Shown here: in pieces, positions 1 through 64,000 of the stretch | Layout of the letters: every line of letters starts with the position of its first letter | Position numbering within the stretch: the first letter of the stretch is position 1 | Assembly: GCA_904419525.1 (NCBI GenBank) | Contig: CAJFRT010000009.1 | Coordinates: 1 to 64,000, forward strand | Direction: 5' to 3' | DNA: 64,000 nucleotides | Source of the DNA: Candidatus Gallimonas merdae | GTDB lineage: Bacteria > Bacillota > Clostridia > Christensenellales > Borkfalkiaceae | Notes under the pieces: generated by a model | What the model was told of the DNA's origin: nothing | The model's database searches: none | The model's input: only the letters and a program-made list of their open reading frames with translations | Made by a program: the position numbers and the translations under genes

Positions 1-345
1 GATCTCCGTTTCAAAATCGAAGTTTGCGACAACCTCGGACGGCGAATATTGATACTTGTTCTTTTGCGAATCGTTCCCGTGCGTCAGATAAAGGAGCATG
101 TCCGTCGCGCGTCCCTTGACGCGGCTGACCTGTGATTCCTGTAATCCAAACCATGAAGCCACTTGCGCCGTATCTCTTCCTGAATTACCAAAATTCAGAT
201 AAATATGATAATGAGGCGCGGTGTCGTCTTTGTCATGCAGGATATACGCCCACTTCTTGATGACGGTATGCGATTTCAGGATTTCCTGAATATCGCCCTT
301 AAAGTACTCAACACGGGATTCAACTTCGCATTGTTTCAAATACAT
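1..345 (-). CDS. Rolling-circle replication initiator (Rep_2/RepB-like), 3' end cut by window edge
   Basis: The first 115 codons of a plasmid-type replication protein are visible; the rest lies outside the window. A GGGGG ribosome site precedes the ATG. Residues 44-50 read PHYHIYL, the metal-binding H-x-H (motif 2) of HUH endonucleases, and the following region (FGL near residue 65, RAT-x-x-LLYLTH near residue 82, YQYSP near residue 98) resembles the Rep_2 family of pMV158-type RepB proteins. Such proteins nick one strand at a double-strand origin. The catalytic tyrosine should lie further downstream and cannot be checked. Iteron-like repeats and a GC hairpin lie immediately upstream. Family assignment is by motif recognition, not search. 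Confidence 0.75.
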   Translation of the reverse strand, partial: MYLKQCEVESRVEYFKGDIQEILKSHTVIKKWAYILHDKDDTAPHYHIYLNFGNSGRDTAQVASWFGLQESQVSRVKGRATDMLLYLTHGNDSQKNKYQYSPSEVVANFDFETEI

Positions 346-375
346 TTTCTATACCCCCGATTTGAAACACACGAA

Positions 376-570
376 TTTTGGCACCTTTTACCCTGTTTTG
401 GCCCATTTTGGCACCTTTGGCCCAACGCCGCTGGACAAGCCCCAGCGGCGCGTGCATTTTATGCGATTTTCGGCTGAAACAGGGGTGTTTTCGGTGCTTT
501 TCTTACGTTTTTACCTGTTTTTATGCTTTCGGCAATTCTGCCGTTTTGGCACCTTTGGCACCTTTGGCCC
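376..570. repeat. Iteron-like direct repeats (TTTGGCACC units) upstream of rep
   Basis: The unit TTTTGGCACC, or its variant TTTTGGCCC, occurs at 376, 396, 406 and 416. A tandem block with 9-bp period (TTTGGCACC, TTTGGCACC, TTTGGCCC) lies at 544-570. Direct repeats next to a rep gene are typical Rep-binding sites. This is inference; no binding is shown. Confidence 0.55.
426..450. repeat. Perfect 9-bp inverted repeat, possible nicking-site hairpin
   Basis: CGCCGCTGG (426-434) and CCAGCGGCG (442-450) form a stem with a 7-base loop ACAAGCC, in the middle of the iteron-like repeats upstream of rep. Rolling-circle origins usually expose the nick site in such a hairpin. A transcription terminator is less likely because no T-run follows on either strand. 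Confidence 0.45.
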
Positions 571-576
571 GTTTTT

Positions 577-771
577 TTACACTTCGGTGTGTCCGAAGGG
601 GCAAACGGCTTGCAACTTGTCCACAATTTCGGCATACGGCTCGGTGACGTCCTGCGTCAGACCGTCTGCGAAAACCAACGTGCTGCCTTTCTTACACGGG
701 AACACGCAGACGATCAACGCAAGATTTACCGTCAACACCTCGCCTTTTGCCGTATGGCATTCGACGAACAT
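577..771 (-). CDS. Small hypothetical protein of the mobile region
   Basis: A 64-residue reading frame with balanced composition (MFVECHTAKG start, GLTQDVTEPY in the middle). It overlaps the end of the upstream 96-residue ORF by 40 bases in another frame. No family is recognised. It could be an independent small gene, or the displaced C-terminus of the upstream ORF if there is a frameshift near 770-860. Its 3' end runs to within a few bases of the iteron block. Confidence 0.3.
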   Translation of the reverse strand: MFVECHTAKGEVLTVNLALIVCVFPCKKGSTLVFADGLTQDVTEPYAEIVDKLQAVCPFGHTEV

Positions 772-1022
772 GCCTTGCCGGAAGCACTCTTTTTGCCTTT
801 CGCCTGTTCCTCTCGATCGGGTAGCATTGCCGAAAATGCAGATAAAACAGTCTTGCGGGCAGAATAGCGGGGGTCCTTTCCTTCTTCATCTTCGTAGAAT
901 CTGACCTGAATCGGAACAAGTTCATCGCCACATTTCACAAAAAAACTCGTGAAAGGCTTTTCCTCGCCCGTTCTCTGATCCGTGTACGTTCCCTTGCGTT
1001 TGAACAACTCAACCTGTGCCAT
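732..1022 (-). CDS. Hypothetical 96-residue protein of the mobile region
   Basis: A strong Shine-Dalgarno AAAGGAG sits 8-9 bases before the ATG, so translation is likely. The first 70 residues (MAQVELFKRKGTYTDQ start, FTSFFVKCGDELVPIQ middle) look like a compact conserved small domain. The tail after residue 75 is lysine/serine rich and may be frameshifted. It lies upstream of the rep gene on the same strand and is probably part of the same element. I do not recognise the family. Confidence 0.55.
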   Translation of the reverse strand: MAQVELFKRKGTYTDQRTGEEKPFTSFFVKCGDELVPIQVRFYEDEEGKDPRYSARKTVLSAFSAMLPDREEQAKGKKSASGKACSSNAIRQKARC

Positions 1023-1163
1023 AAAACTACTCCTTTTGGCTTACGCCATATAAAATATGTATTTACAATGCCTGACGGCTTTGTATCAAGCCTTTTCGCC
1101 TCTGATTGACTACGCAGGGCACATTTCCCTCTGGGGCAACGAACTGAATCGGATAAAATCCCA

Positions 1164-1187
1164 TTTTTAAGTAAAGTTACTTAAAAA
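1164..1187. repeat. 11-bp perfect inverted repeat, operator-like
   Basis: TTTTTAAGTAA (1164-1174) and TTACTTAAAAA (1177-1187) are separated by AG, about 140 bases upstream of the 732-1022 ORF. A dyad of this size is typical of a regulator operator or a plasmid control site. The rest of the gene-free stretch 1023-1399 holds only this dyad and two terminators. Confidence 0.5.
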
Positions 1188-1304
1188 GATTGCCTTGCAA
1201 TGTCGTTTGTGGCTTTTTTATGTGTCTTAAACCGCATTGATAACAAAGGGGTAGGTGACTACTACGCCGCCACCCACGGCTCAGCGTTCAGCAGGTAACG
1301 CTAT

Positions 1305-1344
1305 AAAAAAGGACGTGTCAGAAGCTACTCGCTTCTAACACGTC
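1305..1344 (-). terminator. Rho-independent terminator at the element boundary
   Basis: GACGTGT (1312-1318) pairs with ACACGTC (1338-1344), with AGAAGC/GCTTCT inside and a 5-base loop. On the minus strand it is followed by CC and a six-T run. It sits downstream of a second terminator and may mark the junction between chromosome and mobile region. Confidence 0.7.
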
Positions 1345-1399
1345 AAGTGTAACATAACAGTTCGCATGAAATTTTGACGGGAAGGGCACGCGTGTACGC

Positions 1400-1433
1400 A
1401 AAAACTGCGGACAGGCCCGTGTCCTGCCCGCAG
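1400..1433 (-). terminator. Terminator of the sipL-like gene
   Basis: CTGCGGACAGG (1405-1415) pairs with CCTGCCCGCAG (1423-1433) with one mismatch, followed on the minus strand by TTTTT. It lies 36 bases after the sipL-like stop codon. Confidence 0.75.
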
Positions 1434-1468
1434 CAAAAGCCCTTCCGGCGACGCCCGCCGCCCTTCGG

Positions 1469-2938
1469 TCAGAGCGCCTTTTTGCGGTAAATGACGACCC
1501 GCTGTCCCTCGCGGATGGGGAATTCGAGGTCGGGATTGCTCTCGACGACTTCCTCCAGCGACTTGTTCAGCCGCTTGGCGAGCTCCCAGAGGCCGTCGCC
1601 CGCGCGCGGAACGTACACGCTGATCGCACAGTCCTTTTCGGGCACGGGCTCGCCCTCCTCGGCGGAGGCGACCAACCGTGCACGCGCCTGCAAACGCTCC
1701 GTGAACGTGAATTTGAGCGTTGCTTCCGCATCGATCGTGCCCTCCTCCTTCTGCCGCGCGCTCATGCCGCAGGCAATGACGTCCACATCGGCGTTCTCCG
1801 CCTGCACCGGCACGGAAAACGGAAGGCTCATCTCGATGCCGCGGCGGCTGCCGTCGGCGGCCCGCACGAGCAGCGTCGCCAGCGCGACCCCCTCCGCGCG
1901 CATACCGTTTTCCCCGCGCACGAGATTGGCCTCGGCGCGCTGGAGCGTGACCGCCTGAAGCGTATCCGAAAAATCCAGGCCGGACGAGAGCGCCGCCCGC
2001 CCCGAAACGCGCTCGGTCAGCTGCGTCGTCTCGCCGGCGCCTTCGCTGCCGCTCTCCGAATAGGAAAGCCTGACGCGGTTCGTCCGGGAGAATGCGTCCG
2101 TGACGCCGTCCACCGCGACCTCTTCGCAGATCACCCCGGACGCACGCAGGACGAGCGTCGCACGGACGCGGCATTTCCCCTTTTCCTCGTCCGCATCGGC
2201 AGTCAGACTGACTTCCGGAACGGTGACCCTGACCTGCGCGCGGCAGCCCGCCTGCGCCGACTCGGAGGGAACGTCGATCCGGAAGGGAATGAGCCGTTCA
2301 AAGGAAACGAGGTCCTCCCCGCGCAGGGCGAGAACGCCGAGGAACACCTCGCCCTCCGTACAGAGCGTTCCCGCCGAACAGGAGACCGCGGTGATATGCA
2401 CGGTCTCCGCATGCTGCAGGATATCGCCGATACGGTCCACCTCGAAATCGTCCTCGATCTCCGTGGTGCCGTCCGCGAGATGCGCCGTATAGACGGCGAC
2501 GGGATCCCGCTTGCACACGAGCTCGCCCCCCGAAAGATAGTCGAACGACTGCTCGCCGAACACGGCGATGTCCGCGCCGAGGAGCGCCGTCACAAAGATG
2601 CTTGCGCCCTCCTTGCGCACGGAGACGTTCTCCACGGCGAGCTGCGCCCGCACCGTGTGCGCGGGAACGATGCGTTCATCGCGTGCAACGGCCGAAAATT
2701 CCACGCCCTTTTCGGCGCGGCAGACGCGCCGATCTGCGTCCTCATAGACAATGGAAAAATGCGCGCGGCCGAAATAGCGCACTTCGCCGTTGCCCGCATC
2801 CGCTCCCGCAAGGTGTGCGGTCGCGCATGCGGACAGCACCGTCTCCGCCTCGGGAAAGCGGCACTCCACCGCCGTCTGTGCGCCGAGCCCGAACAGCTTG
2901 CCGTATCCGCGGAATGTCTCCGTCTGCGTCTTCATCAT
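1469..2938 (-). CDS. sipL: SPOCS (DUF3794) and LysM domain protein, SipL-like spore morphogenesis protein
   Basis: About 489 residues: several SPOCS/DUF3794-type beta-rich repeats over residues 1-430, then a C-terminal LysM domain (about 440-489, with YVPRAGDGLWELAKRLNKS and SNPDL-x-FPI). This is the architecture of clostridial SipL, which binds SpoIVA and helps lay the coat and cortex around the forespore. The ATG at 2938 is chosen because AGGAGG ends 11 bases upstream; an ATG at 2947 is too close to that site and a longer frame to 3028 has none. It is a single gene with its own terminator. SipL versus another SPOCS/LysM coat protein cannot be settled from sequence alone. Confidence 0.8.
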   Translation of the reverse strand: MMKTQTETFRGYGKLFGLGAQTAVECRFPEAETVLSACATAHLAGADAGNGEVRYFGRAHFSIVYEDADRRVCRAEKGVEFSAVARDERIVPAHTVRAQLAVENVSVRKEGASIFVTALLGADIAVFGEQSFDYLSGGELVCKRDPVAVYTAHLADGTTEIEDDFEVDRIGDILQHAETVHITAVSCSAGTLCTEGEVFLGVLALRGEDLVSFERLIPFRIDVPSESAQAGCRAQVRVTVPEVSLTADADEEKGKCRVRATLVLRASGVICEEVAVDGVTDAFSRTNRVRLSYSESGSEGAGETTQLTERVSGRAALSSGLDFSDTLQAVTLQRAEANLVRGENGMRAEGVALATLLVRAADGSRRGIEMSLPFSVPVQAENADVDVIACGMSARQKEEGTIDAEATLKFTFTERLQARARLVASAEEGEPVPEKDCAISVYVPRAGDGLWELAKRLNKSLEEVVESNPDLEFPIREGQRVVIYRKKAL

Positions 2939-3111
2939 GGTGATCATGCCCTCCTGCCAAAGATTTGTCCGGACCCCTGTGCGCGGCGCCGTCAAAAAAA
3001 GGCGTGCGCGGCAGACGCTTCCGGACATGAAAAGGGATTTTTCCCTTCATCGTATGCATGCGGCGCCCTGCTTATGTCTGTAAATCCGCGTCGAACTTCC
3101 GCGAATCGGGG

Positions 3112-3117
3112 TATAAT
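3112..3117 (+). promoter_or_regulatory. -10 box of veg promoter
   Basis: A perfect TATAAT lies 28 bases before the veg ATG. The -35 region (TCGAAC, 15-base spacing) is weak. Confidence 0.5.
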
Positions 3118-3145
3118 TTTCTCCGGGATTGTCAAAAATCACCGC

Positions 3146-3418
3146 ATGATCAAGCCGAACAACGACATCGCTCGCGTCAAGCGCCGTATCCGGGACTACC
3201 AATCCAAACAGGTGGACGTCACCGTCCGCCTGGGGCGCAACAAGATCCAGCGGTTCTGCGGCACGCTGACGGGCGTTTACCCCGCCCTGTTCACCGTCCG
3301 TCCCGACGACGAAAATTTTCTGGGGAAAACCGCCTACTCCTACGCGGAAGTGCTGTGCGGAAGCATCGACGTCAGGCTCGCCGCGCCCGCGCTCGCTCCC
3401 GACCCCGCAAAGCGCTGA
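3146..3418 (+). CDS. veg: Veg-family protein (DUF1021)
   Basis: A 90-residue protein starting MIKPNNDIARVKRRI. It carries the Veg signature: a basic helix, then RLGRNKIQRFCGTLTGVYPALFTV and the SYAEVLCGSIDV strand. Veg is a small, highly expressed SH3-like protein of Firmicutes; in Bacillus subtilis it stimulates biofilm gene expression, though its molecular role is unclear. The ATG at 3146 is chosen by alignment with the family N-terminus; no strong Shine-Dalgarno is visible. It is monocistronic, with two strong terminators downstream. Confidence 0.85.
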   Translation: MIKPNNDIARVKRRIRDYQSKQVDVTVRLGRNKIQRFCGTLTGVYPALFTVRPDDENFLGKTAYSYAEVLCGSIDVRLAAPALAPDPAKR

Positions 3419-3514
3419 CCGCTCCCGCCGCAAAGCAGGAGCATCTTTTGCAGACAAGCCGCATACACCCTCCGGCGCCGCCGTCTGTTTCCCGGAAGCG
3501 CAGGATCCTGAAAA

Positions 3515-3551
3515 GGCCCCGCGCGGCAGACATGGTCTGCCGCGCGGGGCC
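3515..3551. terminator. 17-bp perfect hairpin between veg and gyrA
   Basis: GGCCCCGCGCGGCAGAC (3515-3531) and its exact complement (3535-3551) flank a 3-base loop, with AAAA before and TTT after. It is probably a bidirectional terminator for the convergent veg and gyrA. Confidence 0.7.
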
Positions 3552-3564
3552 CTTTGCATAATTT

Positions 3565-3605
3565 GAGCCGCCCATGCCCGACCCGCGGACATGGACGGCT
3601 CTTTT

Positions 3606-3607
<2 letters not shown>
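3565..3607 (+). terminator. Second terminator after veg
   Basis: GAGCCGCCCATG (3565-3576) pairs with CATGGACGGCTC (3590-3601) with one mismatch, followed by TTTTTT. It overlaps the gyrA stop codon by two bases. Confidence 0.6.
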
Positions 3608-6221
<2,614 letters not shown>

Positions 6222-6319
6222 AAAAATACCTTCTCGTAAATTTTCCTGTCAGCCGGTCCCCCGGCCGGAGGGCGCCCTCTGCGCGTTTCGTGCGCCCAAG
6301 GGCAGATCCCAAGCGGAGC

Positions 6320-8233
6320 TCAGATGTCCAGATCTTTTACCAGCGTCGCGTTCTGTTCGATGAACTGACGGCGGAGCGCGGGGCTCTCGCCCATGAGAAT
6401 GGTGAACATCTTGTCCGCCTCCATGGCGTCGCGCATGGAGACGCGCACCAGCGTGCGGGTCGCGGGATTCATCGTCGTGTCCCAGAGCTGTTCGGTGCTC
6501 ATCTCTCCGAGGCCCTTATAGCGCTGATACTCCACTTTGTTGTTGTTTGCGGCGTCGTAAGCCGTCTTTTCCTCTTCGGAATAGAGGTACACGTCCTCTT
6601 TTCCCTTGACGCTCGCCTTGTAGAGGGGCGGCATCGCGGAATAGACGTGCCCGTGCTCGATGAGCGGACGCATATAGCGGAACAGGAAGGTCAGAAGAAG
6701 GATCCGGATATGCGCGCCGTCGACATCGGCATCGGTCATGGAGATGATGCGGTCGTAGCGCAGCTTGCTCTCGTCGAAGTCGTCGAGAATGCCGCAGCCG
6801 AACGCAGTGATCATCGCCTTGATTTCGGCATTTTCCAGCACGCGGTTGAGGCGCACCTTTTCCACGTTCAGGATCTTGCCGCGAAGGGGCAGGATCGCCT
6901 GGAACCTTCTGTCTCTCCCCTGTTTTGCCGTGCCGCCTGCCGAGTCGCCCTCAACGATGTAGATCTCGCACAGCTCCGGGCGCTTATCCGAGCAGTCGGC
7001 CAGCTTTCCGGGGAGCGTGGTGGATTCCAGCACGCCCTTTCTGCGGGTGAGTTCGCGGGCGGAGCGGGCCGCGTCGCGCGCTTTCTGCGCCGTGATGCAG
7101 CGCAGGACCAGCTCGCGCGCCTCGGCGGGGTGTTCTTCGATGTATGTGCCGAACTCCTCTGCCACGCACTTGGAGACAAAGGGACGCACGAACGAATTGT
7201 TGAGCTTATCCTTGGTCTGCGATTCAAACTGCGCGTTTTCGAGCTTGACGGACACGACCGCGGTGATGCCCTCGCGCACGTCCTCGCCCGTGAGCCTGTC
7301 GCTCTCCTTTAAGATGTTGAGCTTTTTGCCCGCGTCGTTGATGACTTTGGTGAGCGCCTGTTTGAGCCCTTCCACATGCGTTCCGCCGTCGATGGTGTTG
7401 ACGTTGTTGGCATAGGAATAGATGACCTCGTTGTAGCCGTCGTTGTATTGCAGGGCGATCTCGCAGACGGTGGTGCCGTCCTGCTCCTCGAAATAGAGAG
7501 GCTCGGGGAAGAGCGTCTCGTTCCCCTTGTTGAGCTCTTCCACCAGCTCGCGGATCCCGCCCTCGTAGCAGAAGCTGTCCGAGCGCACCGTTTCGCCGCG
7601 CCGGTCGGTGAGGGTGATCGTCAGCCCCTTGTTGAGAAAGGCAAGTTCCTTGAGGCGGACGCGGAGAATGTCGTACTTGAACACGATCGTCTCGAAAATT
7701 TCGGCGTCGGGAAAGAAGGTGACCTTGGTCCCCGTCTTATCGGTATCGCCGATGATCTGAAGGGAACGCTGGGGCACGCCGCGGTTATACACCTGTTTAT
7801 AGACGTGGCCGTTCTGGGACACCTCCACTTCCAGCCATTCCGAGAGCGCGTTGACGGCCTTGACGCCGACACCGTGCAGGCCGCTGGACACCTTGTAGCC
7901 CGAATCGCCGCCGAATTTTCCGCCCGCATTGACCTTGGTAAAGACGACCTCGACCGTGGAGACGCCCTCCTTGGGGTGGATCTCGGTGGGGATCCCGCGC
8001 CCGTTGTCCTCGACGGTGCAGGAGCCGTCCGCGTTGATCGTGACGTCCACGCGGTCGCAGTAGCCCGCGAGCGCCTCGTCAATGGAATTGTCGACGACTT
8101 CGCTCACAAGGTGATGAAGCCCCTTTTCGTCCGTCGAACTGATATACATGCCGGGGCGCTTGCGGATATGCTCGAGCCCGTCGAGCACCTGAATTTGTTC
8201 CGCGCCGTATGCGCCCTCTACCTTTTCTGACAT
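6320..8233 (-). CDS. gyrB: DNA gyrase subunit B
   Basis: 637 residues, full length. GyrB supplies the ATPase that drives gyrase strand passage. It has the GHKL ATPase domain (VDNSIDEALAG, VEDNGRGIP, SSGLHGVGVKAVNALS), the transducer, and the Toprim domain with EGDSAGGTAKQGRDR, PLRGKILNVEK and the DADVDGAHIR metal-binding acidic cluster, ending in the GyrA-binding tail (KGLGEM). AAGGAG lies 8 bases before the ATG. It is upstream of gyrA. GyrB rather than ParE follows from the neighbouring gyrA and overall pattern. Confidence 0.98.
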   Translation of the reverse strand: MSEKVEGAYGAEQIQVLDGLEHIRKRPGMYISSTDEKGLHHLVSEVVDNSIDEALAGYCDRVDVTINADGSCTVEDNGRGIPTEIHPKEGVSTVEVVFTKVNAGGKFGGDSGYKVSSGLHGVGVKAVNALSEWLEVEVSQNGHVYKQVYNRGVPQRSLQIIGDTDKTGTKVTFFPDAEIFETIVFKYDILRVRLKELAFLNKGLTITLTDRRGETVRSDSFCYEGGIRELVEELNKGNETLFPEPLYFEEQDGTTVCEIALQYNDGYNEVIYSYANNVNTIDGGTHVEGLKQALTKVINDAGKKLNILKESDRLTGEDVREGITAVVSVKLENAQFESQTKDKLNNSFVRPFVSKCVAEEFGTYIEEHPAEARELVLRCITAQKARDAARSARELTRRKGVLESTTLPGKLADCSDKRPELCEIYIVEGDSAGGTAKQGRDRRFQAILPLRGKILNVEKVRLNRVLENAEIKAMITAFGCGILDDFDESKLRYDRIISMTDADVDGAHIRILLLTFLFRYMRPLIEHGHVYSAMPPLYKASVKGKEDVYLYSEEEKTAYDAANNNKVEYQRYKGLGEMSTEQLWDTTMNPATRTLVRVSMRDAMEADKMFTILMGESPALRRQFIEQNATLVKDLDI

Positions 8234-8302
8234 GACAATCTCCTTATCTGTAAATTTCGCATGATTGTTTCTGAACGGATAACTGCCGTAACACTTATAT
8301 CC

Positions 8303-8331
8303 ATTATAACACGCGCGCGCGAAAAAGTACA
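8303..8331 (-). promoter_or_regulatory. Probable gyrB promoter
   Basis: TATAAT (8303-8308) lies 17 bases from a TGTACT -35 (8326-8331), about 70 bases upstream of gyrB. An alternating GC tract fills the spacer. The rest of the 8234-8561 gap shows only this promoter and the divergent one at 8509. Confidence 0.5.
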
Positions 8332-8508
8332 GCGAAACGGCGGCGAATCAGGTGAAATTTTCCACAAGGACGGCAAAAAAGGCGCGTATTTTCGCCTACA
8401 CGCCGTTTTTACACCCTTGCGGTGGTGGGATATATCAATTATATTTATGCCCGCACAGGGGCATTTACGTGTCCGCAAACATCTGCCGTACGCCCGCGGT
8501 TTCACCTC

Positions 8509-8537
8509 TTGCACTTTTTTGCGATTTGTGCTATACT
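8509..8537 (+). promoter_or_regulatory. Sigma-A promoter of the 8562 lipoprotein
   Basis: TTGCAC (8509-8514), a 17-base spacer and TATACT (8532-8537), 24 bases before the ATG. Confidence 0.75.
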
Positions 8538-8561
8538 GTAGACCTACGGAGGAAACGCGCG

Positions 8562-9410
8562 ATGAGAAAGATGTTATCGGGCATGCTTGCAGCAGTCTTC
8601 GCCCTGTCGGCAATCAGCCTTGCCGCCTGTTCGGCCGAAAATGACGACCTCTCCAAAAATCCGGATCCGACGATCCCGGGAAATCCGGATCCGCAGGAGT
8701 CGGGCAAGGAATCCGATGTGACGATCGGAACGTCCATTGAGATCCCCACGGAAAAGGAACGTGAGATCGTTCAGGCCTGGCTGGACAAATACTCCCGCGG
8801 CGATCAGAACGCGAGTGAATTTTCCCTGGACGTGCGGGGCGTCTTCGGCGACACCTATGCATTCTACCTCTGCGGGCCCTTTGCCGCCTCGGACGTGATC
8901 ACCGATATCCTTGTGGATAACATTCTGTTTGAATTTCCGTCATCATATACCCTTGACGTCTATCACGGGGGGACCTTTTACACCCTGGGAACGGCGTTTG
9001 AAAACGGACTGCTGACCCGAAGCGACCTGCTGGCGCTGCAGAAAAACTACAACAACGGCTGGAACTGGTCGACCTCGCAGATCATCAAAGAGGACTACGT
9101 CCGCGAATACGGCGGCGTGAACACGGAAGATCTGTCGCTGCGCGTCTTTTACCGGTGGAGCATGGAGCGCTCCGTTCTGTTCGTGGACGGCGGCGCAGAC
9201 TACCCGGCCGTGATGACGGAACAGGAAGTGGACGGCGTGACGTTTTGCTACGGCTCCACGCAGCAGCTGCTGTACTACGGATACCATGGCGAATCCGACA
9301 GCATGTTCTGCGATCTGGAAACGGCGTTTGCAAGCGGATGCCTGGATCACGAAGATCTGCTTGCCATTCAGTATAACTACGAAAACGGAATCCAGATCAT
9401 CGTTCCGTAA
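8562..9410 (+). CDS. Lipoprotein of unknown function
   Basis: 282 residues. A short lysine/arginine N-terminus and hydrophobic helix end in lipobox LAAC (cysteine 23), so it should be exported and lipid-anchored. The body contains two similar halves, each with aromatic-rich strands: LDVYHGGTFYTLGTAFENGLLTR-like and FCYGSTQQLLYYGYHGESDS-like segments, each followed by a repeated D-LLA-x-Q-x-NYNNG-type motif near residues 160 and 275. That suggests an internal duplication. GGAGGAAA lies before the ATG. It has its own promoter and terminator. No function is assigned. Confidence 0.8.
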   Translation: MRKMLSGMLAAVFALSAISLAACSAENDDLSKNPDPTIPGNPDPQESGKESDVTIGTSIEIPTEKEREIVQAWLDKYSRGDQNASEFSLDVRGVFGDTYAFYLCGPFAASDVITDILVDNILFEFPSSYTLDVYHGGTFYTLGTAFENGLLTRSDLLALQKNYNNGWNWSTSQIIKEDYVREYGGVNTEDLSLRVFYRWSMERSVLFVDGGADYPAVMTEQEVDGVTFCYGSTQQLLYYGYHGESDSMFCDLETAFASGCLDHEDLLAIQYNYENGIQIIVP

Positions 9411-9421
9411 CCGTTCCCGTT

Positions 9422-9471
9422 ACAAAACAATGCGGGGCCTTCCCCTATGGGAAAGCCCCGCATTGTTTTGT
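9422..9471. terminator. Bidirectional terminator between lipoprotein and dus
   Basis: ACAAAACAATGCGGGGC (9422-9438) pairs perfectly with 9455-9471. The A/T-rich outer stem gives a T-run on both strands, serving the convergent genes. Confidence 0.85.
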
Positions 9472-9514
9472 TAAAATGTCAGAAACCGCCTGCGCCCTTG
9501 CGAAAACGATCCGT

Positions 9515-10450
9515 TCATTCCCCGAAGATCTCTTCCGCGAGGGCGGCGACTTCTTCCGTGGTCTGCGCCGCAAACAGGCGGCGCTTATAATCCGCCGCGC
9601 CGCTCACGCCCTTGCAGTAGAACGCCGCCATTTTGCGCATGAACACGACGGCGAAGCGCTCGCCGTACAGCGCCCGCGTTTCCGCAAGCTGGCGCGCGAA
9701 CAGCTCCCGCATGGGCGGAGCCTCCGTCCCGGTGATCTCGGCAAACACCTGCGGCCGGCAGAGCGCCGCGCGCGCGATCATCACGCCGTCCGCCCCCGTG
9801 CATTCCAGCATCCGGGAAAAGTCCTTTTCCGACCAAACGCCCCCGTTTGCGATGACGGGAATGTTCACGGCCTGCTTTGCCGCGGCGATCTGGGCATAGT
9901 CGGGCGCGCCCGCGTACAGCTTGTCCCGCGTTCTGCCGTGTACCGTGATCATGCACGCCCCCGCCCCCTCGCAGAGCCGCGCAAACTCGGCGGCGATCTT
10001 ATGACCGGCGTCCACGCCGATGCGGAATTTGACGGAAATGCGCTTGCCGCTTTTCACGCACGCCGCAATGACCTTTTCCGCAAGGGGAAGATTTTCCATC
10101 AGCGCGCTGCCATCGCCGTTTTTCACGATCTTCGGCATGGGACAGCCCATGTTGATGTCGATGAGGTCGAACGGCGCTAAATCTTCGCTCTCGCAGGCGG
10201 AGCGCATGATGTCCGGATCGCTTCCGAAGATCTGCGCCGCCTTGGGCGATTCGTCCGCGCAGTACAGCAGCTTTTTCGTCTCCTCGCTGTGATAGGCAAG
10301 TCCCTTTGCGCTCACCATCTCGGTGAACGTCAGCCCCGCCCCCAGCCGCATGCACATGGTGCGGAAGGGATGATTGGTATAGCCGGCGAGCGGCGCAAGC
10401 ATGACGTTGTCGGGGCATACCATGCCCGCGATGTCAAGAGGTCTGAGCAC
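9515..10450 (-). CDS. dus: tRNA-dihydrouridine synthase
   Basis: FMN-dependent TIM-barrel enzyme that reduces uridine to dihydrouridine in the tRNA D-loop. Visible motifs are MLAPLAGYTNHPFR near the N-terminus, DINMGCPMPKIVKNGDGSAL with the catalytic-loop cysteine, ITVHGRTRDKLYAG, and IPVIANGGVWSEKD. It is placed with the DusB-like family of Firmicutes. A GTG at 10450 preceded by GAGG is preferred; ATG codons at 10462 and 10486 in the same frame lack a well-spaced ribosome site. The start overlaps the end of yabN, so the two are translationally coupled. Confidence 0.93.
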   Translation of the reverse strand: MLRPLDIAGMVCPDNVMLAPLAGYTNHPFRTMCMRLGAGLTFTEMVSAKGLAYHSEETKKLLYCADESPKAAQIFGSDPDIMRSACESEDLAPFDLIDINMGCPMPKIVKNGDGSALMENLPLAEKVIAACVKSGKRISVKFRIGVDAGHKIAAEFARLCEGAGACMITVHGRTRDKLYAGAPDYAQIAAAKQAVNIPVIANGGVWSEKDFSRMLECTGADGVMIARAALCRPQVFAEITGTEAPPMRELFARQLAETRALYGERFAVVFMRKMAAFYCKGVSGAADYKRRLFAAQTTEEVAALAEEIFGE

Positions 10451-11822
10451 GTTCCGCCTCATCCATGTACCGGGCGCGCTCCTCATCGGAGAGCGCGTTC
10501 ACGTCCCTGCCGTCCGCGCGCACGAGCGCCTCGAACGCGGTATAGCGCGCCTGCACGCCCCTGACGTAGTCAAGGAGCGCCTGCTCGCAGTCGCCGCCCG
10601 ACTGATAGCCGAGCTCCGCCGCCGCGTACAGAAATTTTCCGAGCGCCGCGGGAACGTCCTGCGCCGCCAGAAGCTCCGAAAGCGCGGTGCGGACCTCTTC
10701 CGCCGCCTGCCCGCGCGTGCACTTCCAGCCCCCCTTTTGCGTGCGTTTGGCGATCTTCTGCGCGCGCAGAAGGGCGGGAAATCCCGCGGGCACGTCGTTC
10801 ACGGCATCGGAAAAGGTCTGCTGATGCTTTTCCGTCATCTTGTTCTTTTCCCACACGGAGAGCGCGCCGTCGGCGCCCGCAGCCGCGTCGCCGCCGAACA
10901 CATGCGTGTGGCGGTCGATGAGTTTGCGGCAGAGCCCCGTCAGCACGTCGTTCATCGTGAAATGTCCGCGCTCCTCTTCCATGAGCGTATGGAACGCGGC
11001 CTGCATCAGCACGTCGCCGGCCTCCTCGCACATCTTGTCGGGGTCGTCCGCATCGATCGCGTCCACAAGCTCATAGGCCTCTTCAATGGCGTTGATGCGA
11101 ATGCTCTCATGCGTCTGCACCCTGTCCCACGGGCAGCCGTCGGGCGCACGGAGACGGCGCATGATCGCAAGAAAATCGTACAGATCGAATTTTTTCTTTT
11201 CCAGCAGCGGCTCGTCGGGCAGGACGAGCGCGCACGTCATGTCATAGAGATCCTGCCTGTCCGCCTCGTACAGCGCAATACGCTTTGCCGTTCCGCCGCA
11301 GACAAAGACGGCGGGCGCCTCGTCGCCGAACAGTTCGCAGAGCGCAAGTTTGACGTCCGAAGCGAGCGCTCGGTCCGCAAAATCGTACACAACGAGCGGG
11401 CGCACGAGCTCGCGCGCGCCGACCTCGGGCGCAGGGACCGCGGTAAAGGAAGCATACACCCCCGCGGCGGCGGCTGCTGCCGCGGACTTGGACACGCCCG
11501 GAAAGACACGAACGTCCTTTCCGGCGGCCAGGACCTGCGCCGCGCGGTCTTCAAACGCGCCGCCGTCCACGCAGTAGCACACATTGCCCGCCCCGGCGCG
11601 GGCCCTTACAAGGCGCAGCGCCTTGGCAAGAAAGGTATCGTAATTCCGGCTGGACGCATACAGCCCGTCCAGGCTCTCAAAGGGAATTCCCGCCTCCTTC
11701 AAGCTTTCCGCCGAGGGGTGCGTCGCGGTGCGCACGAACACGGCGTCCGCGCTTCTGAGCGCCGCGAGCGCGTCCTGCGTCAGTTCCCCCTTTTTCGTTC
11801 CCAATCCGATGATGCTCAGCAT
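10434..11822 (-). CDS. yabN: Tetrapyrrole methylase/MazG fusion (YabN)
   Basis: 462 residues. The N-terminal half (1-215) is a SAM-dependent tetrapyrrole-methylase fold (MLSIIGLGTKKGELT, VFPGVSKSAAAA). The C-terminal half is a MazG NTP pyrophosphohydrolase with CPWDRVQTHESI, the metal-binding EEAYELVDAID and EEAGDVLMQAAFH helices, and KNKMTEKHQQ. The same fusion exists as B. subtilis YabN, encoded beside yabM and spoVT exactly as here. MazG proteins hydrolyse non-canonical or excess NTPs. GGGAG precedes the ATG. The start lies inside the end of yabM. Confidence 0.92.
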   Translation of the reverse strand: MLSIIGLGTKKGELTQDALAALRSADAVFVRTATHPSAESLKEAGIPFESLDGLYASSRNYDTFLAKALRLVRARAGAGNVCYCVDGGAFEDRAAQVLAAGKDVRVFPGVSKSAAAAAAAGVYASFTAVPAPEVGARELVRPLVVYDFADRALASDVKLALCELFGDEAPAVFVCGGTAKRIALYEADRQDLYDMTCALVLPDEPLLEKKKFDLYDFLAIMRRLRAPDGCPWDRVQTHESIRINAIEEAYELVDAIDADDPDKMCEEAGDVLMQAAFHTLMEEERGHFTMNDVLTGLCRKLIDRHTHVFGGDAAAGADGALSVWEKNKMTEKHQQTFSDAVNDVPAGFPALLRAQKIAKRTQKGGWKCTRGQAAEEVRTALSELLAAQDVPAALGKFLYAAAELGYQSGGDCEQALLDYVRGVQARYTAFEALVRADGRDVNALSDEERARYMDEAERAQTS

Positions 11823-13122
11823 GGTGCATCTCCCGTTTTTTTCTTACAGTATAGAACAAATCGAGGAAAAAAGCAACCAGATAGCAGGCGTTGGAGGCGA
11901 TCGCCGCGCCCGTGATGCCCAGCGCCGGATTGCCGACGAGCGCGAATTGCAGCGCGGCCTTGACGATGACCGCGATCAGCATGGACAGGGCGGCGCGGCG
12001 CGCAAGCCCCATTGCGGTGAGGCAGGCCGCCAGCGTGTCCACGGCGGCCAGCGTCGCCGCGGAGACGGACATCAGGCGCAGAAGCCGCACGAGCAGGACG
12101 GCGTCCTCCGCCCCCAGCGCGGGATAGAGCAGCCGCACAAGGAAAGGCGCGAGCGCAAGCAGCCCCGCCGCACAGGGGAGCGCGAGGGCGAGCGTCACGG
12201 CAAGCGCAAACAGCGCGCGACGCCTCCCCTCTTCCTCCCTTCCCTGCGCCATACAGGAGGCGACCGCCGGCACAGCGGCCGCCACCAGCCCGCAGCACAG
12301 CGTGGCGGGCATGGCCACGAGCGAGACGGCGCTGCCCGCGAACAGCCCATAGACATGTACCGCGCGCAGGGTGTGGCGGGAGAGAAGCCGCACGACAAGC
12401 ACGCTGTCGAGCATCTGCGAAAGAGGCAGGAGCGCAGCGTTTGCCATGACGGGAAGGGCCGAAAACAGCAGTGCGCCGCCCCCGTCCGACCGCGTGCGGA
12501 GCGTTCTGCGCCCCTCGCGGACGCGGACGGCGAGAAACAGGAGCGCAACGGCCTCCGAAAGCGTGACGGCAAACAGGGCGGCGCGCGCCGCGCGCACGGG
12601 GTCGGACGGAAACCGGGAAGCGAGCAGCAGCCCCGCGCCCGCCTTGACGATCTGTTCCACGATCTCCGAGACGGCCGTCGGCATCATTTCGCTGCGCCCC
12701 TGCCACCAGCCGCGCAGAACGGCAAGCAGGGCGACCGGAAACACGGCGGGCGCCAGCGCAAGATAGCACCCGAACAGCCCTTCGTCCCCCTGCAGGCGCG
12801 CAACGGGCATGGCGAGCAGGCACATGAGCAGCGACGCGAAGGCGCCGAGCCCCGCAAACAGGCGCAGCGCCGCATGCAGGGTGTTCCCCTCCCTTCCCGA
12901 GGCTCGTTCCGCCGCCACCGCGCGCGCCACAACGGTGGGGATCCCCGCCGAGGAGAACGTGAGCATCAGGCAAAACAGCGGATACGCCATATGATAAAGG
13001 CCCTCGCCGTAGCCGCCCAGCAGATTGGCAAGCGGGATCCGGTACAGCGCGCCGATGCCTTTTGCGAGCAGGCCGCCGATCGAAATAACGGCCGCATTTT
13101 TGAAAAATTTCAGGTGCTTCAT
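11677..13122 (-). CDS. yabM: Polysaccharide-biosynthesis/flippase-like membrane protein (YabM, SpoVB family)
   Basis: About 481 residues with 12-14 hydrophobic segments typical of the MOP/MATE-related flippase family (SpoVB, MurJ-like). It is likely involved in lipid-linked precursor export during growth or cortex formation. Gene order spoVT–yabM–yabN supports the name. The ATG at 13122 starts MKHLKFFKNAAVI; a GTG at 13143 is an alternative, and neither has a strong ribosome site. The last ~49 residues are polar, run 146 bases into yabN in another frame, and begin right after a seven-A tract at 11836-11842. One extra A would end the protein at 11816, overlapping the yabN start, so the tail is suspect. 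Confidence 0.85.
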   Translation of the reverse strand: MKHLKFFKNAAVISIGGLLAKGIGALYRIPLANLLGGYGEGLYHMAYPLFCLMLTFSSAGIPTVVARAVAAERASGREGNTLHAALRLFAGLGAFASLLMCLLAMPVARLQGDEGLFGCYLALAPAVFPVALLAVLRGWWQGRSEMMPTAVSEIVEQIVKAGAGLLLASRFPSDPVRAARAALFAVTLSEAVALLFLAVRVREGRRTLRTRSDGGGALLFSALPVMANAALLPLSQMLDSVLVVRLLSRHTLRAVHVYGLFAGSAVSLVAMPATLCCGLVAAAVPAVASCMAQGREEEGRRRALFALAVTLALALPCAAGLLALAPFLVRLLYPALGAEDAVLLVRLLRLMSVSAATLAAVDTLAACLTAMGLARRAALSMLIAVIVKAALQFALVGNPALGITGAAIASNACYLVAFFLDLFYTVRKKREMHHAEHHRIGNEKGGTDAGRARGAQKRGRRVRAHRDAPLGGKLEGGGNSL

Positions 13123-13127
13123 TATGT

Positions 13128-13152
13128 ACGCGCCGCATGACACGCGGCGCGT
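13128..13152. repeat. 9-bp GC hairpin between spoVT and yabM
   Basis: ACGCGCCGC (13128-13136) and GCGGCGCGT (13144-13152) flank a 7-base loop, ending six bases before the yabM ATG. No T-run follows, so it is more likely to affect yabM translation or mRNA processing than to terminate. Confidence 0.5.
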
Positions 13153-13164
13153 CCCGTCTTCAGA

Positions 13165-13710
13165 TCAGGTGAACTGACTTGCGATGATGTCCGCAGTCAG
13201 ACGGGCGAGTTTGACGCAGGAAGCTTCCATCACGGCGCCCGATTCCTCCGAAAGAAGAATGACCGCCCCGAGACAGTCGCCGTTCGCGACGATGGGCACC
13301 ACGAGCTGCGCCGTATACGCGCTCTCTGCGTCCCGCACGACGGGCAGGATCCGCCCGCCCTCCGCAAGGCTGGCAAGGTGGCTCCTGCGCGCCGCCATGA
13401 GTTCCGTCAGTTCGTCGGACACGCCGTGCCCCAGAAGCGTCTTTCTGCCCGCGCCGAACGCATGCAGAATGTTGTCCGTATCCGAAATGGCGGCCAGAAA
13501 TCCGCTCTGTTCGTGCAGCGACTTCGCCGTGCCCTCCGAAAAGCGTTCCACCGATGCGATGGGCGAATATTTTTTGAGCATCAGCTCGTCGCGGTCGGTG
13601 AACAGTTCCAGAGGGTCCCCTTCCCGGATCCGCAGCGTTCTGCGGATCTCCTTGGGAATGACGACGCGCCCGAGCTCGTCGATCCTTCTTACGATCCCCG
13701 TTGCTTTCAT
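13165..13710 (-). CDS. spoVT: Stage V sporulation protein T
   Basis: 181 residues. An N-terminal AbrB-type swapped-hairpin DNA-binding domain (MKATGIVRRIDELGRVVIPKEIRRTLRI) is followed by a GAF-like domain (about 56-181). SpoVT modulates sigma-G-dependent genes in the forespore. GGAGG is well spaced before the ATG. A sigma-G-like promoter lies immediately upstream, matching the known control of spoVT in B. subtilis. It heads the spoVT–yabM–yabN–dus gene run. Confidence 0.95.
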   Translation of the reverse strand: MKATGIVRRIDELGRVVIPKEIRRTLRIREGDPLELFTDRDELMLKKYSPIASVERFSEGTAKSLHEQSGFLAAISDTDNILHAFGAGRKTLLGHGVSDELTELMAARRSHLASLAEGGRILPVVRDAESAYTAQLVVPIVANGDCLGAVILLSEESGAVMEASCVKLARLTADIIASQFT

Positions 13711-13729
13711 AGTTACCTCCGTATATTGT

Positions 13730-13758
13730 CATTATGCAACGGCGCGGAATTTCTATGC
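13730..13758 (-). promoter_or_regulatory. Putative sigma-G promoter of spoVT
   Basis: On the minus strand GCATA (13754-13758), a 17-base spacer and CATAATG (13730-13736) match the forespore sigma-G pattern (GMATR, 17-18, CATNMTA) with one mismatch. The transcript would start about 12 bases before the ATG. Confidence 0.5.
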
Positions 13759-13828
13759 GGTTTTGGAAAGAAGTTGAAACCGCGCAGATTTTCACAGGAA
13801 AAAAATCGATCAAATACGCCAAAGTTGT

Positions 13829-13857
13829 TTGCTTTTTCCGGGCGACAGTGCTATAAT
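13829..13857 (+). promoter_or_regulatory. Sigma-A promoter of the AEC transporter
   Basis: TTGCTT (13829-13834), a 17-base spacer and TATAAT (13852-13857). Confidence 0.75.
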
Positions 13858-13882
13858 GCCGCACGGACTTCAAGGAGAGAAT

Positions 13883-14866
13883 ATGACCGATATCATCGTT
13901 AAAGTACTTCTCATCATGCTCGTGCTGTTCGCCTTCGCCGTGCCGGGATTTATCCTGAAAAAGACCAATCTCGTCAGATCGGACAGCCTGTATTCCATCT
14001 CCAACATCCTGTTGTGTTTCGCCCAGCCCATGCTCATCATTCAGGCGTTCGCCGTCGATCCCATTCCGCCCGACGGGGATACCCTTCTGAACTTTTTGTG
14101 GGTGTTCTTGTTCTCCGTTGCGGCGATCTTTCTGACGTTCGGCGCGTCGAAGCTCTGTTTCCTCTTTATGAAGGGGGACGAGCAGCAAAAAAAGCGGGAC
14201 GTGCTCATCTTTGTGGGAACGTTTTCCAACTGCGCGTTCGTCGGGATCCCGTTCGTGGACATGTTCACGGGCGGCGACTCCGAAGCCATGATGTATGTCA
14301 CCGTGTTCACCGTTGCGTTCAACCTCATTCTCTGGACGCTGGGCGCATACCTGATCACGCAGGACAAAAAGCAGATCTCCCTTAAAAAAGCGCTGCTCAA
14401 CCCCTGCACGATCGGCTCCGTGATCGGATTTGTGCTCTTCCTCGTCCCGCAGATCAATATTTTCAACATGGACGAAGTCGCCGAACTGCAGCAGATCGTC
14501 ACCTACGGCGGCGGCATGACCGCTCCCCTTTCCATGCTGGTGGTGGGCGTGCGCATCGCCGAGCTTTCCCCCAAAAAGCTGTTCCGCGACAAGACGATCT
14601 ACCTTGCCGCCTTTGTGCGGCTCGTGCTGTCCGCCGCCCTCAGTTACCTGCTCATTCTTCCGTTCAGGCTGACGGGCGTATTTGCGGACACGCCATACGT
14701 TCTGCTTGCCCCCGTCATCGCCATGGCAATGCCGCCCGCCGCGAGCGTGGTGGCGTTTGCCGAAAAACTGGACGGGGAAAAGGAGTTTGCCGCGGCCGCC
14801 TACGCGACGGGGACCATTTTATCCATCGTCACCCTTCCCGTCGCGATGCTGCTCATCTCCCTCTGA
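13883..14866 (+). CDS. AEC-family (auxin efflux carrier) transporter
   Basis: 327 residues with about ten hydrophobic segments in two halves. FAFAVPGFILKK at the start and TFSNCAFVGIPFVDMF in the middle are typical of bacterial AEC permeases, which export malate, organic anions or similar solutes. AAGGAGAG precedes the ATG. It is monocistronic, divergent from spoVT, with its own promoter and terminator. The substrate cannot be deduced. Confidence 0.88.
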   Translation: MTDIIVKVLLIMLVLFAFAVPGFILKKTNLVRSDSLYSISNILLCFAQPMLIIQAFAVDPIPPDGDTLLNFLWVFLFSVAAIFLTFGASKLCFLFMKGDEQQKKRDVLIFVGTFSNCAFVGIPFVDMFTGGDSEAMMYVTVFTVAFNLILWTLGAYLITQDKKQISLKKALLNPCTIGSVIGFVLFLVPQINIFNMDEVAELQQIVTYGGGMTAPLSMLVVGVRIAELSPKKLFRDKTIYLAAFVRLVLSAALSYLLILPFRLTGVFADTPYVLLAPVIAMAMPPAASVVAFAEKLDGEKEFAAAAYATGTILSIVTLPVAMLLISL

Positions 14867-14870
14867 CACA

Positions 14871-14897
14871 AAAACCGCCGGCTTCCCGGCGGTTTTT
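14871..14897 (+). terminator. Terminator of the AEC transporter
   Basis: AAAACCGCCGG, a 4-base loop CTTC, CCGGCGGTTTTT, starting two bases after the stop codon. Confidence 0.9.
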
Positions 14898-14954
14898 CCG
14901 TTCGCTTCCCGCAACGCTCCCCCGGGCGGACATCGCCCCGGGCTGTCCGCACAC

Positions 14955-14987
14955 AAAAAACCGCGGGCGTTCCGAAGAACCCCGCGG
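14955..14987 (-). terminator. Terminator of the second Pho-box small RNA
   Basis: CCGCGGG (14961-14967) pairs with CCCGCGG (14981-14987), with an inner GTTC/GAAC stem. It is followed on the minus strand by TTTTTT. Confidence 0.8.
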
Positions 14988-15114
14988 GAGGAAAAGACAG
15001 GCGCATACAAGTTTTCCCCCGTTTGCGCGTCGCGGCGGCGATCGCCGTACCTTTCTGCAACAAGCCGCCCCGCATCTTTGTCCGCTCTGTTTGTCCGGCG
15101 CATTTCCGCCGTCT
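14955..15114 (-). ncRNA. Candidate PhoP-controlled small RNA B (about 160 nt)
   Basis: The predicted transcript starts 7 bases after a TATGAT box and ends at a strong terminator. The only long frame inside reads through the terminator stem without a stop, so coding is unlikely. Just before the terminator is an unpaired CU-rich stretch, CTTTTCCTCCC, complementary to Shine-Dalgarno sequences (GGGAGGAAAAG). That is the usual targeting motif of Firmicute sRNAs. Promoter and layout repeat those of small RNA A directly upstream. Existence and function are inferred. Confidence 0.5.
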
Positions 15115-15120
15115 GTATCT

Positions 15121-15174
15121 ATCATAGCACCCATTTGTAAAAAACTCCGCACAAAATTGTAACGGGCTTGTAAA
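15121..15174 (-). promoter_or_regulatory. Pho-box promoter B
   Basis: On the minus strand TTTACA (15169-15174), GTTACA (15158-15163), a degenerate box (15147-15152) and TTTACA (15136-15141) are phased exactly 11 bases apart, then TATGAT (15121-15126) follows after 9 bases. This matches the B. subtilis PhoP core binding region (TTAACA-like repeats, about -22 to -60). Confidence 0.65.
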
Positions 15175-15181
15175 AATTTCC

Positions 15182-15216
15182 AAAAAACAAAAAACCCGCA
15201 GAAAGATTCCTGCGGG
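15182..15216 (-). terminator. Terminator of small RNA A
   Basis: CCCGCAG (15195-15201) and CTGCGGG (15210-15216) form the stem. On the minus strand TTTTTTGTTTTTT follows. Confidence 0.9.
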
Positions 15217-15297
15217 GGGTTGGGAGAGATGCGCCGATGCGGATGGGTCTGCGGCGCACAGGATGAGCGAATGAACGGGGAGTTTTCCCGTGATTCC
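15182..15297 (-). ncRNA. Candidate PhoP-controlled small RNA A (about 115 nt)
   Basis: The predicted start is 7 bases after TATAAT and the end is at a strong terminator. No ORF with a ribosome site fits. A stem TGCGCCG/CGGCGCA is followed by CATCTCTCCC and a C-run just before the terminator. CATCTCTCCC is the exact complement of GGGAGAGATG, i.e. a ribosome site plus ATG. The promoter matches that of RNA B almost base for base. It is inferred to be a regulatory RNA made under phosphate limitation; no expression evidence exists here. Confidence 0.55.
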
Positions 15298-15303
15298 GAT
15301 CCG

Positions 15304-15357
15304 ATTATACCAGAAAGTTGTAAAAAAGTTCCCACGCAAATGTAACGAAATTGTAAA
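15304..15357 (-). promoter_or_regulatory. Pho-box promoter A
   Basis: On the minus strand TTTACA (15352-15357), GTTACA (15341-15346), a degenerate box (15330-15335) and TTTACA (15319-15324) have exact 11-base phasing. TATAAT (15304-15309) follows 9 bases on. The architecture is identical to promoter B. Confidence 0.7.
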
Positions 15358-15383
15358 ATCTTTGCCTTCGGGTAAATTTTTAT

Positions 15384-15408
15384 AAAAAAACGCTCCCCGC
15401 AGGGAGCG
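15384..15408 (-). terminator. Terminator of the 15423 lipoprotein
   Basis: CGCTCCC (15391-15397) and GGGAGCG (15402-15408) with a seven-T run on the minus strand. It separates the lipoprotein from Pho-box promoter A. Confidence 0.9.
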
Positions 15409-15422
15409 CTTTTTGTCTGATG

Positions 15423-16298
15423 TCAGGCGACGGAAGGAAGCGTAACGCTCTGCCCGCCGTATGTATAGACGAGTCCGACTTCAGCTTCCATGCCGCCGGA
15501 CATCCCTTCCTCTGCCATATTCATGGACGCCTGCGAATAGATCGCGCCGAGTTTTCCGTCCTTGAACTTGTAAATGAGTTCTCCGCCGATATTGAGAGAC
15601 GCACCGCCGCCGGAAGCCGACAGGTCGCCGTCCGCCGCAACGTACCCTTTTTTCTCCTCGCTGTAGCTGTACTCCGCAAACGCACCGACCAGCGCGCTCT
15701 GGTCGAGAATGCCCAAGCACGCTTCGTACATCGTCTCCGCCATTTCACTCAGATCGCCGGCTGCGGAAGCGCTGATCCAGTTCCCTTCACCGTCCTTGAT
15801 AAAAAACCCGACGGGATCGGCAAAGGAGATATATAACTCCACATTGCCATCTTCGGAGACGGCTTCCTCCATACCCATAAGCGCCAGAAGATTTTCGGAA
15901 CCATCCACTTTGACCGAATAGTCCATGTTGAAATGCATGGCATTGTTGGCGATCACCACTTCCGACGAGGCGTTCATCTCAAGATTTGCCTCCATCGCCT
16001 CGACCGTTTGCCCGAAAATTTCCCCTCCCTCCGTGGCAAATTCGTATTTCATCTTGATTTCGAACTCCGCCTTGTAGTTGGGAGCCTCCGCCGTCTCATC
16101 GGCGACCGTCTGCACAGGCAGAGCGACGGAAGTTTCCGTTTCATACGCCGTACCCGCCATGGCAGCATCCCAAACGTCCTCCGTGACCTCTTCGCCCTTC
16201 ATACTCTTTGCCTTGTTCACCGTCCCGCAGCCCGCAAACGCAAAGAGCAGACAGCCCGAAAGCGCTACAGAACCGATTGCCAGAATTGTTTTTTTCAT
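15423..16298 (-). CDS. Lipoprotein of a paralogous family (VTED-W ... YGGQSVTLP module)
   Basis: 291 residues. MKKTILAIGSVALSGCLLF leads to lipobox FAGC, so it is an exported lipoprotein. The body begins EVTEDVWDAAM, has many beta strands with acidic residues (KAEFEIKMKYEF, AMHFNMDYSVKVDG, GNWISASA) and ends VYTYGGQSVTLPSVA. The same opening and closing motifs occur in the lipoproteins at 22044 and 29064, defining a local family. The fold may resemble other bacterial LolA/LppX-like lipoproteins, but I do not assert that. The ATG at 16298 is supported by AGGAGG. It has its own promoter and terminator. Confidence 0.82.
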   Translation of the reverse strand: MKKTILAIGSVALSGCLLFAFAGCGTVNKAKSMKGEEVTEDVWDAAMAGTAYETETSVALPVQTVADETAEAPNYKAEFEIKMKYEFATEGGEIFGQTVEAMEANLEMNASSEVVIANNAMHFNMDYSVKVDGSENLLALMGMEEAVSEDGNVELYISFADPVGFFIKDGEGNWISASAAGDLSEMAETMYEACLGILDQSALVGAFAEYSYSEEKKGYVAADGDLSASGGGASLNIGGELIYKFKDGKLGAIYSQASMNMAEEGMSGGMEAEVGLVYTYGGQSVTLPSVA

Positions 16299-16334
16299 AC
16301 CACCCTCCTGTTCCGGAATGTATTCCGTGACAGT

Positions 16335-16363
16335 ATCATACCCCATTTTTCAGAAGCTGTCAA
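16335..16363 (-). promoter_or_regulatory. Sigma-A promoter of the 15423 lipoprotein
   Basis: TTGACA (16358-16363), a 17-base spacer, TATGAT (16335-16340). Confidence 0.8.
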
Positions 16364-16384
16364 GAGGTTAAGAAAAAATTCCGC

Positions 16385-16411
16385 AAAATAAGGGCGCGCC
16401 GCAGCGCGCCC
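16385..16411 (-). terminator. Terminator of the hemolysin-III gene
   Basis: GGGCGCGC (16392-16399) and GCGCGCCC (16404-16411), then TTATTTT on the minus strand. Confidence 0.75.
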
Positions 16412-16435
16412 GCCTGCACGCTCCTTTCCCGGAAA

Positions 16436-17128
16436 TTACAGGAGCAGCAGCAGAATGCTGATGAATTGCAGCGCCGTTCCCGCAATGTCAAACAGATGCC
16501 AGACGGAATGGAACCACTTGCGCGTTCTGCCCAAGGCATAGAACACGATGCCAGCAGTATAGGCTATGCCGCCCGCCAGGAGAAAGCCGAGGCTCAGGGG
16601 CGACACGGCGGCCAGAAGCTGCGGAAAAACCGCCGCGGCCATCCAGCCCGTCACGACATACAGTGCCATGGAGATGCCTTTGACGACCTTGTTGTTCATC
16701 GCAACGGCGTTCATCACGATCCCGACCGCCGCACAGCCCCACTGCAATCCGAATACGATCCAGCCCGCCGCACTGCCCGAGAGCGCGATCAGGCAAAAGG
16801 GCGAATAGGTGCCCGCGATGAGCAAAAAAATCGTACAGTGATCGAAGATGCGGAACACGCCCTTCGCCCTGCCGTCCGGCAGGAAATGATAGAGCGCGCT
16901 CATCGTGTACAGCACCACCGCTCCCAGCCCGAACAGGGAAACGGCGATGAGCGCCGCCGCGTCGGGATAGGCAAAGAGGGCGAGCACGATCCAGAACACG
17001 AGCCCGAGCGCGCCGCCCGCGATGTGCGACACGGCGTTGAACACCTCTTCTCCCTTCGTATAGAATGAAAAAAATCTTCCGTCCTTGGTGGTAGTCCCCT
17101 TTTCGGGAACGGCTGCGATTGCCTGCAT
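16436..17128 (-). CDS. Hemolysin III/PAQR-family membrane protein
   Basis: 230 residues with seven hydrophobic segments. Family marks are NAVSHIAGGALG near residue 31, SALYHFLPDGRAKGVFRIFDHCTIFLLIAGTYSPF in the middle, and the C-terminal FHSVWHLFDIAG. The histidines form the zinc site of this progestin/adipoQ-receptor-like superfamily. Bacterial members are named for hemolysin III, but their usual role is uncertain. The ATG at 17128 follows GGAGGAAAC. Promoter and terminator flank it, so it is monocistronic. Confidence 0.9.
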   Translation of the reverse strand: MQAIAAVPEKGTTTKDGRFFSFYTKGEEVFNAVSHIAGGALGLVFWIVLALFAYPDAAALIAVSLFGLGAVVLYTMSALYHFLPDGRAKGVFRIFDHCTIFLLIAGTYSPFCLIALSGSAAGWIVFGLQWGCAAVGIVMNAVAMNNKVVKGISMALYVVTGWMAAAVFPQLLAAVSPLSLGFLLAGGIAYTAGIVFYALGRTRKWFHSVWHLFDIAGTALQFISILLLLL

Positions 17129-17180
17129 GGCGTTTCCTCCCCCGGCGCTTTTCCGTCGTCTGTGCACCGAATCCATGCTC

Positions 17181-17209
17181 AGTATATGACAGCCGCCGCA
17201 AAATCGCAA
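17181..17209 (-). promoter_or_regulatory. Promoter of the hemolysin-III gene
   Basis: TTGCGA (17204-17209), a 17-base spacer, TATACT (17181-17186). Confidence 0.65.
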
Positions 17210-17279
17210 CCTACTGATCGCCGGGCACGCCCTACTCCTTTTTTTGTCCTTTCTATCCCGGAAAACGCCCGTTCTACCG

Positions 17280-17314
17280 CAAAAACAGGCCGCTCTACCG
17301 GCAGTAGAGCGGCC
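17280..17314 (-). terminator. Terminator of the PFL operon
   Basis: An 11-bp stem GGCCGCTCTAC (17288-17298)/17304-17314 is followed on the minus strand by TGTTTTT. Confidence 0.85.
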
Positions 17315-17339
17315 TCTCGGAACACAGATTCAAACAATA

Positions 17340-17615
17340 TCACCGGAAAATGATGATGAGCACGATGATCACGACGGCGACGACCGTTCCCACGGCGTAG
17401 CAGATCTTTTTGATCTTCTGCTTCTTTTCTTCGTCCATGGGGACATACCCGGCGGGCACGAGCGCGCCGCCGCAGTACGGGCAGCGCGTCATGTGATCGA
17501 GCACGCTCTTTCCGCAGTGAGGGCAGGGAACGGCGTGCTTTTCCAGGCGCGCCCGACGCTTTGCCGCGCGCTCCTCTTCGCGCGCAAGGCGCTCTTTGTC
17601 GTTCATGTCCGCCAT
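17340..17615 (-). CDS. Zinc-ribbon membrane protein
   Basis: 91 residues: a charged N-terminal helix, one zinc ribbon (CPHCGKSVLDHMTRCPYCGG, residues 31-50), and a C-terminal transmembrane helix (about 71-90). Its start overlaps the stop region of the glycyl-radical subunit gene, so it is the last gene of the PFL operon. No function is known; the operon position hints at a link to PFL handling or the membrane, but that is weak. Confidence 0.75.
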   Translation of the reverse strand: MADMNDKERLAREEERAAKRRARLEKHAVPCPHCGKSVLDHMTRCPYCGGALVPAGYVPMDEEKKQKIKKICYAVGTVVAVVIIVLIIIFR

Positions 17616-17616
17616 G

Positions 17617-17853
17617 TCACATACTCTCGTGGATGGTACGCGCGATGACGTCGTCCTGCTGTTCCTTGGTCAGCTTGTTGAAGTTCACCGCATAGCCGCT
17701 CACGCGGATGGTGAGCTGGGGATATTTTTCGGGATGCTTCTGCGCGTCGAGAAGCGTCTCGCGGTTGAATACGTTGACGTTGAGGTGATATCCGCCGTCG
17801 CCCACATAGGCGTCCAGCATATTGACCAGATTTTCTGCTCTTTCGTTTGCCAT
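17617..17853 (-). CDS. Separate glycyl-radical subunit of pyruvate formate-lyase (GrcA-like)
   Basis: 78 residues equal to the C-terminal domain of [27 protein letters not shown] and the radical site RVSGYAVNF, whose glycine is oxidised by the activase. E. coli has a comparable stand-alone protein, GrcA/YfiD, that rescues oxygen-cleaved PFL. Here it probably is the normal and only radical domain, because the neighbouring PFL core ends just before this region. It has its own CAGGAGGAA ribosome site and lies 99 bases downstream in the same frame. Confidence 0.88.
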
Positions 17854-17952
17854 TTCCGATTCCTCCTGTATGACAATATCGATGAATTCTGCCGGGTGCT
17901 GTTCCCGTTTTTTACTTGCCTTGAATCTTTCTGTTCACATATGCTCTGCAAG

Positions 17953-19983
17953 TTACTCTTCCTTGCCCAGAGACTGCGGCGTGACGGAGAACGTGTTGGA
18001 GATCCCGTCGCGCGCATAATCGTAGGGAAGTTTTGCGACCGACTCGAGCGAGGCGAGCGCGCCGTGACTGTCCCTTCCGTGCATGGGGTTGGCGCCGGGC
18101 GCGAGCGGCTCGCCCGCGCGGCGGCCGTCCGGCGTGTTGCCCGTCTTTTTGCCGTACACCACGTTGGACGTTATGGTGAGAATGGACATGGTCGGCACCG
18201 ACTCGCGGTAGGTCGTGTGGGACTTGATAAAGTTCATGAACGTCTTGACGAGCCACACGGCGATCTCGTCCGCGCGGTCATCGTTGTTTCCGTACTTGGG
18301 ATAGTCCCCCTCGATCCTGAAATCGGTGACGATGCCGTCCTCGTTGCGGACGGGGTACACCTTTGCATACCTGATCGCCGAGAGAGAGTCGGCCGCGCAC
18401 GACAGGCCCGCAATGCCCGTTGCGAAGAAGCGGCGCACCTGCGAATCGTGCAGCGCCATTTCGAGCGCTTCGTAGCAGTACTTGTCGTGCATATAGTGAA
18501 TGACGTTGAGCGTATTCACATACAGCCCCGCCAGCCAGCGCATCATCTCGGTATACTTGGCGATCACCTCGTTATAATCGAGCGGGCCGTCGCCGAGCAC
18601 GGGCGCGAACGCGGGCGACACCTGCAGGGGCTTTCCGGACTTGTCCTTGTCCAGCTCGTCCTTTCCGCCGTTGATCGCGTACAGCAGGCACTTTGCAAGG
18701 TTGGCGCGCGCGCCGAAGAACTGCATATCCTTGCCCACGCGCATGCTTGAAACACAGCATGCGATGCAGTAATCGTCCCCCATTTCGGGGCGCATCAAAT
18801 CGTCGCTCTCATACTGAATGGCCGACGTCTTGATGGAGATCTCCGCGCAGAACGTCTTGAAGTTCTTGGGCAGACGGCGCGACCAGAGCACGGTGAGGTT
18901 GGGTTCGGGCGCGGGGCCGAGGTTGACAAGGGTGTGCAGAATGCGGAAGCTGTTTTTGGTGACGAGCGTCCTGCCGTCCACCCCCATGCCGCCGATCGAT
19001 TCGGTGACCCAGGTCGGGTCGCCGCTGAACAGCTCGTTGTATTCCTTGATGCGCATGAACTTGACGACGCGCAGCTTCATGACGAAGTGGTCGATGAGCT
19101 CCTGCGCCTCTTCCTCGGTCAGCGTTCCCTCGTCGAGATCGCGCTGAATGTACACGTCGAGGAAGGTGGAGTTCCTGCCGATGGACATTGCCGCGCCGTT
19201 CTGATCCTTGATCGCGCCGAGATAGCCGAAATACAGCCACTGCACGGCCTCCTGCGCGGTCTCGGCGGGACGGGAGATGTCGAACCCGTACTCCGCGGCC
19301 ATCTCCTTGAGGCGGCCGAGCGCCTTGATCTGCTCGGAGATCTCCTCGCGGTCGCGGATCTTGTCGGGCGTCATGTCGCCGTCAAGCAGCAGTTTGTCCT
19401 CCTGTTTCTTTCTGATCAGATAGTCCACGCCGTACAGCGCGACGCGGCGGTAATCGCCGACGATGCGGCCGCGGCCGTAAGTATCGGGCAGGCCCGTCAG
19501 AATGTGCGCGTGACGGGCAAGGCGCATTTCAGGCGTATAGGCGTCGAACACGCCGTCGTTGTGCGTCTTGCGGTACTTGGTGAAGATCTCCTTCACGCGC
19601 GGCGAAATTTCATAGCCGTACATGTGGAGCGCCTCTTCCGCCATACGGATCCCCCCGAACGGCTGAAGGGAGCGCTTGAACGGTTCGTCCGTCTGAAGTC
19701 CCACGATCTTTTCAAGATCCTTGTTGAAATAACCCGCCTTGTGCGAGTTGACGCGGGAGACGATCTCGGTATCGGCATCGTAGACGCCGCCCCGCTCCCG
19801 CTCCTCTTTGGAGAGTTCCAGCACCTGCTCCCAGAGTTTTTTGGTCGCCTCCGTGGCGGGCGCAAGGAAGGAAGAATCCCCTTCATAGGGCGTATAATTG
19901 CGCTGAATGAAATCGCGGACGTCGATCTCGTCATTGCTCCACTTTCCGCGCTCGAAGGAGCGCCATGCTTTCTCAAAGTCCAT
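17953..19983 (-). CDS. pflB: Pyruvate formate-lyase core lacking the glycyl-radical domain
   Basis: 676 residues rather than about 740-760. PFL converts pyruvate and CoA to acetyl-CoA and formate. The ten-stranded barrel with the catalytic pair in CIACCVSSM (both cysteines present) and the [15 protein letters not shown] segment are intact. The protein stops at QSLGKEE, exactly where ordinary PFL continues into the radical loop. That missing part is encoded by the next gene. GGAG lies 10 bases before the ATG. It is in an operon with pflA and the thioredoxin-like gene upstream. Confidence 0.93.
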
Positions 19984-20127
19984 AACAATATTCTCCGAAG
20001 TATATTTTGTGCAGAATTTGCGTTTTCAGCCGATATGCGGCGCGGCGTGCCGCAGAAATCATTTTGCCGCTTCCGGAAGAGCACCTTATCCCGCAGGAAT
20101 GCAGACGGAGTTACGCGGCATGTCTGC

Positions 20128-20406
20128 TCAGCCTTCCTGCGAAATTTTGGCGTCCAGCCAGAGCTCCAGGATCTCCTCCGGCTGAAAGCCCGTACAGCGG
20201 GCGATCTCCTCGCCGTCCAGGAAGACGATGAGGGTGGGAACGCGGTCGATACAAAGTTCCCGGACGCGGGCGGCGTTTTCCCCGTTCACCTCAAGATGTT
20301 CCACGGGCAGCCCCCGTTCGCGCGCAAGGCGATTGACGACGGGAAGCAGGGTCAGGCAGTTGGCACACGACTCCCCGCTCACTTCCAGCAGACTGAATTT
20401 TGCCAT
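20128..20406 (-). CDS. Thioredoxin-like protein
   Basis: 92 residues with a thioredoxin fold: active-site motif SCANC near residues 12-16, then LPVVNRLARE, a DRVPTLIVFLDGEE strand with the cis-proline, and a C-terminal helix. The preferred start at 20406 directly follows the pflA stop; an ATG at 20409 overlaps it (ATGA). GGGAGG serves both. Its place between pflA and pflB suggests it keeps PFL or its activase reduced, or handles the separate radical subunit; that is inference. Confidence 0.82.
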   Translation of the reverse strand: MAKFSLLEVSGESCANCLTLLPVVNRLARERGLPVEHLEVNGENAARVRELCIDRVPTLIVFLDGEEIARCTGFQPEEILELWLDAKISQEG

Positions 20407-21137
20407 CATGTCCTCCCGTATTTCCCTGCGCGAAGAATGCGCTTTGCGTTTTCCACCCGCTCCGGCGAGGGCGGCTGCACCCCTTCGAGGGGATACGAAA
20501 TGCCGAGTTTGCGGTACTTCTGCACCCCCATCGTATGATAGGGAAGCACCTCCACTTTGTCCACATTGGACAGGGAATCGAGAAACGTCCGCAGTTTTCC
20601 GAGCGCCGCGTCGTCGTCCGAAAGCCCCGGAACGAGCACGTGGCGCACCCACATTCTGACGCCCCGTTCGTTCAAGAACCGCGCAAACGCCAGCACGGGC
20701 GCGTTGCCTCTGCCCGTAATGAACCTGTGCGCCGCGTCGTCGATCTGTTTGATGTCGAGCAGCACAAGATCGGTGAGCCCGGCGAGCCGCTCATACCGCC
20801 CGTCCTCCGCCGTAAAACAGATGCCGGAGGTATCGAGACAGGTGTGGATCCCCTTCTGTTTCAGGATCGAAAACAGTTCCAGGACAAAATCCAGCTGCAG
20901 AAGCGGCTCCCCGCCCGACACGGTCACGCCGCCGTTGCCGGCAAAGTAATTTTTATATTTGAGGACTTCGCGCGCGACCTCATCGGCGCGCATCTCTTTT
21001 CCGCCGTCCGCATTCCAGGTATCGGGATTGTGGCAATATCTGCATCGCATGGGACAGCCCTGCAAAAACACCACGAAGCGGATCCCGGGGCCGTCCACCG
21101 TGCCGAACGATTCAAATGAATGAATGCGACCTGTCAT
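20406..21137 (-). CDS. pflA: Pyruvate formate-lyase activating enzyme (radical SAM)
   Basis: 243 residues. It abstracts hydrogen from the PFL glycine using SAM and a 4Fe-4S cluster. The cluster motif C-x3-C-x2-C is in GCPMRCRYCHNPDTW, with SGGEPLLQ and DIKQID further on. The ATG at 21137 (MTGRIHSFESFGTVDGPG) is preceded by GAGG. It is the first gene of the operon, behind a ZTP riboswitch, and its stop overlaps the thioredoxin-like start. Confidence 0.95.
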   Translation of the reverse strand: MTGRIHSFESFGTVDGPGIRFVVFLQGCPMRCRYCHNPDTWNADGGKEMRADEVAREVLKYKNYFAGNGGVTVSGGEPLLQLDFVLELFSILKQKGIHTCLDTSGICFTAEDGRYERLAGLTDLVLLDIKQIDDAAHRFITGRGNAPVLAFARFLNERGVRMWVRHVLVPGLSDDDAALGKLRTFLDSLSNVDKVEVLPYHTMGVQKYRKLGISYPLEGVQPPSPERVENAKRILRAGKYGRT

Positions 21138-21234
21138 AAAATTTACCTCGCACATTTTCTTTCGGGCCGACGAAAGAAAATGCCGTGACTTTTCAGGAAA
21201 CCCGCCGGACGCGCCCCTGTGCAATGCCCGCATC

Positions 21235-21343
21235 GGGGGAACAAAGGGCAGTTTTTACCTTCCGATAAAAACTGCCCAGACGAACGGCTCCACATCCCTG
21301 CGGCTTCACGCGGTGCTCCGCTCATTTCGTCAGTCACCGCAGG
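21235..21343 (-). promoter_or_regulatory. ZTP (pfl-motif) riboswitch with terminator, upstream of pflA
   Basis: On the minus strand the P1 stem CCTGCGG/CCGCAGG (21337-21343 with 21297-21303) encloses GTGACTGACG and a GCGG/CCGC hairpin. The 3' element GCCG...CGTCTGGGCA (21273-21288) follows. These are the conserved parts of the pfl/ZTP aptamer. The CTGGGCA overlaps a 12-bp terminator stem (21246-21257 with 21266-21277) followed by TTTGTT, so ligand binding should allow read-through into pflA. Confidence 0.88.
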
Positions 21344-21425
21344 AATCTCAACTGCCCATACTTATACTGTAAGGGAGTAATACGAACACGATCAAAAGCG
21401 GAAACCGGGACGTTCATGCTTTGTT

Positions 21426-21632
21426 GAAGTCCTTGCCCGTGCCACCCGGCACGCGCTGCGGACTTCGCCTCGCCTTATCGCCCGTCTTGCCGTTTTTGAT
21501 TGCTTCGCACTTTTTGCGGCAAGATTTCGGGATGAATTGCCGTGAAGAGGACGCAGCCATATCCGCATATTGCAAGGACGATGAACGGCAAGGCGCCCAA
21601 AAGATGCCGCAAAAAGCAAGTTCGTATTTTTC
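21426..21632 (-). ncRNA. Candidate structured RNA or long structured leader upstream of the ZTP riboswitch
   Basis: It begins at the predicted start of a consensus promoter. A perfect 12-bp inverted repeat (21510-21521 with 21605-21616) closes an 83-base domain that has a further ACGGCAA/TTGCCGT stem. A second hairpin pairs GAAGTCC with GGACTTC (21426-21432, 21470-21476) around CGTGCC/GGCACG. No terminator follows, so the transcript probably continues into the riboswitch. It does not match 6S, SRP, RNase P or tmRNA as I know them. A 50-80 residue frame also crosses it, so coding is not excluded. Confidence 0.35.
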
Positions 21633-21638
21633 CCTTGC

Positions 21639-21668
21639 AGTATACCATACGCGCATATGCTTTGTCAA
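21639..21668 (-). promoter_or_regulatory. Consensus sigma-A promoter upstream of the PFL leader
   Basis: TTGACA (21663-21668), an 18-base spacer, TATACT (21639-21644). It is the strongest promoter in the 21138-22043 gap and the likely start of the PFL operon transcript. Confidence 0.75.
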
Positions 21669-21727
21669 GAAAAAGCAAGAAAAAAGTTGTAAAAAAATTT
21701 TTATGACCCACTAAATATTGTGTTTTT

Positions 21728-21751
21728 CATATTTTATGTATACAAAATATG
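21728..21751. repeat. Near-perfect 24-bp AT-rich palindrome
   Basis: CATATTTT and AAAATATG flank ATGTATAC. It lies about 60 bases upstream of the 21639 promoter on the minus strand and could be a regulator operator. Nothing else is recognised between it and 21953. Confidence 0.4.
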
Positions 21752-21952
21752 GAATAATCCAGAATCGAGCCGTCCGGAAAAACGGCCCCGTCCGATCCCG
21801 ATCCGCCATTTGTCCGATCCCGTACGGGAGCCGCAGGAAAATCTTCGTCAAAAACCGACTTGTTCCATTCGGAGCGCGTAGCCCGGGAGATCGTGCCATG
21901 CCGTACGGTTTGATGTCCCCTGCGCGCATTTTGCATTTTTCCGACAAAGGAG

Positions 21953-21980
21953 GGGCGGCGCAGCAACCGCCGCGCCGCCC
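21953..21980 (-). terminator. Possible terminator of the 22044 lipoprotein
   Basis: GGGCGGCGC/GCGCCGCCC stem with a 10-base loop. Only a weak CTCCTTTG follows on the minus strand, so termination is uncertain. Confidence 0.35.
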
Positions 21981-22043
21981 GCACGTTCCTTACCGGACGG
22001 AGGATGCCGTGGCCGGCACCCCTGCCCTCTTCCGGAAAAGCCC

Positions 22044-23969
22044 TTACCCCTCAAACGGCAGAGAGACCCACTGTCCGCCGTACACGAAGGAGAGCACAGC
22101 GGCCTGCTCGCCGTCCGCCGACGCAAAGCGGATGCTGCTCACCCTGCCGCCCTGAAAGTACACGGTGACGTTCAGCTCCGCCGTATCCATCATGACCGTC
22201 CCGTGATAGCATAAAAGGACGTCGTCGTACGTCAGTTCCGCCCCCGCCGCAAGGCCGATGAGCGTTTCCACGCCGCAGTATGCGAACAGGGATGCCACCG
22301 GCTCATCCTGCGCCCCCCAGCCGTCTGTGGTCCATTCATAGATCTGCCATGTCCCGTCCGTCATCTGCTGTGCGTACACCTGCTCCGACCCATTGAAATT
22401 CTGATAAATGTCCGCCTTCCCGTCCGCGACGGTGCAGGTGACGACGGTCGTATCGACGTCTGCTTCGGTCTTCGTCACCGTCATTAAGAAATTGCCCGAC
22501 GCCATGACGTCGAACGCCGCCGCCATGTCCTCCGCGGAGACGGTGCTCTGCGCTTCGAGGTCGGGGAAGTCGCCCTGCACGCCGTAAGCCAGATTGAACA
22601 CATACTGCGTTTCCTCCGTGGAGGAATCGGAAGGCGGGATCGTGACGACGATCGCGCGCAGCGTTCCGTCCTCGCCGAAATACACTTCGCCCTCGGCATC
22701 TTCATCAATTTCGGGAACATCCACCGGATAGCAGCCGCGCTCCGCATCGTATTCCGGCGTCTGCCCGGCGATCGACACGAAGAGTGTCCCCGGTTCCGAC
22801 ATGAAAACGCTGTCCTCGCTCGTCTCCCCATAGACCCAGCTTTCCTCGTCCTCCGTCTGCAGATAATAGAGATCCCACTTTCCGTCCCGCGCACGGGAAC
22901 AGACGGACGAGCCGTTGAGCATGCGAAGGAGTTCCTCCCCCTCGCCGCGGAAATATTCACAATAGGCGGGCGAAAATTGCTGCAAGACGTCGCCGTCATA
23001 CAGGGCGATGCCGCACGTCATCGAAAAGTTCTCCCGTTCGTCCAGGGCGAACGCCGCTTCCCATTGTTCCTGCGTGACCTGCGCGCTCTCCTGCGCAGCC
23101 GGCGCCAGAGGTTCGGGCAGCGTGACGGAGAGCCCCGCGTAGGTAAAGGTCATGTCGTAGGTCGCTCCCTCCGCAGAGAGAATGAGGCGGCGCAGCTTTC
23201 CTTCCGCAAACCATGCTGCGACCGAGGCGGAAGCGCCCTCGATCGTGACCGTCCCCCGATAACCTTCCTCTTCTTCGTCATATCCGTCCTTCATCTGATC
23301 GTAGGCGCCTATAAGATTGCCCAGGACGCCCTTCGACCCCAGGAAATTCGCGATGGGCGAATTCCCCATCTCATAAAACGAATCTTCGATCGTCCTGTCG
23401 ATCGTCCAGATCCCTTTCGCCATGGCATAGCCGATGTATCCCGTGTCCGTCTTCTGCGTGTACCCCTCTATTTCGCCCTCTATCCCCGACCAGAGATACT
23501 CCAATCCGCCCGTACGGACATAGCGGATGATGTCCTGATCGATCTCCTCTTCCGGAACGATCAGGCGGGCGTCAACGCCGTAATCATCGCGGCCGTCAAA
23601 CGAGAACGCCTCCTCCCATTCTTCCTGCGTGACGGGCGCATAGGCGGGCGTCACCGTGACGCTGCACACCGCGGAAACCTCGCCGCAGGCGGCGGTGATG
23701 ACCGCCTCGCCCTCCGCAAGCGCCGTCACCGTGCCGTCCTCGACGGATGCGACGGCTGCCTCCGAACTGGACCACGTCACCGTCTTTTCAGTTGCATCCT
23801 CGGGGAGCACCGTCGCCGTGAGCGTCTCCGTCTCCCCGACCTTGAGCGAAAGTTCGGTGCTGCTCAGCGTCACCGACTCCACTGCGACCTCCTGCGGCGC
23901 GCACGCTGCAAAGAGCGACAACCCGAACACCGCCGCCAACGCCACCGATCCATAAGCAAGTTTTTTCAT
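22044..23969 (-). CDS. Multi-module lipoprotein with Ig-like (Big_2) domain
   Basis: 641 residues. The signal peptide has lipobox FAAC. A bacterial Ig-like group 2 domain follows (VESVTLSSTELSLKVGETET start, VTWSSSEAAVASV). Then come three related modules, starting VTQEEWEEAF, VTQEQWEAAF and VSAEDMAAAF; the first and third end in FTYAGLSVTLP and FVYGGQWVSLP. The opening and closing motifs match the single-module lipoproteins at 15423 and 29064. It is probably a surface protein. The promoter carries a nine-G tract between -35 and -10. GGGAGGAAC precedes the ATG. Confidence 0.8.
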   Translation of the reverse strand: MKKLAYGSVALAAVFGLSLFAACAPQEVAVESVTLSSTELSLKVGETETLTATVLPEDATEKTVTWSSSEAAVASVEDGTVTALAEGEAVITAACGEVSAVCSVTVTPAYAPVTQEEWEEAFSFDGRDDYGVDARLIVPEEEIDQDIIRYVRTGGLEYLWSGIEGEIEGYTQKTDTGYIGYAMAKGIWTIDRTIEDSFYEMGNSPIANFLGSKGVLGNLIGAYDQMKDGYDEEEEGYRGTVTIEGASASVAAWFAEGKLRRLILSAEGATYDMTFTYAGLSVTLPEPLAPAAQESAQVTQEQWEAAFALDERENFSMTCGIALYDGDVLQQFSPAYCEYFRGEGEELLRMLNGSSVCSRARDGKWDLYYLQTEDEESWVYGETSEDSVFMSEPGTLFVSIAGQTPEYDAERGCYPVDVPEIDEDAEGEVYFGEDGTLRAIVVTIPPSDSSTEETQYVFNLAYGVQGDFPDLEAQSTVSAEDMAAAFDVMASGNFLMTVTKTEADVDTTVVTCTVADGKADIYQNFNGSEQVYAQQMTDGTWQIYEWTTDGWGAQDEPVASLFAYCGVETLIGLAAGAELTYDDVLLCYHGTVMMDTAELNVTVYFQGGRVSSIRFASADGEQAAVLSFVYGGQWVSLPFEG

Positions 23970-24012
23970 ACGTTCCTCCCGTAAATTTCCGGAGGCACCC
24001 CTCCGCCTTTCC

Positions 24013-24042
24013 ATTGTACCCCCCCCCGCATATATTTGTCAA
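24013..24042 (-). promoter_or_regulatory. Promoter of the 22044 lipoprotein with a G9 tract in the spacer
   Basis: TTGACA (24037-24042), an 18-base spacer, TACAAT (24013-24018). Nine identical bases (24019-24027, G on the transcribed sense) adjoin the -10 box. Slippage here would change spacer length. Confidence 0.7.
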
Positions 24043-24109
24043 TACTTTTATGAAAATCCGTATGATCCTTCCGCAAACGAGGGTTTTTCGGCGCATGCCG
24101 AAAAGCGGA

Positions 24110-24143
24110 CAAGGGGCCGTCTCCCATGAGAGACAGCCCCTTG
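24110..24143. terminator. Hairpin after the PanE-like gene
   Basis: CAAGGGGC...GCCCCTTG with inner GTCTC/GAGAC pairing. A GCGGCGTTTT or GTCCGCTTTT tail follows on either strand. It is probably a weak terminator for the 24273 gene; the rest of 23970-24272 holds only the lipoprotein promoter. Confidence 0.5.
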
Positions 24144-24272
24144 CGGCGTTTTGCTTCTTCTGCCTTGCAGCAGAAATTCTGATTTTTTCCGGCTTTTTTC
24201 CGGAATCGGACAACGGTGTATCGATACAAATCCGCGCGACCCGCCGCCCGAGAACGAAAAGCGGACAACCGC

Positions 24273-25280
24273 TTATTTCAGCAGATCGTCGTAGCGGCCG
24301 ATATTGGAAAACGCGATGGGCGCGCCGTTTTCCAGTTCGTGCACGATCTCCACCGTGCGCGCGTTGAAGGGCGTGGGAACACCGACCTTTTTGCCGCATT
24401 CGCACACGGCGCCGTTGATGGCGTCGATCTCGCACTTTTTGCCGTTTCTGATGTCCTGCAGCATGCTTGCGATCAGATTGGCGTGTTTTTTCATGGCGAC
24501 GGGAATGAGCGCAAACGAGACCGCCTTTTTCAACGCCCCGCGGTAGTCAAAGAGTTTGTCGATCTTGTGCCCCTGCACCGGTTCGACGGAAATGCCCGAA
24601 GCCCTTGCGACGTCGATGCACTCCTTGATGATGCGCTGGGCGACCCTGCGGGAGGACTTGTTTTTGGCCACTTCGCCGAACGTCGCGCCCGTCACCGTCG
24701 ACAGCCCGGAAAACGCGCTGTTGATCAGCAGTTTGGACCACCGTGCCCCGATGAAGTTCTTTTCCACGACGACCGTCCCCATGCACTCGAACAGCGCTTT
24801 GACGTCCTCGAGGTGATTTCCCTTGCCGTAGGCGCCCAGCGAAAAGGTGAGCGCGGACGGGTCGGAGGTCAGCTCGGAGACGCCCTCTCCGCGGAAAGTC
24901 GCGCCCCAGGCGATGGCACAGCCGAGCGTCCTGTCCGCGCCGACGATCTCCGCGATGCCGGGTTCGGGCAGGCCGTTCTGGCAGGTACAGATCGCGCCGT
25001 CCTCTTTCAGATAGTTTTTCAGGAAGCCGACGACCTGCGCATTGTGCTGCTGTTTGGTCATCAGAATGATGACGTCGTACTGTTCCGTCAGTTCGGAGGG
25101 CAGCAGGGCGCTGACTTTCTGCGTGAATTCCACCGTTCCGACGATGTGTGCGCCGCCCTCTTTCAAAGCGGCAACGTGCTTTTCGTTGCGGTTGACGAGA
25201 TCGATCTCCCGCCCCGCCCTTGCGATATACGCGCCGAGCACCGTTCCGAGCGCCCCCGCGCCATAGATCATTGCTTTCAT
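24273..25280 (-). CDS. Ketopantoate reductase-family NAD(P)H oxidoreductase (PanE/ApbA)
   Basis: 335 residues. N-terminal Rossmann motif IYGAGALGTVLGAYIARAG; then CQNGL near residue 99, WGATFRGEG, and the catalytic lysine region WSKLLINSAF in the C-terminal helical domain (KKHANLIASMLQDI). PanE reduces ketopantoate to pantoate for CoA synthesis, but many paralogues act on other keto acids and no pan genes are nearby. GGAG precedes the ATG. It lies 37 bases after pheT and may be co-transcribed with it. Confidence 0.85.
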   Translation of the reverse strand: MKAMIYGAGALGTVLGAYIARAGREIDLVNRNEKHVAALKEGGAHIVGTVEFTQKVSALLPSELTEQYDVIILMTKQQHNAQVVGFLKNYLKEDGAICTCQNGLPEPGIAEIVGADRTLGCAIAWGATFRGEGVSELTSDPSALTFSLGAYGKGNHLEDVKALFECMGTVVVEKNFIGARWSKLLINSAFSGLSTVTGATFGEVAKNKSSRRVAQRIIKECIDVARASGISVEPVQGHKIDKLFDYRGALKKAVSFALIPVAMKKHANLIASMLQDIRNGKKCEIDAINGAVCECGKKVGVPTPFNARTVEIVHELENGAPIAFSNIGRYDDLLK

Positions 25281-25317
25281 AATCGCTCCTTGTCCGTGTT
25301 CCGGTCTCCCCGGAAAA

Positions 25318-27711
25318 TCATCTCAGCTCCGCACCCAGTTTTTTGCCGAGGGCGCCGACGATCTTTTTGAAATACGAATCGGCGAGTTCGGGCGTAACGG
25401 CCTTGTCGCCCTCCGGCGCAAACGTGATGTGGAACGCCATGCTCTTTTTCCCCGCCCCCAGCGCCGCGCCGCGGAACACGTCGAACAGCTCCGCCCGCTT
25501 TGCCGCACGGCAGGAGGAAAGGATACATTCCTCGATCTGGGCGCAGGTGACGCTCTCGTCGACCACGACCGCCAGGTCGCGCACCGCATCGGGGAACCTG
25601 GGAACGCCGCGGAACGTGATGTCCTTTGCAAATTTTTTGGCGAGCGCGGCATAGTCGAGCTCCGCGAGATACACCCGCTTTTCAAGCGCGAGTTCTTCCC
25701 CTACGGCAGGGTGCACTTCCCCGAGCCAGCCGACTTCCTTTTCGCCCAGCATGACCGCCGCGGCGATGCCGGGGTGCAGGAAAGGCTTTTGCGTGCGGAC
25801 ATAGCTCAGCCGCAGATCGAACGCTTCGGCGATCGCCTCGACCGCGCCCTTGAGGTCGAAGAAGTCGCCTCCCCCCCACAGCCCGATCGAAATGTGCTTT
25901 CTCTCCTCGGGAAGATCGGTGAGGGGCAGCTGCCCGGCAAGGTAGACGTTGGCAAGCTCGAACAGCCTTCCCTCCTCGTTGCCGCGGCGGACATTGCGCA
26001 CGATGTTCGCCAGCATGCTGGGCGCGAGCACGGTGCGCATGACGGAAAGGTCCTCCCCGATCGGATTGAGGATCCTGATCGCCCTGCGTTCGGGCGCGTC
26101 CGCCGGCAGGCGCAGCAGGTCGAAATCCTTGGGAGAATAGAAGGAATAGCTGCACGTCTCCATGTAGCCCTCGCGCTGCAGCACGCGCTTGCACTTTTCC
26201 TCCGTCTTCTGTGCGGGCGACAGCCCCCCGCGCGTGACCGTCGCATTTTTCAGGAAGGTGGGCACGATATGCTCGTAGCCGTAGGAGCGGATGATCTCCT
26301 CGGCAAGGTCGGGATAGCCGTCCACGTCCTCGCGCCACAGCGGAACGGTCACGGACATGCCCCCCTCCGACGCCGTCACGCCGAAGCCGAGGCGGGTGAG
26401 AATGGCAGCCATGTCCGCGTGCGGCACCTGAATGCCGAGCACGTCGTCGATCTGCGCGAAGGAGACCTCGATGACCTTGGGCGAAAGCGTCTCTGCATTC
26501 ACGTCGGCGCGGCAGGACGTGGGCACGCCGCAGCCGAGCTCTTCCACAAGGTGCAGCGCCCTGTCCATGGCAAACGCACAGGTATAGGCATCGACGCCCT
26601 TTTCAAAGCGCGCGGAAGAGTCGCTGCGCTGACCGAGCGCGCGGGAGGTCTTGCGCACGCAGTCGCGCGCGAATTTCGCCGCTTCAAAGAACACCTCTTT
26701 CGTGTCCGCCTTGATCTCGCTGTTCAATCCGCCCATGATCCCCGCGAGCGCGACGCCCTTTTTCCTGTCGCAGATGAGCAGATTGTCGGGAGAGAGCGTG
26801 AACGACTTTTCGTCGAGCGTGACAATGGTCTCGTCCTTCTGCGCGCGGCGCACGACGATGCCGTCCCCTTCCAGATAGTCGCGGTCAAACGCATGCATGG
26901 GCTGGCCCAGTTCGAGCAGCACATAGTTGGTGATGTCCACGATGTCGGAGACCGACCGCAGCCCGCAGAGGGCGAGGCGGCGGCGCAGCCAGCGGGGAGA
27001 GGTGCCGATCTTCACGTCCGCCACGTAGTTGCCGATGTACCGCGGGCAGAGCGCGGGCTCCTGTACCTCGACGGTGATCTTTACCTCCGTCGGGCGGGCC
27101 GTATAGCCGGTGGCAGGCGCCCTGAGCGGCTTTCCGAGCGCCGCGGCGACCTCGCGCGCCATGCCGAACACGCTCTGGCAGTCGGGCCGGTTTGCCGTGA
27201 CGGCAATGTCAAAGATCCAGTCGTCGATGCCGACAACGGGACGGATATCGGCGCCGAGCGGCGTATCCGCATCGAGAATGAGAATGCCGTTGACCTCGGC
27301 GCCCTCGTAAAAATCATTGTTGATGCCCAGTTCTTCGCCGGAGCAGAACATGCCCTCGCTGACGACGCCGCGCAGCTTGCCCGTTCTGATCTTCTGCACG
27401 CCGCCCTCGTGGAGCACGGTGGAATTGTCGAGCGCAACGGGGACGACCGCTCCTTCAAAGACGTTGGTCGCCGCCGTGACGATCTGGCGCCCGCCGAGCG
27501 CCCCGCAGTCCACCTGACAGACAGTCAGCCTGTCCGCGTCGGGGTGTTTTTCCGTCTTTACGATGCGCCCCGTGACGACGTTTACGACGTCTTTCCCGAG
27601 GCAGGTGAGCTCTTCCACCTCAAACCCGCAGGAAAAGAGCTTTGCCTGCAGTTCTTCGGGCGTGACGTCGACGTCCACATATTCTTTCAGCCAGCTATAA
27701 GGAAGCAACAT
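25318..27711 (-). CDS. pheT: Phenylalanyl-tRNA synthetase beta subunit
   Basis: 797 residues, normal length. It opens MLLPYSWLKEYVDVDVTPEEL, followed by the tRNA-binding (EMAP-like) domain, the B3/B4 editing domain, B5, the catalytic-like core and the C-terminal anticodon-binding FDX-ACB domain (FRGVPRFPDAVRDLAVVVDE). It forms the alpha2-beta2 enzyme with PheS, which charges tRNA-Phe. It begins 14 bases after the pheS stop and shares the T-box control. Confidence 0.98.
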   Translation of the reverse strand: MLLPYSWLKEYVDVDVTPEELQAKLFSCGFEVEELTCLGKDVVNVVTGRIVKTEKHPDADRLTVCQVDCGALGGRQIVTAATNVFEGAVVPVALDNSTVLHEGGVQKIRTGKLRGVVSEGMFCSGEELGINNDFYEGAEVNGILILDADTPLGADIRPVVGIDDWIFDIAVTANRPDCQSVFGMAREVAAALGKPLRAPATGYTARPTEVKITVEVQEPALCPRYIGNYVADVKIGTSPRWLRRRLALCGLRSVSDIVDITNYVLLELGQPMHAFDRDYLEGDGIVVRRAQKDETIVTLDEKSFTLSPDNLLICDRKKGVALAGIMGGLNSEIKADTKEVFFEAAKFARDCVRKTSRALGQRSDSSARFEKGVDAYTCAFAMDRALHLVEELGCGVPTSCRADVNAETLSPKVIEVSFAQIDDVLGIQVPHADMAAILTRLGFGVTASEGGMSVTVPLWREDVDGYPDLAEEIIRSYGYEHIVPTFLKNATVTRGGLSPAQKTEEKCKRVLQREGYMETCSYSFYSPKDFDLLRLPADAPERRAIRILNPIGEDLSVMRTVLAPSMLANIVRNVRRGNEEGRLFELANVYLAGQLPLTDLPEERKHISIGLWGGGDFFDLKGAVEAIAEAFDLRLSYVRTQKPFLHPGIAAAVMLGEKEVGWLGEVHPAVGEELALEKRVYLAELDYAALAKKFAKDITFRGVPRFPDAVRDLAVVVDESVTCAQIEECILSSCRAAKRAELFDVFRGAALGAGKKSMAFHITFAPEGDKAVTPELADSYFKKIVGALGKKLGAELR

Positions 27712-27725
27712 GTCTCTCTCCTCCC

Positions 27726-28748
27726 TCAGTCCTTGAATTGCTGCAAAAATCTGACGTCGTTTTCCGTCAGCAGCTTGATATTGTTGATGCCGTATTTGAG
27801 CATGGCGATGCGCTCGATCCCCATGCCGAACGCAAATCCCGAATAGACGTCCGGGTCGATGCCGCAGTTTTCAAGCACGCGGCGGTTGACCATGCCCGCG
27901 CCGAGCACTTCGATCCAGCCCGTGCCCTTGCACAGGGAACACCCCTTGCCGCCGCAGGCATGGCAGGAGACGTCCACTTCGACGGAGGGCTCGGTGAACG
28001 GGAAATAGGACGGCCGCAGGCGCGTCTTGCTCCCCTTGCCGAACACGACGCGCGCGAACTCGTCGAGCATGCCCTGCAGGTCGCAGAGCGTGATCCCCCT
28101 GTCGACGACCAGTCCCTCCATCTGGTGGAACATGGGCGAATGCGTCGCGTCGTCGTCCGAGCGGAACACCCTTCCGGGCGAAAGCATCTTGATGGGCGGT
28201 TTTTTCTGCTCCATCATTCTGATCTGTCCGGCACTCGTCTGCGTGCGAAGCAGCAGATCGTCCGTCAGATAGAAGGTGTCCTGCATGTCGCGCGCAGGGT
28301 GATCTGCGGGCGTGTTGAGCGCGGTGAAGTTGTAATATTCCGTCTCGATCTCAGGCCCCTCGAACACCTCGAACCCCATGCCCGCAAAGACGTCGATGAG
28401 CAGATTTTTCACGCGCGTGACGGGGTGCAGCGTCCCCTGTTTTCTGCTGCGGCCGGGCATGGTGATGTCCACCTGTTCCTGTTCGAGGCGCGCGGCGAGC
28501 TCCCGCTCGCGGAGACGCTCCTCGATCGCAGAGACGCGCTCTTCGATGGCGCGCCGCAGTTCGTTGATCTGCGCGCCGAACGCGGGCCGCTCGCTCTCGG
28601 GCAGTTCCCTGAGCTTTTTATACAATGCGCCGACCCGTCCCGTTTTTCCCAGGAACGTCATCTTCGCCTCGTACAGCGCATGGCTGTCGCCGGCGGCGGA
28701 GAACTTTTCCGCCGCTTCCTGCAAGATCTCTTCCAATGACTTGTCCAT
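27726..28748 (-). CDS. pheS: Phenylalanyl-tRNA synthetase alpha subunit
   Basis: 340 residues. An N-terminal coiled coil precedes the class II catalytic core: motif 2 region with [25 protein letters not shown] and motif 3 [14 protein letters not shown] near the C-terminus. It binds phenylalanine and ATP. The ATG at 28748 (MDKSLEEIL) has GGAG upstream; longer frames run into the T-box leader. First gene of pheST. Confidence 0.98.
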
Positions 28749-28759
28749 ATCCGTGCTCC

Positions 28760-29000
28760 AAAATAAAAAATACGCCCCATGCCTGCGCATAGGGCGGATC
28801 GACCGCGGTACCACCTATCTTCGCGCACCCGGAGGCGCGCCTCATTCTCCCTTAACGCGGGAAACGGCTGCGCTTGAAGTTCTGTTCGGCACAGCGGCTG
28901 GCGGGGGAATACCGCACGTCCCCGCGCAGGGATCTTTCAGCCTACGGATCCCACTCTCTGATGCGCGCCGCTGCGTACGTCTCTTCCGCTTCAAAGCCTT
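28760..29000 (-). promoter_or_regulatory. T-box riboswitch of pheST
   Basis: The T-box sequence AGGTGGTACCGCG is present on the minus strand near 28803-28817. A terminator hairpin (28773-28796, CGCCCTATGC...) and a T-rich run follow. A TTC at 28876-28878 in a GAACTTCAAGC context fits a Phe (UUC) specifier. Uncharged tRNA-Phe should promote antitermination. Confidence 0.92.
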
Positions 29001-29006
29001 TTCTTC

Positions 29007-29035
29007 ATTATATTCCGCCGCACGCGCCTTGTCAA
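29007..29035 (-). promoter_or_regulatory. Consensus promoter of pheST
   Basis: TTGACA (29030-29035), a 17-base spacer, TATAAT (29007-29012): a perfect sigma-A match. Confidence 0.9.
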
Positions 29036-29063
29036 ACGATTTTGCCGAAGTTTTTCGGACAGA

Positions 29064-29780
29064 TCAGGCACTTGTGAGCTGGGGCAGGGTAAGGCTCTGC
29101 CCGCCGTATGTAAACATCGCGGAGGACGTCTGGATGACCTGCACGGCATAGGTGAAATCGTTATCGTCAAAATCGGGCTTTTCGACCTGCGCCCAGACGG
29201 CGGCAAGTTTGCCGTCCTTGAATTTGAGCACCTCTTCCGTGCCGTCCAGGTCGTCCGCCTTCACATAGCCCCTGCGGTCTTCGCTGTAAACATAGCTCTC
29301 ATAAATTTCCGAAAGCGAACCGATCATCCCGACAATGATGTCCGCAGCCACGCCCACGGCGGAATCGGACATGATCCAGTTCCCCGAGGCGTCCTTCGTG
29401 TACATTGTGTACGTCCCGTCCGCCTTCCTGGCGCTGTACATCTCCGCAACGGGCTCTTCGTCGGAGACATCGACGCCGAGGATCTTGCCGGTCATCTCGC
29501 TCTCCACCTTGTAATATTCGTAATCGCCGGCAATGACGACGGTAAGGCGGTTGGTCTGCGTGTAATCCACCTTGCCGCCCTGCGCCTTCCCCGCGGTACT
29601 CACGCTCATCTCCGCTTCCATGCGGACATTGGTGAAATTCTCCTCGGCAAATGCCTGCTTCCACGCCTCCTGCGTCACGACGTCCGATTTTACGGACTTC
29701 GCCGACGAACACGCCGTCAGCCCGACGGAAAACACCGCCGCCAGAACCGCCGCCCCGAACACTGTCACCGCTTTTTTCAT
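29064..29780 (-). CDS. Lipoprotein of the VTQE-W ... YGGQSLTLP family
   Basis: 238 residues. The signal peptide ends in lipobox LTAC. The single module starts VVTQEAWKQAFAEENFTNV and ends MFTYGGQSLTLPQLTSA, the same boundaries as in the 15423 and 22044 proteins. The middle has alternating strands (YEYYKVESEMTG, GTYTMYTKDASGNWIM) and KFKDGKLAAVWAQ, which matches YKFKDGKLGAIYSQ in the 15423 protein. Function unknown. GGAGGG precedes the ATG and a perfect promoter lies upstream. No clear terminator separates it from the pheST promoter. Confidence 0.82.
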   Translation of the reverse strand: MKKAVTVFGAAVLAAVFSVGLTACSSAKSVKSDVVTQEAWKQAFAEENFTNVRMEAEMSVSTAGKAQGGKVDYTQTNRLTVVIAGDYEYYKVESEMTGKILGVDVSDEEPVAEMYSARKADGTYTMYTKDASGNWIMSDSAVGVAADIIVGMIGSLSEIYESYVYSEDRRGYVKADDLDGTEEVLKFKDGKLAAVWAQVEKPDFDDNDFTYAVQVIQTSSAMFTYGGQSLTLPQLTSA

Positions 29781-29832
29781 AATTCCCTCCTGATCGCATT
29801 TTAAATATATATTAACATATATTTACATGTTC

Positions 29833-29861
29833 ATTATATTTGACGGATCGGGTTTTGTCAA
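29833..29861 (-). promoter_or_regulatory. Consensus promoter of the 29064 lipoprotein
   Basis: TTGACA (29856-29861), a 17-base spacer, TATAAT (29833-29838). The ~46-base leader is strikingly AT-rich. Confidence 0.85.
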
Positions 29862-29957
29862 GAGGAAAATAAAAATTCCTGCCGGCGACGGCAGATTTTC
29901 TTCAACCGTTCTTCTTACGCCCTCTGCGCCCGGCAGCCGTCCGCTTTTTTGGTTACG

Positions 29958-29984
29958 AAAAAAGCCGCGGGAAGACCCCGCGGC
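29958..29984 (-). terminator. Terminator of the Ntn hydrolase gene
   Basis: GCCGCGGG (29964-29971)/CCCGCGGC (29977-29984), then TTTTTT on the minus strand. Confidence 0.85.
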
Positions 29985-30005
29985 GTACTTGTCTGCTGCG
30001 ACCGT

Positions 30006-31232
30006 TCACAGCGTGAATTCAAAGGTATAGGCGGCCTCGCCGTAATGTTCGTTGGCGACCCAAAGCACCGTCTTTTTCGTCAGATTGTAGACGACGCTGT
30101 GCACGGTGATGCCGTTGGAATCGTCGTTGTTCCAGTTTCTTCTGCCGACCGCCGCAAGAATGTCCATGGCGGCCTGCTCGTCCGCAACGACGCCGTCCGT
30201 CGCCGAAAGGCGGGAAGCGATCTCGTTATAGCGGTCGAAGCCGGGCTTGGCGTCGTCGTCCTCGTAATAGCCGGGCTGCAGAACGAAGTTTGTGATCCAC
30301 TGATAGTCCGCCGCCCCCTCGCGCTCGCCGATGTGCGCGTCATCGTCGTTGCGGATCACTCTGAGCGTGCGTGCGGAGCCGTCGTTGTCGGTGAGGTCGG
30401 TGCCGTTCGTCCACTCGAAGATGGCGCTCGCGCCCGTCGCGTCGGCGACCATGTAGTGGAACGAGGTCTGCGCGGAGTCGTGCATGTCATACTGTTCGAC
30501 GAATGCGATCGCCTCGTCCACCGTGGCGCAGTAATCGAGCAGCGCGCGCATCATGGTGGTGGACGTGATGTCGGGCTTTTCCGTCTGCTGATCGGTGGCG
30601 ACCGTCTCCGTCCCCTGATAGCTCATGAAGATACCGCAGCTCAGCCCCTTCTCATTGACGCCGTCCAGCGGCGCATACGGCGCGGCAAGACAGGTGATCT
30701 TGTTCATCAGCCCCTCGACGTCCCTGTCTGCGTCCATGCCCAGGAACTGCAGATCGACCGTCGAAAACGATTTGTAACGGCCGTTGCCCGGATCCGTGAA
30801 CACGAGCGCCGTGTTCGTCTTGGAAAAATCGTAGTTGCGCGCGAAGATCCTGTCCCCCGCAGGCGTGACCGCCGTGAAGGCGCTGCAGGCGATCTCGCTC
30901 TCCTGAATGGTCATGTCGATGAGCCCGCGCGTGATGCTGTTCGTAATGAAATCAATGAGTTCGCTGTCGCTCGACGCCCCGCCCTGCGCCAGAAAGTCGT
31001 CGAAATAGAAGTCCCCGGACACGTCCATGCGGTACACCGCGCCGTCCTGGTGCGCGTCGTTGCGATCGGCGATCTTCCGGAAATTCGCCACCGTTGCGAT
31101 CTCGTTCCGCCATACGATCGCCGCCGCACCCACCAGCGCGACCAGCACGAGAAGGATCGCCGCCAAAACGATCGCCGTGATCTTTACCCATTTCGGCGCG
31201 CGTTTTTTCGCCGCCTTTGTTTCATCTGCCAT
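30006..31232 (-). CDS. Membrane-anchored linear-amide C-N hydrolase (choloylglycine hydrolase/penicillin acylase-like)
   Basis: 408 residues. A basic N-terminus and one transmembrane helix (about 18-41) should place the enzyme outside the cell. The Ntn-hydrolase core begins around CSAFTAVTPAGDRIFARNYDF, where the cysteine (about residue 115) would be the nucleophile and R/N/D the conserved pocket. NEKGLSCGIFMSY and the later NGTDL and WNNDDSNGITVHSVVYN match the family. Members cleave bile-salt conjugates, penicillin V or N-acyl amino acids; the substrate here is unknown. It is unusual in keeping a long segment before the nucleophile, implying processing or the N-acyl-ethanolamine-like subfamily. 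Own promoter and terminator. Confidence 0.75.
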   Translation of the reverse strand: MADETKAAKKRAPKWVKITAIVLAAILLVLVALVGAAAIVWRNEIATVANFRKIADRNDAHQDGAVYRMDVSGDFYFDDFLAQGGASSDSELIDFITNSITRGLIDMTIQESEIACSAFTAVTPAGDRIFARNYDFSKTNTALVFTDPGNGRYKSFSTVDLQFLGMDADRDVEGLMNKITCLAAPYAPLDGVNEKGLSCGIFMSYQGTETVATDQQTEKPDITSTTMMRALLDYCATVDEAIAFVEQYDMHDSAQTSFHYMVADATGASAIFEWTNGTDLTDNDGSARTLRVIRNDDDAHIGEREGAADYQWITNFVLQPGYYEDDDAKPGFDRYNEIASRLSATDGVVADEQAAMDILAAVGRRNWNNDDSNGITVHSVVYNLTKKTVLWVANEHYGEAAYTFEFTL

Positions 31233-31282
31233 ATTCTGCTCCCGATCAAAATTTTTCGTTCACATTGTGACCGAATGCGGGA

Positions 31283-31311
31283 ATTATAGCATGACGCAGA
31301 ACATTTGTCAA
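31283..31311 (-). promoter_or_regulatory. Consensus promoter of the Ntn hydrolase gene
   Basis: TTGACA (31306-31311), a 17-base spacer, TATAAT (31283-31288). Confidence 0.88.
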
Positions 31312-31343
31312 TAAAATTTATGACAAAATACGCTTTTATTTCC

Positions 31344-31373
31344 AAAAAAAGAGCCTCCCTTTTTCGGGAGGCT
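31344..31373 (-). terminator. Terminator of ppx-maf-mreB
   Basis: AGCCTCCC (31352-31359)/GGGAGGCT (31366-31373), then seven T on the minus strand after one C. Confidence 0.9.
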
Positions 31374-31388
31374 TCCGGACAGTTCTTT

Positions 31389-32372
31389 TTACATCTCGAT
31401 GCGTTTGAGAAGCGCGCTGTTTCCGATCGCACGCCCGCCGCCGAGGACGACCGCCATCTGCGCATCGCCGCCGATGTGCGCTTCCATCTGCAGCCGGTCG
31501 GAGACATAGTCCGCAAGGCCCGCGATGGCCGCCACGCCGCCCGCGAGATAGATGCCGTTCTTGCACATGACGGCGGAAACTTCCGCGGGAAGTTTTTTGA
31601 GCACGAGCTCGGCGTATTCGATGATTTTGTCCACATAGATGCGGACGGGGAAGAGAATGTCTGCCGACGAGACGGAGACGGAGCGCGGCTTGCCCGTTGT
31701 GATGTCCCTTCCGTTGACGATCGCGCTCTGATTGTCGTTTTCGATCAGGCTTCCCACCGTGTTTTTGAGCTTTTCGCTCGTGAGCGCGCCGATCTTCAGG
31801 TTGAACGTCTCGGCAACGTGGTCGATGATGTGCACGTCCATGTTGTTGCCGCCCACGTTCATCGTCAGGCCCGCGATGATGCCGTCCAGCGAAAATGCGG
31901 CGCACGACGTCTTTCCGGCGCCGATGTCGATCGCGAACACGGGGTTGGATTCGGAGAGCGGCACGTCCTGCCCCAGAACGGCGAGATAGGGCGTCTCCGC
32001 AAAGGTGACGCGCGAGAGCCCCGCCGCCCTTGCCACACGGCAGTATTTTTCCCGCGAGGCAACGCTGCAGGCGCAGGGCACGCAGAAGAGCGCCTCCACC
32101 GAGAAGGTGCGCTTTACCACCTTGCGCAGGAAATATTCGAGCAGCGCGGACGCGCACCGTTCGTCCACGATCTCCCCTTCATAGACGGGGAAGCAGACAT
32201 CGGTCAGCTCCGCAGTCTTGCCGAGCAGCCGCTTGGCCTCGCTTCCGAAGGCACGGATCTCGCCCGTCTCCTTCTGCACCGTGACGCAGGTCGGCTCGGC
32301 GAGCACGATCCCGCTTCCGATCTTGTAGATTTTCGTGACCGAAGTCCCGAAGTCGATTGCAAGTTTGAGCAT
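31389..32372 (-). CDS. mreB: MreB/Mbl-like actin homologue
   Basis: 327 residues with the actin-fold signature: IDFGTSVTKIY phosphate-1 loop, CVPCACSVASREKY, DIGAGKTSCAAFSLDG phosphate-2, and GIYLAGGVAAIAGL adenosine motif. MreB-type filaments guide lateral wall synthesis. IDFGTS and INxGxG-type positions are slightly divergent from canonical MreB, so it may be a paralogue rather than the main rod-shape protein. AGAGGAAA precedes the ATG. Last gene after ppx and maf. Confidence 0.88.
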   Translation of the reverse strand: MLKLAIDFGTSVTKIYKIGSGIVLAEPTCVTVQKETGEIRAFGSEAKRLLGKTAELTDVCFPVYEGEIVDERCASALLEYFLRKVVKRTFSVEALFCVPCACSVASREKYCRVARAAGLSRVTFAETPYLAVLGQDVPLSESNPVFAIDIGAGKTSCAAFSLDGIIAGLTMNVGGNNMDVHIIDHVAETFNLKIGALTSEKLKNTVGSLIENDNQSAIVNGRDITTGKPRSVSVSSADILFPVRIYVDKIIEYAELVLKKLPAEVSAVMCKNGIYLAGGVAAIAGLADYVSDRLQMEAHIGGDAQMAVVLGGGRAIGNSALLKRIEM

Positions 32373-32396
32373 AGTGTTTCCTCTGTAAAAACGCCG

Positions 32397-32951
32397 TTAT
32401 ATGAGCCGCGCTTCGCGCAGCATGTCCCGCAGACGCTCGACGGGAAGCCCCACGACGTTGGAATAACTCCCCTCATACCGCCCGACGAGCGGATAGCCGT
32501 CCTGGATCCCGTAAGCGCCCGCCTTGTCCATGGGCAGGCCGCTTGCGACATAGCGCGCGATCAGCTCCTCCGTCAGGGCGGCAAACCGGACGCGCGTACA
32601 CACGACGTCCGTCTGCTCCCTCCCGTCCGCGATCAGGCAGAGACCCGTATAGACTTCGTGCTCCCTTCCGCTCAGGCGGTGCAGCATCGAAGAGGCCTCC
32701 TCCCCGTCCCGCGGCTTGCCGAGGATCGCGCCGTCCAGCGAGACGACCGTATCCGCGCCGAGAACGGCGCAGCCGGGAAAGCGGGACGCGACCTCCCGCG
32801 CCTTTCCCGCCGCATTGGCGAGCGCGGCGCGAGACGCACAAAGCCCCGCGCTGCTTTCTTCAAAGCGCGAGGGCTCGACGTCGAAACACGGGATCAGCTG
32901 CGCGAGCAGCTCCCGCCTCCGCGGTGAGTTGCTCGCAAGGATCAGTCTCAC
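32397..32951 (-). CDS. maf: Maf-family nucleotide pyrophosphatase
   Basis: 184 residues. LILASNSPRRRELL at the N-terminus, GADTVVSLDGAILGKP with the metal aspartate, and DKAGAYGIQD are the Maf motifs. Maf hydrolyses dTTP, UTP and modified pyrimidine nucleotides and is linked to septum inhibition. The start is a GTG sharing GTGA with the ppx stop, with GGAG upstream. Neighbouring mreB and maf is a conserved arrangement in Firmicutes. Confidence 0.95.
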   Translation of the reverse strand: MRLILASNSPRRRELLAQLIPCFDVEPSRFEESSAGLCASRAALANAAGKAREVASRFPGCAVLGADTVVSLDGAILGKPRDGEEASSMLHRLSGREHEVYTGLCLIADGREQTDVVCTRVRFAALTEELIARYVASGLPMDKAGAYGIQDGYPLVGRYEGSYSNVVGLPVERLRDMLREARLI

Positions 32952-34495
32952 AGGATCTCCAGATTTTTCTTGAACGTACGCTTGAATTCGGGACCGACTT
33001 CCATTGCCTGGCGGATCTCCAGCGCGGCGTCGCCCGCAAGTTCCGTCTTCATGATGACGGAATCGCCGAGCACGTCGCAGTTGATGCCCGTCACGACGCC
33101 CATGCCGCTCCTGTCAAGCGCTTCGCCGATGCGCAGGAGCACGCCGAGCTTGCGCACGACGTCGAGGTCCTCTTCCGCCACGATATCCTTATAGCGCGCC
33201 CATTCTGCGGCGTTGACGTCCTCCCGCTTCTGCATGCCGGCCACGAACGCGGCGAGCACGATCTCGCGGTGGGTCGCGCCGTAGATGCTCGAATTGAGGA
33301 TCATATAGCGGCTGTGCTGCTGGTGATTGTAGAAGTGCACGCGCAGCCCGCAGTCATGCAGGCTTGCGGCAATTTTGAGCACTTTGAGATAGGCGCGCGG
33401 GAACTTGTGCAGAACGCGCAGCTGTTTGAACAGCTGGATCGCAAGGCGCACCGTGTGCTCCACGTGCTTTTCGTTGCAGCCGTAGTAATCGACGAGCGTG
33501 TTCAGCGAGTAGCTCAGCACATCGAGAATGGGGCGTTCCACCGTCTGCGGCACAGCCTGGTTGAACATGATGCCTTCCCTGAGCCCGCAGCCGCTGACCG
33601 TGAACGATTCGATGTGCAGATAGTCCGTGAACGCCTTGATGATGGCGAGCGCGGCGGGCATGATGTCTGCACGGGCGGGCGAAAGCCCGCGGATCCGCTT
33701 GCGCTTTTCCACGTCCAGAACGCGCACCATCTCGTAAATGGAGCGGAAGTCCTCCACCGCGAACGAGTAATTGTGCACGGTGTTGAGCGGATACTTTTTG
33801 ACAAGGCGGTTGATCTTGTAGAGATTGCGGAAGGAGCCGCCCACGCCGATCATCTGTACGTCGGGCTCGACTTCGGAGAGCCAGCCGATCTTTTTGAACT
33901 GTTCGGTGAAGAACTCCTCGATCTTGGCGGTCTGCTCCTCCGGCTTGACGCCGTCGTCGGCAAACAGATCGGTCAGCGTGACCGCGCCGAAGGAGAGCGA
34001 CGCATAGTTGAGCACCGTGCGGCGGTTGTAATAGATGATCTTGGTGCTGCCCCCGCCGATCTCGAGAATGATCCCCTTGGGGATATCCATCGAGTTGATG
34101 ACGCCGCGGTAGACGAGCGTTGCCTCCGCCTCTTCGGAGAGCACTTCCACACGGATTCCGCAGGTTGCCTGGATCTCGTCGAGGAAAGAGCGCTGATTTT
34201 TGGCGCGGCGGACCGCCGCCGTCGCAACGGCGATGATGCGCGTGACGTTGCTCGCATCGCAAAGACGCTTGAACATCTTCAGCGTACGGATGGTCTCCGC
34301 GACCCTCTGCGGTTTGAGAAAACCGTCTCTGTCCATATCCTGTCCGAGGCGCACGCTCTCCTTGAGCTCGTCCTCGACCATGAAGTGATTTCCGAACAGC
34401 CTTACGATGACAAGGCGCGCGGAATTGGAACCGAGATCGATGATCCCGATCCGCTCCGATGCCCCTTCCTGAATTTCGGGCGATGTCTTTTCCAT
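32948..34495 (-). CDS. ppx: Ppx/GppA phosphatase with HD domain (exopolyphosphatase)
   Basis: 515 residues. The actin-like Ppx-GppA domain has IGIIDLGSNSARLVIV, IAVATAAVRRAKN, the EIGGGSTKI loop, and GVGGSFRNL. The C-terminal half is an HD-type domain (KIAASLHDCGLRVHFYNHQQHSRYMI). It should hydrolyse polyphosphate or pppGpp. The ATG at 34495 (MEKTSPEI) is the best start; frames further upstream are non-homologous and pass the likely transcript start. Operon with maf and mreB. Confidence 0.93.
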   Translation of the reverse strand: MEKTSPEIQEGASERIGIIDLGSNSARLVIVRLFGNHFMVEDELKESVRLGQDMDRDGFLKPQRVAETIRTLKMFKRLCDASNVTRIIAVATAAVRRAKNQRSFLDEIQATCGIRVEVLSEEAEATLVYRGVINSMDIPKGIILEIGGGSTKIIYYNRRTVLNYASLSFGAVTLTDLFADDGVKPEEQTAKIEEFFTEQFKKIGWLSEVEPDVQMIGVGGSFRNLYKINRLVKKYPLNTVHNYSFAVEDFRSIYEMVRVLDVEKRKRIRGLSPARADIMPAALAIIKAFTDYLHIESFTVSGCGLREGIMFNQAVPQTVERPILDVLSYSLNTLVDYYGCNEKHVEHTVRLAIQLFKQLRVLHKFPRAYLKVLKIAASLHDCGLRVHFYNHQQHSRYMILNSSIYGATHREIVLAAFVAGMQKREDVNAAEWARYKDIVAEEDLDVVRKLGVLLRIGEALDRSGMGVVTGINCDVLGDSVIMKTELAGDAALEIRQAMEVGPEFKRTFKKNLEIL

Positions 34496-34617
34496 ATTCG
34501 TTCCCGTCCTTTTGCGTGAAATTTCGGACTTCCCGTCCGATCGGGCGAACGATTCAGGGCATAAACTTTTCTCTGTGAACCCTATAATGCCCCTATTCTT
34601 CTGATGAACTCTTTCCC

Positions 34618-34646
34618 ATTTTACCACACCAAAGGCGGTTTGTCCA
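34618..34646 (-). promoter_or_regulatory. Promoter of ppx-maf-mreB
   Basis: TGGACA (34641-34646), a 17-base spacer, TAAAAT (34618-34623). This leaves a leader of about 115 bases. Confidence 0.65.
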
Positions 34647-34747
34647 TACCCTTTTGCGAAAAATTTTCATTCTTTCGGTAAAAAATCCGTCGATTGACAC
34701 GTTTTTTCTCCGTCATACCGGAAAATTTTCATGATTTTTTCAGAAAG

Positions 34748-35122
34748 TCAGCCCCGCGCGCGTTTTTTGCGGACGGCGGCATGCACGCGGACAAGCGCGA
34801 GCACGATGAGAAACGCGCCGAACCCGCGCTCCAGGACCGCGGATGGCAGCTGCGCCGCCAGCAAGGAGCCGAGGGCGGAGAACACGAGGGCGGAAAGGAT
34901 CAGCGGCACGAGGCCCTCGCCGCGCAGAAGTCCGCTCTTTGCGTGAACGGGAAGCGCAAGCGCCGCCATGGGCAGAAAGGACACGAGATTGATCCCCTGC
35001 GCCGCCGCCTGGCCGACGCCGAACAGCGTCAGAAGCGGAATGAGGACGGTGCCGCCGCCCATGCCCATGCCCCCGAGGACGCCTCCGGCAAGCCCGCACA
35101 GAAAGAGGGTCAGAAACGCCAT
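34748..35122 (-). CDS. TauE/SafE-family half-size membrane protein (second of pair)
   Basis: 124 residues with three to four membrane segments. GLAGGVLGGMGMGGGTVLIPLL is the TauE/SafE repeat motif and is followed by QGINLVSFLPMAA. It equals one of the two repeats of a full-length sulfite/anion exporter. The ATG at 35122 overlaps the upstream gene by 13 bases, so the two halves are translationally coupled and probably assemble together. Substrate unknown. Confidence 0.82.
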   Translation of the reverse strand: MAFLTLFLCGLAGGVLGGMGMGGGTVLIPLLTLFGVGQAAAQGINLVSFLPMAALALPVHAKSGLLRGEGLVPLILSALVFSALGSLLAAQLPSAVLERGFGAFLIVLALVRVHAAVRKKRARG

Positions 35123-35490
35123 GCGAACACCGCCTTGAAGCCTGCCAGCAGCATGAGCGCGGAAAATGCGAGATCGACCGCCCACGGGGGGAGCAGCGGC
35201 AGAAGTCTGGCCCCGAAAAATCCGCCCGGCAACACGCCGAGCGCGACGGGCAGGAGCGTCTGCCACGGCACGAGCCCCGCAAGGATATAGACGAGGGCGC
35301 TCACGAACGAGGCGGGCAGGATACACGCGATCGCCGTGGCGTGCGCCGCGGCCGTGCCCCTTTTGTCAATGCGCTCCAGCAGCGGGACGGCGATCATGCC
35401 GCCCCCTCCGCCAAAGACCCCGTTTGCCGCGCCCACCGCACCGCCGCCCGCGAGTCTTGCAAAAAAGCCCCTCTTTCCCTGTGCCGCCAT
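35110..35490 (-). CDS. TauE/SafE-family half-size membrane protein (first of pair)
   Basis: 126 residues. GAVGAANGVFGGGGGMIAVPLL is the TauE/SafE motif, followed by AHATAIACILPASFVSALVYILAG and further hydrophobic helices. GGAGGG before the ATG at 35490 supports the start. Together with the overlapping downstream gene it makes one ordinary TauE/SafE transporter. No terminator or clear promoter is seen. Confidence 0.82.
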   Translation of the reverse strand: MAAQGKRGFFARLAGGGAVGAANGVFGGGGGMIAVPLLERIDKRGTAAAHATAIACILPASFVSALVYILAGLVPWQTLLPVALGVLPGGFFGARLLPLLPPWAVDLAFSALMLLAGFKAVFAWRF

Positions 35491-35586
35491 TGGTTTTTCC
35501 CTCCTTCTGTTTTCCCGCAGTTTGCGCGTTTGCGGGAAATTTTTTCTCTTTCGCACGATTTCATAACGATTTTCACGCGGAATTGC

Positions 35587-35615
35587 TTGCGTCCGGACGC
35601 GTTTTATATTAAAAT
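35587..35615 (+). promoter_or_regulatory. Promoter of the giant lipoprotein
   Basis: TTGCGT (35587-35592), a 17-base spacer, TAAAAT (35610-35615). Confidence 0.6.
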
Positions 35616-35694
35616 AGAGAAGTATCCCAAAGCAGGGATACCCGAGAAACGACAAGTACGGGGCGTCCGCGTCCCGACGGAAAAAGGAAGACCT

Positions 35695-38600
35695 ATGGCT
35701 AACGATCCCAAGCAGAAATTCAGACGCCGCTCGCTTGCGGCGCTCACGCTCGCGCTCTCGGCGACGCTTACGCTGAGCGCTCTCGCCGCCTGCGCCCCCG
35801 CCGATGATACGACGGACGACGAGGAGGAGACGACCACCTCCCAGACGGATACCCAGAAGATCCGCAACGGCAATTTTGAGTTCTATTCGGAGATGGACGT
35901 CGAGGACAGAAAGGAAAAGCTCGACCTCATCAGCTCGCCCGACAGCTGGTCGTTCACGTCCGGTTCCCCCACGTCCGATTCATCGTCCGGACTCATCGAC
36001 ACCACGGAATGGAACTATCTGTCCACGTCCGGAAGGGAGCTGACCTCCGTCGAGGACGCCGTTGCACACTGGAACGACGACGAGGTGACCGCTTACGACC
36101 GTCTGAAATTCTACAATGACTTCGAGGAGGAGATCGACGACCTTGATTCCGATTCGGAGGCGGCGCAGCTCTTTGACGACTACACCTATTCCATCGACTA
36201 CAACGACGTGGAATTCCTTTCCGAGATCAGCGAGGCGCCCGCTCCCCGCACGGGTGCGGCGGAGGACGAGACGGGCGTCCTGATGATCCACAACCACCGC
36301 ACGTCGGACAACGTGCTCGGCACGGGGCAGTATTACACCTCTTCCACGAGCATCACGCTGGACGCCGGCACGTCGGCAAAGGTCTCCGTTTGGGTCAGGA
36401 CGAACGACCTCAAACAATACTATGCCGAAAACGAATCGACTGATGTGCTGGGCAACGGCGGCGCGTATATCCGCGTCAATCAGACCGTCGGCGGCACCAC
36501 GCTCGATCCCGTCTATCTTGAAAACATCAACACGAAGGGCGAATGGAAGGAATACACGGTCTACGTGCGCGCCAACTCCTACGCTTCCTCCACGTTCACC
36601 ATCGTGCTCGGGCTCGGACAGGGTTCCTCGGACAACCGTCTGTACTACGTGAACGGCTTTGCGTTCTTTGACGACGTGACCTGCGAGGTCCTCCCCTCCG
36701 CCGACTTCGACGACGTGCAGACCGGAACGACGGTCGCATCGTGCGACCTCAACTCCGATGCGGACGCAAGACGCTTCGAGGGCAAGACTTATTCGGCCGT
36801 CAAGATCGACCTTGACGCAGACCTCGGCACGGCGGACGCCGTCGGCTTCGCGCAGGATCCCGTGGCGATCACCAAGGATCCCGACGGCGGAAAGTCCAAC
36901 GTCGTGTACAATGGGACCTATCCGGACGACTACGCACAGGTGACCACGATCGGAGGCCTTGCGACCGCCGCTGCGGGCAACCGGTACCTCAAAAACATCT
37001 ACGACAACGACTTTGCGGACGGATTTCTGTTCGACGGCAGCTATGACGCCGCTTCCGTCGTCATGCTCATGTCCGTGAGCAGCGCGCCCTATACGGCAAC
37101 CTCGGATGAATACAAGCTCGACGTCGATCATCACATGATCGTGTCCTTCTGGGTCAAGACGAGCAAGATCGGCGGCACGGGTGCCTCCGCGACCCTTGTG
37201 GACGGCGAAAACCGCACGCAGATCGAGGCGTTCGATTCCACGACGGCGGACACCGTGGACATCGACGACAACACGAAGGATATCTACAACGGCTGGGTGC
37301 GGTGCTTCTTCTTCATCTCCAATGAGACGGACAGCGAAAAGGCCTTCCACCTTGAATTCTCCTACGGCCCCACCGACGTGGCGAGCGCGGAGCAGAGCGC
37401 CTATGACGACGGCTATGCGGCGTTCGCAAACATCGAAGTGCTGAACGTCGAAGCAAAATATATCGACTATGCCTCTGCGGGCACCTATGCGCAGAAAGTT
37501 TCCCTGACGGGTTCGGTGGACAACGACTCCGCATTCGACCAGGCGGGCGTCAACAGCGACAGGGATATCCGCAACACGCTTGCCGTTCCCGCAAACTTCA
37601 GGGGCGTGCCCAATGCCAGCAAGTCCATCGTGACGGGCGGCGTGGAAAATGCCGACCCGACCACATACGGGCTGTACACGGGCCTGCTCAACGCAAAATA
37701 CGCGCAGGCATACAATGCAGACACGTCCGCATGGGCATCCTCCCTTGACACGATCGCGTCCGGCATCGGCACCGCCGCAACGGACGAAGCATGGTGGTCG
37801 AACATCTTCGGCGACTACAATGCGGACGGAACGCGGGCTTCCTCGCGCGTGGCCAATCAGCCGCTGGTCATTCTCAACACCTCGACGAATCCCGTCAATT
37901 CCTACGGCTTCCTGTCCGATTCGTTCACGGTGGCCGCGGACTCCTATCAGCGCATCTCGCTGCGCGTGAAGCTCTCCGCCGGCGCGAAGGCAACCATCTA
38001 CCTCATCGACACGTCCGACGTCAAGAAGGGCTACAACGACCCGCTCACCCCTACCCTTCCCTCCGTCACGTTCTGGTACGACGACAACGGCAACATCGTG
38101 CACGGCGATCCTTCGGCGGACGGCTTCAACTCCCGCACCGACGTCCTGTTCTACCTTGAGGACAACGGCCTTTACACCAAGGCGGGGGCAAACGACGGCC
38201 TGTATTACGCAAACCTGAAGAACTACACGGCGGACGAAGTGACGGGCGACCTGCTGGCCGTGGATGCCGACGGCAACACGACGATCGCGTTCTACGCGCA
38301 CGACGGAAAATACTATGCTTACCGCAACGAGGTCAGACGCGGCGAGTTTGAGTATTCCCGGGAAGTGCACGACATCTACGACTCGCTCACCGAAGAGCAA
38401 AAGAACGACGAGAACTATGTCCGCTACAACTACACCGCTCTGAACGCCGAAAATTATGAGAGCGTCATCACCCTTGAGGGTACGGCGGAGAATGCGGACA
38501 GATGGACGACCGTCACGTTCTACGTGCACACGGGCAACACCGCAAAGGACTACCGCCTGGAAGTGTGGGCAGGTTCGCGCGACTACACGGTGAACAACGA

Positions 38601-39255
38601 CGGATCGGTCACCCCCGGAACGGATATGATCCCTGCGGGCGGATATGTGTTCTTTGACGACTACACCTCGACGGACGCTTCCGAAAATTATTCGACTCTC
38701 CTCTCCGAAGCGGAAGATACCCTCAAGCGCGAAGCGGGCATCGGCACGGACGAAAACCTTCCCGATACCCTTGCGCTCTACTACACCTACACCTTCTACG
38801 ACGCAAAGGACTACCTGCGCTACGACGAGACGACGGACGAAGAACAGCTCGGCAACCCCTACGGTTCCTACACCCAGTCGTCCTATTCGGAAGGTCTTGC
38901 CTGGCTGCGCTACTCGGACGACGGCGAGGAGACGCTCTTCCTCGACTATGCGACGACGGACGTGACCGTCACGGCGGACGATCTGACTTCGGACGACGAC
39001 ACGACGACGGACGAAGACGACACGACGACGGGCGACACCAACGTCTGGCTGATCGTTTCCTCCGGCGTCCTGGCATTCGCCCTCGTATTTGCGATCGTTG
39101 CGATCATCGTGCGCCGCGTGCACAAGAAAGCCGGCAAGCACACCAAGATCAAACCCGCAAAGGATAAGCGCGTAAGGCCCAGGAAGACGGAGCAGGAAGC
39201 TCCCGCCGAAAAGCCCGAACCGCCGAAGGACGAGAACGATCCTTACAACGAATAA
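35695..39255 (+). CDS. Giant surface lipoprotein with jelly-roll domains and C-terminal membrane helix
   Basis: 1186 residues. A basic N-terminus and hydrophobic helix end in lipobox LAAC (cysteine near residue 36). At least three beta-sandwich regions resemble carbohydrate-binding modules: around 190-340 (VSVWVRTND, WKEYTVYVRAN, GFAFFDDV), 445-580 (VSFWVKTSK, GWVRCFFFISN) and 730-980 (ISLRVKLSAG, WTTVTFYVHTG, GGYVFFDDYTS). A DT-rich linker, a transmembrane helix (about 1117-1142) and a basic/acidic cytoplasmic tail close the protein. Having both a lipid anchor and a C-terminal helix is unusual. Function is unknown; glycan binding is plausible. AAAAGGAAG precedes the ATG. Confidence 0.82.
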   Translation: MANDPKQKFRRRSLAALTLALSATLTLSALAACAPADDTTDDEEETTTSQTDTQKIRNGNFEFYSEMDVEDRKEKLDLISSPDSWSFTSGSPTSDSSSGLIDTTEWNYLSTSGRELTSVEDAVAHWNDDEVTAYDRLKFYNDFEEEIDDLDSDSEAAQLFDDYTYSIDYNDVEFLSEISEAPAPRTGAAEDETGVLMIHNHRTSDNVLGTGQYYTSSTSITLDAGTSAKVSVWVRTNDLKQYYAENESTDVLGNGGAYIRVNQTVGGTTLDPVYLENINTKGEWKEYTVYVRANSYASSTFTIVLGLGQGSSDNRLYYVNGFAFFDDVTCEVLPSADFDDVQTGTTVASCDLNSDADARRFEGKTYSAVKIDLDADLGTADAVGFAQDPVAITKDPDGGKSNVVYNGTYPDDYAQVTTIGGLATAAAGNRYLKNIYDNDFADGFLFDGSYDAASVVMLMSVSSAPYTATSDEYKLDVDHHMIVSFWVKTSKIGGTGASATLVDGENRTQIEAFDSTTADTVDIDDNTKDIYNGWVRCFFFISNETDSEKAFHLEFSYGPTDVASAEQSAYDDGYAAFANIEVLNVEAKYIDYASAGTYAQKVSLTGSVDNDSAFDQAGVNSDRDIRNTLAVPANFRGVPNASKSIVTGGVENADPTTYGLYTGLLNAKYAQAYNADTSAWASSLDTIASGIGTAATDEAWWSNIFGDYNADGTRASSRVANQPLVILNTSTNPVNSYGFLSDSFTVAADSYQRISLRVKLSAGAKATIYLIDTSDVKKGYNDPLTPTLPSVTFWYDDNGNIVHGDPSADGFNSRTDVLFYLEDNGLYTKAGANDGLYYANLKNYTADEVTGDLLAVDADGNTTIAFYAHDGKYYAYRNEVRRGEFEYSREVHDIYDSLTEEQKNDENYVRYNYTALNAENYESVITLEGTAENADRWTTVTFYVHTGNTAKDYRLEVWAGSRDYTVNNDGSVTPGTDMIPAGGYVFFDDYTSTDASENYSTLLSEAEDTLKREAGIGTDENLPDTLALYYTYTFYDAKDYLRYDETTDEEQLGNPYGSYTQSSYSEGLAWLRYSDDGEETLFLDYATTDVTVTADDLTSDDDTTTDEDDTTTGDTNVWLIVSSGVLAFALVFAIVAIIVRRVHKKAGKHTKIKPAKDKRVRPRKTEQEAPAEKPEPPKDENDPYNE

Positions 39256-39260
39256 CATTC

Positions 39261-39306
39261 GGCATAAAAAGAAACCCGGACGGCCGTCCGGGTTTCTTTT
39301 TATGCC
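39261..39306. terminator. Long palindromic terminator
   Basis: A near 22-bp arm palindrome centred on GACGGCCGTC, with A/T flanks giving T-runs on both strands. Confidence 0.9.
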
Positions 39307-39327
39307 GGCTCTGAAAAAATTTTGCAC

Positions 39328-39392
39328 TGGACAGATTTTTTACAACTTTTTTACAAATTTATGAGGATTTTTCGCCGCGTATGTTTTATAAT
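39328..39392 (+). promoter_or_regulatory. Pho-box-like promoter of the phospholipase operon
   Basis: TGGACA (39328), TTTACA (39339) and TTTACA (39350) are phased exactly 11 bases. TATAAT lies at 39387-39392. The intervening 11-base positions at 39361 and 39372 are degenerate, so the match is weaker than at 15121-15357. Confidence 0.45.
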
Positions 39393-39419
39393 GGATAGGT
39401 ACATACGCAAGGAGACGAT

Positions 39420-40220
39420 ATGCCTGCCATCTATGCGCACCGCGCGTTCGGGGAAGATCTCAAAGCGATCCTTCCGCGCGGGCGGTTCCAGGAAATATTT
39501 GAACACGCCGACTGTTTTTCCGTCGGCCTGCACGGCCCGGATACGCTGTTCTATTTTCATCCCCTGAAAAAGAACGCCGTCAGCCGCCACGGGGAGGCGC
39601 TCCACGAAGCGCGCGCCGCGGACTTTTTTGAAGGAGCACGCGCGATCTTCCTGCAGCGCGGCGGACGGGCCGCGGACCGCGCCTATCTCTATGGGTTTGT
39701 ATGCCACTTCGCCCTGGACAGCGTCTGCCACCCCGAAGTTGCCCTGCAGATGCAAAGGCACCGCCTTTCGCACACGGCTGTGGAAGCGGCGTTTGAGCGG
39801 GCGATGATGCTGCGCGACGGACGCGATCCCCTGAAAACGGACGTGGCCGCCCACCTGCACGCCACTGCCGAAACGGTCTCCGCCGTCGCCGCCTACTGCG
39901 GCGTGACGGAGCGGCAGGCAAGGACCGCGATCCGCTCCATGGTGCGCAGCAGCCGGTTGCTGCGCGCGCCGAATGCCTTCAGGCGCGGACTCCTGCACGC
40001 ATGTCTGCGCATCGCGGGGAGCAGATCGGTCATTGACATGATCGTGCCGGAGCGGGACAGGCCCGAGTGCGCGGAAGGAAACGCCGCGCTTGCCGCCTGC
40101 TATGAGCGGGCACTGCAAAAGGCGGAGGAACTGCTGGAAAACTACCGTTCTTTCCTTGCGGGGGAAGGACGGCCGGACGAACGATTTTCATCCAACTATG
40201 AATCGGAGGAACGGATATGA
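39420..40220 (+). CDS. Zinc-dependent phospholipase C-family protein
   Basis: 266 residues. MPAIYAHRAFGEDL, LHGPDTLFYFHP, SRHGEALHEA and YGFVCHFALDSVCHPE carry the histidines and aspartates that bind the three zinc ions in the Zn-dependent PLC/S1-P1 nuclease fold. No signal peptide is visible, so it may act inside the cell or on the inner membrane face. AAGGAG precedes the ATG. The gene overlaps the UMF1 transporter (ATGA), and Pho-box-like repeats lie upstream, fitting phosphate scavenging from lipids. Confidence 0.85.
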   Translation: MPAIYAHRAFGEDLKAILPRGRFQEIFEHADCFSVGLHGPDTLFYFHPLKKNAVSRHGEALHEARAADFFEGARAIFLQRGGRAADRAYLYGFVCHFALDSVCHPEVALQMQRHRLSHTAVEAAFERAMMLRDGRDPLKTDVAAHLHATAETVSAVAAYCGVTERQARTAIRSMVRSSRLLRAPNAFRRGLLHACLRIAGSRSVIDMIVPERDRPECAEGNAALAACYERALQKAEELLENYRSFLAGEGRPDERFSSNYESEERI

Positions 40221-41683
40221 AAAAACTGTCGCCCGCGAGAAAGCTCGAATGGAGCTGGATCTTATACGACGTGGGCAATTCGGCGTTCACGCTGCTCATC
40301 AGCACCATCATGCCCATCTACTTCAACTACCTTGCGGGGCAGGGCGGCGTGGACGAGACGACGGCGACCGCCTACTGGGGGTATGCCGCAAGCATCGTCA
40401 CGCTGTGCGTTGCGCTCCTTGGCCCGACGCTCGGGACGTTCAGCGACTTTTCGGGCTATAAGCGGCCCATCTTCTTTTTCTTTGCGGTCGCGGGCGTCAT
40501 CGGCTGTGCGGCGCTGGGGATCCCCATGCCGTGGCTGGTCTTTCTCATCGTCTTTATCCTGACCAAGATCTTTTATTCGGCCAGCCTCGTCTTTTACGAC
40601 GCCATGCTCGTGGACGTGACGACGGCGGGACGCGCGGACGACGTCTCCTCCAAGGGCTATGCCTTCGGCTACATCGGCAGCTGCATTCCCTTTCTGATCA
40701 GCATCGCCGTTGTCCTTCTGACCGATCTGCCCTACTCCGCTTCCATTCCCATCGCGCTCGCCATCAACGCGCTCTGGTGGCTGGGCTTCACGCTCCCGCT
40801 CGTCAAAAACTACCGTCAGACGCATTTCGTTCCGCGGACGGCGCACGCCGTGCGGGACAACTTCAAGCGGCTGTTCTCCGTATTCTCTAAAAAATCGGAA
40901 ATTCCCAACAAGAAGGGGATCATTCTCTTCCTCATCGCATTCTTCCTCTACATCGACGGCGTATATACCATCATCGACATGGCAACTTCCTTCGGAACGG
41001 CGCTCGGATTCGATACGACCAATCTGCTGCTGGCGCTGCTCCTGACGCAGGTGATCGCCTTCCCTGCCGCCATCGTGTTCGGAAAACTGACGAAAAAAGT
41101 GCGCAACGATGTGCTGATCCTTGTGTGCATCGTCGCCTACACGGGCGTGGGGCTGTTCGCCGTGTTCATGACGCAGGTCTGGCAGTTCTGGCTGCTCGCC
41201 TGTGCGGTCGGACTGTTCCAGGGCGGCGTGCAGGCGCTCTCGCGCTCCTACTTTGCAAAGATCATTCCGGCCGATCAGTCGGGCTGTCTGTTCGGCATTC
41301 TCGATATCTTCGGCAAGGGCGCGGCGTTCCTGGGGACGCTTGTCGTGGGCGCCGTGACCCAGGCGACGAACTCCGTCAACCTGGGCGCCATTCCCATTGT
41401 CTGCCTGTTTGCGGCGGGGATCGCCGTGTTCATTCTGGCGGCAAAGGTCAACCGCCCCTACCTCGCCGCCCAGGAGCAGGCCGCCGCGCAGGCAGAGTAT
41501 GACGCCCTGCCGGACGGGCTCAACGAAGTAGAACTTCCGCCCGCGGCAGAGCTGAAAGAGGCGGAAACAGATCTGCTTCCCGAAAAAACGGCCGGGGCAG
41601 AAGAGATCCTGCCGGCCGAGGAACTCCCTTCCGATGAACGCGAACCCGTCCCGGCACGGCCCGAACCGCCGGACGAATCCTGA
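40217..41683 (+). CDS. UMF1/Atg22-family MFS transporter
   Basis: 488 residues with about twelve membrane segments. WSWILYDVGNSAFTLLISTIMPIYF at the start and GVQALSRSYFAKIIPADQSG in the second half are signatures of the UMF1 (vacuole effluxer Atg22-like) MFS group. A 60-residue acidic cytoplasmic tail follows. Its start overlaps the phospholipase stop, so both are made together. It may move a product of lipid breakdown, but the substrate is unknown. Confidence 0.9.
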   Translation: MKKLSPARKLEWSWILYDVGNSAFTLLISTIMPIYFNYLAGQGGVDETTATAYWGYAASIVTLCVALLGPTLGTFSDFSGYKRPIFFFFAVAGVIGCAALGIPMPWLVFLIVFILTKIFYSASLVFYDAMLVDVTTAGRADDVSSKGYAFGYIGSCIPFLISIAVVLLTDLPYSASIPIALAINALWWLGFTLPLVKNYRQTHFVPRTAHAVRDNFKRLFSVFSKKSEIPNKKGIILFLIAFFLYIDGVYTIIDMATSFGTALGFDTTNLLLALLLTQVIAFPAAIVFGKLTKKVRNDVLILVCIVAYTGVGLFAVFMTQVWQFWLLACAVGLFQGGVQALSRSYFAKIIPADQSGCLFGILDIFGKGAAFLGTLVVGAVTQATNSVNLGAIPIVCLFAAGIAVFILAAKVNRPYLAAQEQAAAQAEYDALPDGLNEVELPPAAELKEAETDLLPEKTAGAEEILPAEELPSDEREPVPARPEPPDES

Positions 41684-41688
41684 ACAAC

Positions 41689-41732
41689 AAACCGCCGGGG
41701 TCTGCCTGTTCGTGCAGACCCCGGCGGTTTTT
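41689..41732. terminator. Bidirectional terminator
   Basis: A 17-bp stem AAACCGCCGGGGTCTGC/41714-41730 with an 8-base loop and TTTTT, between convergent genes. Confidence 0.92.
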
Positions 41733-41740
41733 ATCATATT

Positions 41741-43027
41741 TTACTGCGGCCTCTCCCGCAGGCCCTTGGGATAGTGATTTTTGAGGATCCCGCCCGATGC
41801 CTTTCCGAGCGATACGGGATATCCCCTCCAGAGCACGGCGCACCAACCGGCGGGCCCGCCGTAAGGCAGCGTCTCGCCGCGCAGCCAGCGGGTGCAGTCC
41901 GCATCGCCGAGTTCCGCCGTGCGGCGCACGTTCTCCGCCGCCGCGCACATCACAAGGGCATGGGCGGGAACAAACCGCTTTCCGTCAAACTTTCCGAGCT
42001 CCGTCCCGGCGCGGAGCACGCTTCCGGGAAGCGCGGGAAGTCCTTCGGGCAGCAGGAACATTCTGCCGTCCGCAAGCGTCGTCATGCGCCCGGCGGGCGG
42101 CCGCACGAAGAAGTCCGCGGCAAACTCCGCATATGCCCGCTCCGCCGCCGCATTGCGCCTTACAGGAAAGTCCGGCGCGCCCTGACGGGGCCCGCCGCGC
42201 CTGGTCAGCCGCGCGGCAAAGTGCCCTTCGCCGCGCACTTCGTGCGGGAGGAGCAGCCGCTCTTCTTCCAGCGTGAAATCGGGGTGGCGGGCAAGGAAAC
42301 GGGCGATCTGCTCCTCGTTCTCCCCCTCCTCGAACGTACAGGTGGAGTACACGAGCGTTCCGCCGCCCGCAAGCATCTGTGCGGCGTCGTCCAGGATCGC
42401 GCTCTGGCGCGCCACGCACCGCTCCACATTTTCGGGGCTCCATTCGCCGACCGCCGCGGGCTCCTTGCGGAACATACCCTCGCCCGAACAGGGCGCATCG
42501 ACCAGGATCCTGTCAAACCAGGCGGGAAACCGGTCCGCAAGCATACGGGTGTCCGCGCTGACGACCGCACAGTTTTTCACCCCCAGGCGCTCGACGTTCT
42601 GCGAAAGGATCCGCGCCCGGTCATAGACATATTCATTGGCGATCAGAACGCCCTCCCCGCGCATGGCCGCAGCGAGCTGCGTGGTCTTTCCGCCCGGCGC
42701 GGCGCACAGATCGAGCACCCGTTCCCCCGGCCGCGCCCCGAGCATGGGCGCGGCGCACATGGCGGAAGGCTCCTGCACATAGAAGAGCCCTGCGTGATGC
42801 GCCGGAGCGTGTCCGGGCCGCTCCTCGTCCGTATAAAAGCCGTTTTCCTCCCACGGGACGGGCTCCTGCGCAAAGGGCACGAGGGTGCGGAAGCTGTCCG
42901 CCGACAGTTTCAGCACGTTGGCGCGCACCCCTTTCACGGGCGGTTCGCCGTAACTATGCAAAAAGGCAGGGTACGCCGTGCCCAGCCTTTTGCGCATTCT
43001 TTTCAGAAATTCTTCGGGAAGATTCAT
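41741..43027 (-). CDS. RsmF/NOL1-NOP2-Sun family rRNA m5C methyltransferase
   Basis: 428 residues. LDLCAAPGGKTTQLAAA binds SAM. DAPCSGEGMFRK and YSTCTFEEGENE carry the two conserved cysteines of RNA m5C methyltransferases. The C-terminal third is the RsmF-type PUA-like region (VSLGKASGGILKNHYPKGLR). It probably methylates 16S rRNA. The start overlaps the exonuclease stop by four bases (ATGA), forming serS–exonuclease–rsmF. Confidence 0.92.
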   Translation of the reverse strand: MNLPEEFLKRMRKRLGTAYPAFLHSYGEPPVKGVRANVLKLSADSFRTLVPFAQEPVPWEENGFYTDEERPGHAPAHHAGLFYVQEPSAMCAAPMLGARPGERVLDLCAAPGGKTTQLAAAMRGEGVLIANEYVYDRARILSQNVERLGVKNCAVVSADTRMLADRFPAWFDRILVDAPCSGEGMFRKEPAAVGEWSPENVERCVARQSAILDDAAQMLAGGGTLVYSTCTFEEGENEEQIARFLARHPDFTLEEERLLLPHEVRGEGHFAARLTRRGGPRQGAPDFPVRRNAAAERAYAEFAADFFVRPPAGRMTTLADGRMFLLPEGLPALPGSVLRAGTELGKFDGKRFVPAHALVMCAAAENVRRTAELGDADCTRWLRGETLPYGGPAGWCAVLWRGYPVSLGKASGGILKNHYPKGLRERPQ

Positions 43028-43983
43028 ACGTTCAGCAGCGCGCTTTCAAGCCGTTCCAGCGGCACAAACGCCGCTCCGGCGCCCATTGCGTTCTGGTAGC
43101 GCACACCGCCCTGTCCGCGCGCGATATAGACGTTGCACTCGGCGGGATGCGAAGTATATTTTCCCCCGGAAGCAAAGATCGCGGCGACGAGATGCACGGA
43201 CATGGGCACCTCTTCTTCCACCTCTTTGGAAAAACAGAACACTTTGCCCTCGAGCGATCCGCCCTTGCTGCGGCGGTGCATGTACTTGTTGACGTAACGA
43301 TAAAATTCGTCGTGCGCCTTTGCCCGCTTTTCGCGCTCCTCGTCGCGTTCGGCGAGGTAGCTTCTGAGGCCCTGCGAAGCGAGCGGCGTGATCTTATAGC
43401 CCGCGATCTGCCCCGCGCGGATATGGTAGCGCTCGACAAAGGCGGGGACCGTGTCCGCGTTCTCCCGCCGGATCAGCGCCTCGCAAACGCGCATGGTCGC
43501 GTAGGCGTCGTCCACGGCGCGGTGGGGCGTGAATTCGACGCCGAGCTCCTCCGCCATTGCCCCGAGCCCGAGCTGACGGGAGAAGTCCTTTTTGACGTTC
43601 ATATAAAAGAACTGCGTGTCGTAGTAGCGGAACTTCAGCGAGGGAAGTTTGTAGCGGCGGGTCTCCAGGTTGAGATAGTTGACGTCGTTGAGCGTCGCGT
43701 GTCCCAGCACGATGTGCTCCTTATTCTCCAAAAGCGCCTTGATGCGGTCATACGCCGCGGGAAAGAGCGGATACTTTTTGAAATCCTCATAGACATAGGG
43801 AAGCACCAGCCCTTCCCGGCCCTTGCGGTCGGTCAGATGAAATTTCCCCTTGGGGTTGAGGAGGATATCCTCGCGTTCCAGAACGTTGAAATTTTCATCG
43901 GTGAGGACATAGCCGAACGCACAGATCTTGGCGACGCTCTTGTAGACGCAGGCGCATTCGATGTCGAAAAAGACGTACTTCAT
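43024..43983 (-). CDS. DnaQ-like 3'-5' exonuclease with BRCT-like C-terminus
   Basis: 319 residues. The DEDDh exonuclease core has FFDIECACV (motif I), GHATLNDVNYL (motif II) and HRAVDDAYATM (motif III). The C-terminal ~80 residues (LEGKVFCFSKEVEEE, VAAIFASGGKYTSHPAECNVYI) resemble a BRCT domain. A proofreading, repair or RNA-trimming role is possible. It overlaps serS and rsmF by four bases on each side. Confidence 0.85.
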   Translation of the reverse strand: MKYVFFDIECACVYKSVAKICAFGYVLTDENFNVLEREDILLNPKGKFHLTDRKGREGLVLPYVYEDFKKYPLFPAAYDRIKALLENKEHIVLGHATLNDVNYLNLETRRYKLPSLKFRYYDTQFFYMNVKKDFSRQLGLGAMAEELGVEFTPHRAVDDAYATMRVCEALIRRENADTVPAFVERYHIRAGQIAGYKITPLASQGLRSYLAERDEEREKRAKAHDEFYRYVNKYMHRRSKGGSLEGKVFCFSKEVEEEVPMSVHLVAAIFASGGKYTSHPAECNVYIARGQGGVRYQNAMGAGAAFVPLERLESALLNV

Positions 43984-45266
43984 GAACGGGGAACGAGCTT
44001 CTCCGTTCCGCCCATGTACGGACGCAGGACTTCGGGAATGTCCACGCTGCCGTCCGCATGGAGGTGATTTTCAAGAAACGCGATGAGCATACGGGGCGGC
44101 GCGACCACCGTGTTGTTGAGCGTATGCGCAAAACTCGAACCCTTTTCCGTCTTGTAGCGGATGCCGAGGCGCCTCGCCTGCGCGTCCGTCAGGTTGGAAC
44201 AGGAGCCCACCTCGAAATACTTTTTCTGGCGGGGGCTCCAGGCCTCCACGTCCACGCTCCTGTATTTGAGATCGGCCAGATCGCCCGAGCAGCACTCCAG
44301 CGTGCGGACGGGGATCCCCATCGAGACGAACAGCTCGACCGTGTAGTGCCACATCCTGTCGTACCACATCTCGCTTTCCTCGGGCTTGCAGACGACGATC
44401 ATCTCCTGCTTTTCAAACTGGTGGATGCGGTAGATGCCGCGCTCCTCCAGCCCGTGCGCGCCCTTTTCCTTGCGGAAACAGGGGGAATAGCTGGTGAGCG
44501 TCAGCGGCAGCTTTTCGGCGGGGATCGTCGTGTTCATGAAGCGGCCGATCATGGAGTGTTCGCTGGTGCCGATCAGGTAGAGGTCCTCGCCCTCGATCTT
44601 GTACATCATGCCCTCCATTTCCTCGAAGCTCATGACGCCGGACACCACGTCCGAACGGATCATGAAGGGCGGAATGCAGTAGGTGAACCCCTTGCCGATC
44701 ATGAAATCGCGCGCATAGGCGAGCACCGCGGAATGCAGCCTTGCCACATCGCCGATGAGATAGTAAAAGCCCTGTCCGCTCGTGCGGCGGGCGCTGTCCA
44801 GGTCGATCGCCCCCAGCCGTTCGAGAATGTCCACATGGTACGGGACCTCAAAATCGGGCACTTTGGGCTCGAGAAAGCGCTCGCGTTCGACGTTTTCCGT
44901 GTCGTTCCTGCCGATGGGCGTATCCGCGGAAATGAAGTTGGGCAGGCGCATCATGATGGCTTTCAGGCGCGCCCCGGCCTCCTCCGCCTCCGTCTCGATA
45001 TCCGCAAGGCGCGCCGCGTCCGCATTCACCTGCGCCTTGACGGCCTCCGCTTCCTGCGTCTTTTTCTCGCGCATGAGCATGCCGATCTGCTTGGAGAGCG
45101 CGTTCCGCGCGGCGCGCAGAGCGTCCCCCTCCGTCTGAAGCGCGCGGCGCTTTTCGTCGAGGGCAAGCGCTTCGTCCACGAGCGGAAGTTTGTTTTCCTG
45201 GAATTTCTTTTTCAGATTTTCGCGCACGCGGTCGGGGTCGGCGCGAAGGATCGCAATGTCAATCAT
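43980..45266 (-). CDS. serS: Seryl-tRNA synthetase
   Basis: 428 residues. The N-terminal long coiled-coil arm (EALALDEKRRALQTEGDALR region) grips tRNA-Ser. The class II core has motif 2 (SPCFRKEKGAHGLEERGIYRIHQFEKQE) and motif 3 (ALNNT-type HTLNNTVVAPPRMLIAFLENH). The ATG at 45266 (MIDIAIL) is preceded by AGAGG. It is the first gene of the serS–exonuclease–rsmF operon, with a consensus promoter and no T-box. Confidence 0.97.
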   Translation of the reverse strand: MIDIAILRADPDRVRENLKKKFQENKLPLVDEALALDEKRRALQTEGDALRAARNALSKQIGMLMREKKTQEAEAVKAQVNADAARLADIETEAEEAGARLKAIMMRLPNFISADTPIGRNDTENVERERFLEPKVPDFEVPYHVDILERLGAIDLDSARRTSGQGFYYLIGDVARLHSAVLAYARDFMIGKGFTYCIPPFMIRSDVVSGVMSFEEMEGMMYKIEGEDLYLIGTSEHSMIGRFMNTTIPAEKLPLTLTSYSPCFRKEKGAHGLEERGIYRIHQFEKQEMIVVCKPEESEMWYDRMWHYTVELFVSMGIPVRTLECCSGDLADLKYRSVDVEAWSPRQKKYFEVGSCSNLTDAQARRLGIRYKTEKGSSFAHTLNNTVVAPPRMLIAFLENHLHADGSVDIPEVLRPYMGGTEKLVPRS

Positions 45267-45289
45267 ATCTGCCTCTTGCGTTTTTTTCA

Positions 45290-45318
45290 ATTATACACTC
45301 TTTTTCACCGAATTGCAA
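45290..45318 (-). promoter_or_regulatory. Promoter of the serS operon
   Basis: TTGCAA (45313-45318), a 17-base spacer, TATAAT (45290-45295). Confidence 0.82.
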
Positions 45319-45367
45319 CCGTCCCCGTGCGGCAGTGCGAAAAAAAGCGAAACTCTTTGCGTTATTT

Positions 45368-45396
45368 TTGACATTTGCGCGCATACGGTGTATAAT
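45368..45396 (+). promoter_or_regulatory. Consensus promoter of the P-type ATPase
   Basis: TTGACA (45368-45373), a 17-base spacer, TATAAT (45391-45396). Divergent from the serS promoter. Confidence 0.9.
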
Positions 45397-45428
45397 AGAG
45401 AAAATACTACCCGACGGGGGAACGTACA

Positions 45429-48005
45429 TTGAACAAGCAGGACGCCCGGCAGTTCGCCGAAGAGCCGCAGGACGAGCAGGAAGAGCAGGAAAAAGAGAAA
45501 CGCTTTTCCGAGCGCGTGACAGGCGGCGGCGCGGTGCAGAAAGAGCAGGCCGAAAGAAAGCGGCTCATGAAGGAATTCCGCCGCGCAAAACATATCCCCG
45601 CCGCCGAAGAGGTGGAACGCTTTGAGCCGTCGCCCGAAAAGGGGCTCACCTCCGAGCAGGTGGAACTGCGCTTTTCGCAGTTTTTATTCAACGACGTCAA
45701 TAAAAAGTACTCCAAATCCTACACGAGCATCTTCGTGGGGAACATCTGCACGTTCTTCAACCTGCTGTGCCTGATCGTGGCGCTCGCACTCGTCTATGCG
45801 GGCGCACCCGTGTCGCAGTTCCTGTTCGTTGCCATCTTCGCGGCGAACCTGCTCATCGGGATCGTGCAGGAGATCCTGGCCAAAAAGCAGATCGACAAGC
45901 TCTCCGTGCTCATATCGGCGACCGCCAAGGTCATGCGCGACGGCGTAAAACAGGAGATCGGAGTGCGGGACATCGTCCTCGACGATATCATTCTTCTTGA
46001 GGCCGGACAGCAGATCCCGGCCGACTGCATTCTGCTCGACGGCAATGTGGAGATCAACGAATCGCTTCTGACGGGCGAATCGGTCCCCGTCAAGAAGGCG
46101 GCGGGCGAGACGCTGTACGCGGGCTCCTACGTGGCGAGCGGCAGCTGCCGCGTGCGCGCCGACAAGGTGGGCAAAGCGACCTACCTCAATTCCCTGACCT
46201 CCAAGGCCAAAAAATATAAAAAGCCGCGTTCGGAGATCATGAACTCCATTCGCCTGTTTATCCGCGTCATCGGCGTGCTCATCCCCTTTGTGGCCGCGGC
46301 GATGTTCTGGATCAACTGGCAGGCGACGGGCGCGGACATGAGCCTGACCATTCAGTTTACGGGCGCCGTGATCATCGGCATGATCCCCTCGGGACTGCTG
46401 CTTCTGACCTCCTTTGCCATGGCGATCGGCGTCATGCGCCTTGCCAAAAAACAGACGCTCGTACAGGATCTGTATTCGCTTGAAATGCTTGCGCGCGTCA
46501 ACGTGCTGTGCCTTGACAAGACGGGCACGATCACGGACGGCCGCATGACCGTGAACGACTGCATGATCTTAAACAACTTTGTGGACTACACGTTGGAAGA
46601 GGTCATGGGCAGCATGCTCTTTGCTCTTGAGGACAACAACCAGACTTCCATTGCGCTCTACAACCGGTTCGGGCACTCCAATGCCCTGCGCGCGACGGCG
46701 ACCATTCCCTTTTCCAGCAAGCGCAAGCTCTCCGCCGTCACGTTCGGCGAGACGGGCACGTTCGCGATGGGTGCGCCCGAATTTGTCCTGCGCCCCATGC
46801 CGCCCAAGATCGACAAGATCGTCAAACAGTACGCCGCGGCAGGCATGCGCGTCCTGCTGCTGGCCTACTCCCCCAGCCCCATTTCGGGCGGACGGCTCCC
46901 CTCGCTCTTCCGCCCCGCGGCGATCATCACCCTTGCGGATAACATCCGCTCGGACGCGATCGACACCATCAAATGGTTCCGCGAAAACGATGTGGAGATC
47001 AAGATCATCTCCGGCGACAACCCCGTGACCGTGTCCGAAGTGGCGCGCCGCGTGGGCGTGAAAAACGCCGGGCAGTACATCTCCCTCGACGGCCTGACCG
47101 ACATCGAGGTGGAAAACGTCGCCAATCAGTACACCGTGTTCGGACGCGTCACCCCCGAACAGAAGGCGATCCTGGTGCGCACCATCAAAAAACAGGGAAA
47201 CACCGTCGCCATGACGGGAGACGGCGTGAACGATATCCTCGCGCTCAAAGAGGCCGACTGTGCCGTATCCGTCGCCTCGGGCAGCGAGGCGGCGCGCAAC
47301 GTCTCACACCTTGTGCTGATGGACAACAACTTCCTGAACCTGCCCAACGTCGTCTACGAGGGCAGACGGGTCATCAACAACATCAAATCGAGCGCGGCAC
47401 TCTACATCATGAAGACGCTTTTCACCGTGCTTCTGGCGGCATTCTGCTTTATCCTCGGTTCGCAGTATTTCTTTACGACGAACAACATGCTGCTGTTCGA
47501 GACGCTCGTCACCGCGCTCCCCTCCGTCGTGCTTGCCCTGCAGCCGAACGGCGAACGCGTCAAAGGGAAATTTATCCCATACGTCCTGTCGCGATCTATT
47601 CCGGGCGCCGTCACATTGATCCTGTGCGTGCTTGCCGTCTATGTGGGCGTCACGGTCGCGCCGGCTGAATTCGGAACCATGCAGATCGCCGTCACGGTCA
47701 AGGGCGAGGAGATGCAGCTCATCAACCCGCTCTTCGTGCTGGCAGTCTCTTTCGGCGGACTGGTCATGCTGTCCAGGATCCTCAAGCCGTTCAACCTGCT
47801 GCGCGCCGCGATCTACGCGGTCTCTGTGGGCGTGAGCATTCTTGTGCTCGCCGTCCCCTTCCTCGGCGAACTGGTCTATACGGGCTGGACGACGGTGCAG
47901 CTTTCGCTGACGCAGATCCTGTACATCGTCTGCATCGTGCTTGCCGCCTTCCCCGTTTCCAACCTGCTCGTGCGGCTGTGCGATCTGATGAATCCATCGG
48001 AGTGA
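45429..48005 (+). CDS. Cation-translocating P-type ATPase
   Basis: 858 residues. A charged E/Q/K-rich N-terminal extension (about 55 residues) precedes the E1-E2 domain (LLTGESVPVKK, TGES actuator). The phosphorylation site DKTGTITDGRM and the hinge TGDGVNDILALKEADCAV are intact. About ten membrane helices are present. The fourth helix reads GMIPSGLLLL instead of the PEGL of calcium pumps, so the ion is uncertain (magnesium, manganese or other). The TTG start at 45429 has GGGGGAA upstream; an ATG at 45567 is the alternative. Confidence 0.9.
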   Translation: MNKQDARQFAEEPQDEQEEQEKEKRFSERVTGGGAVQKEQAERKRLMKEFRRAKHIPAAEEVERFEPSPEKGLTSEQVELRFSQFLFNDVNKKYSKSYTSIFVGNICTFFNLLCLIVALALVYAGAPVSQFLFVAIFAANLLIGIVQEILAKKQIDKLSVLISATAKVMRDGVKQEIGVRDIVLDDIILLEAGQQIPADCILLDGNVEINESLLTGESVPVKKAAGETLYAGSYVASGSCRVRADKVGKATYLNSLTSKAKKYKKPRSEIMNSIRLFIRVIGVLIPFVAAAMFWINWQATGADMSLTIQFTGAVIIGMIPSGLLLLTSFAMAIGVMRLAKKQTLVQDLYSLEMLARVNVLCLDKTGTITDGRMTVNDCMILNNFVDYTLEEVMGSMLFALEDNNQTSIALYNRFGHSNALRATATIPFSSKRKLSAVTFGETGTFAMGAPEFVLRPMPPKIDKIVKQYAAAGMRVLLLAYSPSPISGGRLPSLFRPAAIITLADNIRSDAIDTIKWFRENDVEIKIISGDNPVTVSEVARRVGVKNAGQYISLDGLTDIEVENVANQYTVFGRVTPEQKAILVRTIKKQGNTVAMTGDGVNDILALKEADCAVSVASGSEAARNVSHLVLMDNNFLNLPNVVYEGRRVINNIKSSAALYIMKTLFTVLLAAFCFILGSQYFFTTNNMLLFETLVTALPSVVLALQPNGERVKGKFIPYVLSRSIPGAVTLILCVLAVYVGVTVAPAEFGTMQIAVTVKGEEMQLINPLFVLAVSFGGLVMLSRILKPFNLLRAAIYAVSVGVSILVLAVPFLGELVYTGWTTVQLSLTQILYIVCIVLAAFPVSNLLVRLCDLMNPSE

Positions 48006-48012
48006 CGATAAC

Positions 48013-48054
48013 AAAAAACGTGCCCGACGCTTTCGCGTCGGGCACGTTTTTTTT
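48013..48054. terminator. Terminator of the P-type ATPase
   Basis: AACGTGCCCGACGC, loop TTTC, complementary arm, then eight T. Confidence 0.95.
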
Positions 48055-48195
48055 GATTCCGCCGTTGCTGTCTGGTCCGGCCGGGACAGACCGGTTTTGC
48101 GGCCGTTCCGCCACCTCCTGCCGGAAACGGTACAAACAGCGCGCGATCGCAACGATACGGACAAAACGCCGGGAATTTTGGCGTTCCGATGTCCG

Positions 48196-48579
48196 TCAAA
48201 CCGTTTTTTCGACGATCTCGCCGCCGCACTGCGAACAGAACTTCTCGCCTTCCTTGGCGGCGTGTCCGCACTTTACGCATACGCGCCGGCGCTCCACGAT
48301 CTTCCCGCCGCAATCGGGGCAGAACTTTTCCGAAGGTTCCGCTTTCCGTCCGCATTTCTCGCAGACGCGGGATTCCTCCCTTGCCTTCTGCTCCTCCGCT
48401 TCCGCCTTCTCTTTTTCTTCCCTGCGCTCTTCCGCCTTTTCCCGCGCGCGATCCATGGCTCCGTCCACGGCGTCTTCCGCCTTTTCCCGCGCCGCGTCCG
48501 CCACCTTTTCGACCGCTTCGTCCTTGGCCTTGCCGAGCCACTCGGAGAAATTTTCCTTGAGTTTATCAAACAATCCCAT
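48196..48579 (-). CDS. Double zinc-ribbon protein with coiled coil
   Basis: 127 residues. An amphipathic, highly charged N-terminal helix (MGLFDKLKENFSEWLGKAKDEA..., to about residue 70) is followed by two zinc ribbons, CEKCGRKAEPSEKFCPDCGG and CVKCGHAAKEGEKFCSQCGG. GAGGTGGG precedes the ATG at 48579. No membrane segment. Function unknown; such ribbons often mediate protein contacts. Confidence 0.78.
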   Translation of the reverse strand: MGLFDKLKENFSEWLGKAKDEAVEKVADAAREKAEDAVDGAMDRAREKAEERREEKEKAEAEEQKAREESRVCEKCGRKAEPSEKFCPDCGGKIVERRRVCVKCGHAAKEGEKFCSQCGGEIVEKTV

Positions 48580-48663
48580 TATTCCCACCTCATCTGAAAA
48601 GTTACTTTCATTATACAAGAATTCTTTGAAAACGTCAACAGAATTACTAAAAACAGGGAGATG

Positions 48664-48695
48664 AAAAATGTCCGCACGGCATTGCCGTGCGGACA
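48664..48695 (-). terminator. Terminator of the metallophosphoesterase
   Basis: A 12-bp stem TGTCCGCACGGC/GCCGTGCGGACA, then TTTTT on the minus strand. Confidence 0.88.
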
Positions 48696-48716
48696 CCTTG
48701 ATCGATCGGCCGTCCT

Positions 48717-51086
48717 TTAGCTCTTCTTCCTGACGATCAGCACCGCAACGGCGGCCGCGCCGACCGCGAGCACCGCGGAGATCGCGGCTCCGATTCCGAG
48801 CGCCGCACCTGCCGTAAGGCCTTCGCCGTCGTCCGAAGCTCCGGCATCGGCGTTGTTTTCAGACGAAGGCGGTGTCACCGCCGTTTCCTCAGGCTGCACA
48901 TAGATGTTGAAACTTGCGCTCTTCCCGCCGTAGGACACAGTGATCGTCTTCATTCCCGCCGTGCTCATATCCGCTTCGGATACCGTGTACCCCCTGACTT
49001 CGCGCGCCATCGCGGGAGCGATGGAAATTACGGAAAGTCCCGTAAGATCAAGCGTTTCCCCGATCTTGTAGACGGTCTTTGCCGGCGCGGAGACCGTGAG
49101 CGCTTCCGTCCTCTGGAACGAGAAACGGGAATCGAAATCAAAGTCGTACGTTCTCTCGTTGCCGCTGCCCGTCATGAAGTTCAGGTCAAAATATCCCGTT
49201 TTGTCGGCCTCGTCGCGCGAAGCCTCATAGGGCGAGAAGGTCGAGAAATAGATCTTGTTGTCTGTCTCGTCCATTTCCATGAAACGATACCATGCGTTTC
49301 CGCCGTTATAGCTGAACTGATAATCCACAAGCATGCCGATGACGGGATTCCCGAAATCGTTCGTCAGATCGATGAATCCGGAGCCGTGATTGTGCCCGCC
49401 CGTCAGCATGAACACGTTGTCGTGCTTTTTGGCCACTTCCCAGATGCGCTCGCCCTGTTCGTTGAGGGTGCATTCGTCCGGTTCCGCCGCACTGCACGAG
49501 AAAATGTTGTGCGACGTAATCATTGCAGGATAACCGGGATACGCGCTGAGCACTTTTTCCAGCCATGCCAGTTCCGTATCGTTGGGTTCATACATGAGCT
49601 GAATGAGCAGATATGTATAGCTGCCGCCCTCAACGAAAGTATAGCTTGCGGCCTGGCGGGTATCCTCCCCCGCCGGCTCGAACACGACCGTATTGCCGTT
49701 TTCCGCCATAGCGGCGGCATATGCGGAGTTTTCGCCGAAATATTTGTGATAGCTGGTCAGATCAGAACCGCTGAAATCATGGTTCCCCGGCACGAACGTC
49801 GTGGGGATACCGGCTTCGGCAAGGGGCAGGAACGCCTGCTCTGCGTTCTGCCACTGTTCATCGGCGTTCCAGTTCTCCACAAGGTCGCCGACGTGCATGA
49901 CGCCTTTCAGTCCGATCTCATCGCGGTTTTCGATCATCCACGACGTTGCGGCGTCCGATACTTCGGGCGTAAATTTAATGGTGTTCTGCGTATCGGGAAG
50001 ATAGGCAAAGGTGTAGTTGCCCTCGTTTTTAAGCGCATACGGCTGATTGTTCCCGAACGATCCGACATAGGGCTTGGGATCGAACAGCCAGTCGCTTTCG
50101 TCGAGCGCGCCCTCGGAGATGCGGATCTCCTGAATGTTGCCCCGCAAAAGCTTGGTGACTAGGTCGTTCCCGAATTGAGAATCGCACCATCTGTACGACG
50201 CATCGCTGATAACCGCGCCGATGCGGAATTTGCCGCCGTCCGGATCCTCATCGGACGCATACATGCCGTCCATGCCGCCGCCCGTATAATTGCGGAAAGA
50301 TTCGCCCGAATTGGTAAAGCATTTGAGCGCATCGCCGTTTCCGTCGCAGGTGATGGCGATGTGATACCACGCACCGCCGTTATCCATGGAAAGCCCCCAC
50401 AGCGTACTGTTATACTTGCTGTTCGCGGCGTTCTGCGTCATATACTGGATCTCCTTGCAATTGGAGATATTTACCTGCATGGTGCCGTGATGTCCCTCGT
50501 AATCCCACTGTCCCGATCCGAGCTGTGCGCCGCTCCCTTCGCGGGCCAGAATGTTCATCCAGGCATCGGACGCATCGTAATCTTCCGGCATCATGAAGAC
50601 GATTTCAATGGTGTAGCCGTTCTCAAACGTCTGCGTGTTGATGGGCGCGCCGTCCTTGGTCCGCAGATAGGCGTATTCAAGGTCATTGAGAATGTAGTTT
50701 TCGCGCGTTTCCCCCGTGAGCTCGTCAAGCTGAGCCTGGTCATCGGCTTTCAGTCCGCTGAATTTCATACTGCCCGCGTCCTGCGCGCCCGTCATGGACT
50801 TCTCTTCAAGGGTCAGAAAGTCCGAAGCCTTTGCGCCGTTGTCCGAAACGACCAGTTCCAGATCGTTGCCGTTCCCGCTTGCATCGGAAATGACAAGCGT
50901 ATTGTCCTCCGCCGAACCCTGCGCGGAAGACGCGTTGAATTTCCAGTCTGCATAGACGGCGGGTGCACCGTCGGCAGGCTCCGCCGCGGAAGCCGTCCGC
51001 GGAAGTGCAGCGAGTGTGCCCGTGAGCGTCGGCACGGATGCGATCGCCAGGGCAAGTGCGAGTGAAGTTTTTCCTTTCTGCTGCAT
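48717..51086 (-). CDS. Secreted, membrane-anchored metallophosphoesterase with LamG-like domain
   Basis: 789 residues. The signal peptide ends near TASAAEP. A concanavalin/LamG-like domain (about 45-340) precedes a calcineurin-type phosphoesterase (about 350-620) with YLPDTQN, HVGDLVENW, PGNHDFSG, ITSHNIFS and TGGHNHGSG metal-ligand motifs. A bacterial Ig-like domain and a C-terminal membrane helix with RKKS tail follow. It should hydrolyse phosphate esters on the cell surface. AAAAGGAG precedes the ATG. Three 11-bp-phased Pho-type repeats lie upstream, supporting phosphate-starvation control. Confidence 0.85.
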   Translation of the reverse strand: MQQKGKTSLALALAIASVPTLTGTLAALPRTASAAEPADGAPAVYADWKFNASSAQGSAEDNTLVISDASGNGNDLELVVSDNGAKASDFLTLEEKSMTGAQDAGSMKFSGLKADDQAQLDELTGETRENYILNDLEYAYLRTKDGAPINTQTFENGYTIEIVFMMPEDYDASDAWMNILAREGSGAQLGSGQWDYEGHHGTMQVNISNCKEIQYMTQNAANSKYNSTLWGLSMDNGGAWYHIAITCDGNGDALKCFTNSGESFRNYTGGGMDGMYASDEDPDGGKFRIGAVISDASYRWCDSQFGNDLVTKLLRGNIQEIRISEGALDESDWLFDPKPYVGSFGNNQPYALKNEGNYTFAYLPDTQNTIKFTPEVSDAATSWMIENRDEIGLKGVMHVGDLVENWNADEQWQNAEQAFLPLAEAGIPTTFVPGNHDFSGSDLTSYHKYFGENSAYAAAMAENGNTVVFEPAGEDTRQAASYTFVEGGSYTYLLIQLMYEPNDTELAWLEKVLSAYPGYPAMITSHNIFSCSAAEPDECTLNEQGERIWEVAKKHDNVFMLTGGHNHGSGFIDLTNDFGNPVIGMLVDYQFSYNGGNAWYRFMEMDETDNKIYFSTFSPYEASRDEADKTGYFDLNFMTGSGNERTYDFDFDSRFSFQRTEALTVSAPAKTVYKIGETLDLTGLSVISIAPAMAREVRGYTVSEADMSTAGMKTITVSYGGKSASFNIYVQPEETAVTPPSSENNADAGASDDGEGLTAGAALGIGAAISAVLAVGAAAVAVLIVRKKS

Positions 51087-51123
51087 TGTTTTTTCTCCTT
51101 TTCTTTTTTCTTACAGCGTCCCC

Positions 51124-51189
51124 ATTATAGCATACGGGCCGGCAGAAAATTTACACAAAGTTGTAACGCATCTGTAATTTTTTTGTTAA
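51124..51189 (-). promoter_or_regulatory. Pho-box promoter of the metallophosphoesterase
   Basis: On the minus strand TTAACA (51184-51189), ATTACA (51173-51178) and GTTACA (51162-51167) are exactly 11 bases apart. TATAAT follows at 51124-51129. The boxes sit further from the -10 than at 15121-15357. Confidence 0.55.
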
Positions 51190-51272
51190 AAAAATACGCA
51201 ACATGTAACGAAAAATTTACAATACGACTGCCCTTTTTGAGCACCGTTTTCTGGCCAGGTACTCTGAAAATT

Positions 51273-51307
51273 AAAAAAAGGAACCTGCCCTGTGCAGGTC
51301 CCTTTTT
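51273..51307 (-). terminator. Terminator after the ppdK 3'-end remnant
   Basis: GGAACCTGC (51280-51288)/GCAGGTCCC (51294-51302) with one mismatch; seven T follow on the minus strand. Confidence 0.8.
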
Positions 51308-51318
51308 ATGTTCCGCAA

Positions 51319-51369
51319 TTACTTGCGGGGATTCCTGATGTTTGCCTGCGCCGCGGCAAGTCTCGCGAT
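51319..51369 (-). pseudogene. Duplicated 3' end of ppdK
   Basis: These 51 bases repeat the last 16 codons and stop of ppdK (51420-51470) with a single mismatch (51328 versus 51429), 101 bases downstream. Each copy is followed by a different terminator. This looks like what is left of a second ppdK copy or of a recombination event. Confidence 0.85.
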
Positions 51370-51372
51370 GTC

Positions 51373-51404
51373 AAAGAGCGGTTTGCCTGTGCAAACCGCT
51401 CTTT
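51373..51404 (-). terminator. Terminator of ppdK
   Basis: A 14-bp perfect stem AAAGAGCGGTTTGC/GCAAACCGCTCTTT with a 4-base loop, between the two copies of the ppdK 3' end. Confidence 0.8.
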
Positions 51405-51419
51405 TTCCGCTCGTATTCC

Positions 51420-54065
51420 TTACTTGCGAGGATTCCTGATGTTTGCCTGCGCCGCGGCAAGTCTCGCGATCGGGACGCGGAACGGCGAGCAGGAGACGTA
51501 GTTCAGGCCGATGTTGTGACAGAACTCGATGGAGGAAGGATCGCCGCCGTGCTCACCGCAGATACCGCAGTGAAGTTCGGGACGGGTCTGACGTCCAAGC
51601 TCGACCGCCATCTTCATCAGCTTGCCGACGCCGACGGTATCCAGACGCGCGAAGGGATCGGATTCGTAGATCTTGTTCGCATAGTACGCGGGCAGGAACT
51701 TGCCGGCGTCGTCGCGCGAGAAGCCGAACGTCATCTGCGTCAGGTCGTTGGTGCCGAAGCAGAAGAACTCCGCTTCCTTGGCGATATCGTCCGCCGTGAG
51801 CGCCGCACGCGGGATCTCGATCATCGTGCCGACCTCATACTTGAGCTCGACGTTTGCTTCCTTGATGACCTCGTCCGCCGTCTTGACGACGATATCCTTG
51901 ACGAACTTCATCTCCTTGGATTCGCCCGTCAGAGGGATCATGATCTCGGGAACGATGTTCCAGTCGGGGTGCTTCTTCTTGATGTTGATCGCTGCCTTGA
52001 TGATCGCCTTGGTCTGCATGACGGCGATCTCGGGATAGGTAACGGTCAGACGGCAGCCGCGGTGACCCATCATCGGGTTGAACTCGTGCAGGTCGGCGAT
52101 GATCTGCTTGATCTGCGCGACCGTCTTGCCCTGTGCCTTTGCAAGCGCCTTGATGTCCGCTTCGTCGGTGGGAACGAACTCATGGAGCGGAGGATCGAGG
52201 AAACGAATGGTGACGGGATAGCCGCCGAGCGCCTCGAACAGGCCCTCGAAATCCGCCTGCTGCATCGGCTCGATCTTGGCGAGCGCAGCCTCGCGCTCTT
52301 CGACCGTATCCGAGCAGATCATTTCACGGAACGCGCCGATCCTTGCGGGATCGAAGAACATGTGCTCGGTGCGGCAAAGGCCGATGCCCTGCGCGCCGAA
52401 TGCGGCAGCCTGCTTTGCGTCCTTGGGCGTATCCGCGTTCGTTCTCACGCCGAGCGCCTTATACTTGTCCGCAAGCTCCATGATCCTGCCGAAGTAACCG
52501 GAATTGGGATCGGCGGGAACGGTGGGGATCAGGCAGTCATAGATGTTGCCCGTGGAGCCGTCCAGGGAGAGCGCGTCGCCCTCTTTGAACACTTTGCCCG
52601 CAAGGGTGAACTGCTTGTTCTCCTCGTCCATCTTGATATCGCCGCAGCCGGAGACGCAGCAGGTACCCATGCCGCGCGCGACGACCGCCGCGTGCGAAGT
52701 CTGTCCGCCGCGCACCGTCAAAATGCCCTGCGCGAACTTCATGCCCTCGATATCCTCGGGAGAGGTCTCGAGGCGGACAAGGACGACTTTCTTGCCCTTC
52801 TTGCCCTCTTTGACGGCGTCCTCCGCCGTGAAGACGATGGAACCTGCGGCCGCGCCGGGAGACGCAGCGATCCCCTTGCCGACGACGTTCTTCTTGTCCG
52901 CTTCTTTCAGCGCCTTGGGGTCGAACTGCGGGTGAAGCAGCATGTCGAGGGACTTCGCGTCGATCTGCATCAGCGCTTCCTGCTCGGTGATCATGCCCTC
53001 GTCGATGAGGTCGCAAGCGATCTTGATCGCGGCGGCAGCGGTGCGCTTGCCGTTACGCGTCTGGAGCATGTAGAGTTTCTCGTTCTCGACGGTGAACTCC
53101 ATGTCCTGCATGTCGCGGTAGTGATTTTCAAGGATCTTGCAGACTTCCTGGAACTGCTCGTAAACCTTGGGGAAAATGCGCGCCATCTCAGCGATGGGCA
53201 TGGGCGTGCGCACGCCTGCAACGACGTCTTCGCCCTGCGCGTTGGTCAGGAACTCGCCCATAAGGCCCTTTTCGCCCGTGGCGGGATTGCGCGTGAACGC
53301 AACGCCCGTGCCGCAGTTGTCGCCCATGTTGCCGAACGCCATCATCTGCACGTTGACCGCGGTACCCCAGCTGTAGGGGATGTCGTGGTCCATACGGTAG
53401 ATGTTCGCGCGGGGGTTGTCCCACGAACGGAAGACCGCCTTGATCGCCTCAAAGAGCTGCTCCTTGGGATCGGACGGGAAGTCCTTGCCGAGCTGCTTTT
53501 TGTACTCCGCCTTGAACTGGTTGGCGAGTTCCTTGAGGTCCTCCGCCGTCAGCTCGACGTCCTGCGTGACGCCCTTCTTTTCCTTCATCTCGTCGATGAG
53601 CTTTTCAAAGTACTTCTTGCCGACTTCCATGACGACGTCGGAGAACATCTGAATGAATCTTCTGTAGCAGTCATATGCCCAGCGGGGATTGCCGGACTTC
53701 TTTGCCAGCGTCTTCACGACTTCCTCATTGAGACCGAGGTTGAGGATCGTGTCCATCATGCCGGGCATGGAAGCGCGTGCACCCGAACGCACGGAGACGA
53801 GCAGAGGGTTCTCCTTGTCGCCGAACTTCTTGCCGCAGATCTTTTCCATCTTGTCGATGTACTCCATGATCTCCGCCTGGATCTCGGGATTGATCTGCCG
53901 TCCGTCCTCATAGTACTGCGTGCAGGCCTCCGTCGAGATCGTGAAGCCCTGGGGGACGGGAAGTCCGATGTTCGTCATCTCCGCAAGGTTGGCGCCCTTG
54001 CCGCCGAGAAGCTCGCGCATCTTCGCATTACCTTCGGTAAAAAGGTAACAATACTTTTTAGCCAT
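51420..54065 (-). CDS. ppdK: Pyruvate, phosphate dikinase
   Basis: 881 residues, full length. It interconverts pyruvate + ATP + Pi with PEP + AMP + PPi. N-terminal ATP-grasp region (LLGGKGANLAEMTNIGLPVPQGFTI), the phospho-histidine loop GGQTSHAAVVARGMG with serine/threonine regulatory context, and the C-terminal TIM barrel with GLCRTEHMFF, CGICGEHGGDP and the catalytic cysteine. The ATG at 54065 is preferred: AGGAGG is 10 bases upstream, while the ATG at 54074 is too close to it. In anaerobes it commonly serves PPi-linked glycolysis. Confidence 0.97.
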   Translation of the reverse strand: MAKKYCYLFTEGNAKMRELLGGKGANLAEMTNIGLPVPQGFTISTEACTQYYEDGRQINPEIQAEIMEYIDKMEKICGKKFGDKENPLLVSVRSGARASMPGMMDTILNLGLNEEVVKTLAKKSGNPRWAYDCYRRFIQMFSDVVMEVGKKYFEKLIDEMKEKKGVTQDVELTAEDLKELANQFKAEYKKQLGKDFPSDPKEQLFEAIKAVFRSWDNPRANIYRMDHDIPYSWGTAVNVQMMAFGNMGDNCGTGVAFTRNPATGEKGLMGEFLTNAQGEDVVAGVRTPMPIAEMARIFPKVYEQFQEVCKILENHYRDMQDMEFTVENEKLYMLQTRNGKRTAAAAIKIACDLIDEGMITEQEALMQIDAKSLDMLLHPQFDPKALKEADKKNVVGKGIAASPGAAAGSIVFTAEDAVKEGKKGKKVVLVRLETSPEDIEGMKFAQGILTVRGGQTSHAAVVARGMGTCCVSGCGDIKMDEENKQFTLAGKVFKEGDALSLDGSTGNIYDCLIPTVPADPNSGYFGRIMELADKYKALGVRTNADTPKDAKQAAAFGAQGIGLCRTEHMFFDPARIGAFREMICSDTVEEREAALAKIEPMQQADFEGLFEALGGYPVTIRFLDPPLHEFVPTDEADIKALAKAQGKTVAQIKQIIADLHEFNPMMGHRGCRLTVTYPEIAVMQTKAIIKAAINIKKKHPDWNIVPEIMIPLTGESKEMKFVKDIVVKTADEVIKEANVELKYEVGTMIEIPRAALTADDIAKEAEFFCFGTNDLTQMTFGFSRDDAGKFLPAYYANKIYESDPFARLDTVGVGKLMKMAVELGRQTRPELHCGICGEHGGDPSSIEFCHNIGLNYVSCSPFRVPIARLAAAQANIRNPRK

Positions 54066-54107
54066 GAATACCATTCCTCCTGATTGATTTCATCATTGCC
54101 GAATTCC

Positions 54108-54136
54108 ATTGTACAACATTTGCGCCCAAATTTCAA
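54108..54136 (-). promoter_or_regulatory. Promoter of ppdK
   Basis: TTGAAA (54131-54136), a 17-base spacer, TACAAT (54108-54113). Confidence 0.8.
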
Positions 54137-54241
54137 GCCTTTCAGGGAAAAATTTACAGTGAATTGCAAAGTTTTTGCCAACTCTGCGCGAAACAGGGGC
54201 TCTGCCGTTTGCCGCGCGGCGGAAGCGGCCATACTGTCTGC

Positions 54242-55714
54242 ATGAAAACTCTTTTTGAAAACTGCCGGCTCCCCCTTTCGGGCGGAACGGAATTCTGCGT
54301 ACAGCACGAGCATTTCGCGCACGTCTCCCCTCCCTTTGACAGGACGGAAGATCTGAACGGCGCGTTCGTCCTGCCCGCCTTCCCGGACGCGCATTCGCAT
54401 CTCCTCGCCTATGCGCTCTCCCTGCTGCAGGCGGACGGCGCGGCGTGCCGCACGGCGCAGGATTTTATCGATGCCGCGCGGGCCTTATCCGAAGAACGCG
54501 GCCTCGGCCCGGACGCGCTCGTCACGATCAAAAACGCGGAGACGCTCCCGCCCGCGCAGCCCCTTGACGCCTGTCCGCGGCCCATTCACATTCAGATGCG
54601 TTCCGGCCATGCGGGGCTGTTCAATGCCGCCGCAAGGGCGCTCCTCGGCCTGACTGACACCGCCGGCCCGCTCGAGGAGACGGCATACCTTTCGGCGACG
54701 AAGCGGGTACCCATGCCCGGAGAAAAGGACATTTTGCACGCCTTTTCGCGCGCGCAGAGGGACTACCTCGCCCACGGCATGACGACGGCGCAGGAGGGAT
54801 TCCTCTCCCGCGAAATGTTTCCCGTCTACGAGATGCTCCTGCGGGAGAACGCCCTTTTAGCGGACGTCGCCGCCTATCCCTCCCCCGCCGACTACGACGA
54901 GGCCCGCGCGCGCTTTGCGGAAGCGGAGCGGTTCTCGGTTGCCGGCGTGAAGATCTTTCTGGACGGGTCTCCTCAGCAGAAGACGGCCTTCCTGCGCGAG
55001 CCGTACACGGGAGGCGGACACGGTGCGCCGACCATGACCATGCAGGAGCTCGGCGACGCCTGCCGCTTCGCCGCGGACAGAAGGGCGCAGCTGCTCGCCC
55101 ACTGCAACGGAGACGGCGCGGCGGAGATGTTCCTCGACGCGCTCGCACGGCTCTCCGACAGGGAACGCTGCGCGATCCGGCCCGTCCTGATCCACGGCCA
55201 GATCCTGGGCGACGACCAGCTTGACAGAATGAGGGCGCTGGGCGCGATGCCGTCCTTTTTCCCCGCACACGTCCGTTACTGGGGCGACGTCCACCTGAAA
55301 AATCTGGGAAGAGAGCGCGCCGAGCGCATCTCCCCCGCGAGATCGGCGCTCGAACGCGGCATTGCGTTCACCCTGCACCAGGATACGCCCGTCTGTCCGC
55401 CCGATCCGCTGGAAGCGGCGGCCTGTGCCGTCCTGCGCAGGACGGCGGCGGGAGAGAGGTTTTCCGCGCAGAGCATCGGCGTCCTTGACGCCCTGCGCGC
55501 CCTGACCGAACATGCGGCCGTCCAGTATGCGGACAGCCGCAAGGGGCGCATAGAGGCGGGAAAACGGGCGGACTTCCTCATTCTGGACGGCGATCCGTTC
55601 CGGGAGACCGGCTCCGTCCGCGTCCGCGAGACGTGGCTGCGCGGCAAGCCCGTGTTCAGAGCAGCAGACACAGCAGAAAATCCGCCGACAGCGCGATCGC
55701 GAGCACCAGGTTGA
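54242..55714 (+). CDS. YtcJ-like metal-dependent amidohydrolase
   Basis: 490 residues. LPAFPDAHSHLLAYAL gives the H-x-H metal site; later metal ligands are in LLAHCNGDGA, LIHGQIL and FTLHQDTPVCPPDPL, and the C-terminal RKGRIEAGKRADFLILDGDPF is typical of the superfamily. Substrates of YtcJ-like enzymes are mostly unknown. The ATG at 54242 (MKTLFENCRL) has only a weak ribosome site. The 3' end overlaps the convergent membrane-protein gene by 59 bases. Confidence 0.85.
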   Translation: MKTLFENCRLPLSGGTEFCVQHEHFAHVSPPFDRTEDLNGAFVLPAFPDAHSHLLAYALSLLQADGAACRTAQDFIDAARALSEERGLGPDALVTIKNAETLPPAQPLDACPRPIHIQMRSGHAGLFNAAARALLGLTDTAGPLEETAYLSATKRVPMPGEKDILHAFSRAQRDYLAHGMTTAQEGFLSREMFPVYEMLLRENALLADVAAYPSPADYDEARARFAEAERFSVAGVKIFLDGSPQQKTAFLREPYTGGGHGAPTMTMQELGDACRFAADRRAQLLAHCNGDGAAEMFLDALARLSDRERCAIRPVLIHGQILGDDQLDRMRALGAMPSFFPAHVRYWGDVHLKNLGRERAERISPARSALERGIAFTLHQDTPVCPPDPLEAAACAVLRRTAAGERFSAQSIGVLDALRALTEHAAVQYADSRKGRIEAGKRADFLILDGDPFRETGSVRVRETWLRGKPVFRAADTAENPPTARSRAPG

Positions 55715-56204
55715 CGGCGGGGAGCCAGGCGCCCCGCACGCACTCCAGCCGCCGCTCGAGCGGGAGCCAGACGCCCTGCATGACGACGGGCAGAAGCAGC
55801 CCCCACGCGGCGCTCACGGGCAGACAGACGTAATCGAGAAATGCGTGCGGCGCGCCCGCGTACGTCCACAGCCGCACGCCGACGACATGCTCAAACGTGA
55901 CTCCCACGATCAGCTCCGCCGCCGTGCACAGGAGGGCTGCGGCCAGGATATACCCGACGAGCAGAAACAAGTTCCAAGGATACCGTTTCTCCTTGAGCGG
56001 CGCGCCGAGGAGCACGCGCGCAAGCACAAGGCCGGTACCGTACACCGTGCAGAACGGCAGCGTCAGAAAGCCCCTGTCCGCATTCACCCCCACGCTGACA
56101 TAGACGAACGCTTTTTCCATGACCCAGCCGAGAAAGGAAAACAGAAAAAACAAAAAGACGGTCGCCGAAAGACGGCGCGGCCGCCGTGCAGCGGACTCAT
56201 TCAT
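55656..56204 (-). CDS. CmpB-family (putative ABC permease-like) membrane protein
   Basis: 182 residues with five to six membrane helices. FFLFSFLGWVMEKAFVYVSVGVNADRGFLTLPFCTVYGTG matches the family annotated as putative ABC-transporter type IV (PF06541-like). No ATPase gene is adjacent and the true function is unknown. The 3' end overlaps the convergent amidohydrolase gene. Confidence 0.75.
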   Translation of the reverse strand: MNESAARRPRRLSATVFLFFLFSFLGWVMEKAFVYVSVGVNADRGFLTLPFCTVYGTGLVLARVLLGAPLKEKRYPWNLFLLVGYILAAALLCTAAELIVGVTFEHVVGVRLWTYAGAPHAFLDYVCLPVSAAWGLLLPVVMQGVWLPLERRLECVRGAWLPAVNLVLAIALSADFLLCLLL

Positions 56205-56265
56205 ATATGTTCAGTATACGCCGTCCCCCGTTTTTTACGCGCCGGGGCCGATGAGCGGACATCGG

Positions 56266-56292
56266 AAAAGCGCCCCCGGCGGGAGCGCTTTT
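56266..56292 (-). terminator. Terminator of the MATE transporter
   Basis: AAAAGCGC...GCGCTTTT stem with a central CCCGCCGGG and one mismatch, directly before the MATE stop codon end. Confidence 0.65.
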
Positions 56293-56293
56293 G

Positions 56294-57748
56294 TTATGAT
56301 ACCCTTTCGCCCTTTGCGACCGCGCGGCGGTGCAGATGCGGTCTGCGGCGCGGCTCGCGGCCGGTCTCTTCCTGCTTTCCGACCCCGCGCATGCACAGAC
56401 AGTACGTCGTGACAAGGAACGCAACGGCCGCGACCCATGCGGCGGGGTTGGAGACGCAGATCCCCGTGAACCCCCAGAACCGGACGAACAGCAGGGAGGC
56501 GACGACGCGCCCCGCGAGCTCCGTGACTCCGGCAAAGGTGGTAATGAAGCTCCTGCCGATCCCCTGCAGCGTGTTGCGGTAGACGTAGATCGCGCCGAGG
56601 AAGATATAAAACGAACACTGCCAGAGCAGATACTGCCGGCCGTAGGCGATGACCTCTGAATAATGTTCGGCGACGTTGGCGCTTAAATCGGTGTTGAGGA
56701 AAAGGCGCATGAGCGGTTCGCAGAGCGCCACGTCAAAGACGAATGCGAGCGCACAGCTTATAAGGCAATAGAGCATGCCGACCTTCACGCCCTTGCGGAT
56801 GCGTCCGTACTCCTTTGCGCCGTAGTTCTGCCCCGTGTACGTCGCCATGGCCGTGCCGAGCGCGACGAACGTCTGCGTGGCGATCCCGTCCACCTTGGAC
56901 GCGGCCGTGTACGCCGTGACCACCCCCGGAAGCGCGGCATCGAGGCCGTTGAGCGCCGTCTGCTGCACCATGCAGCCGATCGCGGTGATCGAAAACTGGA
57001 GCGCCATGGGAAGCCCCTGCGCAAGGTGCCCGCCCGCAAGGCGGAAGTCCCACCTGAAATCCGATCTGCGCGGACGGAGAACGGGATAGCGGTGCAGGGC
57101 GCAGATCAGGCAGCCGATGCCCGAAATGAGCTGCGAGAGCACCGTGGCGACCGCCGCGCCCGTATAATGCATCCGGAAGGCGAGGATAAACAAAAAGTCC
57201 AGTCCGACGTTGAGCAGGGCGGAGAGAATGAGGAAGTAGAGCGGCGTCCTCGAATCCCCCACCGCGCGGAGCATGCCCGCCACGATGTTGTAAAAGACGG
57301 TCGCGGGAATCCCGCAGAAAATGACGAACAGATAGGAATAGGCGTACTCGTAATATGCGGGGGGCGTCTGCATGAGATCGAGCAGCACCCCCGTCAGCGG
57401 AACGGCGACCGCCGTAACGACGGCGGCGACGAGAATGCTCAGAAGATAGCTCATGCCCACGGCGCGGCGCACGCGGTCTTCTTCCCCCGCGCCGAAAGCC
57501 TGCGCCACTTTGACGGAGAACCCGGACGTCAGGCCGTTCATCGACCCGACGACCAGAAAGACGATGGAGCCCGTCAGTCCGACGCCCGTGAATGCCTCGG
57601 GCCCGACCGTATTGCCCACGATGATGGTATCCGCCATGTTGTAGAGCTGCTGGAACACGCAGCCCAGAAAGACGGGCAGCGCAAAAAAAAGAATGAGCTT
57701 GAAAGGACTGCCCTTGGTCAGATCCTTCATGCCTTTTGTTTCGTCCAT
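56294..57748 (-). CDS. MATE-family efflux transporter
   Basis: 484 residues, twelve membrane segments. ALPVFLGCVFQQLYNMADTIIVGNTVGPEAFTGVGLTG is the classical MATE N-terminal signature, and the second half repeats it (GLPMALQFSITAIGCMVQQTALN). It exports drugs or metabolites in exchange for sodium or protons. AAAGGTG precedes the ATG. Own promoter. Confidence 0.95.
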   Translation of the reverse strand: MDETKGMKDLTKGSPFKLILFFALPVFLGCVFQQLYNMADTIIVGNTVGPEAFTGVGLTGSIVFLVVGSMNGLTSGFSVKVAQAFGAGEEDRVRRAVGMSYLLSILVAAVVTAVAVPLTGVLLDLMQTPPAYYEYAYSYLFVIFCGIPATVFYNIVAGMLRAVGDSRTPLYFLILSALLNVGLDFLFILAFRMHYTGAAVATVLSQLISGIGCLICALHRYPVLRPRRSDFRWDFRLAGGHLAQGLPMALQFSITAIGCMVQQTALNGLDAALPGVVTAYTAASKVDGIATQTFVALGTAMATYTGQNYGAKEYGRIRKGVKVGMLYCLISCALAFVFDVALCEPLMRLFLNTDLSANVAEHYSEVIAYGRQYLLWQCSFYIFLGAIYVYRNTLQGIGRSFITTFAGVTELAGRVVASLLFVRFWGFTGICVSNPAAWVAAVAFLVTTYCLCMRGVGKQEETGREPRRRPHLHRRAVAKGERVS

Positions 57749-57796
57749 GATGCACCTTTGGCGCAGAGCGCGCTGACCGGATTTTTTCTCGCCTGT

Positions 57797-57824
57797 ATTA
57801 TATGCTTTTCCCCCGAAAAAGCAA
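57797..57824 (-). promoter_or_regulatory. Promoter of the MATE transporter
   Basis: TTGCTT (57819-57824), a 16-base spacer, TATAAT (57797-57802). Confidence 0.7.
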
Positions 57825-57896
57825 GCGTTTTGACGAAAAATAATACAGATTTTTTCATCAATTTCATGACAGGGCCGACGCGGCGCGAAAAGGGGG

Positions 57897-57925
57897 TTGA
57901 CAATCCGCTTTCCGCATGGTAAAAT
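57897..57925 (+). promoter_or_regulatory. Promoter of the SecB-like gene
   Basis: TTGACA (57897-57902), a 17-base spacer, TAAAAT (57920-57925). Confidence 0.85.
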
Positions 57926-57957
57926 AAGGGAAACGACGAATTCAAAGAGGTGTAATC

Positions 57958-58407
57958 ATGATCGAATATTCCCTGAAAGCGCTGACCGCGGAAGAGCTCT
58001 CTTTCAAGGTCAACCCCATCAAGGCAAAGCCCGACACAAAGTTCGAGATCAAGCCCCTGTTCTCGCGGCAGATCCGCCACGCGAACGAAAATCCCAAGAT
58101 CAACATCGTGATCCTTGAGTGCAAGATCGAGAGCACGGAGGAATCCCCCAAGCCCTTCAACCTTCTGGCGCGCTTTGTCGGCGTGTTTGAAGTGCAGAAC
58201 ATGGAGACGGACGAGGACCGCCGCTTCTTTGCGATCAACGCGACGGAGACGATGTTCCCCTATCTGAGAGCGGCCGTGTCCAACCTGACCGCCGACGCGC
58301 TCATCAACCCGCTGACGCTGCCCGTCGTGCCCGGCTCGACCATCTTCCCCGACGACCGCGGCGGATCCCAGTACACGCTCAACCTCGATCCCAAGATCGT
58401 CAACTGA
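57958..58407 (+). CDS. SecB-like protein
   Basis: 149 residues. The beta-strand block (NIVILECKIESTEESPKPFNLLARFVGVFEV) and C-terminal helix-loop (NATETMFPYLRAAVSNLTADALINPLTLPVVPG) resemble the SecB chaperone family, including SecB-like proteins of Gram-positive bacteria. SecB keeps preproteins unfolded for export; some Gram-positive relatives control toxin-antitoxin systems. No toxin gene is adjacent, and it is a single gene with its own promoter and terminator. AGAGGTG precedes the ATG. Confidence 0.72.
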   Translation: MIEYSLKALTAEELSFKVNPIKAKPDTKFEIKPLFSRQIRHANENPKINIVILECKIESTEESPKPFNLLARFVGVFEVQNMETDEDRRFFAINATETMFPYLRAAVSNLTADALINPLTLPVVPGSTIFPDDRGGSQYTLNLDPKIVN

Positions 58408-58420
58408 ACAAAAACAAAAA

Positions 58421-58454
58421 GCGCCCTGCGGCAAGAGCCGCAGGGCGCTTTTTT
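58421..58454. terminator. Bidirectional terminator
   Basis: A 12-bp stem GCGCCCTGCGGC/GCCGCAGGGCGC, loop AAGA, AAAAA before and TTTTTT after. Confidence 0.93.
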
Positions 58455-58479
58455 ACGGAACGCAAATCGTCTGCGCCGT

Positions 58480-59376
58480 TCAGCGCGTCAGGCCGTCAAA
58501 AAAGCTGAGGACCGTCCCCCACTTTTTGTCCCTGTCCCTTTCCTCGTTGAGAAATTCATGGCGGGAATTTTCAAAGAGCACGAGTTCTGTGTTCTGCATA
58601 CCCGCTTTCTCCCTGTAAAAGCGGGCGAGCTTTCTGACGCCCTTCCCCATATTCCCCACGGGATCCTGCTCCCCCGAAACGAGGAGCACGGGCAGATCCT
58701 TCTTCAGCCCGGCAATATATTTTTTCGTGTACAGACGCCGCAGGCCGCGGAAGAAATCCGAATAGAACCGGAACGAGCAGGTGAACCCGCACATGGGGTC
58801 GCCGTGATAGGCGGCGTTGTTGGCCGCGTCCGCCGACAGCCATTCGCCGTCCTCGAACCGCTTTGCATAGGCGCCGAACGAGAGCTTTTCAATGAGTTTT
58901 GCGGGCTTTTTCTCCCCGCAGAAGACGCAGCCCAGCCACGCGACGGCGGAACCGAGGTATACCTCGAAATCCTTTTTGTAGTTGCTGCCCGCAATGACGG
59001 CGCCCGCGATCTTTTCCGGAAAGAGGCCGAGACAGCTCTGCGTGAGAAAGGAGCCGTATGAAAAGCCGAACAAAATGACGGGCACGCCGTACTTCGCCCG
59101 CAAACAGTCGGTGAGCGCCGCCTCGTCGCGCACCGTGTCCGCAAACATGTCGCCCGCGCACCAGCCAAGGGTATCCTTGTCCGTGTTTCCGTGTCCGCGG
59201 TGGTCGTCCGCCGCCACGGTATAGCCGTGTCCGTTCAGAAAGCGCGCAAACGGTTCATACCGGGCGGCATGTTCGGTCATGCCGTGCACGATCTGCACGA
59301 CGGCCCTGCAATGTTCCGCCTCCCAGACATGGACGGCGATCTGCTTCTTGTCAAAACTTTCAAACATCATTTCCAT
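58480..59376 (-). CDS. Alpha/beta hydrolase, monoacylglycerol lipase-like
   Basis: 298 residues. VQIVHGMTEHAARYEPFARFLNGHGYTVAADDHRGHGNT is the Hydrolase_4/lysophospholipase N-terminal pattern. The nucleophile is in GFSYGS, the acid in SGEQDPVGNMG and the histidine in NSRHEFLNE, completing the catalytic triad. It is cytoplasmic (no signal peptide). The ATG at 59376 has GGGAG eight bases upstream. Possible role in turning over monoacyl or lysophospholipids. Confidence 0.9.
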   Translation of the reverse strand: MEMMFESFDKKQIAVHVWEAEHCRAVVQIVHGMTEHAARYEPFARFLNGHGYTVAADDHRGHGNTDKDTLGWCAGDMFADTVRDEAALTDCLRAKYGVPVILFGFSYGSFLTQSCLGLFPEKIAGAVIAGSNYKKDFEVYLGSAVAWLGCVFCGEKKPAKLIEKLSFGAYAKRFEDGEWLSADAANNAAYHGDPMCGFTCSFRFYSDFFRGLRRLYTKKYIAGLKKDLPVLLVSGEQDPVGNMGKGVRKLARFYREKAGMQNTELVLFENSRHEFLNEERDRDKKWGTVLSFFDGLTR

Positions 59377-59395
59377 TGCACGATCTCCCGCGCAT

Positions 59396-59424
59396 ATTGT
59401 ACCACAACCCCGCCCCGCCGTCAA
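59396..59424 (-). promoter_or_regulatory. Promoter of the alpha/beta hydrolase
   Basis: TTGACG (59419-59424), a 17-base spacer, TACAAT (59396-59401). Confidence 0.78.
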
Positions 59425-59475
59425 GTCCCTTCCTTTCCTTCCCTCTGCTTCCAGCAGGTCACCTGTATACTTTCC

Positions 59476-59505
59476 TTGTCAACGTTTGTTCTTTTCTGAT
59501 ACAAT
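59476..59505 (+). promoter_or_regulatory. Promoter of the NlpC/P60 lipoprotein
   Basis: TTGTCA (59476-59481), an 18-base spacer, TACAAT (59500-59505). Confidence 0.7.
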
Positions 59506-59542
59506 GCAGTCACGAGAGAAAAACAAAAGGAAGGAAATTGTG

Positions 59543-60445
59543 ATGAAAAAACATCTGATCGCTGCTGCCTGCTCGCTGGCCGTCCTGATGACGGCGGCGC
59601 CCATGATCGCCGCCTGCAATCCGCAGACGGACGACGAGACGGCCATGGAAACCCCCGTGCTTCCCGGGCTTCCCGAGACGCCGGAAAACGAACTGCCCGT
59701 CCTCCCGGAGACCCCGGAGGAAGATCGGGTCCCGGAGGAGAGCCCCGAAGAGACGCCCGGGGACACGCTTCCGGAAGAAGAGGAAGAGGACGTGCCCGCC
59801 GTCAGCCTGCGGGCGCAGTATGTGCGCGTCCGCACGGACGGACTCAACGTGAGAAAGGGCGCGGGCACGGGCTACGCGACGCTCGGACAGGTGAACGCGG
59901 GCGACATGCTGCACCTGGTCGGAAGAACGGGAGACTGGTACGAAACGCGCTATCGCGGCACCGCCGCCTACGTCAGCGCCAAGGAGGCCTACACCGCCGT
60001 CGCCTACCTGGACAAGGCGAGCGACGAGGTGGAGCGCGTGATCGCCGAAGGGCTGGAGCTTCTGGGCGTGCCCTATGTCTACGGCGCGGTGCGCCTGCAC
60101 GACGGCAAGGGGAATTTTCTGAAAAACTTCACGACGAGCGCCTTTGACTGCTCCTCGCTCATGCAGTATATCTTCTATCAGGGCGCGGGGATCCTGCTCG
60201 ACGTGACGACGCGCACGCAGGTCAGACAAGGGGTTCCCGTGACGTGGGAGAACATTGCGCGCGGCGACCTGCTGTTCTACACCAACGCGCAGCGCTACGA
60301 CAAGACGGGCGTGGAGCGCATCGGACACGTTGCGCTCTACCTCGGCGAAAACTATATCCTGCACACGGCGAGCGACTATGCCGTCATCGAACAGATGTCC
60401 GCAACGAGACAGAAATATTTTGTGACGGCGCGGCGCGTGCTCTGA
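59543..60445 (+). CDS. NlpC/P60 peptidoglycan hydrolase lipoprotein with SH3b domain
   Basis: 300 residues. The signal peptide ends in lipobox IAAC (cysteine near 25). A 60-residue proline/glutamate-rich linker leads to an SH3b domain (VRTDGLNVRKGAGTGYATLG). The C-terminal NlpC/P60 domain has catalytic cysteine in FDCSSLMQYIF and histidine in IGHVALYLG, followed by YILHTAS. It should cut stem peptides in the wall. GGAAGGAAA precedes the ATG. Single gene. Confidence 0.93.
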   Translation: MKKHLIAAACSLAVLMTAAPMIAACNPQTDDETAMETPVLPGLPETPENELPVLPETPEEDRVPEESPEETPGDTLPEEEEEDVPAVSLRAQYVRVRTDGLNVRKGAGTGYATLGQVNAGDMLHLVGRTGDWYETRYRGTAAYVSAKEAYTAVAYLDKASDEVERVIAEGLELLGVPYVYGAVRLHDGKGNFLKNFTTSAFDCSSLMQYIFYQGAGILLDVTTRTQVRQGVPVTWENIARGDLLFYTNAQRYDKTGVERIGHVALYLGENYILHTASDYAVIEQMSATRQKYFVTARRVL

Positions 60446-60448
60446 CGG

Positions 60449-60477
60449 TTGCAAATCCCCGGAAAGCGTGCTATAAT
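60449..60477 (+). promoter_or_regulatory. Promoter predicting a leaderless transcript for the PHP-family gene
   Basis: TTGCAA (60449-60454), a 17-base spacer, TATAAT (60472-60477). The predicted +1, 7 bases after the -10 box, is 60484, exactly the A of the ATG. Confidence 0.75.
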
Positions 60478-60483
60478 GCGGGT

Positions 60484-61326
60484 ATGCAGCTCACAGACAT
60501 TCATACCCACAGCGCCTTTTCCGCCGACGGAGAGTCTCCCCTTTCGCAGATGCTTGACCGCGCGGCAGGCCTCGGCACGGCCTTCTACGGCGTGTCCGAT
60601 CACTTCGACTACGACTATCTTGCGGACGGCGTTCTTGTCCACGGAAAACCCGTGCCCATGATCGACGCCGAGGCATACTTTTCCGAGGCGCGCCGTCTGC
60701 AGAAAGCCTATGCCGGCCGTATGCGCGTGCTGGTAGGCGGGGAGTTCGGATTTTCCAAAAACCCCGCGGCACAGGCGATGTACCGGGAAACGGTCGGGCG
60801 GTTTTCCCCCGACTTTGTGGTGAACAGCGTGCACACCGTGGACGGCGCGGACGTCTGGTTCCCCGAATCCTTTGTGGGGAAGACGCGCGACACGGCCTAC
60901 CGCGGCTATCTGGAGGCCGTTCTTGAAAGCCTCTCCGCGCCCTATCCCTACGACATCGTGGCGCATCTGGGATACGTCTCGCGCAATGCGCCCTATCCCG
61001 ACAAGATCCTGCACGCTTCCGACTATCCGGACCTTCTGGACGAGATCCTCTCCGGGATCATCGCGCGCGGAAAAATTCTCGAAGTCAATTCCTCGGCGCG
61101 GGGAGCCGGCGACTTCCTGCCGGGAAGGGATATCCTGGAGCGGTACTTTTCACTCGGCGGAAGAAAGGTCTCGTTTGCCTCCGACGCGCACAGGGCGGAC
61201 GCGGTCGGACGCGGCAGAGAGATCGTCGTGCGCGCCCTGAACGAGATCGGTTTCCCGGGCATCACGGTGCCCGACCGCGGAAACCACATTCTTGTCCCCT
61301 TCGACGCGCCCCTTTCCGGGCAATAA
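60484..61326 (+). CDS. PHP-domain histidinol-phosphatase-like protein
   Basis: 280 residues. TDIHTHSAFSADGESP gives the H-x-H metal site; GVSDHFDYDY, GGEFGF, SVHTVDGADVWF, VAHLGYVSR and FASDAHRAD complete the PHP trinuclear centre as in HisK/HisJ-type histidinol phosphatases. No other his genes are near, so another phosphoester substrate is possible. There is no Shine-Dalgarno; the promoter places the transcript start at the ATG, so a leaderless mRNA is likely. Confidence 0.9.
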   Translation: MQLTDIHTHSAFSADGESPLSQMLDRAAGLGTAFYGVSDHFDYDYLADGVLVHGKPVPMIDAEAYFSEARRLQKAYAGRMRVLVGGEFGFSKNPAAQAMYRETVGRFSPDFVVNSVHTVDGADVWFPESFVGKTRDTAYRGYLEAVLESLSAPYPYDIVAHLGYVSRNAPYPDKILHASDYPDLLDEILSGIIARGKILEVNSSARGAGDFLPGRDILERYFSLGGRKVSFASDAHRADAVGRGREIVVRALNEIGFPGITVPDRGNHILVPFDAPLSGQ

Positions 61327-61330
61327 CATT

Positions 61331-61368
61331 CGCGCGGGCCGGTATTTCCGGCCCGCGCGTTACGTTTT
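61331..61368. terminator. Terminator between PHP gene and cls
   Basis: A 12-bp stem CGCGCGGGCCGG/CCGGCCCGCGCG with a 5-base loop; TTACGTTTT follows. Confidence 0.75.
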
Positions 61369-61405
61369 CCCGCTTTTTATGCCCGCCCGTCCCCGCAAGG
61401 AAGGG

Positions 61406-62980
61406 TCAGAAGAGCGGCGCGAACAGTTTGGCGATCTCGCACACCCATCGCCAGACGACGTTCTTTTTGGCGTCCTCAGGCGTCTGACGGCGGGAAACGG
61501 CGAACGTCTTTTCAAAATCCTCGCGCATGGAGACGAGCGACTTTGTCCTGTACATAAGCACGGCGTTCTCGTAGTGGTGGATAAAGGAACGGTAGTCAAG
61601 GTTGACCGTTCCGACGACGCCGACCTTATCGTCCGCCAGAAATCCCTTTGCGTGGACAAATCCGGGCGTGTACTCATAGATCTTCACCCCGCCGCGGATC
61701 AGCGCAAGATAGTTGGAGCGGGTGAGCGCGAAAGCGATCTTTTTATCGGGGATATGCGGCGTGACGAGGCGCACGTCCACCCCGCGCTCCGCCGCAAGAA
61801 TGAGTGCCTCGCGCATACGGTAGTCGATGATGAGATAGGGCGTCATGATCCACAGATAATCGCGCGCCGCGTTGATGATGTTGATGTACACGTCCTCGCA
61901 TACGCTGCGCGGATAGACGGGCCGCGGCCCGCCGCCGTACGGCTGCACAAAGCCCTCGCCCTCAAACCGTTCATACGTCTCCGGGATATAGGGCGCGAAG
62001 TCCTCGCCCTCTCCCCGCGTCGCAAGATTGTAGAGTTTGAGAAACATCAGGAGCAGGCCCTTGACGCCCTCGCCTTCAAGGCGCACGGCGGTATCCTTCC
62101 AGTGCCCGAACGGGGAATCGATGTTCACGTACTCGTCCGCAAGATTGATCCCGCCCGTGTAGCCGATCTTGCCGTCGATGACGGTGATCTTGCGGTGATC
62201 GCGGTTGTTGTGCACATTGGTCACGACGGGCACGAACGGGTTGAACTTGACGCACCTGATGCCCATCTTCCGGATCTTTCTGTGATACGCAAGGTGCACG
62301 CGCCCCATGCAGCCGATGTCGTCGTACATGAACCGCACCTCGACGCCCTGCTGCACTTTGCGCGCGAGCACGTCCAGCACGGCATTCCAGAACTCCCCTT
62401 TTTTGATGATGAAGTACTCCATGAAGATGTACTTTTCGGCCCTTTCGAGATCGGCCAGCAGGCGGTCGCGGAAGTCCTCCCCCGCGGGGAAATACTCCGT
62501 TTTCGTCCCGTCGTAGATGCAGGCGGACGGATTGACCGCGAGCAGCGCCTCGCCGACGTCCGAAAAACGGTGCGCTTCCTGCGCAAAGCGCTCAGGCGCG
62601 ACGTCGGACTTTTCAAAGGGCGCCGCGCGGCCGCTCAGCATGAGCGCTTTTTTCTGCATCCGCTTGTTCGGGCGGTGCGATGAGAACACCGCATAGATCG
62701 CCACGCCGAATACGTTGAAGATGACGATGCACAAAATCCACGGGATCTTCGTCTCGGGCACCATGTCGCGGTTGGCGGCGTGCAGCGCCGTGATAAAGAC
62801 GATGATCCAGCTCAGCACGGACATGCCGAACGAGATCCATGGCCCCGCCGCGGGGAACGTCTGTATCAGCCATGTCGCAAGCAGCCAGATGAGTCCGACG
62901 ATGATGAGCACGTCGAGCGTAAAAACGAGAATGATCGCCAGCGCGACAAACGCAAAACGGCTGAACAGCTTTTTGAGCAT
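61406..62980 (-). CDS. cls: Cardiolipin synthase (phospholipase D family)
   Basis: 524 residues. Two N-terminal membrane segments and a third (about 70-100) are followed by the two HKD motifs: HRKITVIDGKIGYTGG and HAKGFLADDKVGVVGTVNLDYRS. The enzyme joins two phosphatidylglycerols into cardiolipin. GGAGGGGG precedes the ATG. Normal length for the family. Own promoter upstream. Confidence 0.96.
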   Translation of the reverse strand: MLKKLFSRFAFVALAIILVFTLDVLIIVGLIWLLATWLIQTFPAAGPWISFGMSVLSWIIVFITALHAANRDMVPETKIPWILCIVIFNVFGVAIYAVFSSHRPNKRMQKKALMLSGRAAPFEKSDVAPERFAQEAHRFSDVGEALLAVNPSACIYDGTKTEYFPAGEDFRDRLLADLERAEKYIFMEYFIIKKGEFWNAVLDVLARKVQQGVEVRFMYDDIGCMGRVHLAYHRKIRKMGIRCVKFNPFVPVVTNVHNNRDHRKITVIDGKIGYTGGINLADEYVNIDSPFGHWKDTAVRLEGEGVKGLLLMFLKLYNLATRGEGEDFAPYIPETYERFEGEGFVQPYGGGPRPVYPRSVCEDVYINIINAARDYLWIMTPYLIIDYRMREALILAAERGVDVRLVTPHIPDKKIAFALTRSNYLALIRGGVKIYEYTPGFVHAKGFLADDKVGVVGTVNLDYRSFIHHYENAVLMYRTKSLVSMREDFEKTFAVSRRQTPEDAKKNVVWRWVCEIAKLFAPLF

Positions 62981-63020
62981 GCGTACCCCCTCCCCGGTCT
63001 TTGTGATCTTCCGATAAGTG

Positions 63021-63047
63021 ATTATACCCGAAAACGGCGGCTTTCAA
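63021..63047 (-). promoter_or_regulatory. Possible cls promoter
   Basis: TTGAAA (63042-63047) and TATAAT (63021-63026) with a short 15-base spacer; the -35 overlaps the end of the upstream gene. Confidence 0.45.
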
Positions 63048-64000
63048 TCGCGCTCGAACAGCGTGCAGCCGCAGGGCAGTTCCCGGGCGGAAAAGGTTCC
63101 CGTGAGCCGCACGTCCCGCCGCGGCGAATGCAGCAGACGCAGCGACCCGCACCCGAGAAACGCCTGCGCGGAAATATCCTCCTCCGCAACGCCGCAGGCC
63201 GTGATCTCTTCCAGTTCCGGACAGGCATAGAATGCAAACGCCCTCAGCGTTCCGCCCGTCACCGTCACTTTTTTCAGGGATTCGGGCACCCTGTACTGCG
63301 TGCCCGTTGAAAACAGATACGCCAGTTCGCCGTGAAAATCGCTTCCCGTGTCCTTCTTGGCGCTTCCGACAAACGGAACGGTGAGTTCCGTCAGCCGGCC
63401 GCAGGGGAGCAGGGCGCCCTCGTCCGCATAGTCCGCGTCGGGCAGGACGAGCGTTCCGGCGGCGGGGACCCCGCACACGATGCGGCGGCCGCCCGCCGTG
63501 TCCAGCGTGACGACCCCGTCCGAGAATGCATAGGGCGCACGGACGCCGATACTCTCCACCGCCGTCCCGACAAGGTCTTCCGCCGACACAAAGGCCCCGC
63601 CGCGCAGTTCCAGCCGGACGGTCTGCAGCCATGCGAGCGTTTCGGGCGACGGCAGGCCGGAAAATGCCGTGAGCGCGCTCCCGTCGAACCGGCGGGAAAG
63701 CTCCGTGCGGCCCACGCCGTCCCCCGTCCACGTAAAAAATTCGTCCGCATACCACAGGCGCGCGGAGTACGTCTTCCAGACGGCGGCGCGCTCGATGCGC
63801 GTAAGGCCCTGCGCCGAGACGGACATCAGCTGCGCAAAATCGTCCCCTTCCAGGACGGCATACGCCTCGCGGTAGGCCGCAGACGGAGCAATGACGCCGT
63901 ATGCGCCGCCGCGCTCCAGAACGACGCCCTGTCCGCCCGCCCCCGCAAGGGAGGCATAGGCCGAAGCGTAACTTTCCGAAGTTGTGCCCGATCCCCATAC
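63044..64000 (-). CDS. Leucine-rich-repeat (BspA/LRR_5-like) protein, 5' end outside the window
   Basis: The last 318 residues are visible, including the stop. The frame is open to the right edge. The first ~60 visible residues (SGTTSESYASAYASLAGAG, GAYGVIAPSAAYREAYAVL) vaguely resemble a SPOR-type repeat. Later segments (LKKVTVTGGTLRAFAFYACPELEEITACG, AQAFLGCGSLRLLHSP) are LRR_5/BspA-like repeats common in secreted clostridial proteins. A signal peptide cannot be checked. Function unknown. Confidence 0.7.
   Translation of the reverse strand, partial: VWGSGTTSESYASAYASLAGAGGQGVVLERGGAYGVIAPSAAYREAYAVLEGDDFAQLMSVSAQGLTRIERAAVWKTYSARLWYADEFFTWTGDGVGRTELSRRFDGSALTAFSGLPSPETLAWLQTVRLELRGGAFVSAEDLVGTAVESIGVRAPYAFSDGVVTLDTAGGRRIVCGVPAAGTLVLPDADYADEGALLPCGRLTELTVPFVGSAKKDTGSDFHGELAYLFSTGTQYRVPESLKKVTVTGGTLRAFAFYACPELEEITACGVAEEDISAQAFLGCGSLRLLHSPRRDVRLTGTFSARELPCGCTLFERD

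Follow-up and report, generated by a model that had tools for sequence, protein, structure and literature searches.

Two minus-strand units in one intergenic gap share a four-box promoter

What do two short units in the gap between an AEC-type transporter gene and a lipoprotein-like gene of Candidatus Gallimonas merdae encode, and which regulator would control them? We analysed a window of 64,000 nt from this genome (G000 in our numbering of 103 genus genomes); the genus consists of uncultured Clostridia whose named members come from chicken gut. A sequence-only reading had described two Pho-box promoters of the same design in a 556-base gap, each driving a terminator-bounded transcript with no credible open reading frame. 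Direct reading gave the same length for the gap (14867-15422), which separates the AEC-type transporter gene (13829-14866, plus strand; Pfam PF03547) from the lipoprotein-like gene (15423-16346, minus strand; without a Pfam family). Both units, A and B, lie inside it on the minus strand, at 15357-14955.

The described order of boxes phased 11 nt apart, nine bases, a -10 element and a terminator was also found by direct reading. In the unit A promoter (15304-15357, minus strand), the boxes TTTACA (15357-15352), GTTACA (15346-15341), GTGGGA (15335-15330) and TTTACA (15324-15319) are separated by N5, and nine bases after the fourth box comes the -10 element TATAAT (15309-15304). The unit B promoter (15121-15174, minus strand) has the same spacing, with TTTACA (15174-15169), GTTACA (15163-15158), GTGCGG (15152-15147), TTTACA (15141-15136) and, again after nine bases, TATGAT (15126-15121). 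Pattern searches recovered both. The promoter pair was the sole direct repeat above 20 nt reported in 14860-15430 (55 nt, 73%). The idea of a shared design holds for the promoters but not for the transcripts, since the alignment shows likeness in the promoter only. The proposed transcript length of 115-160 nt suits B (∼158 nt) but not A, which comes to ∼108 nt when its start is placed, by assumption, 7 nt downstream of the -10 element.

The four-box pattern is present in the genus beyond chance. With up to three mismatches, it occurred 37 times across the seven genomes with unit A, compared with once for the reversed pattern. The boxes together with the -10 element, with up to two mismatches, were found at 86 places in 31 of the 103 genomes, and the corresponding reversed pattern had no match in the 103. 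A consensus from 66 sites with at most one mismatch reads TTTACA, (G/T/A)T(T/G)ACA, GTGCGG and TTTACA, followed by an extended (TGN) -10 element (T.82, G.91). The third box had been called degenerate; it is present but not merely degenerate, being GTGCGG-like across these sites (positions 23-28: G.89, T.98, G 1.0, C.62, G.77, G.70). As the sites were picked with a pattern that includes GTG, its fixed letters are high by construction, but CGG, the spacers and the TGN extension lay outside the pattern.

Two conserved predicted transcripts, very probably non-coding

BLASTN found unit A in seven of the 103 genomes (G000, G004, G028, G061, G071, G075 and G078), a count that leaves out four short places (G027, G085 and two in G000), and the four-box promoter precedes it in all seven. 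An exact 19-mer, CGGCGCATCTCTCCCAACC, occurred on six contigs among 84,980 named species genomes, a set from which the window's own genome is possibly absent; the contigs belong to Candidatus Gallimonas faecavium, Ca. G. caecicola and four other Clostridia MAGs. The predicted RNA A (15189-15297, minus strand) has a 5′ part that varies between genomes and a nearly invariant 3′ 80 nt. This 3′ part comprises a hairpin, UGCGCCG/CGGCGCA (15229-15259), whose seven pairs are invariant in all seven genomes and whose outer pair is kept in six; the stretch UCUCUCCCAACC (15218-15229), identical in 7/7 and complementary to Shine–Dalgarno sequences; and an intrinsic terminator, CCCGCAG/CUGCGGG-U6 (15189-15217; hairpin ∼15217-15195, T6 15194-15189). 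None of 200 shuffles folded as well as RNA A from G000 (z -3.39). In the minimum-energy folds of all seven, UCUCCCAACC is unpaired, and the first one or two bases of UCUCUCCCAACC close the hairpin. No covariation was seen in the stems of the seven sequences, which are invariant, so the predicted hairpin rests on energy rather than covariation; the automatic consensus fold of A also pairs the terminator U-run with the 5′ part.

Unit B lies directly behind A in G000, G004, G028, G078 and G061, counting the best five of 35 places and excluding the other 30 (E 6.5e-6 to 0.01). A BLASTN search in related genomes, which the sequence-only reading had named as a check, thus recovered both units: A in 7/103 genomes and relatives of B directly behind A in four genomes besides the window's. 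The predicted RNA B (14955-15114, minus strand) folds moderately better than its shuffles (4/200 as good; z -2.44) and, by reading and folding, ends in its own intrinsic terminator (14955-14988; hairpin ∼14988-14961, T6 14960-14955). Each unit is therefore bounded by a hairpin and T6, as had been proposed.

Conservation in B centres on a hairpin top, CGGGGGAAAACUUG (15008-15021, minus strand), an exact copy of which stands behind the four-box promoter in eight genomes. The exact core CGGGGGAAAACTTG occurred in 10 of 103 genomes, the reversed pattern in three. In G017, G073 and G079 it stands after the promoter and before a terminator, and G074, the ninth genome, has in the same setting a core shorter by one A; the occurrences in G081 and G012 were dropped as B units, being coding-like sequence without Pho boxes. 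All nine B-type RNAs fold as a hairpin topped by the CGGGGGAAAACUUG core (shortened in G074). Below the top, GCGC/GCGC changes to ACG/CGU in G017, AACG/CGUU in G079 and CGUU/AACG in G074, so that in this comparison of single folds the pairing is kept while the letters change. We recognised no targeting site in RNA B.

The tandem arrangement behind the same promoter raises the idea that RNA B acts as a sponge for RNA A, its GGGGG pairing with the C-rich linker. A 6-bp duplex between them is possible (-10.5 kcal/mol), but an equally good pairing arose in 73 of 1000 shuffled B loops, and the two RNAs do not keep company: B-type units occur in four genomes where A was not found, and in G071 and G075 A is present but the B core is not. 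We consider a sponge improbable and, with that many shuffles equalling it, rejected it.

One or both units might instead encode a small Pho-induced peptide, as an mRNA or a dual-function RNA. Five genomes have in B a gapless open frame of ∼75 nt from ATGCGG. Four of them have the ATG, but G061 has ACG, no clear Shine–Dalgarno sequence precedes the frame by eye, and this frame is missing from the shorter units of G017, G073, G079 and G074, which retain the hairpin top, making a peptide from B unlikely. A start-stop mini-ORF, GGGGG-N5-TTG-TAA, was also considered for B and fails in G000 and G061. RNA A has an NTG at its hairpin base in 7/7 genomes, but the frame that follows varies between genomes and the bases do not. 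Because the loop length differs between genomes, the NTG sets three different frames for UCUCUCCCAACC (by reading: G000/G028/G071; G061/G004/G075; G078). Invariant letters in three frames suggest that A is probably non-coding and kept as an RNA, and we discarded a peptide from A on this disagreement. Consistent with the earlier statement that neither unit has a credible open reading frame, a peptide product is, we judge, quite improbable, and comparison across genomes makes it very probable that the units give two non-coding transcripts.

The promoter matches that of the pst operon

In G000, the same promoter structure lies directly upstream of pstS (C2:185668-185721; TTTACA-N5-GTGACA-N5-GTGCGG-N5-ATTACA-N9-TATCAT). 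The operon behind it encodes, in order, PstS, a fused PstC-PstA, PstB, PhoU, a Na/Pi cotransporter-PhoU protein, a response regulator and a PnpS/PhoR-like kinase. PstC-PstA, PstB and PhoU score above the NCBIfam curated cut-offs; PstS, the response regulator and the kinase fall under the curated (equivalog) cut-offs, the latter two being named by context and PstS by context and Pfam. The pst operon encodes a cognate regulator and kinase of its own, and the direct repeats upstream of the -10 element are phased by 11 nt, two features of a Pho regulon. In the same operon, PstC and PstA form one 611-aa protein (L070 10823-12658, minus strand), and the Na/Pi cotransporter has a C-terminal PhoU domain (L070 7415-9079, minus strand).

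Across the genus, 76 distinct box sequences, which come from part of the 86 places only, were searched downstream by tblastn: PstS follows 22, a small putative membrane protein eight and a Na/Pi cotransporter four. The remaining 42 have none of those three proteins downstream. By reading, 22 of these 42 drive RNA units (A seven, B nine, and, described below, C four and C-like two), and the other 20 of the 76 lead into other sequence with none of these genes or RNA types. With the same promoter before the genome's own pst-phoU-phoPR operon and PstS downstream of 22/76 sites, the identification of the boxes as Pho boxes is strongly supported by comparison, and both units are highly likely to be under PhoP control.

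The cell-wall regulator WalR offers another owner for the boxes, its consensus being TGTWAH-N5-TGTWAH (PMC9210968). The reverse complement of boxes 1-2, TGTAAC-N5-TGTAAA, fits this exactly, on the other strand. Against this, 22 of the 76 distinct sites precede PstS and four a Na/Pi cotransporter, the genome's own pst-phoPR operon included, and the genome yielded no more than three OmpR-type regulators, including the one of the pst operon. The genes identified behind the motif are for phosphate transport and a small protein, in a search that covered PstS, the Na/Pi cotransporter and this small protein and left 20/76 sites unassigned. A WalR-like owner is very unlikely and was rejected on the phosphate transport genes behind the motif, despite the fit to the consensus.

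Several further sites carry related boxes. A 124-aa putative membrane protein stands directly behind the same Pho promoter (L071 ∼8036-8500; G000:C6:58035); its first 80 residues have a best Pfam match under the cut-off, and it and its relatives stand behind 8/76 sites. Weaker box sets in G000 lie at C5:41730-41767 and C14:32325-32378 (plus strand), the C5 site upstream of a 118-aa protein (MNMEQEKQFARQ...). Diverged boxes precede a 6-phosphofructokinase gene in L139 (G076), with a similar start in L137 (G001), and boxes resembling the diverged version of L139 occur in G062, G034 and G081. It is possible, from these boxes, that glycolysis is linked to the Pho response.

Further Pho-driven RNA candidates in the genus

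In four genomes (G070, G074, G079 and G017; L132, L136, L145 and L008), the same promoter precedes a third type, unit C, which lies upstream of a phosphoglycerate kinase gene (NCBIfam match, L145). Unit C has a hairpin loop CUGCCC(C/A) and, shortly before its terminator, UCCUCCCAAA, in a position resembling that of UCUCUCCCAACC in A. Looser relatives were seen by eye in G013 and G016, a 24-nt match in G106 was excluded from the count, and BLASTN found no unit C in G000. Of the 103 genomes, 12 contain A, B or C, alone or together, a number that rises to 14 with the two looser C-like units; the 12 are a lower bound, because diverged copies would be missed. By this comparison, A and B belong to a wider set of predicted Pho-driven RNAs in the genus.

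Three other Pho-driven loci without a clear gene, L148 (G026), L009 (G016) and L127 (G013), carry GGGAAAAC near the 5′ end. It resembles the top of RNA B, and the two may possibly be a shared binding or stabilising element.

That unit B (or C) serves the next gene as a Pho-controlled leader carrying an attenuator, as might be suggested by the phosphoglycerate-kinase-like gene after unit C and by the same kind of gene (which we take to be tex; no NCBIfam match at 1e-20) after the B-type unit in G017, G073, G079 and G074, is highly improbable: where such genes follow, promoter-like sequences were seen by eye after the terminator, and in G000 B leads no gene, because the next one, the AEC transporter gene, is convergent. 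Beside the lipoprotein gene lies a gene (16436-17209, minus strand) that is presumably of the hemolysin III type, and a likely relative of it directly precedes the B-type unit in G079 (L117). This linkage to B, comparable with Spd_sr97 at hlyX (see below), is possibly chance or an old linkage.

A candidate target for RNA A

Targets of RNA A were sought as TGGGAGAG-N2-10-ATG in the seven genomes that carry it. The pattern occurred at 60 places, of which three are unit A itself in antisense, compared with 24 for the reversed pattern. Among 50 of the 60 places read by eye, no gene recurred, and many had no long open frame. One of the nine places in G000 is the start of nrdD, identified from its first 203 residues, whose best NCBIfam match is an anaerobic ribonucleoside-triphosphate reductase.

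The nrdD start was read in 13 of 14 genomes; none was found in G028. In genomes with A, the site before it is GGUGGGAGAGAG (G000), AGGGAGAGAG (G071), GUUGGGAG (G004), GGUUGGGAG (G078), CAGGGAGAG (G075) or GUUGGAG (G061), and in the seven without A it is AAGGAG-like or other. Pairing energies with A were ranked against those of 27-121 genes sampled from each genome, the starts of which a script had guessed. The nrdD site ranked first in G078 (1/27), G071 (1/40) and G000 (1/121), where it had itself been chosen from nine places. In G075, it was lower than all 35 sampled genes (its own nrdD being outside the sample), and in G004 it was second of 43. It was mid-range in G061, with 59% of sampled genes as low, and in the seven genomes without A, with 33-76% of the A-carriers' pooled genes as low.

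On an nrdD tree, the six A-carriers group together, which corresponds to one change (support 35/81, weak). Because they cluster, the RNA and its putative target may co-occur by descent, and for the same reason nrdD is a lead rather than proof. We regard nrdD as a tentative target, with the pairing ranks suggesting it but the balance of probability lying against it.

Proposed mechanism

We propose, as the probable explanation, that A and B are two separate tandem small-RNA genes that the Pho system activates when phosphate is short, with A blocking translation and B acting through its hairpin top. The promoter identity with pst operons, the conservation, the predicted structures and the disagreement of frames in A all come from comparing sequences; from them we infer transcription, a response to phosphate and an anti-Shine–Dalgarno action. 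Under low phosphate, the PhoP/PnpR-type regulator of the pst operon would be phosphorylated, occupy the four boxes and activate the extended -10 promoter, and each unit would be transcribed to its own terminator. In RNA A, UCUCUCCCAACC, predicted to be mostly unpaired between two hairpins, would pair with G-rich Shine–Dalgarno regions and block translation, anaerobic ribonucleotide reductase (nrdD) being the best candidate message found. That A acts by Shine–Dalgarno pairing is reasonably likely. RNA B would act through the invariant hairpin top CGGGGGAAAACUUG.

A broader version is speculative and rather doubtful: that the Pho regulator runs, beside its transport arm, an RNA arm of at least three unrelated types (A, B and C), all behind the four-box promoter and in sets that vary between species, in which A saves phosphate by shutting off nrdD and B works through its conserved G-rich hairpin top by an undescribed mechanism. 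If it were true, low phosphate would directly lower deoxynucleotide synthesis through A, and these uncultured gut bacteria would handle phosphate starvation through RNA in addition to transporters. The nrdD lead would, in that case, couple the supply of phosphate to the synthesis of DNA precursors. For direct tests, the invariant linker of A and the hairpin top of B are obvious sites.

Comparison with known systems

No Rfam family reached its gathering score in the A/B region, where 19 sub-threshold matches had a best E of 0.22. A and B are thus families not in Rfam, and the earlier remark that no named family matches stands. The only Rfam match in the window is a ZMP/ZTP riboswitch (RF01750; 21267-21347, minus strand; 61.5 bits). 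The further suggestion that the pair would be a new element holds in that neither has an Rfam family, but not in kind, since candidate PnpR-specific small RNAs have been reported in pneumococcus (PMC11034029). Among the best literature matches listed, none was a stand-alone Pho-driven small RNA gene with a conserved body in Clostridia.

A review describes PHO boxes as direct repeats of 11-nt units to which a PhoB/PhoP-type regulator binds (PMC4415409), as here, and it has no occurrence of 'sRNA' or 'small RNA'. In the portions available of two Corynebacterium papers (PMC4046766, PMC8247434), phosphate is mentioned only in passing.

Small RNAs under two-component control are already known. Pho-linked small RNAs exist in Sinorhizobium, and the csRNA promoters of streptococci carry CiaR repeats other than the four-box pattern. 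The csRNAs, controlled by CiaRH, resemble A and B in having an intergenic response-regulator promoter followed by a terminator; they are 51-202 nt long, number two to six per genome with 40 types in the genus, and contain stretches able to pair with translation starts, but they answer to CiaR and not to a Pho regulator (PMC3091779). LhrC1-5 of Listeria monocytogenes are likewise two-component-controlled and occur in several copies; their UCCC motif, located in loops as well as in single-stranded RNA joining the stem-loops, binds a G-rich sequence ahead of the start codon (PMC4132741). RNA A shares UCUCCC in such a stretch, with UCCC in the single strand between stem-loops in 7/7 genomes, and for pairing with the ribosome-binding site of a target it has the nrdD lead in five of six A-carriers, confounded by descent. 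A most likely pairs with Shine–Dalgarno sites as LhrC or the csRNAs do. LhrC, however, depends on LisRK, answers to envelope stress instead of phosphate, and is one RNA in five copies (PMC4132741), whereas A and B are unrelated transcripts.

The closest report in a Pho-type system concerns Streptococcus pneumoniae, where CiaRH is called the only system known to control small RNAs and where the expression of Srf-24, Spd_sr52 and Spd_sr97 changes specifically on PnpR overexpression (PMC11034029). Spd_sr97 has a weak putative PnpR motif and lies at the 3′ end of hlyX; it and Srf-24 are in untranslated regions of genes, and the authors present them as candidates without further validation (PMC11034029). 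Compared with these PnpR-linked RNAs, A and B each possess a dedicated four-box promoter and terminator, and both show conservation across species.
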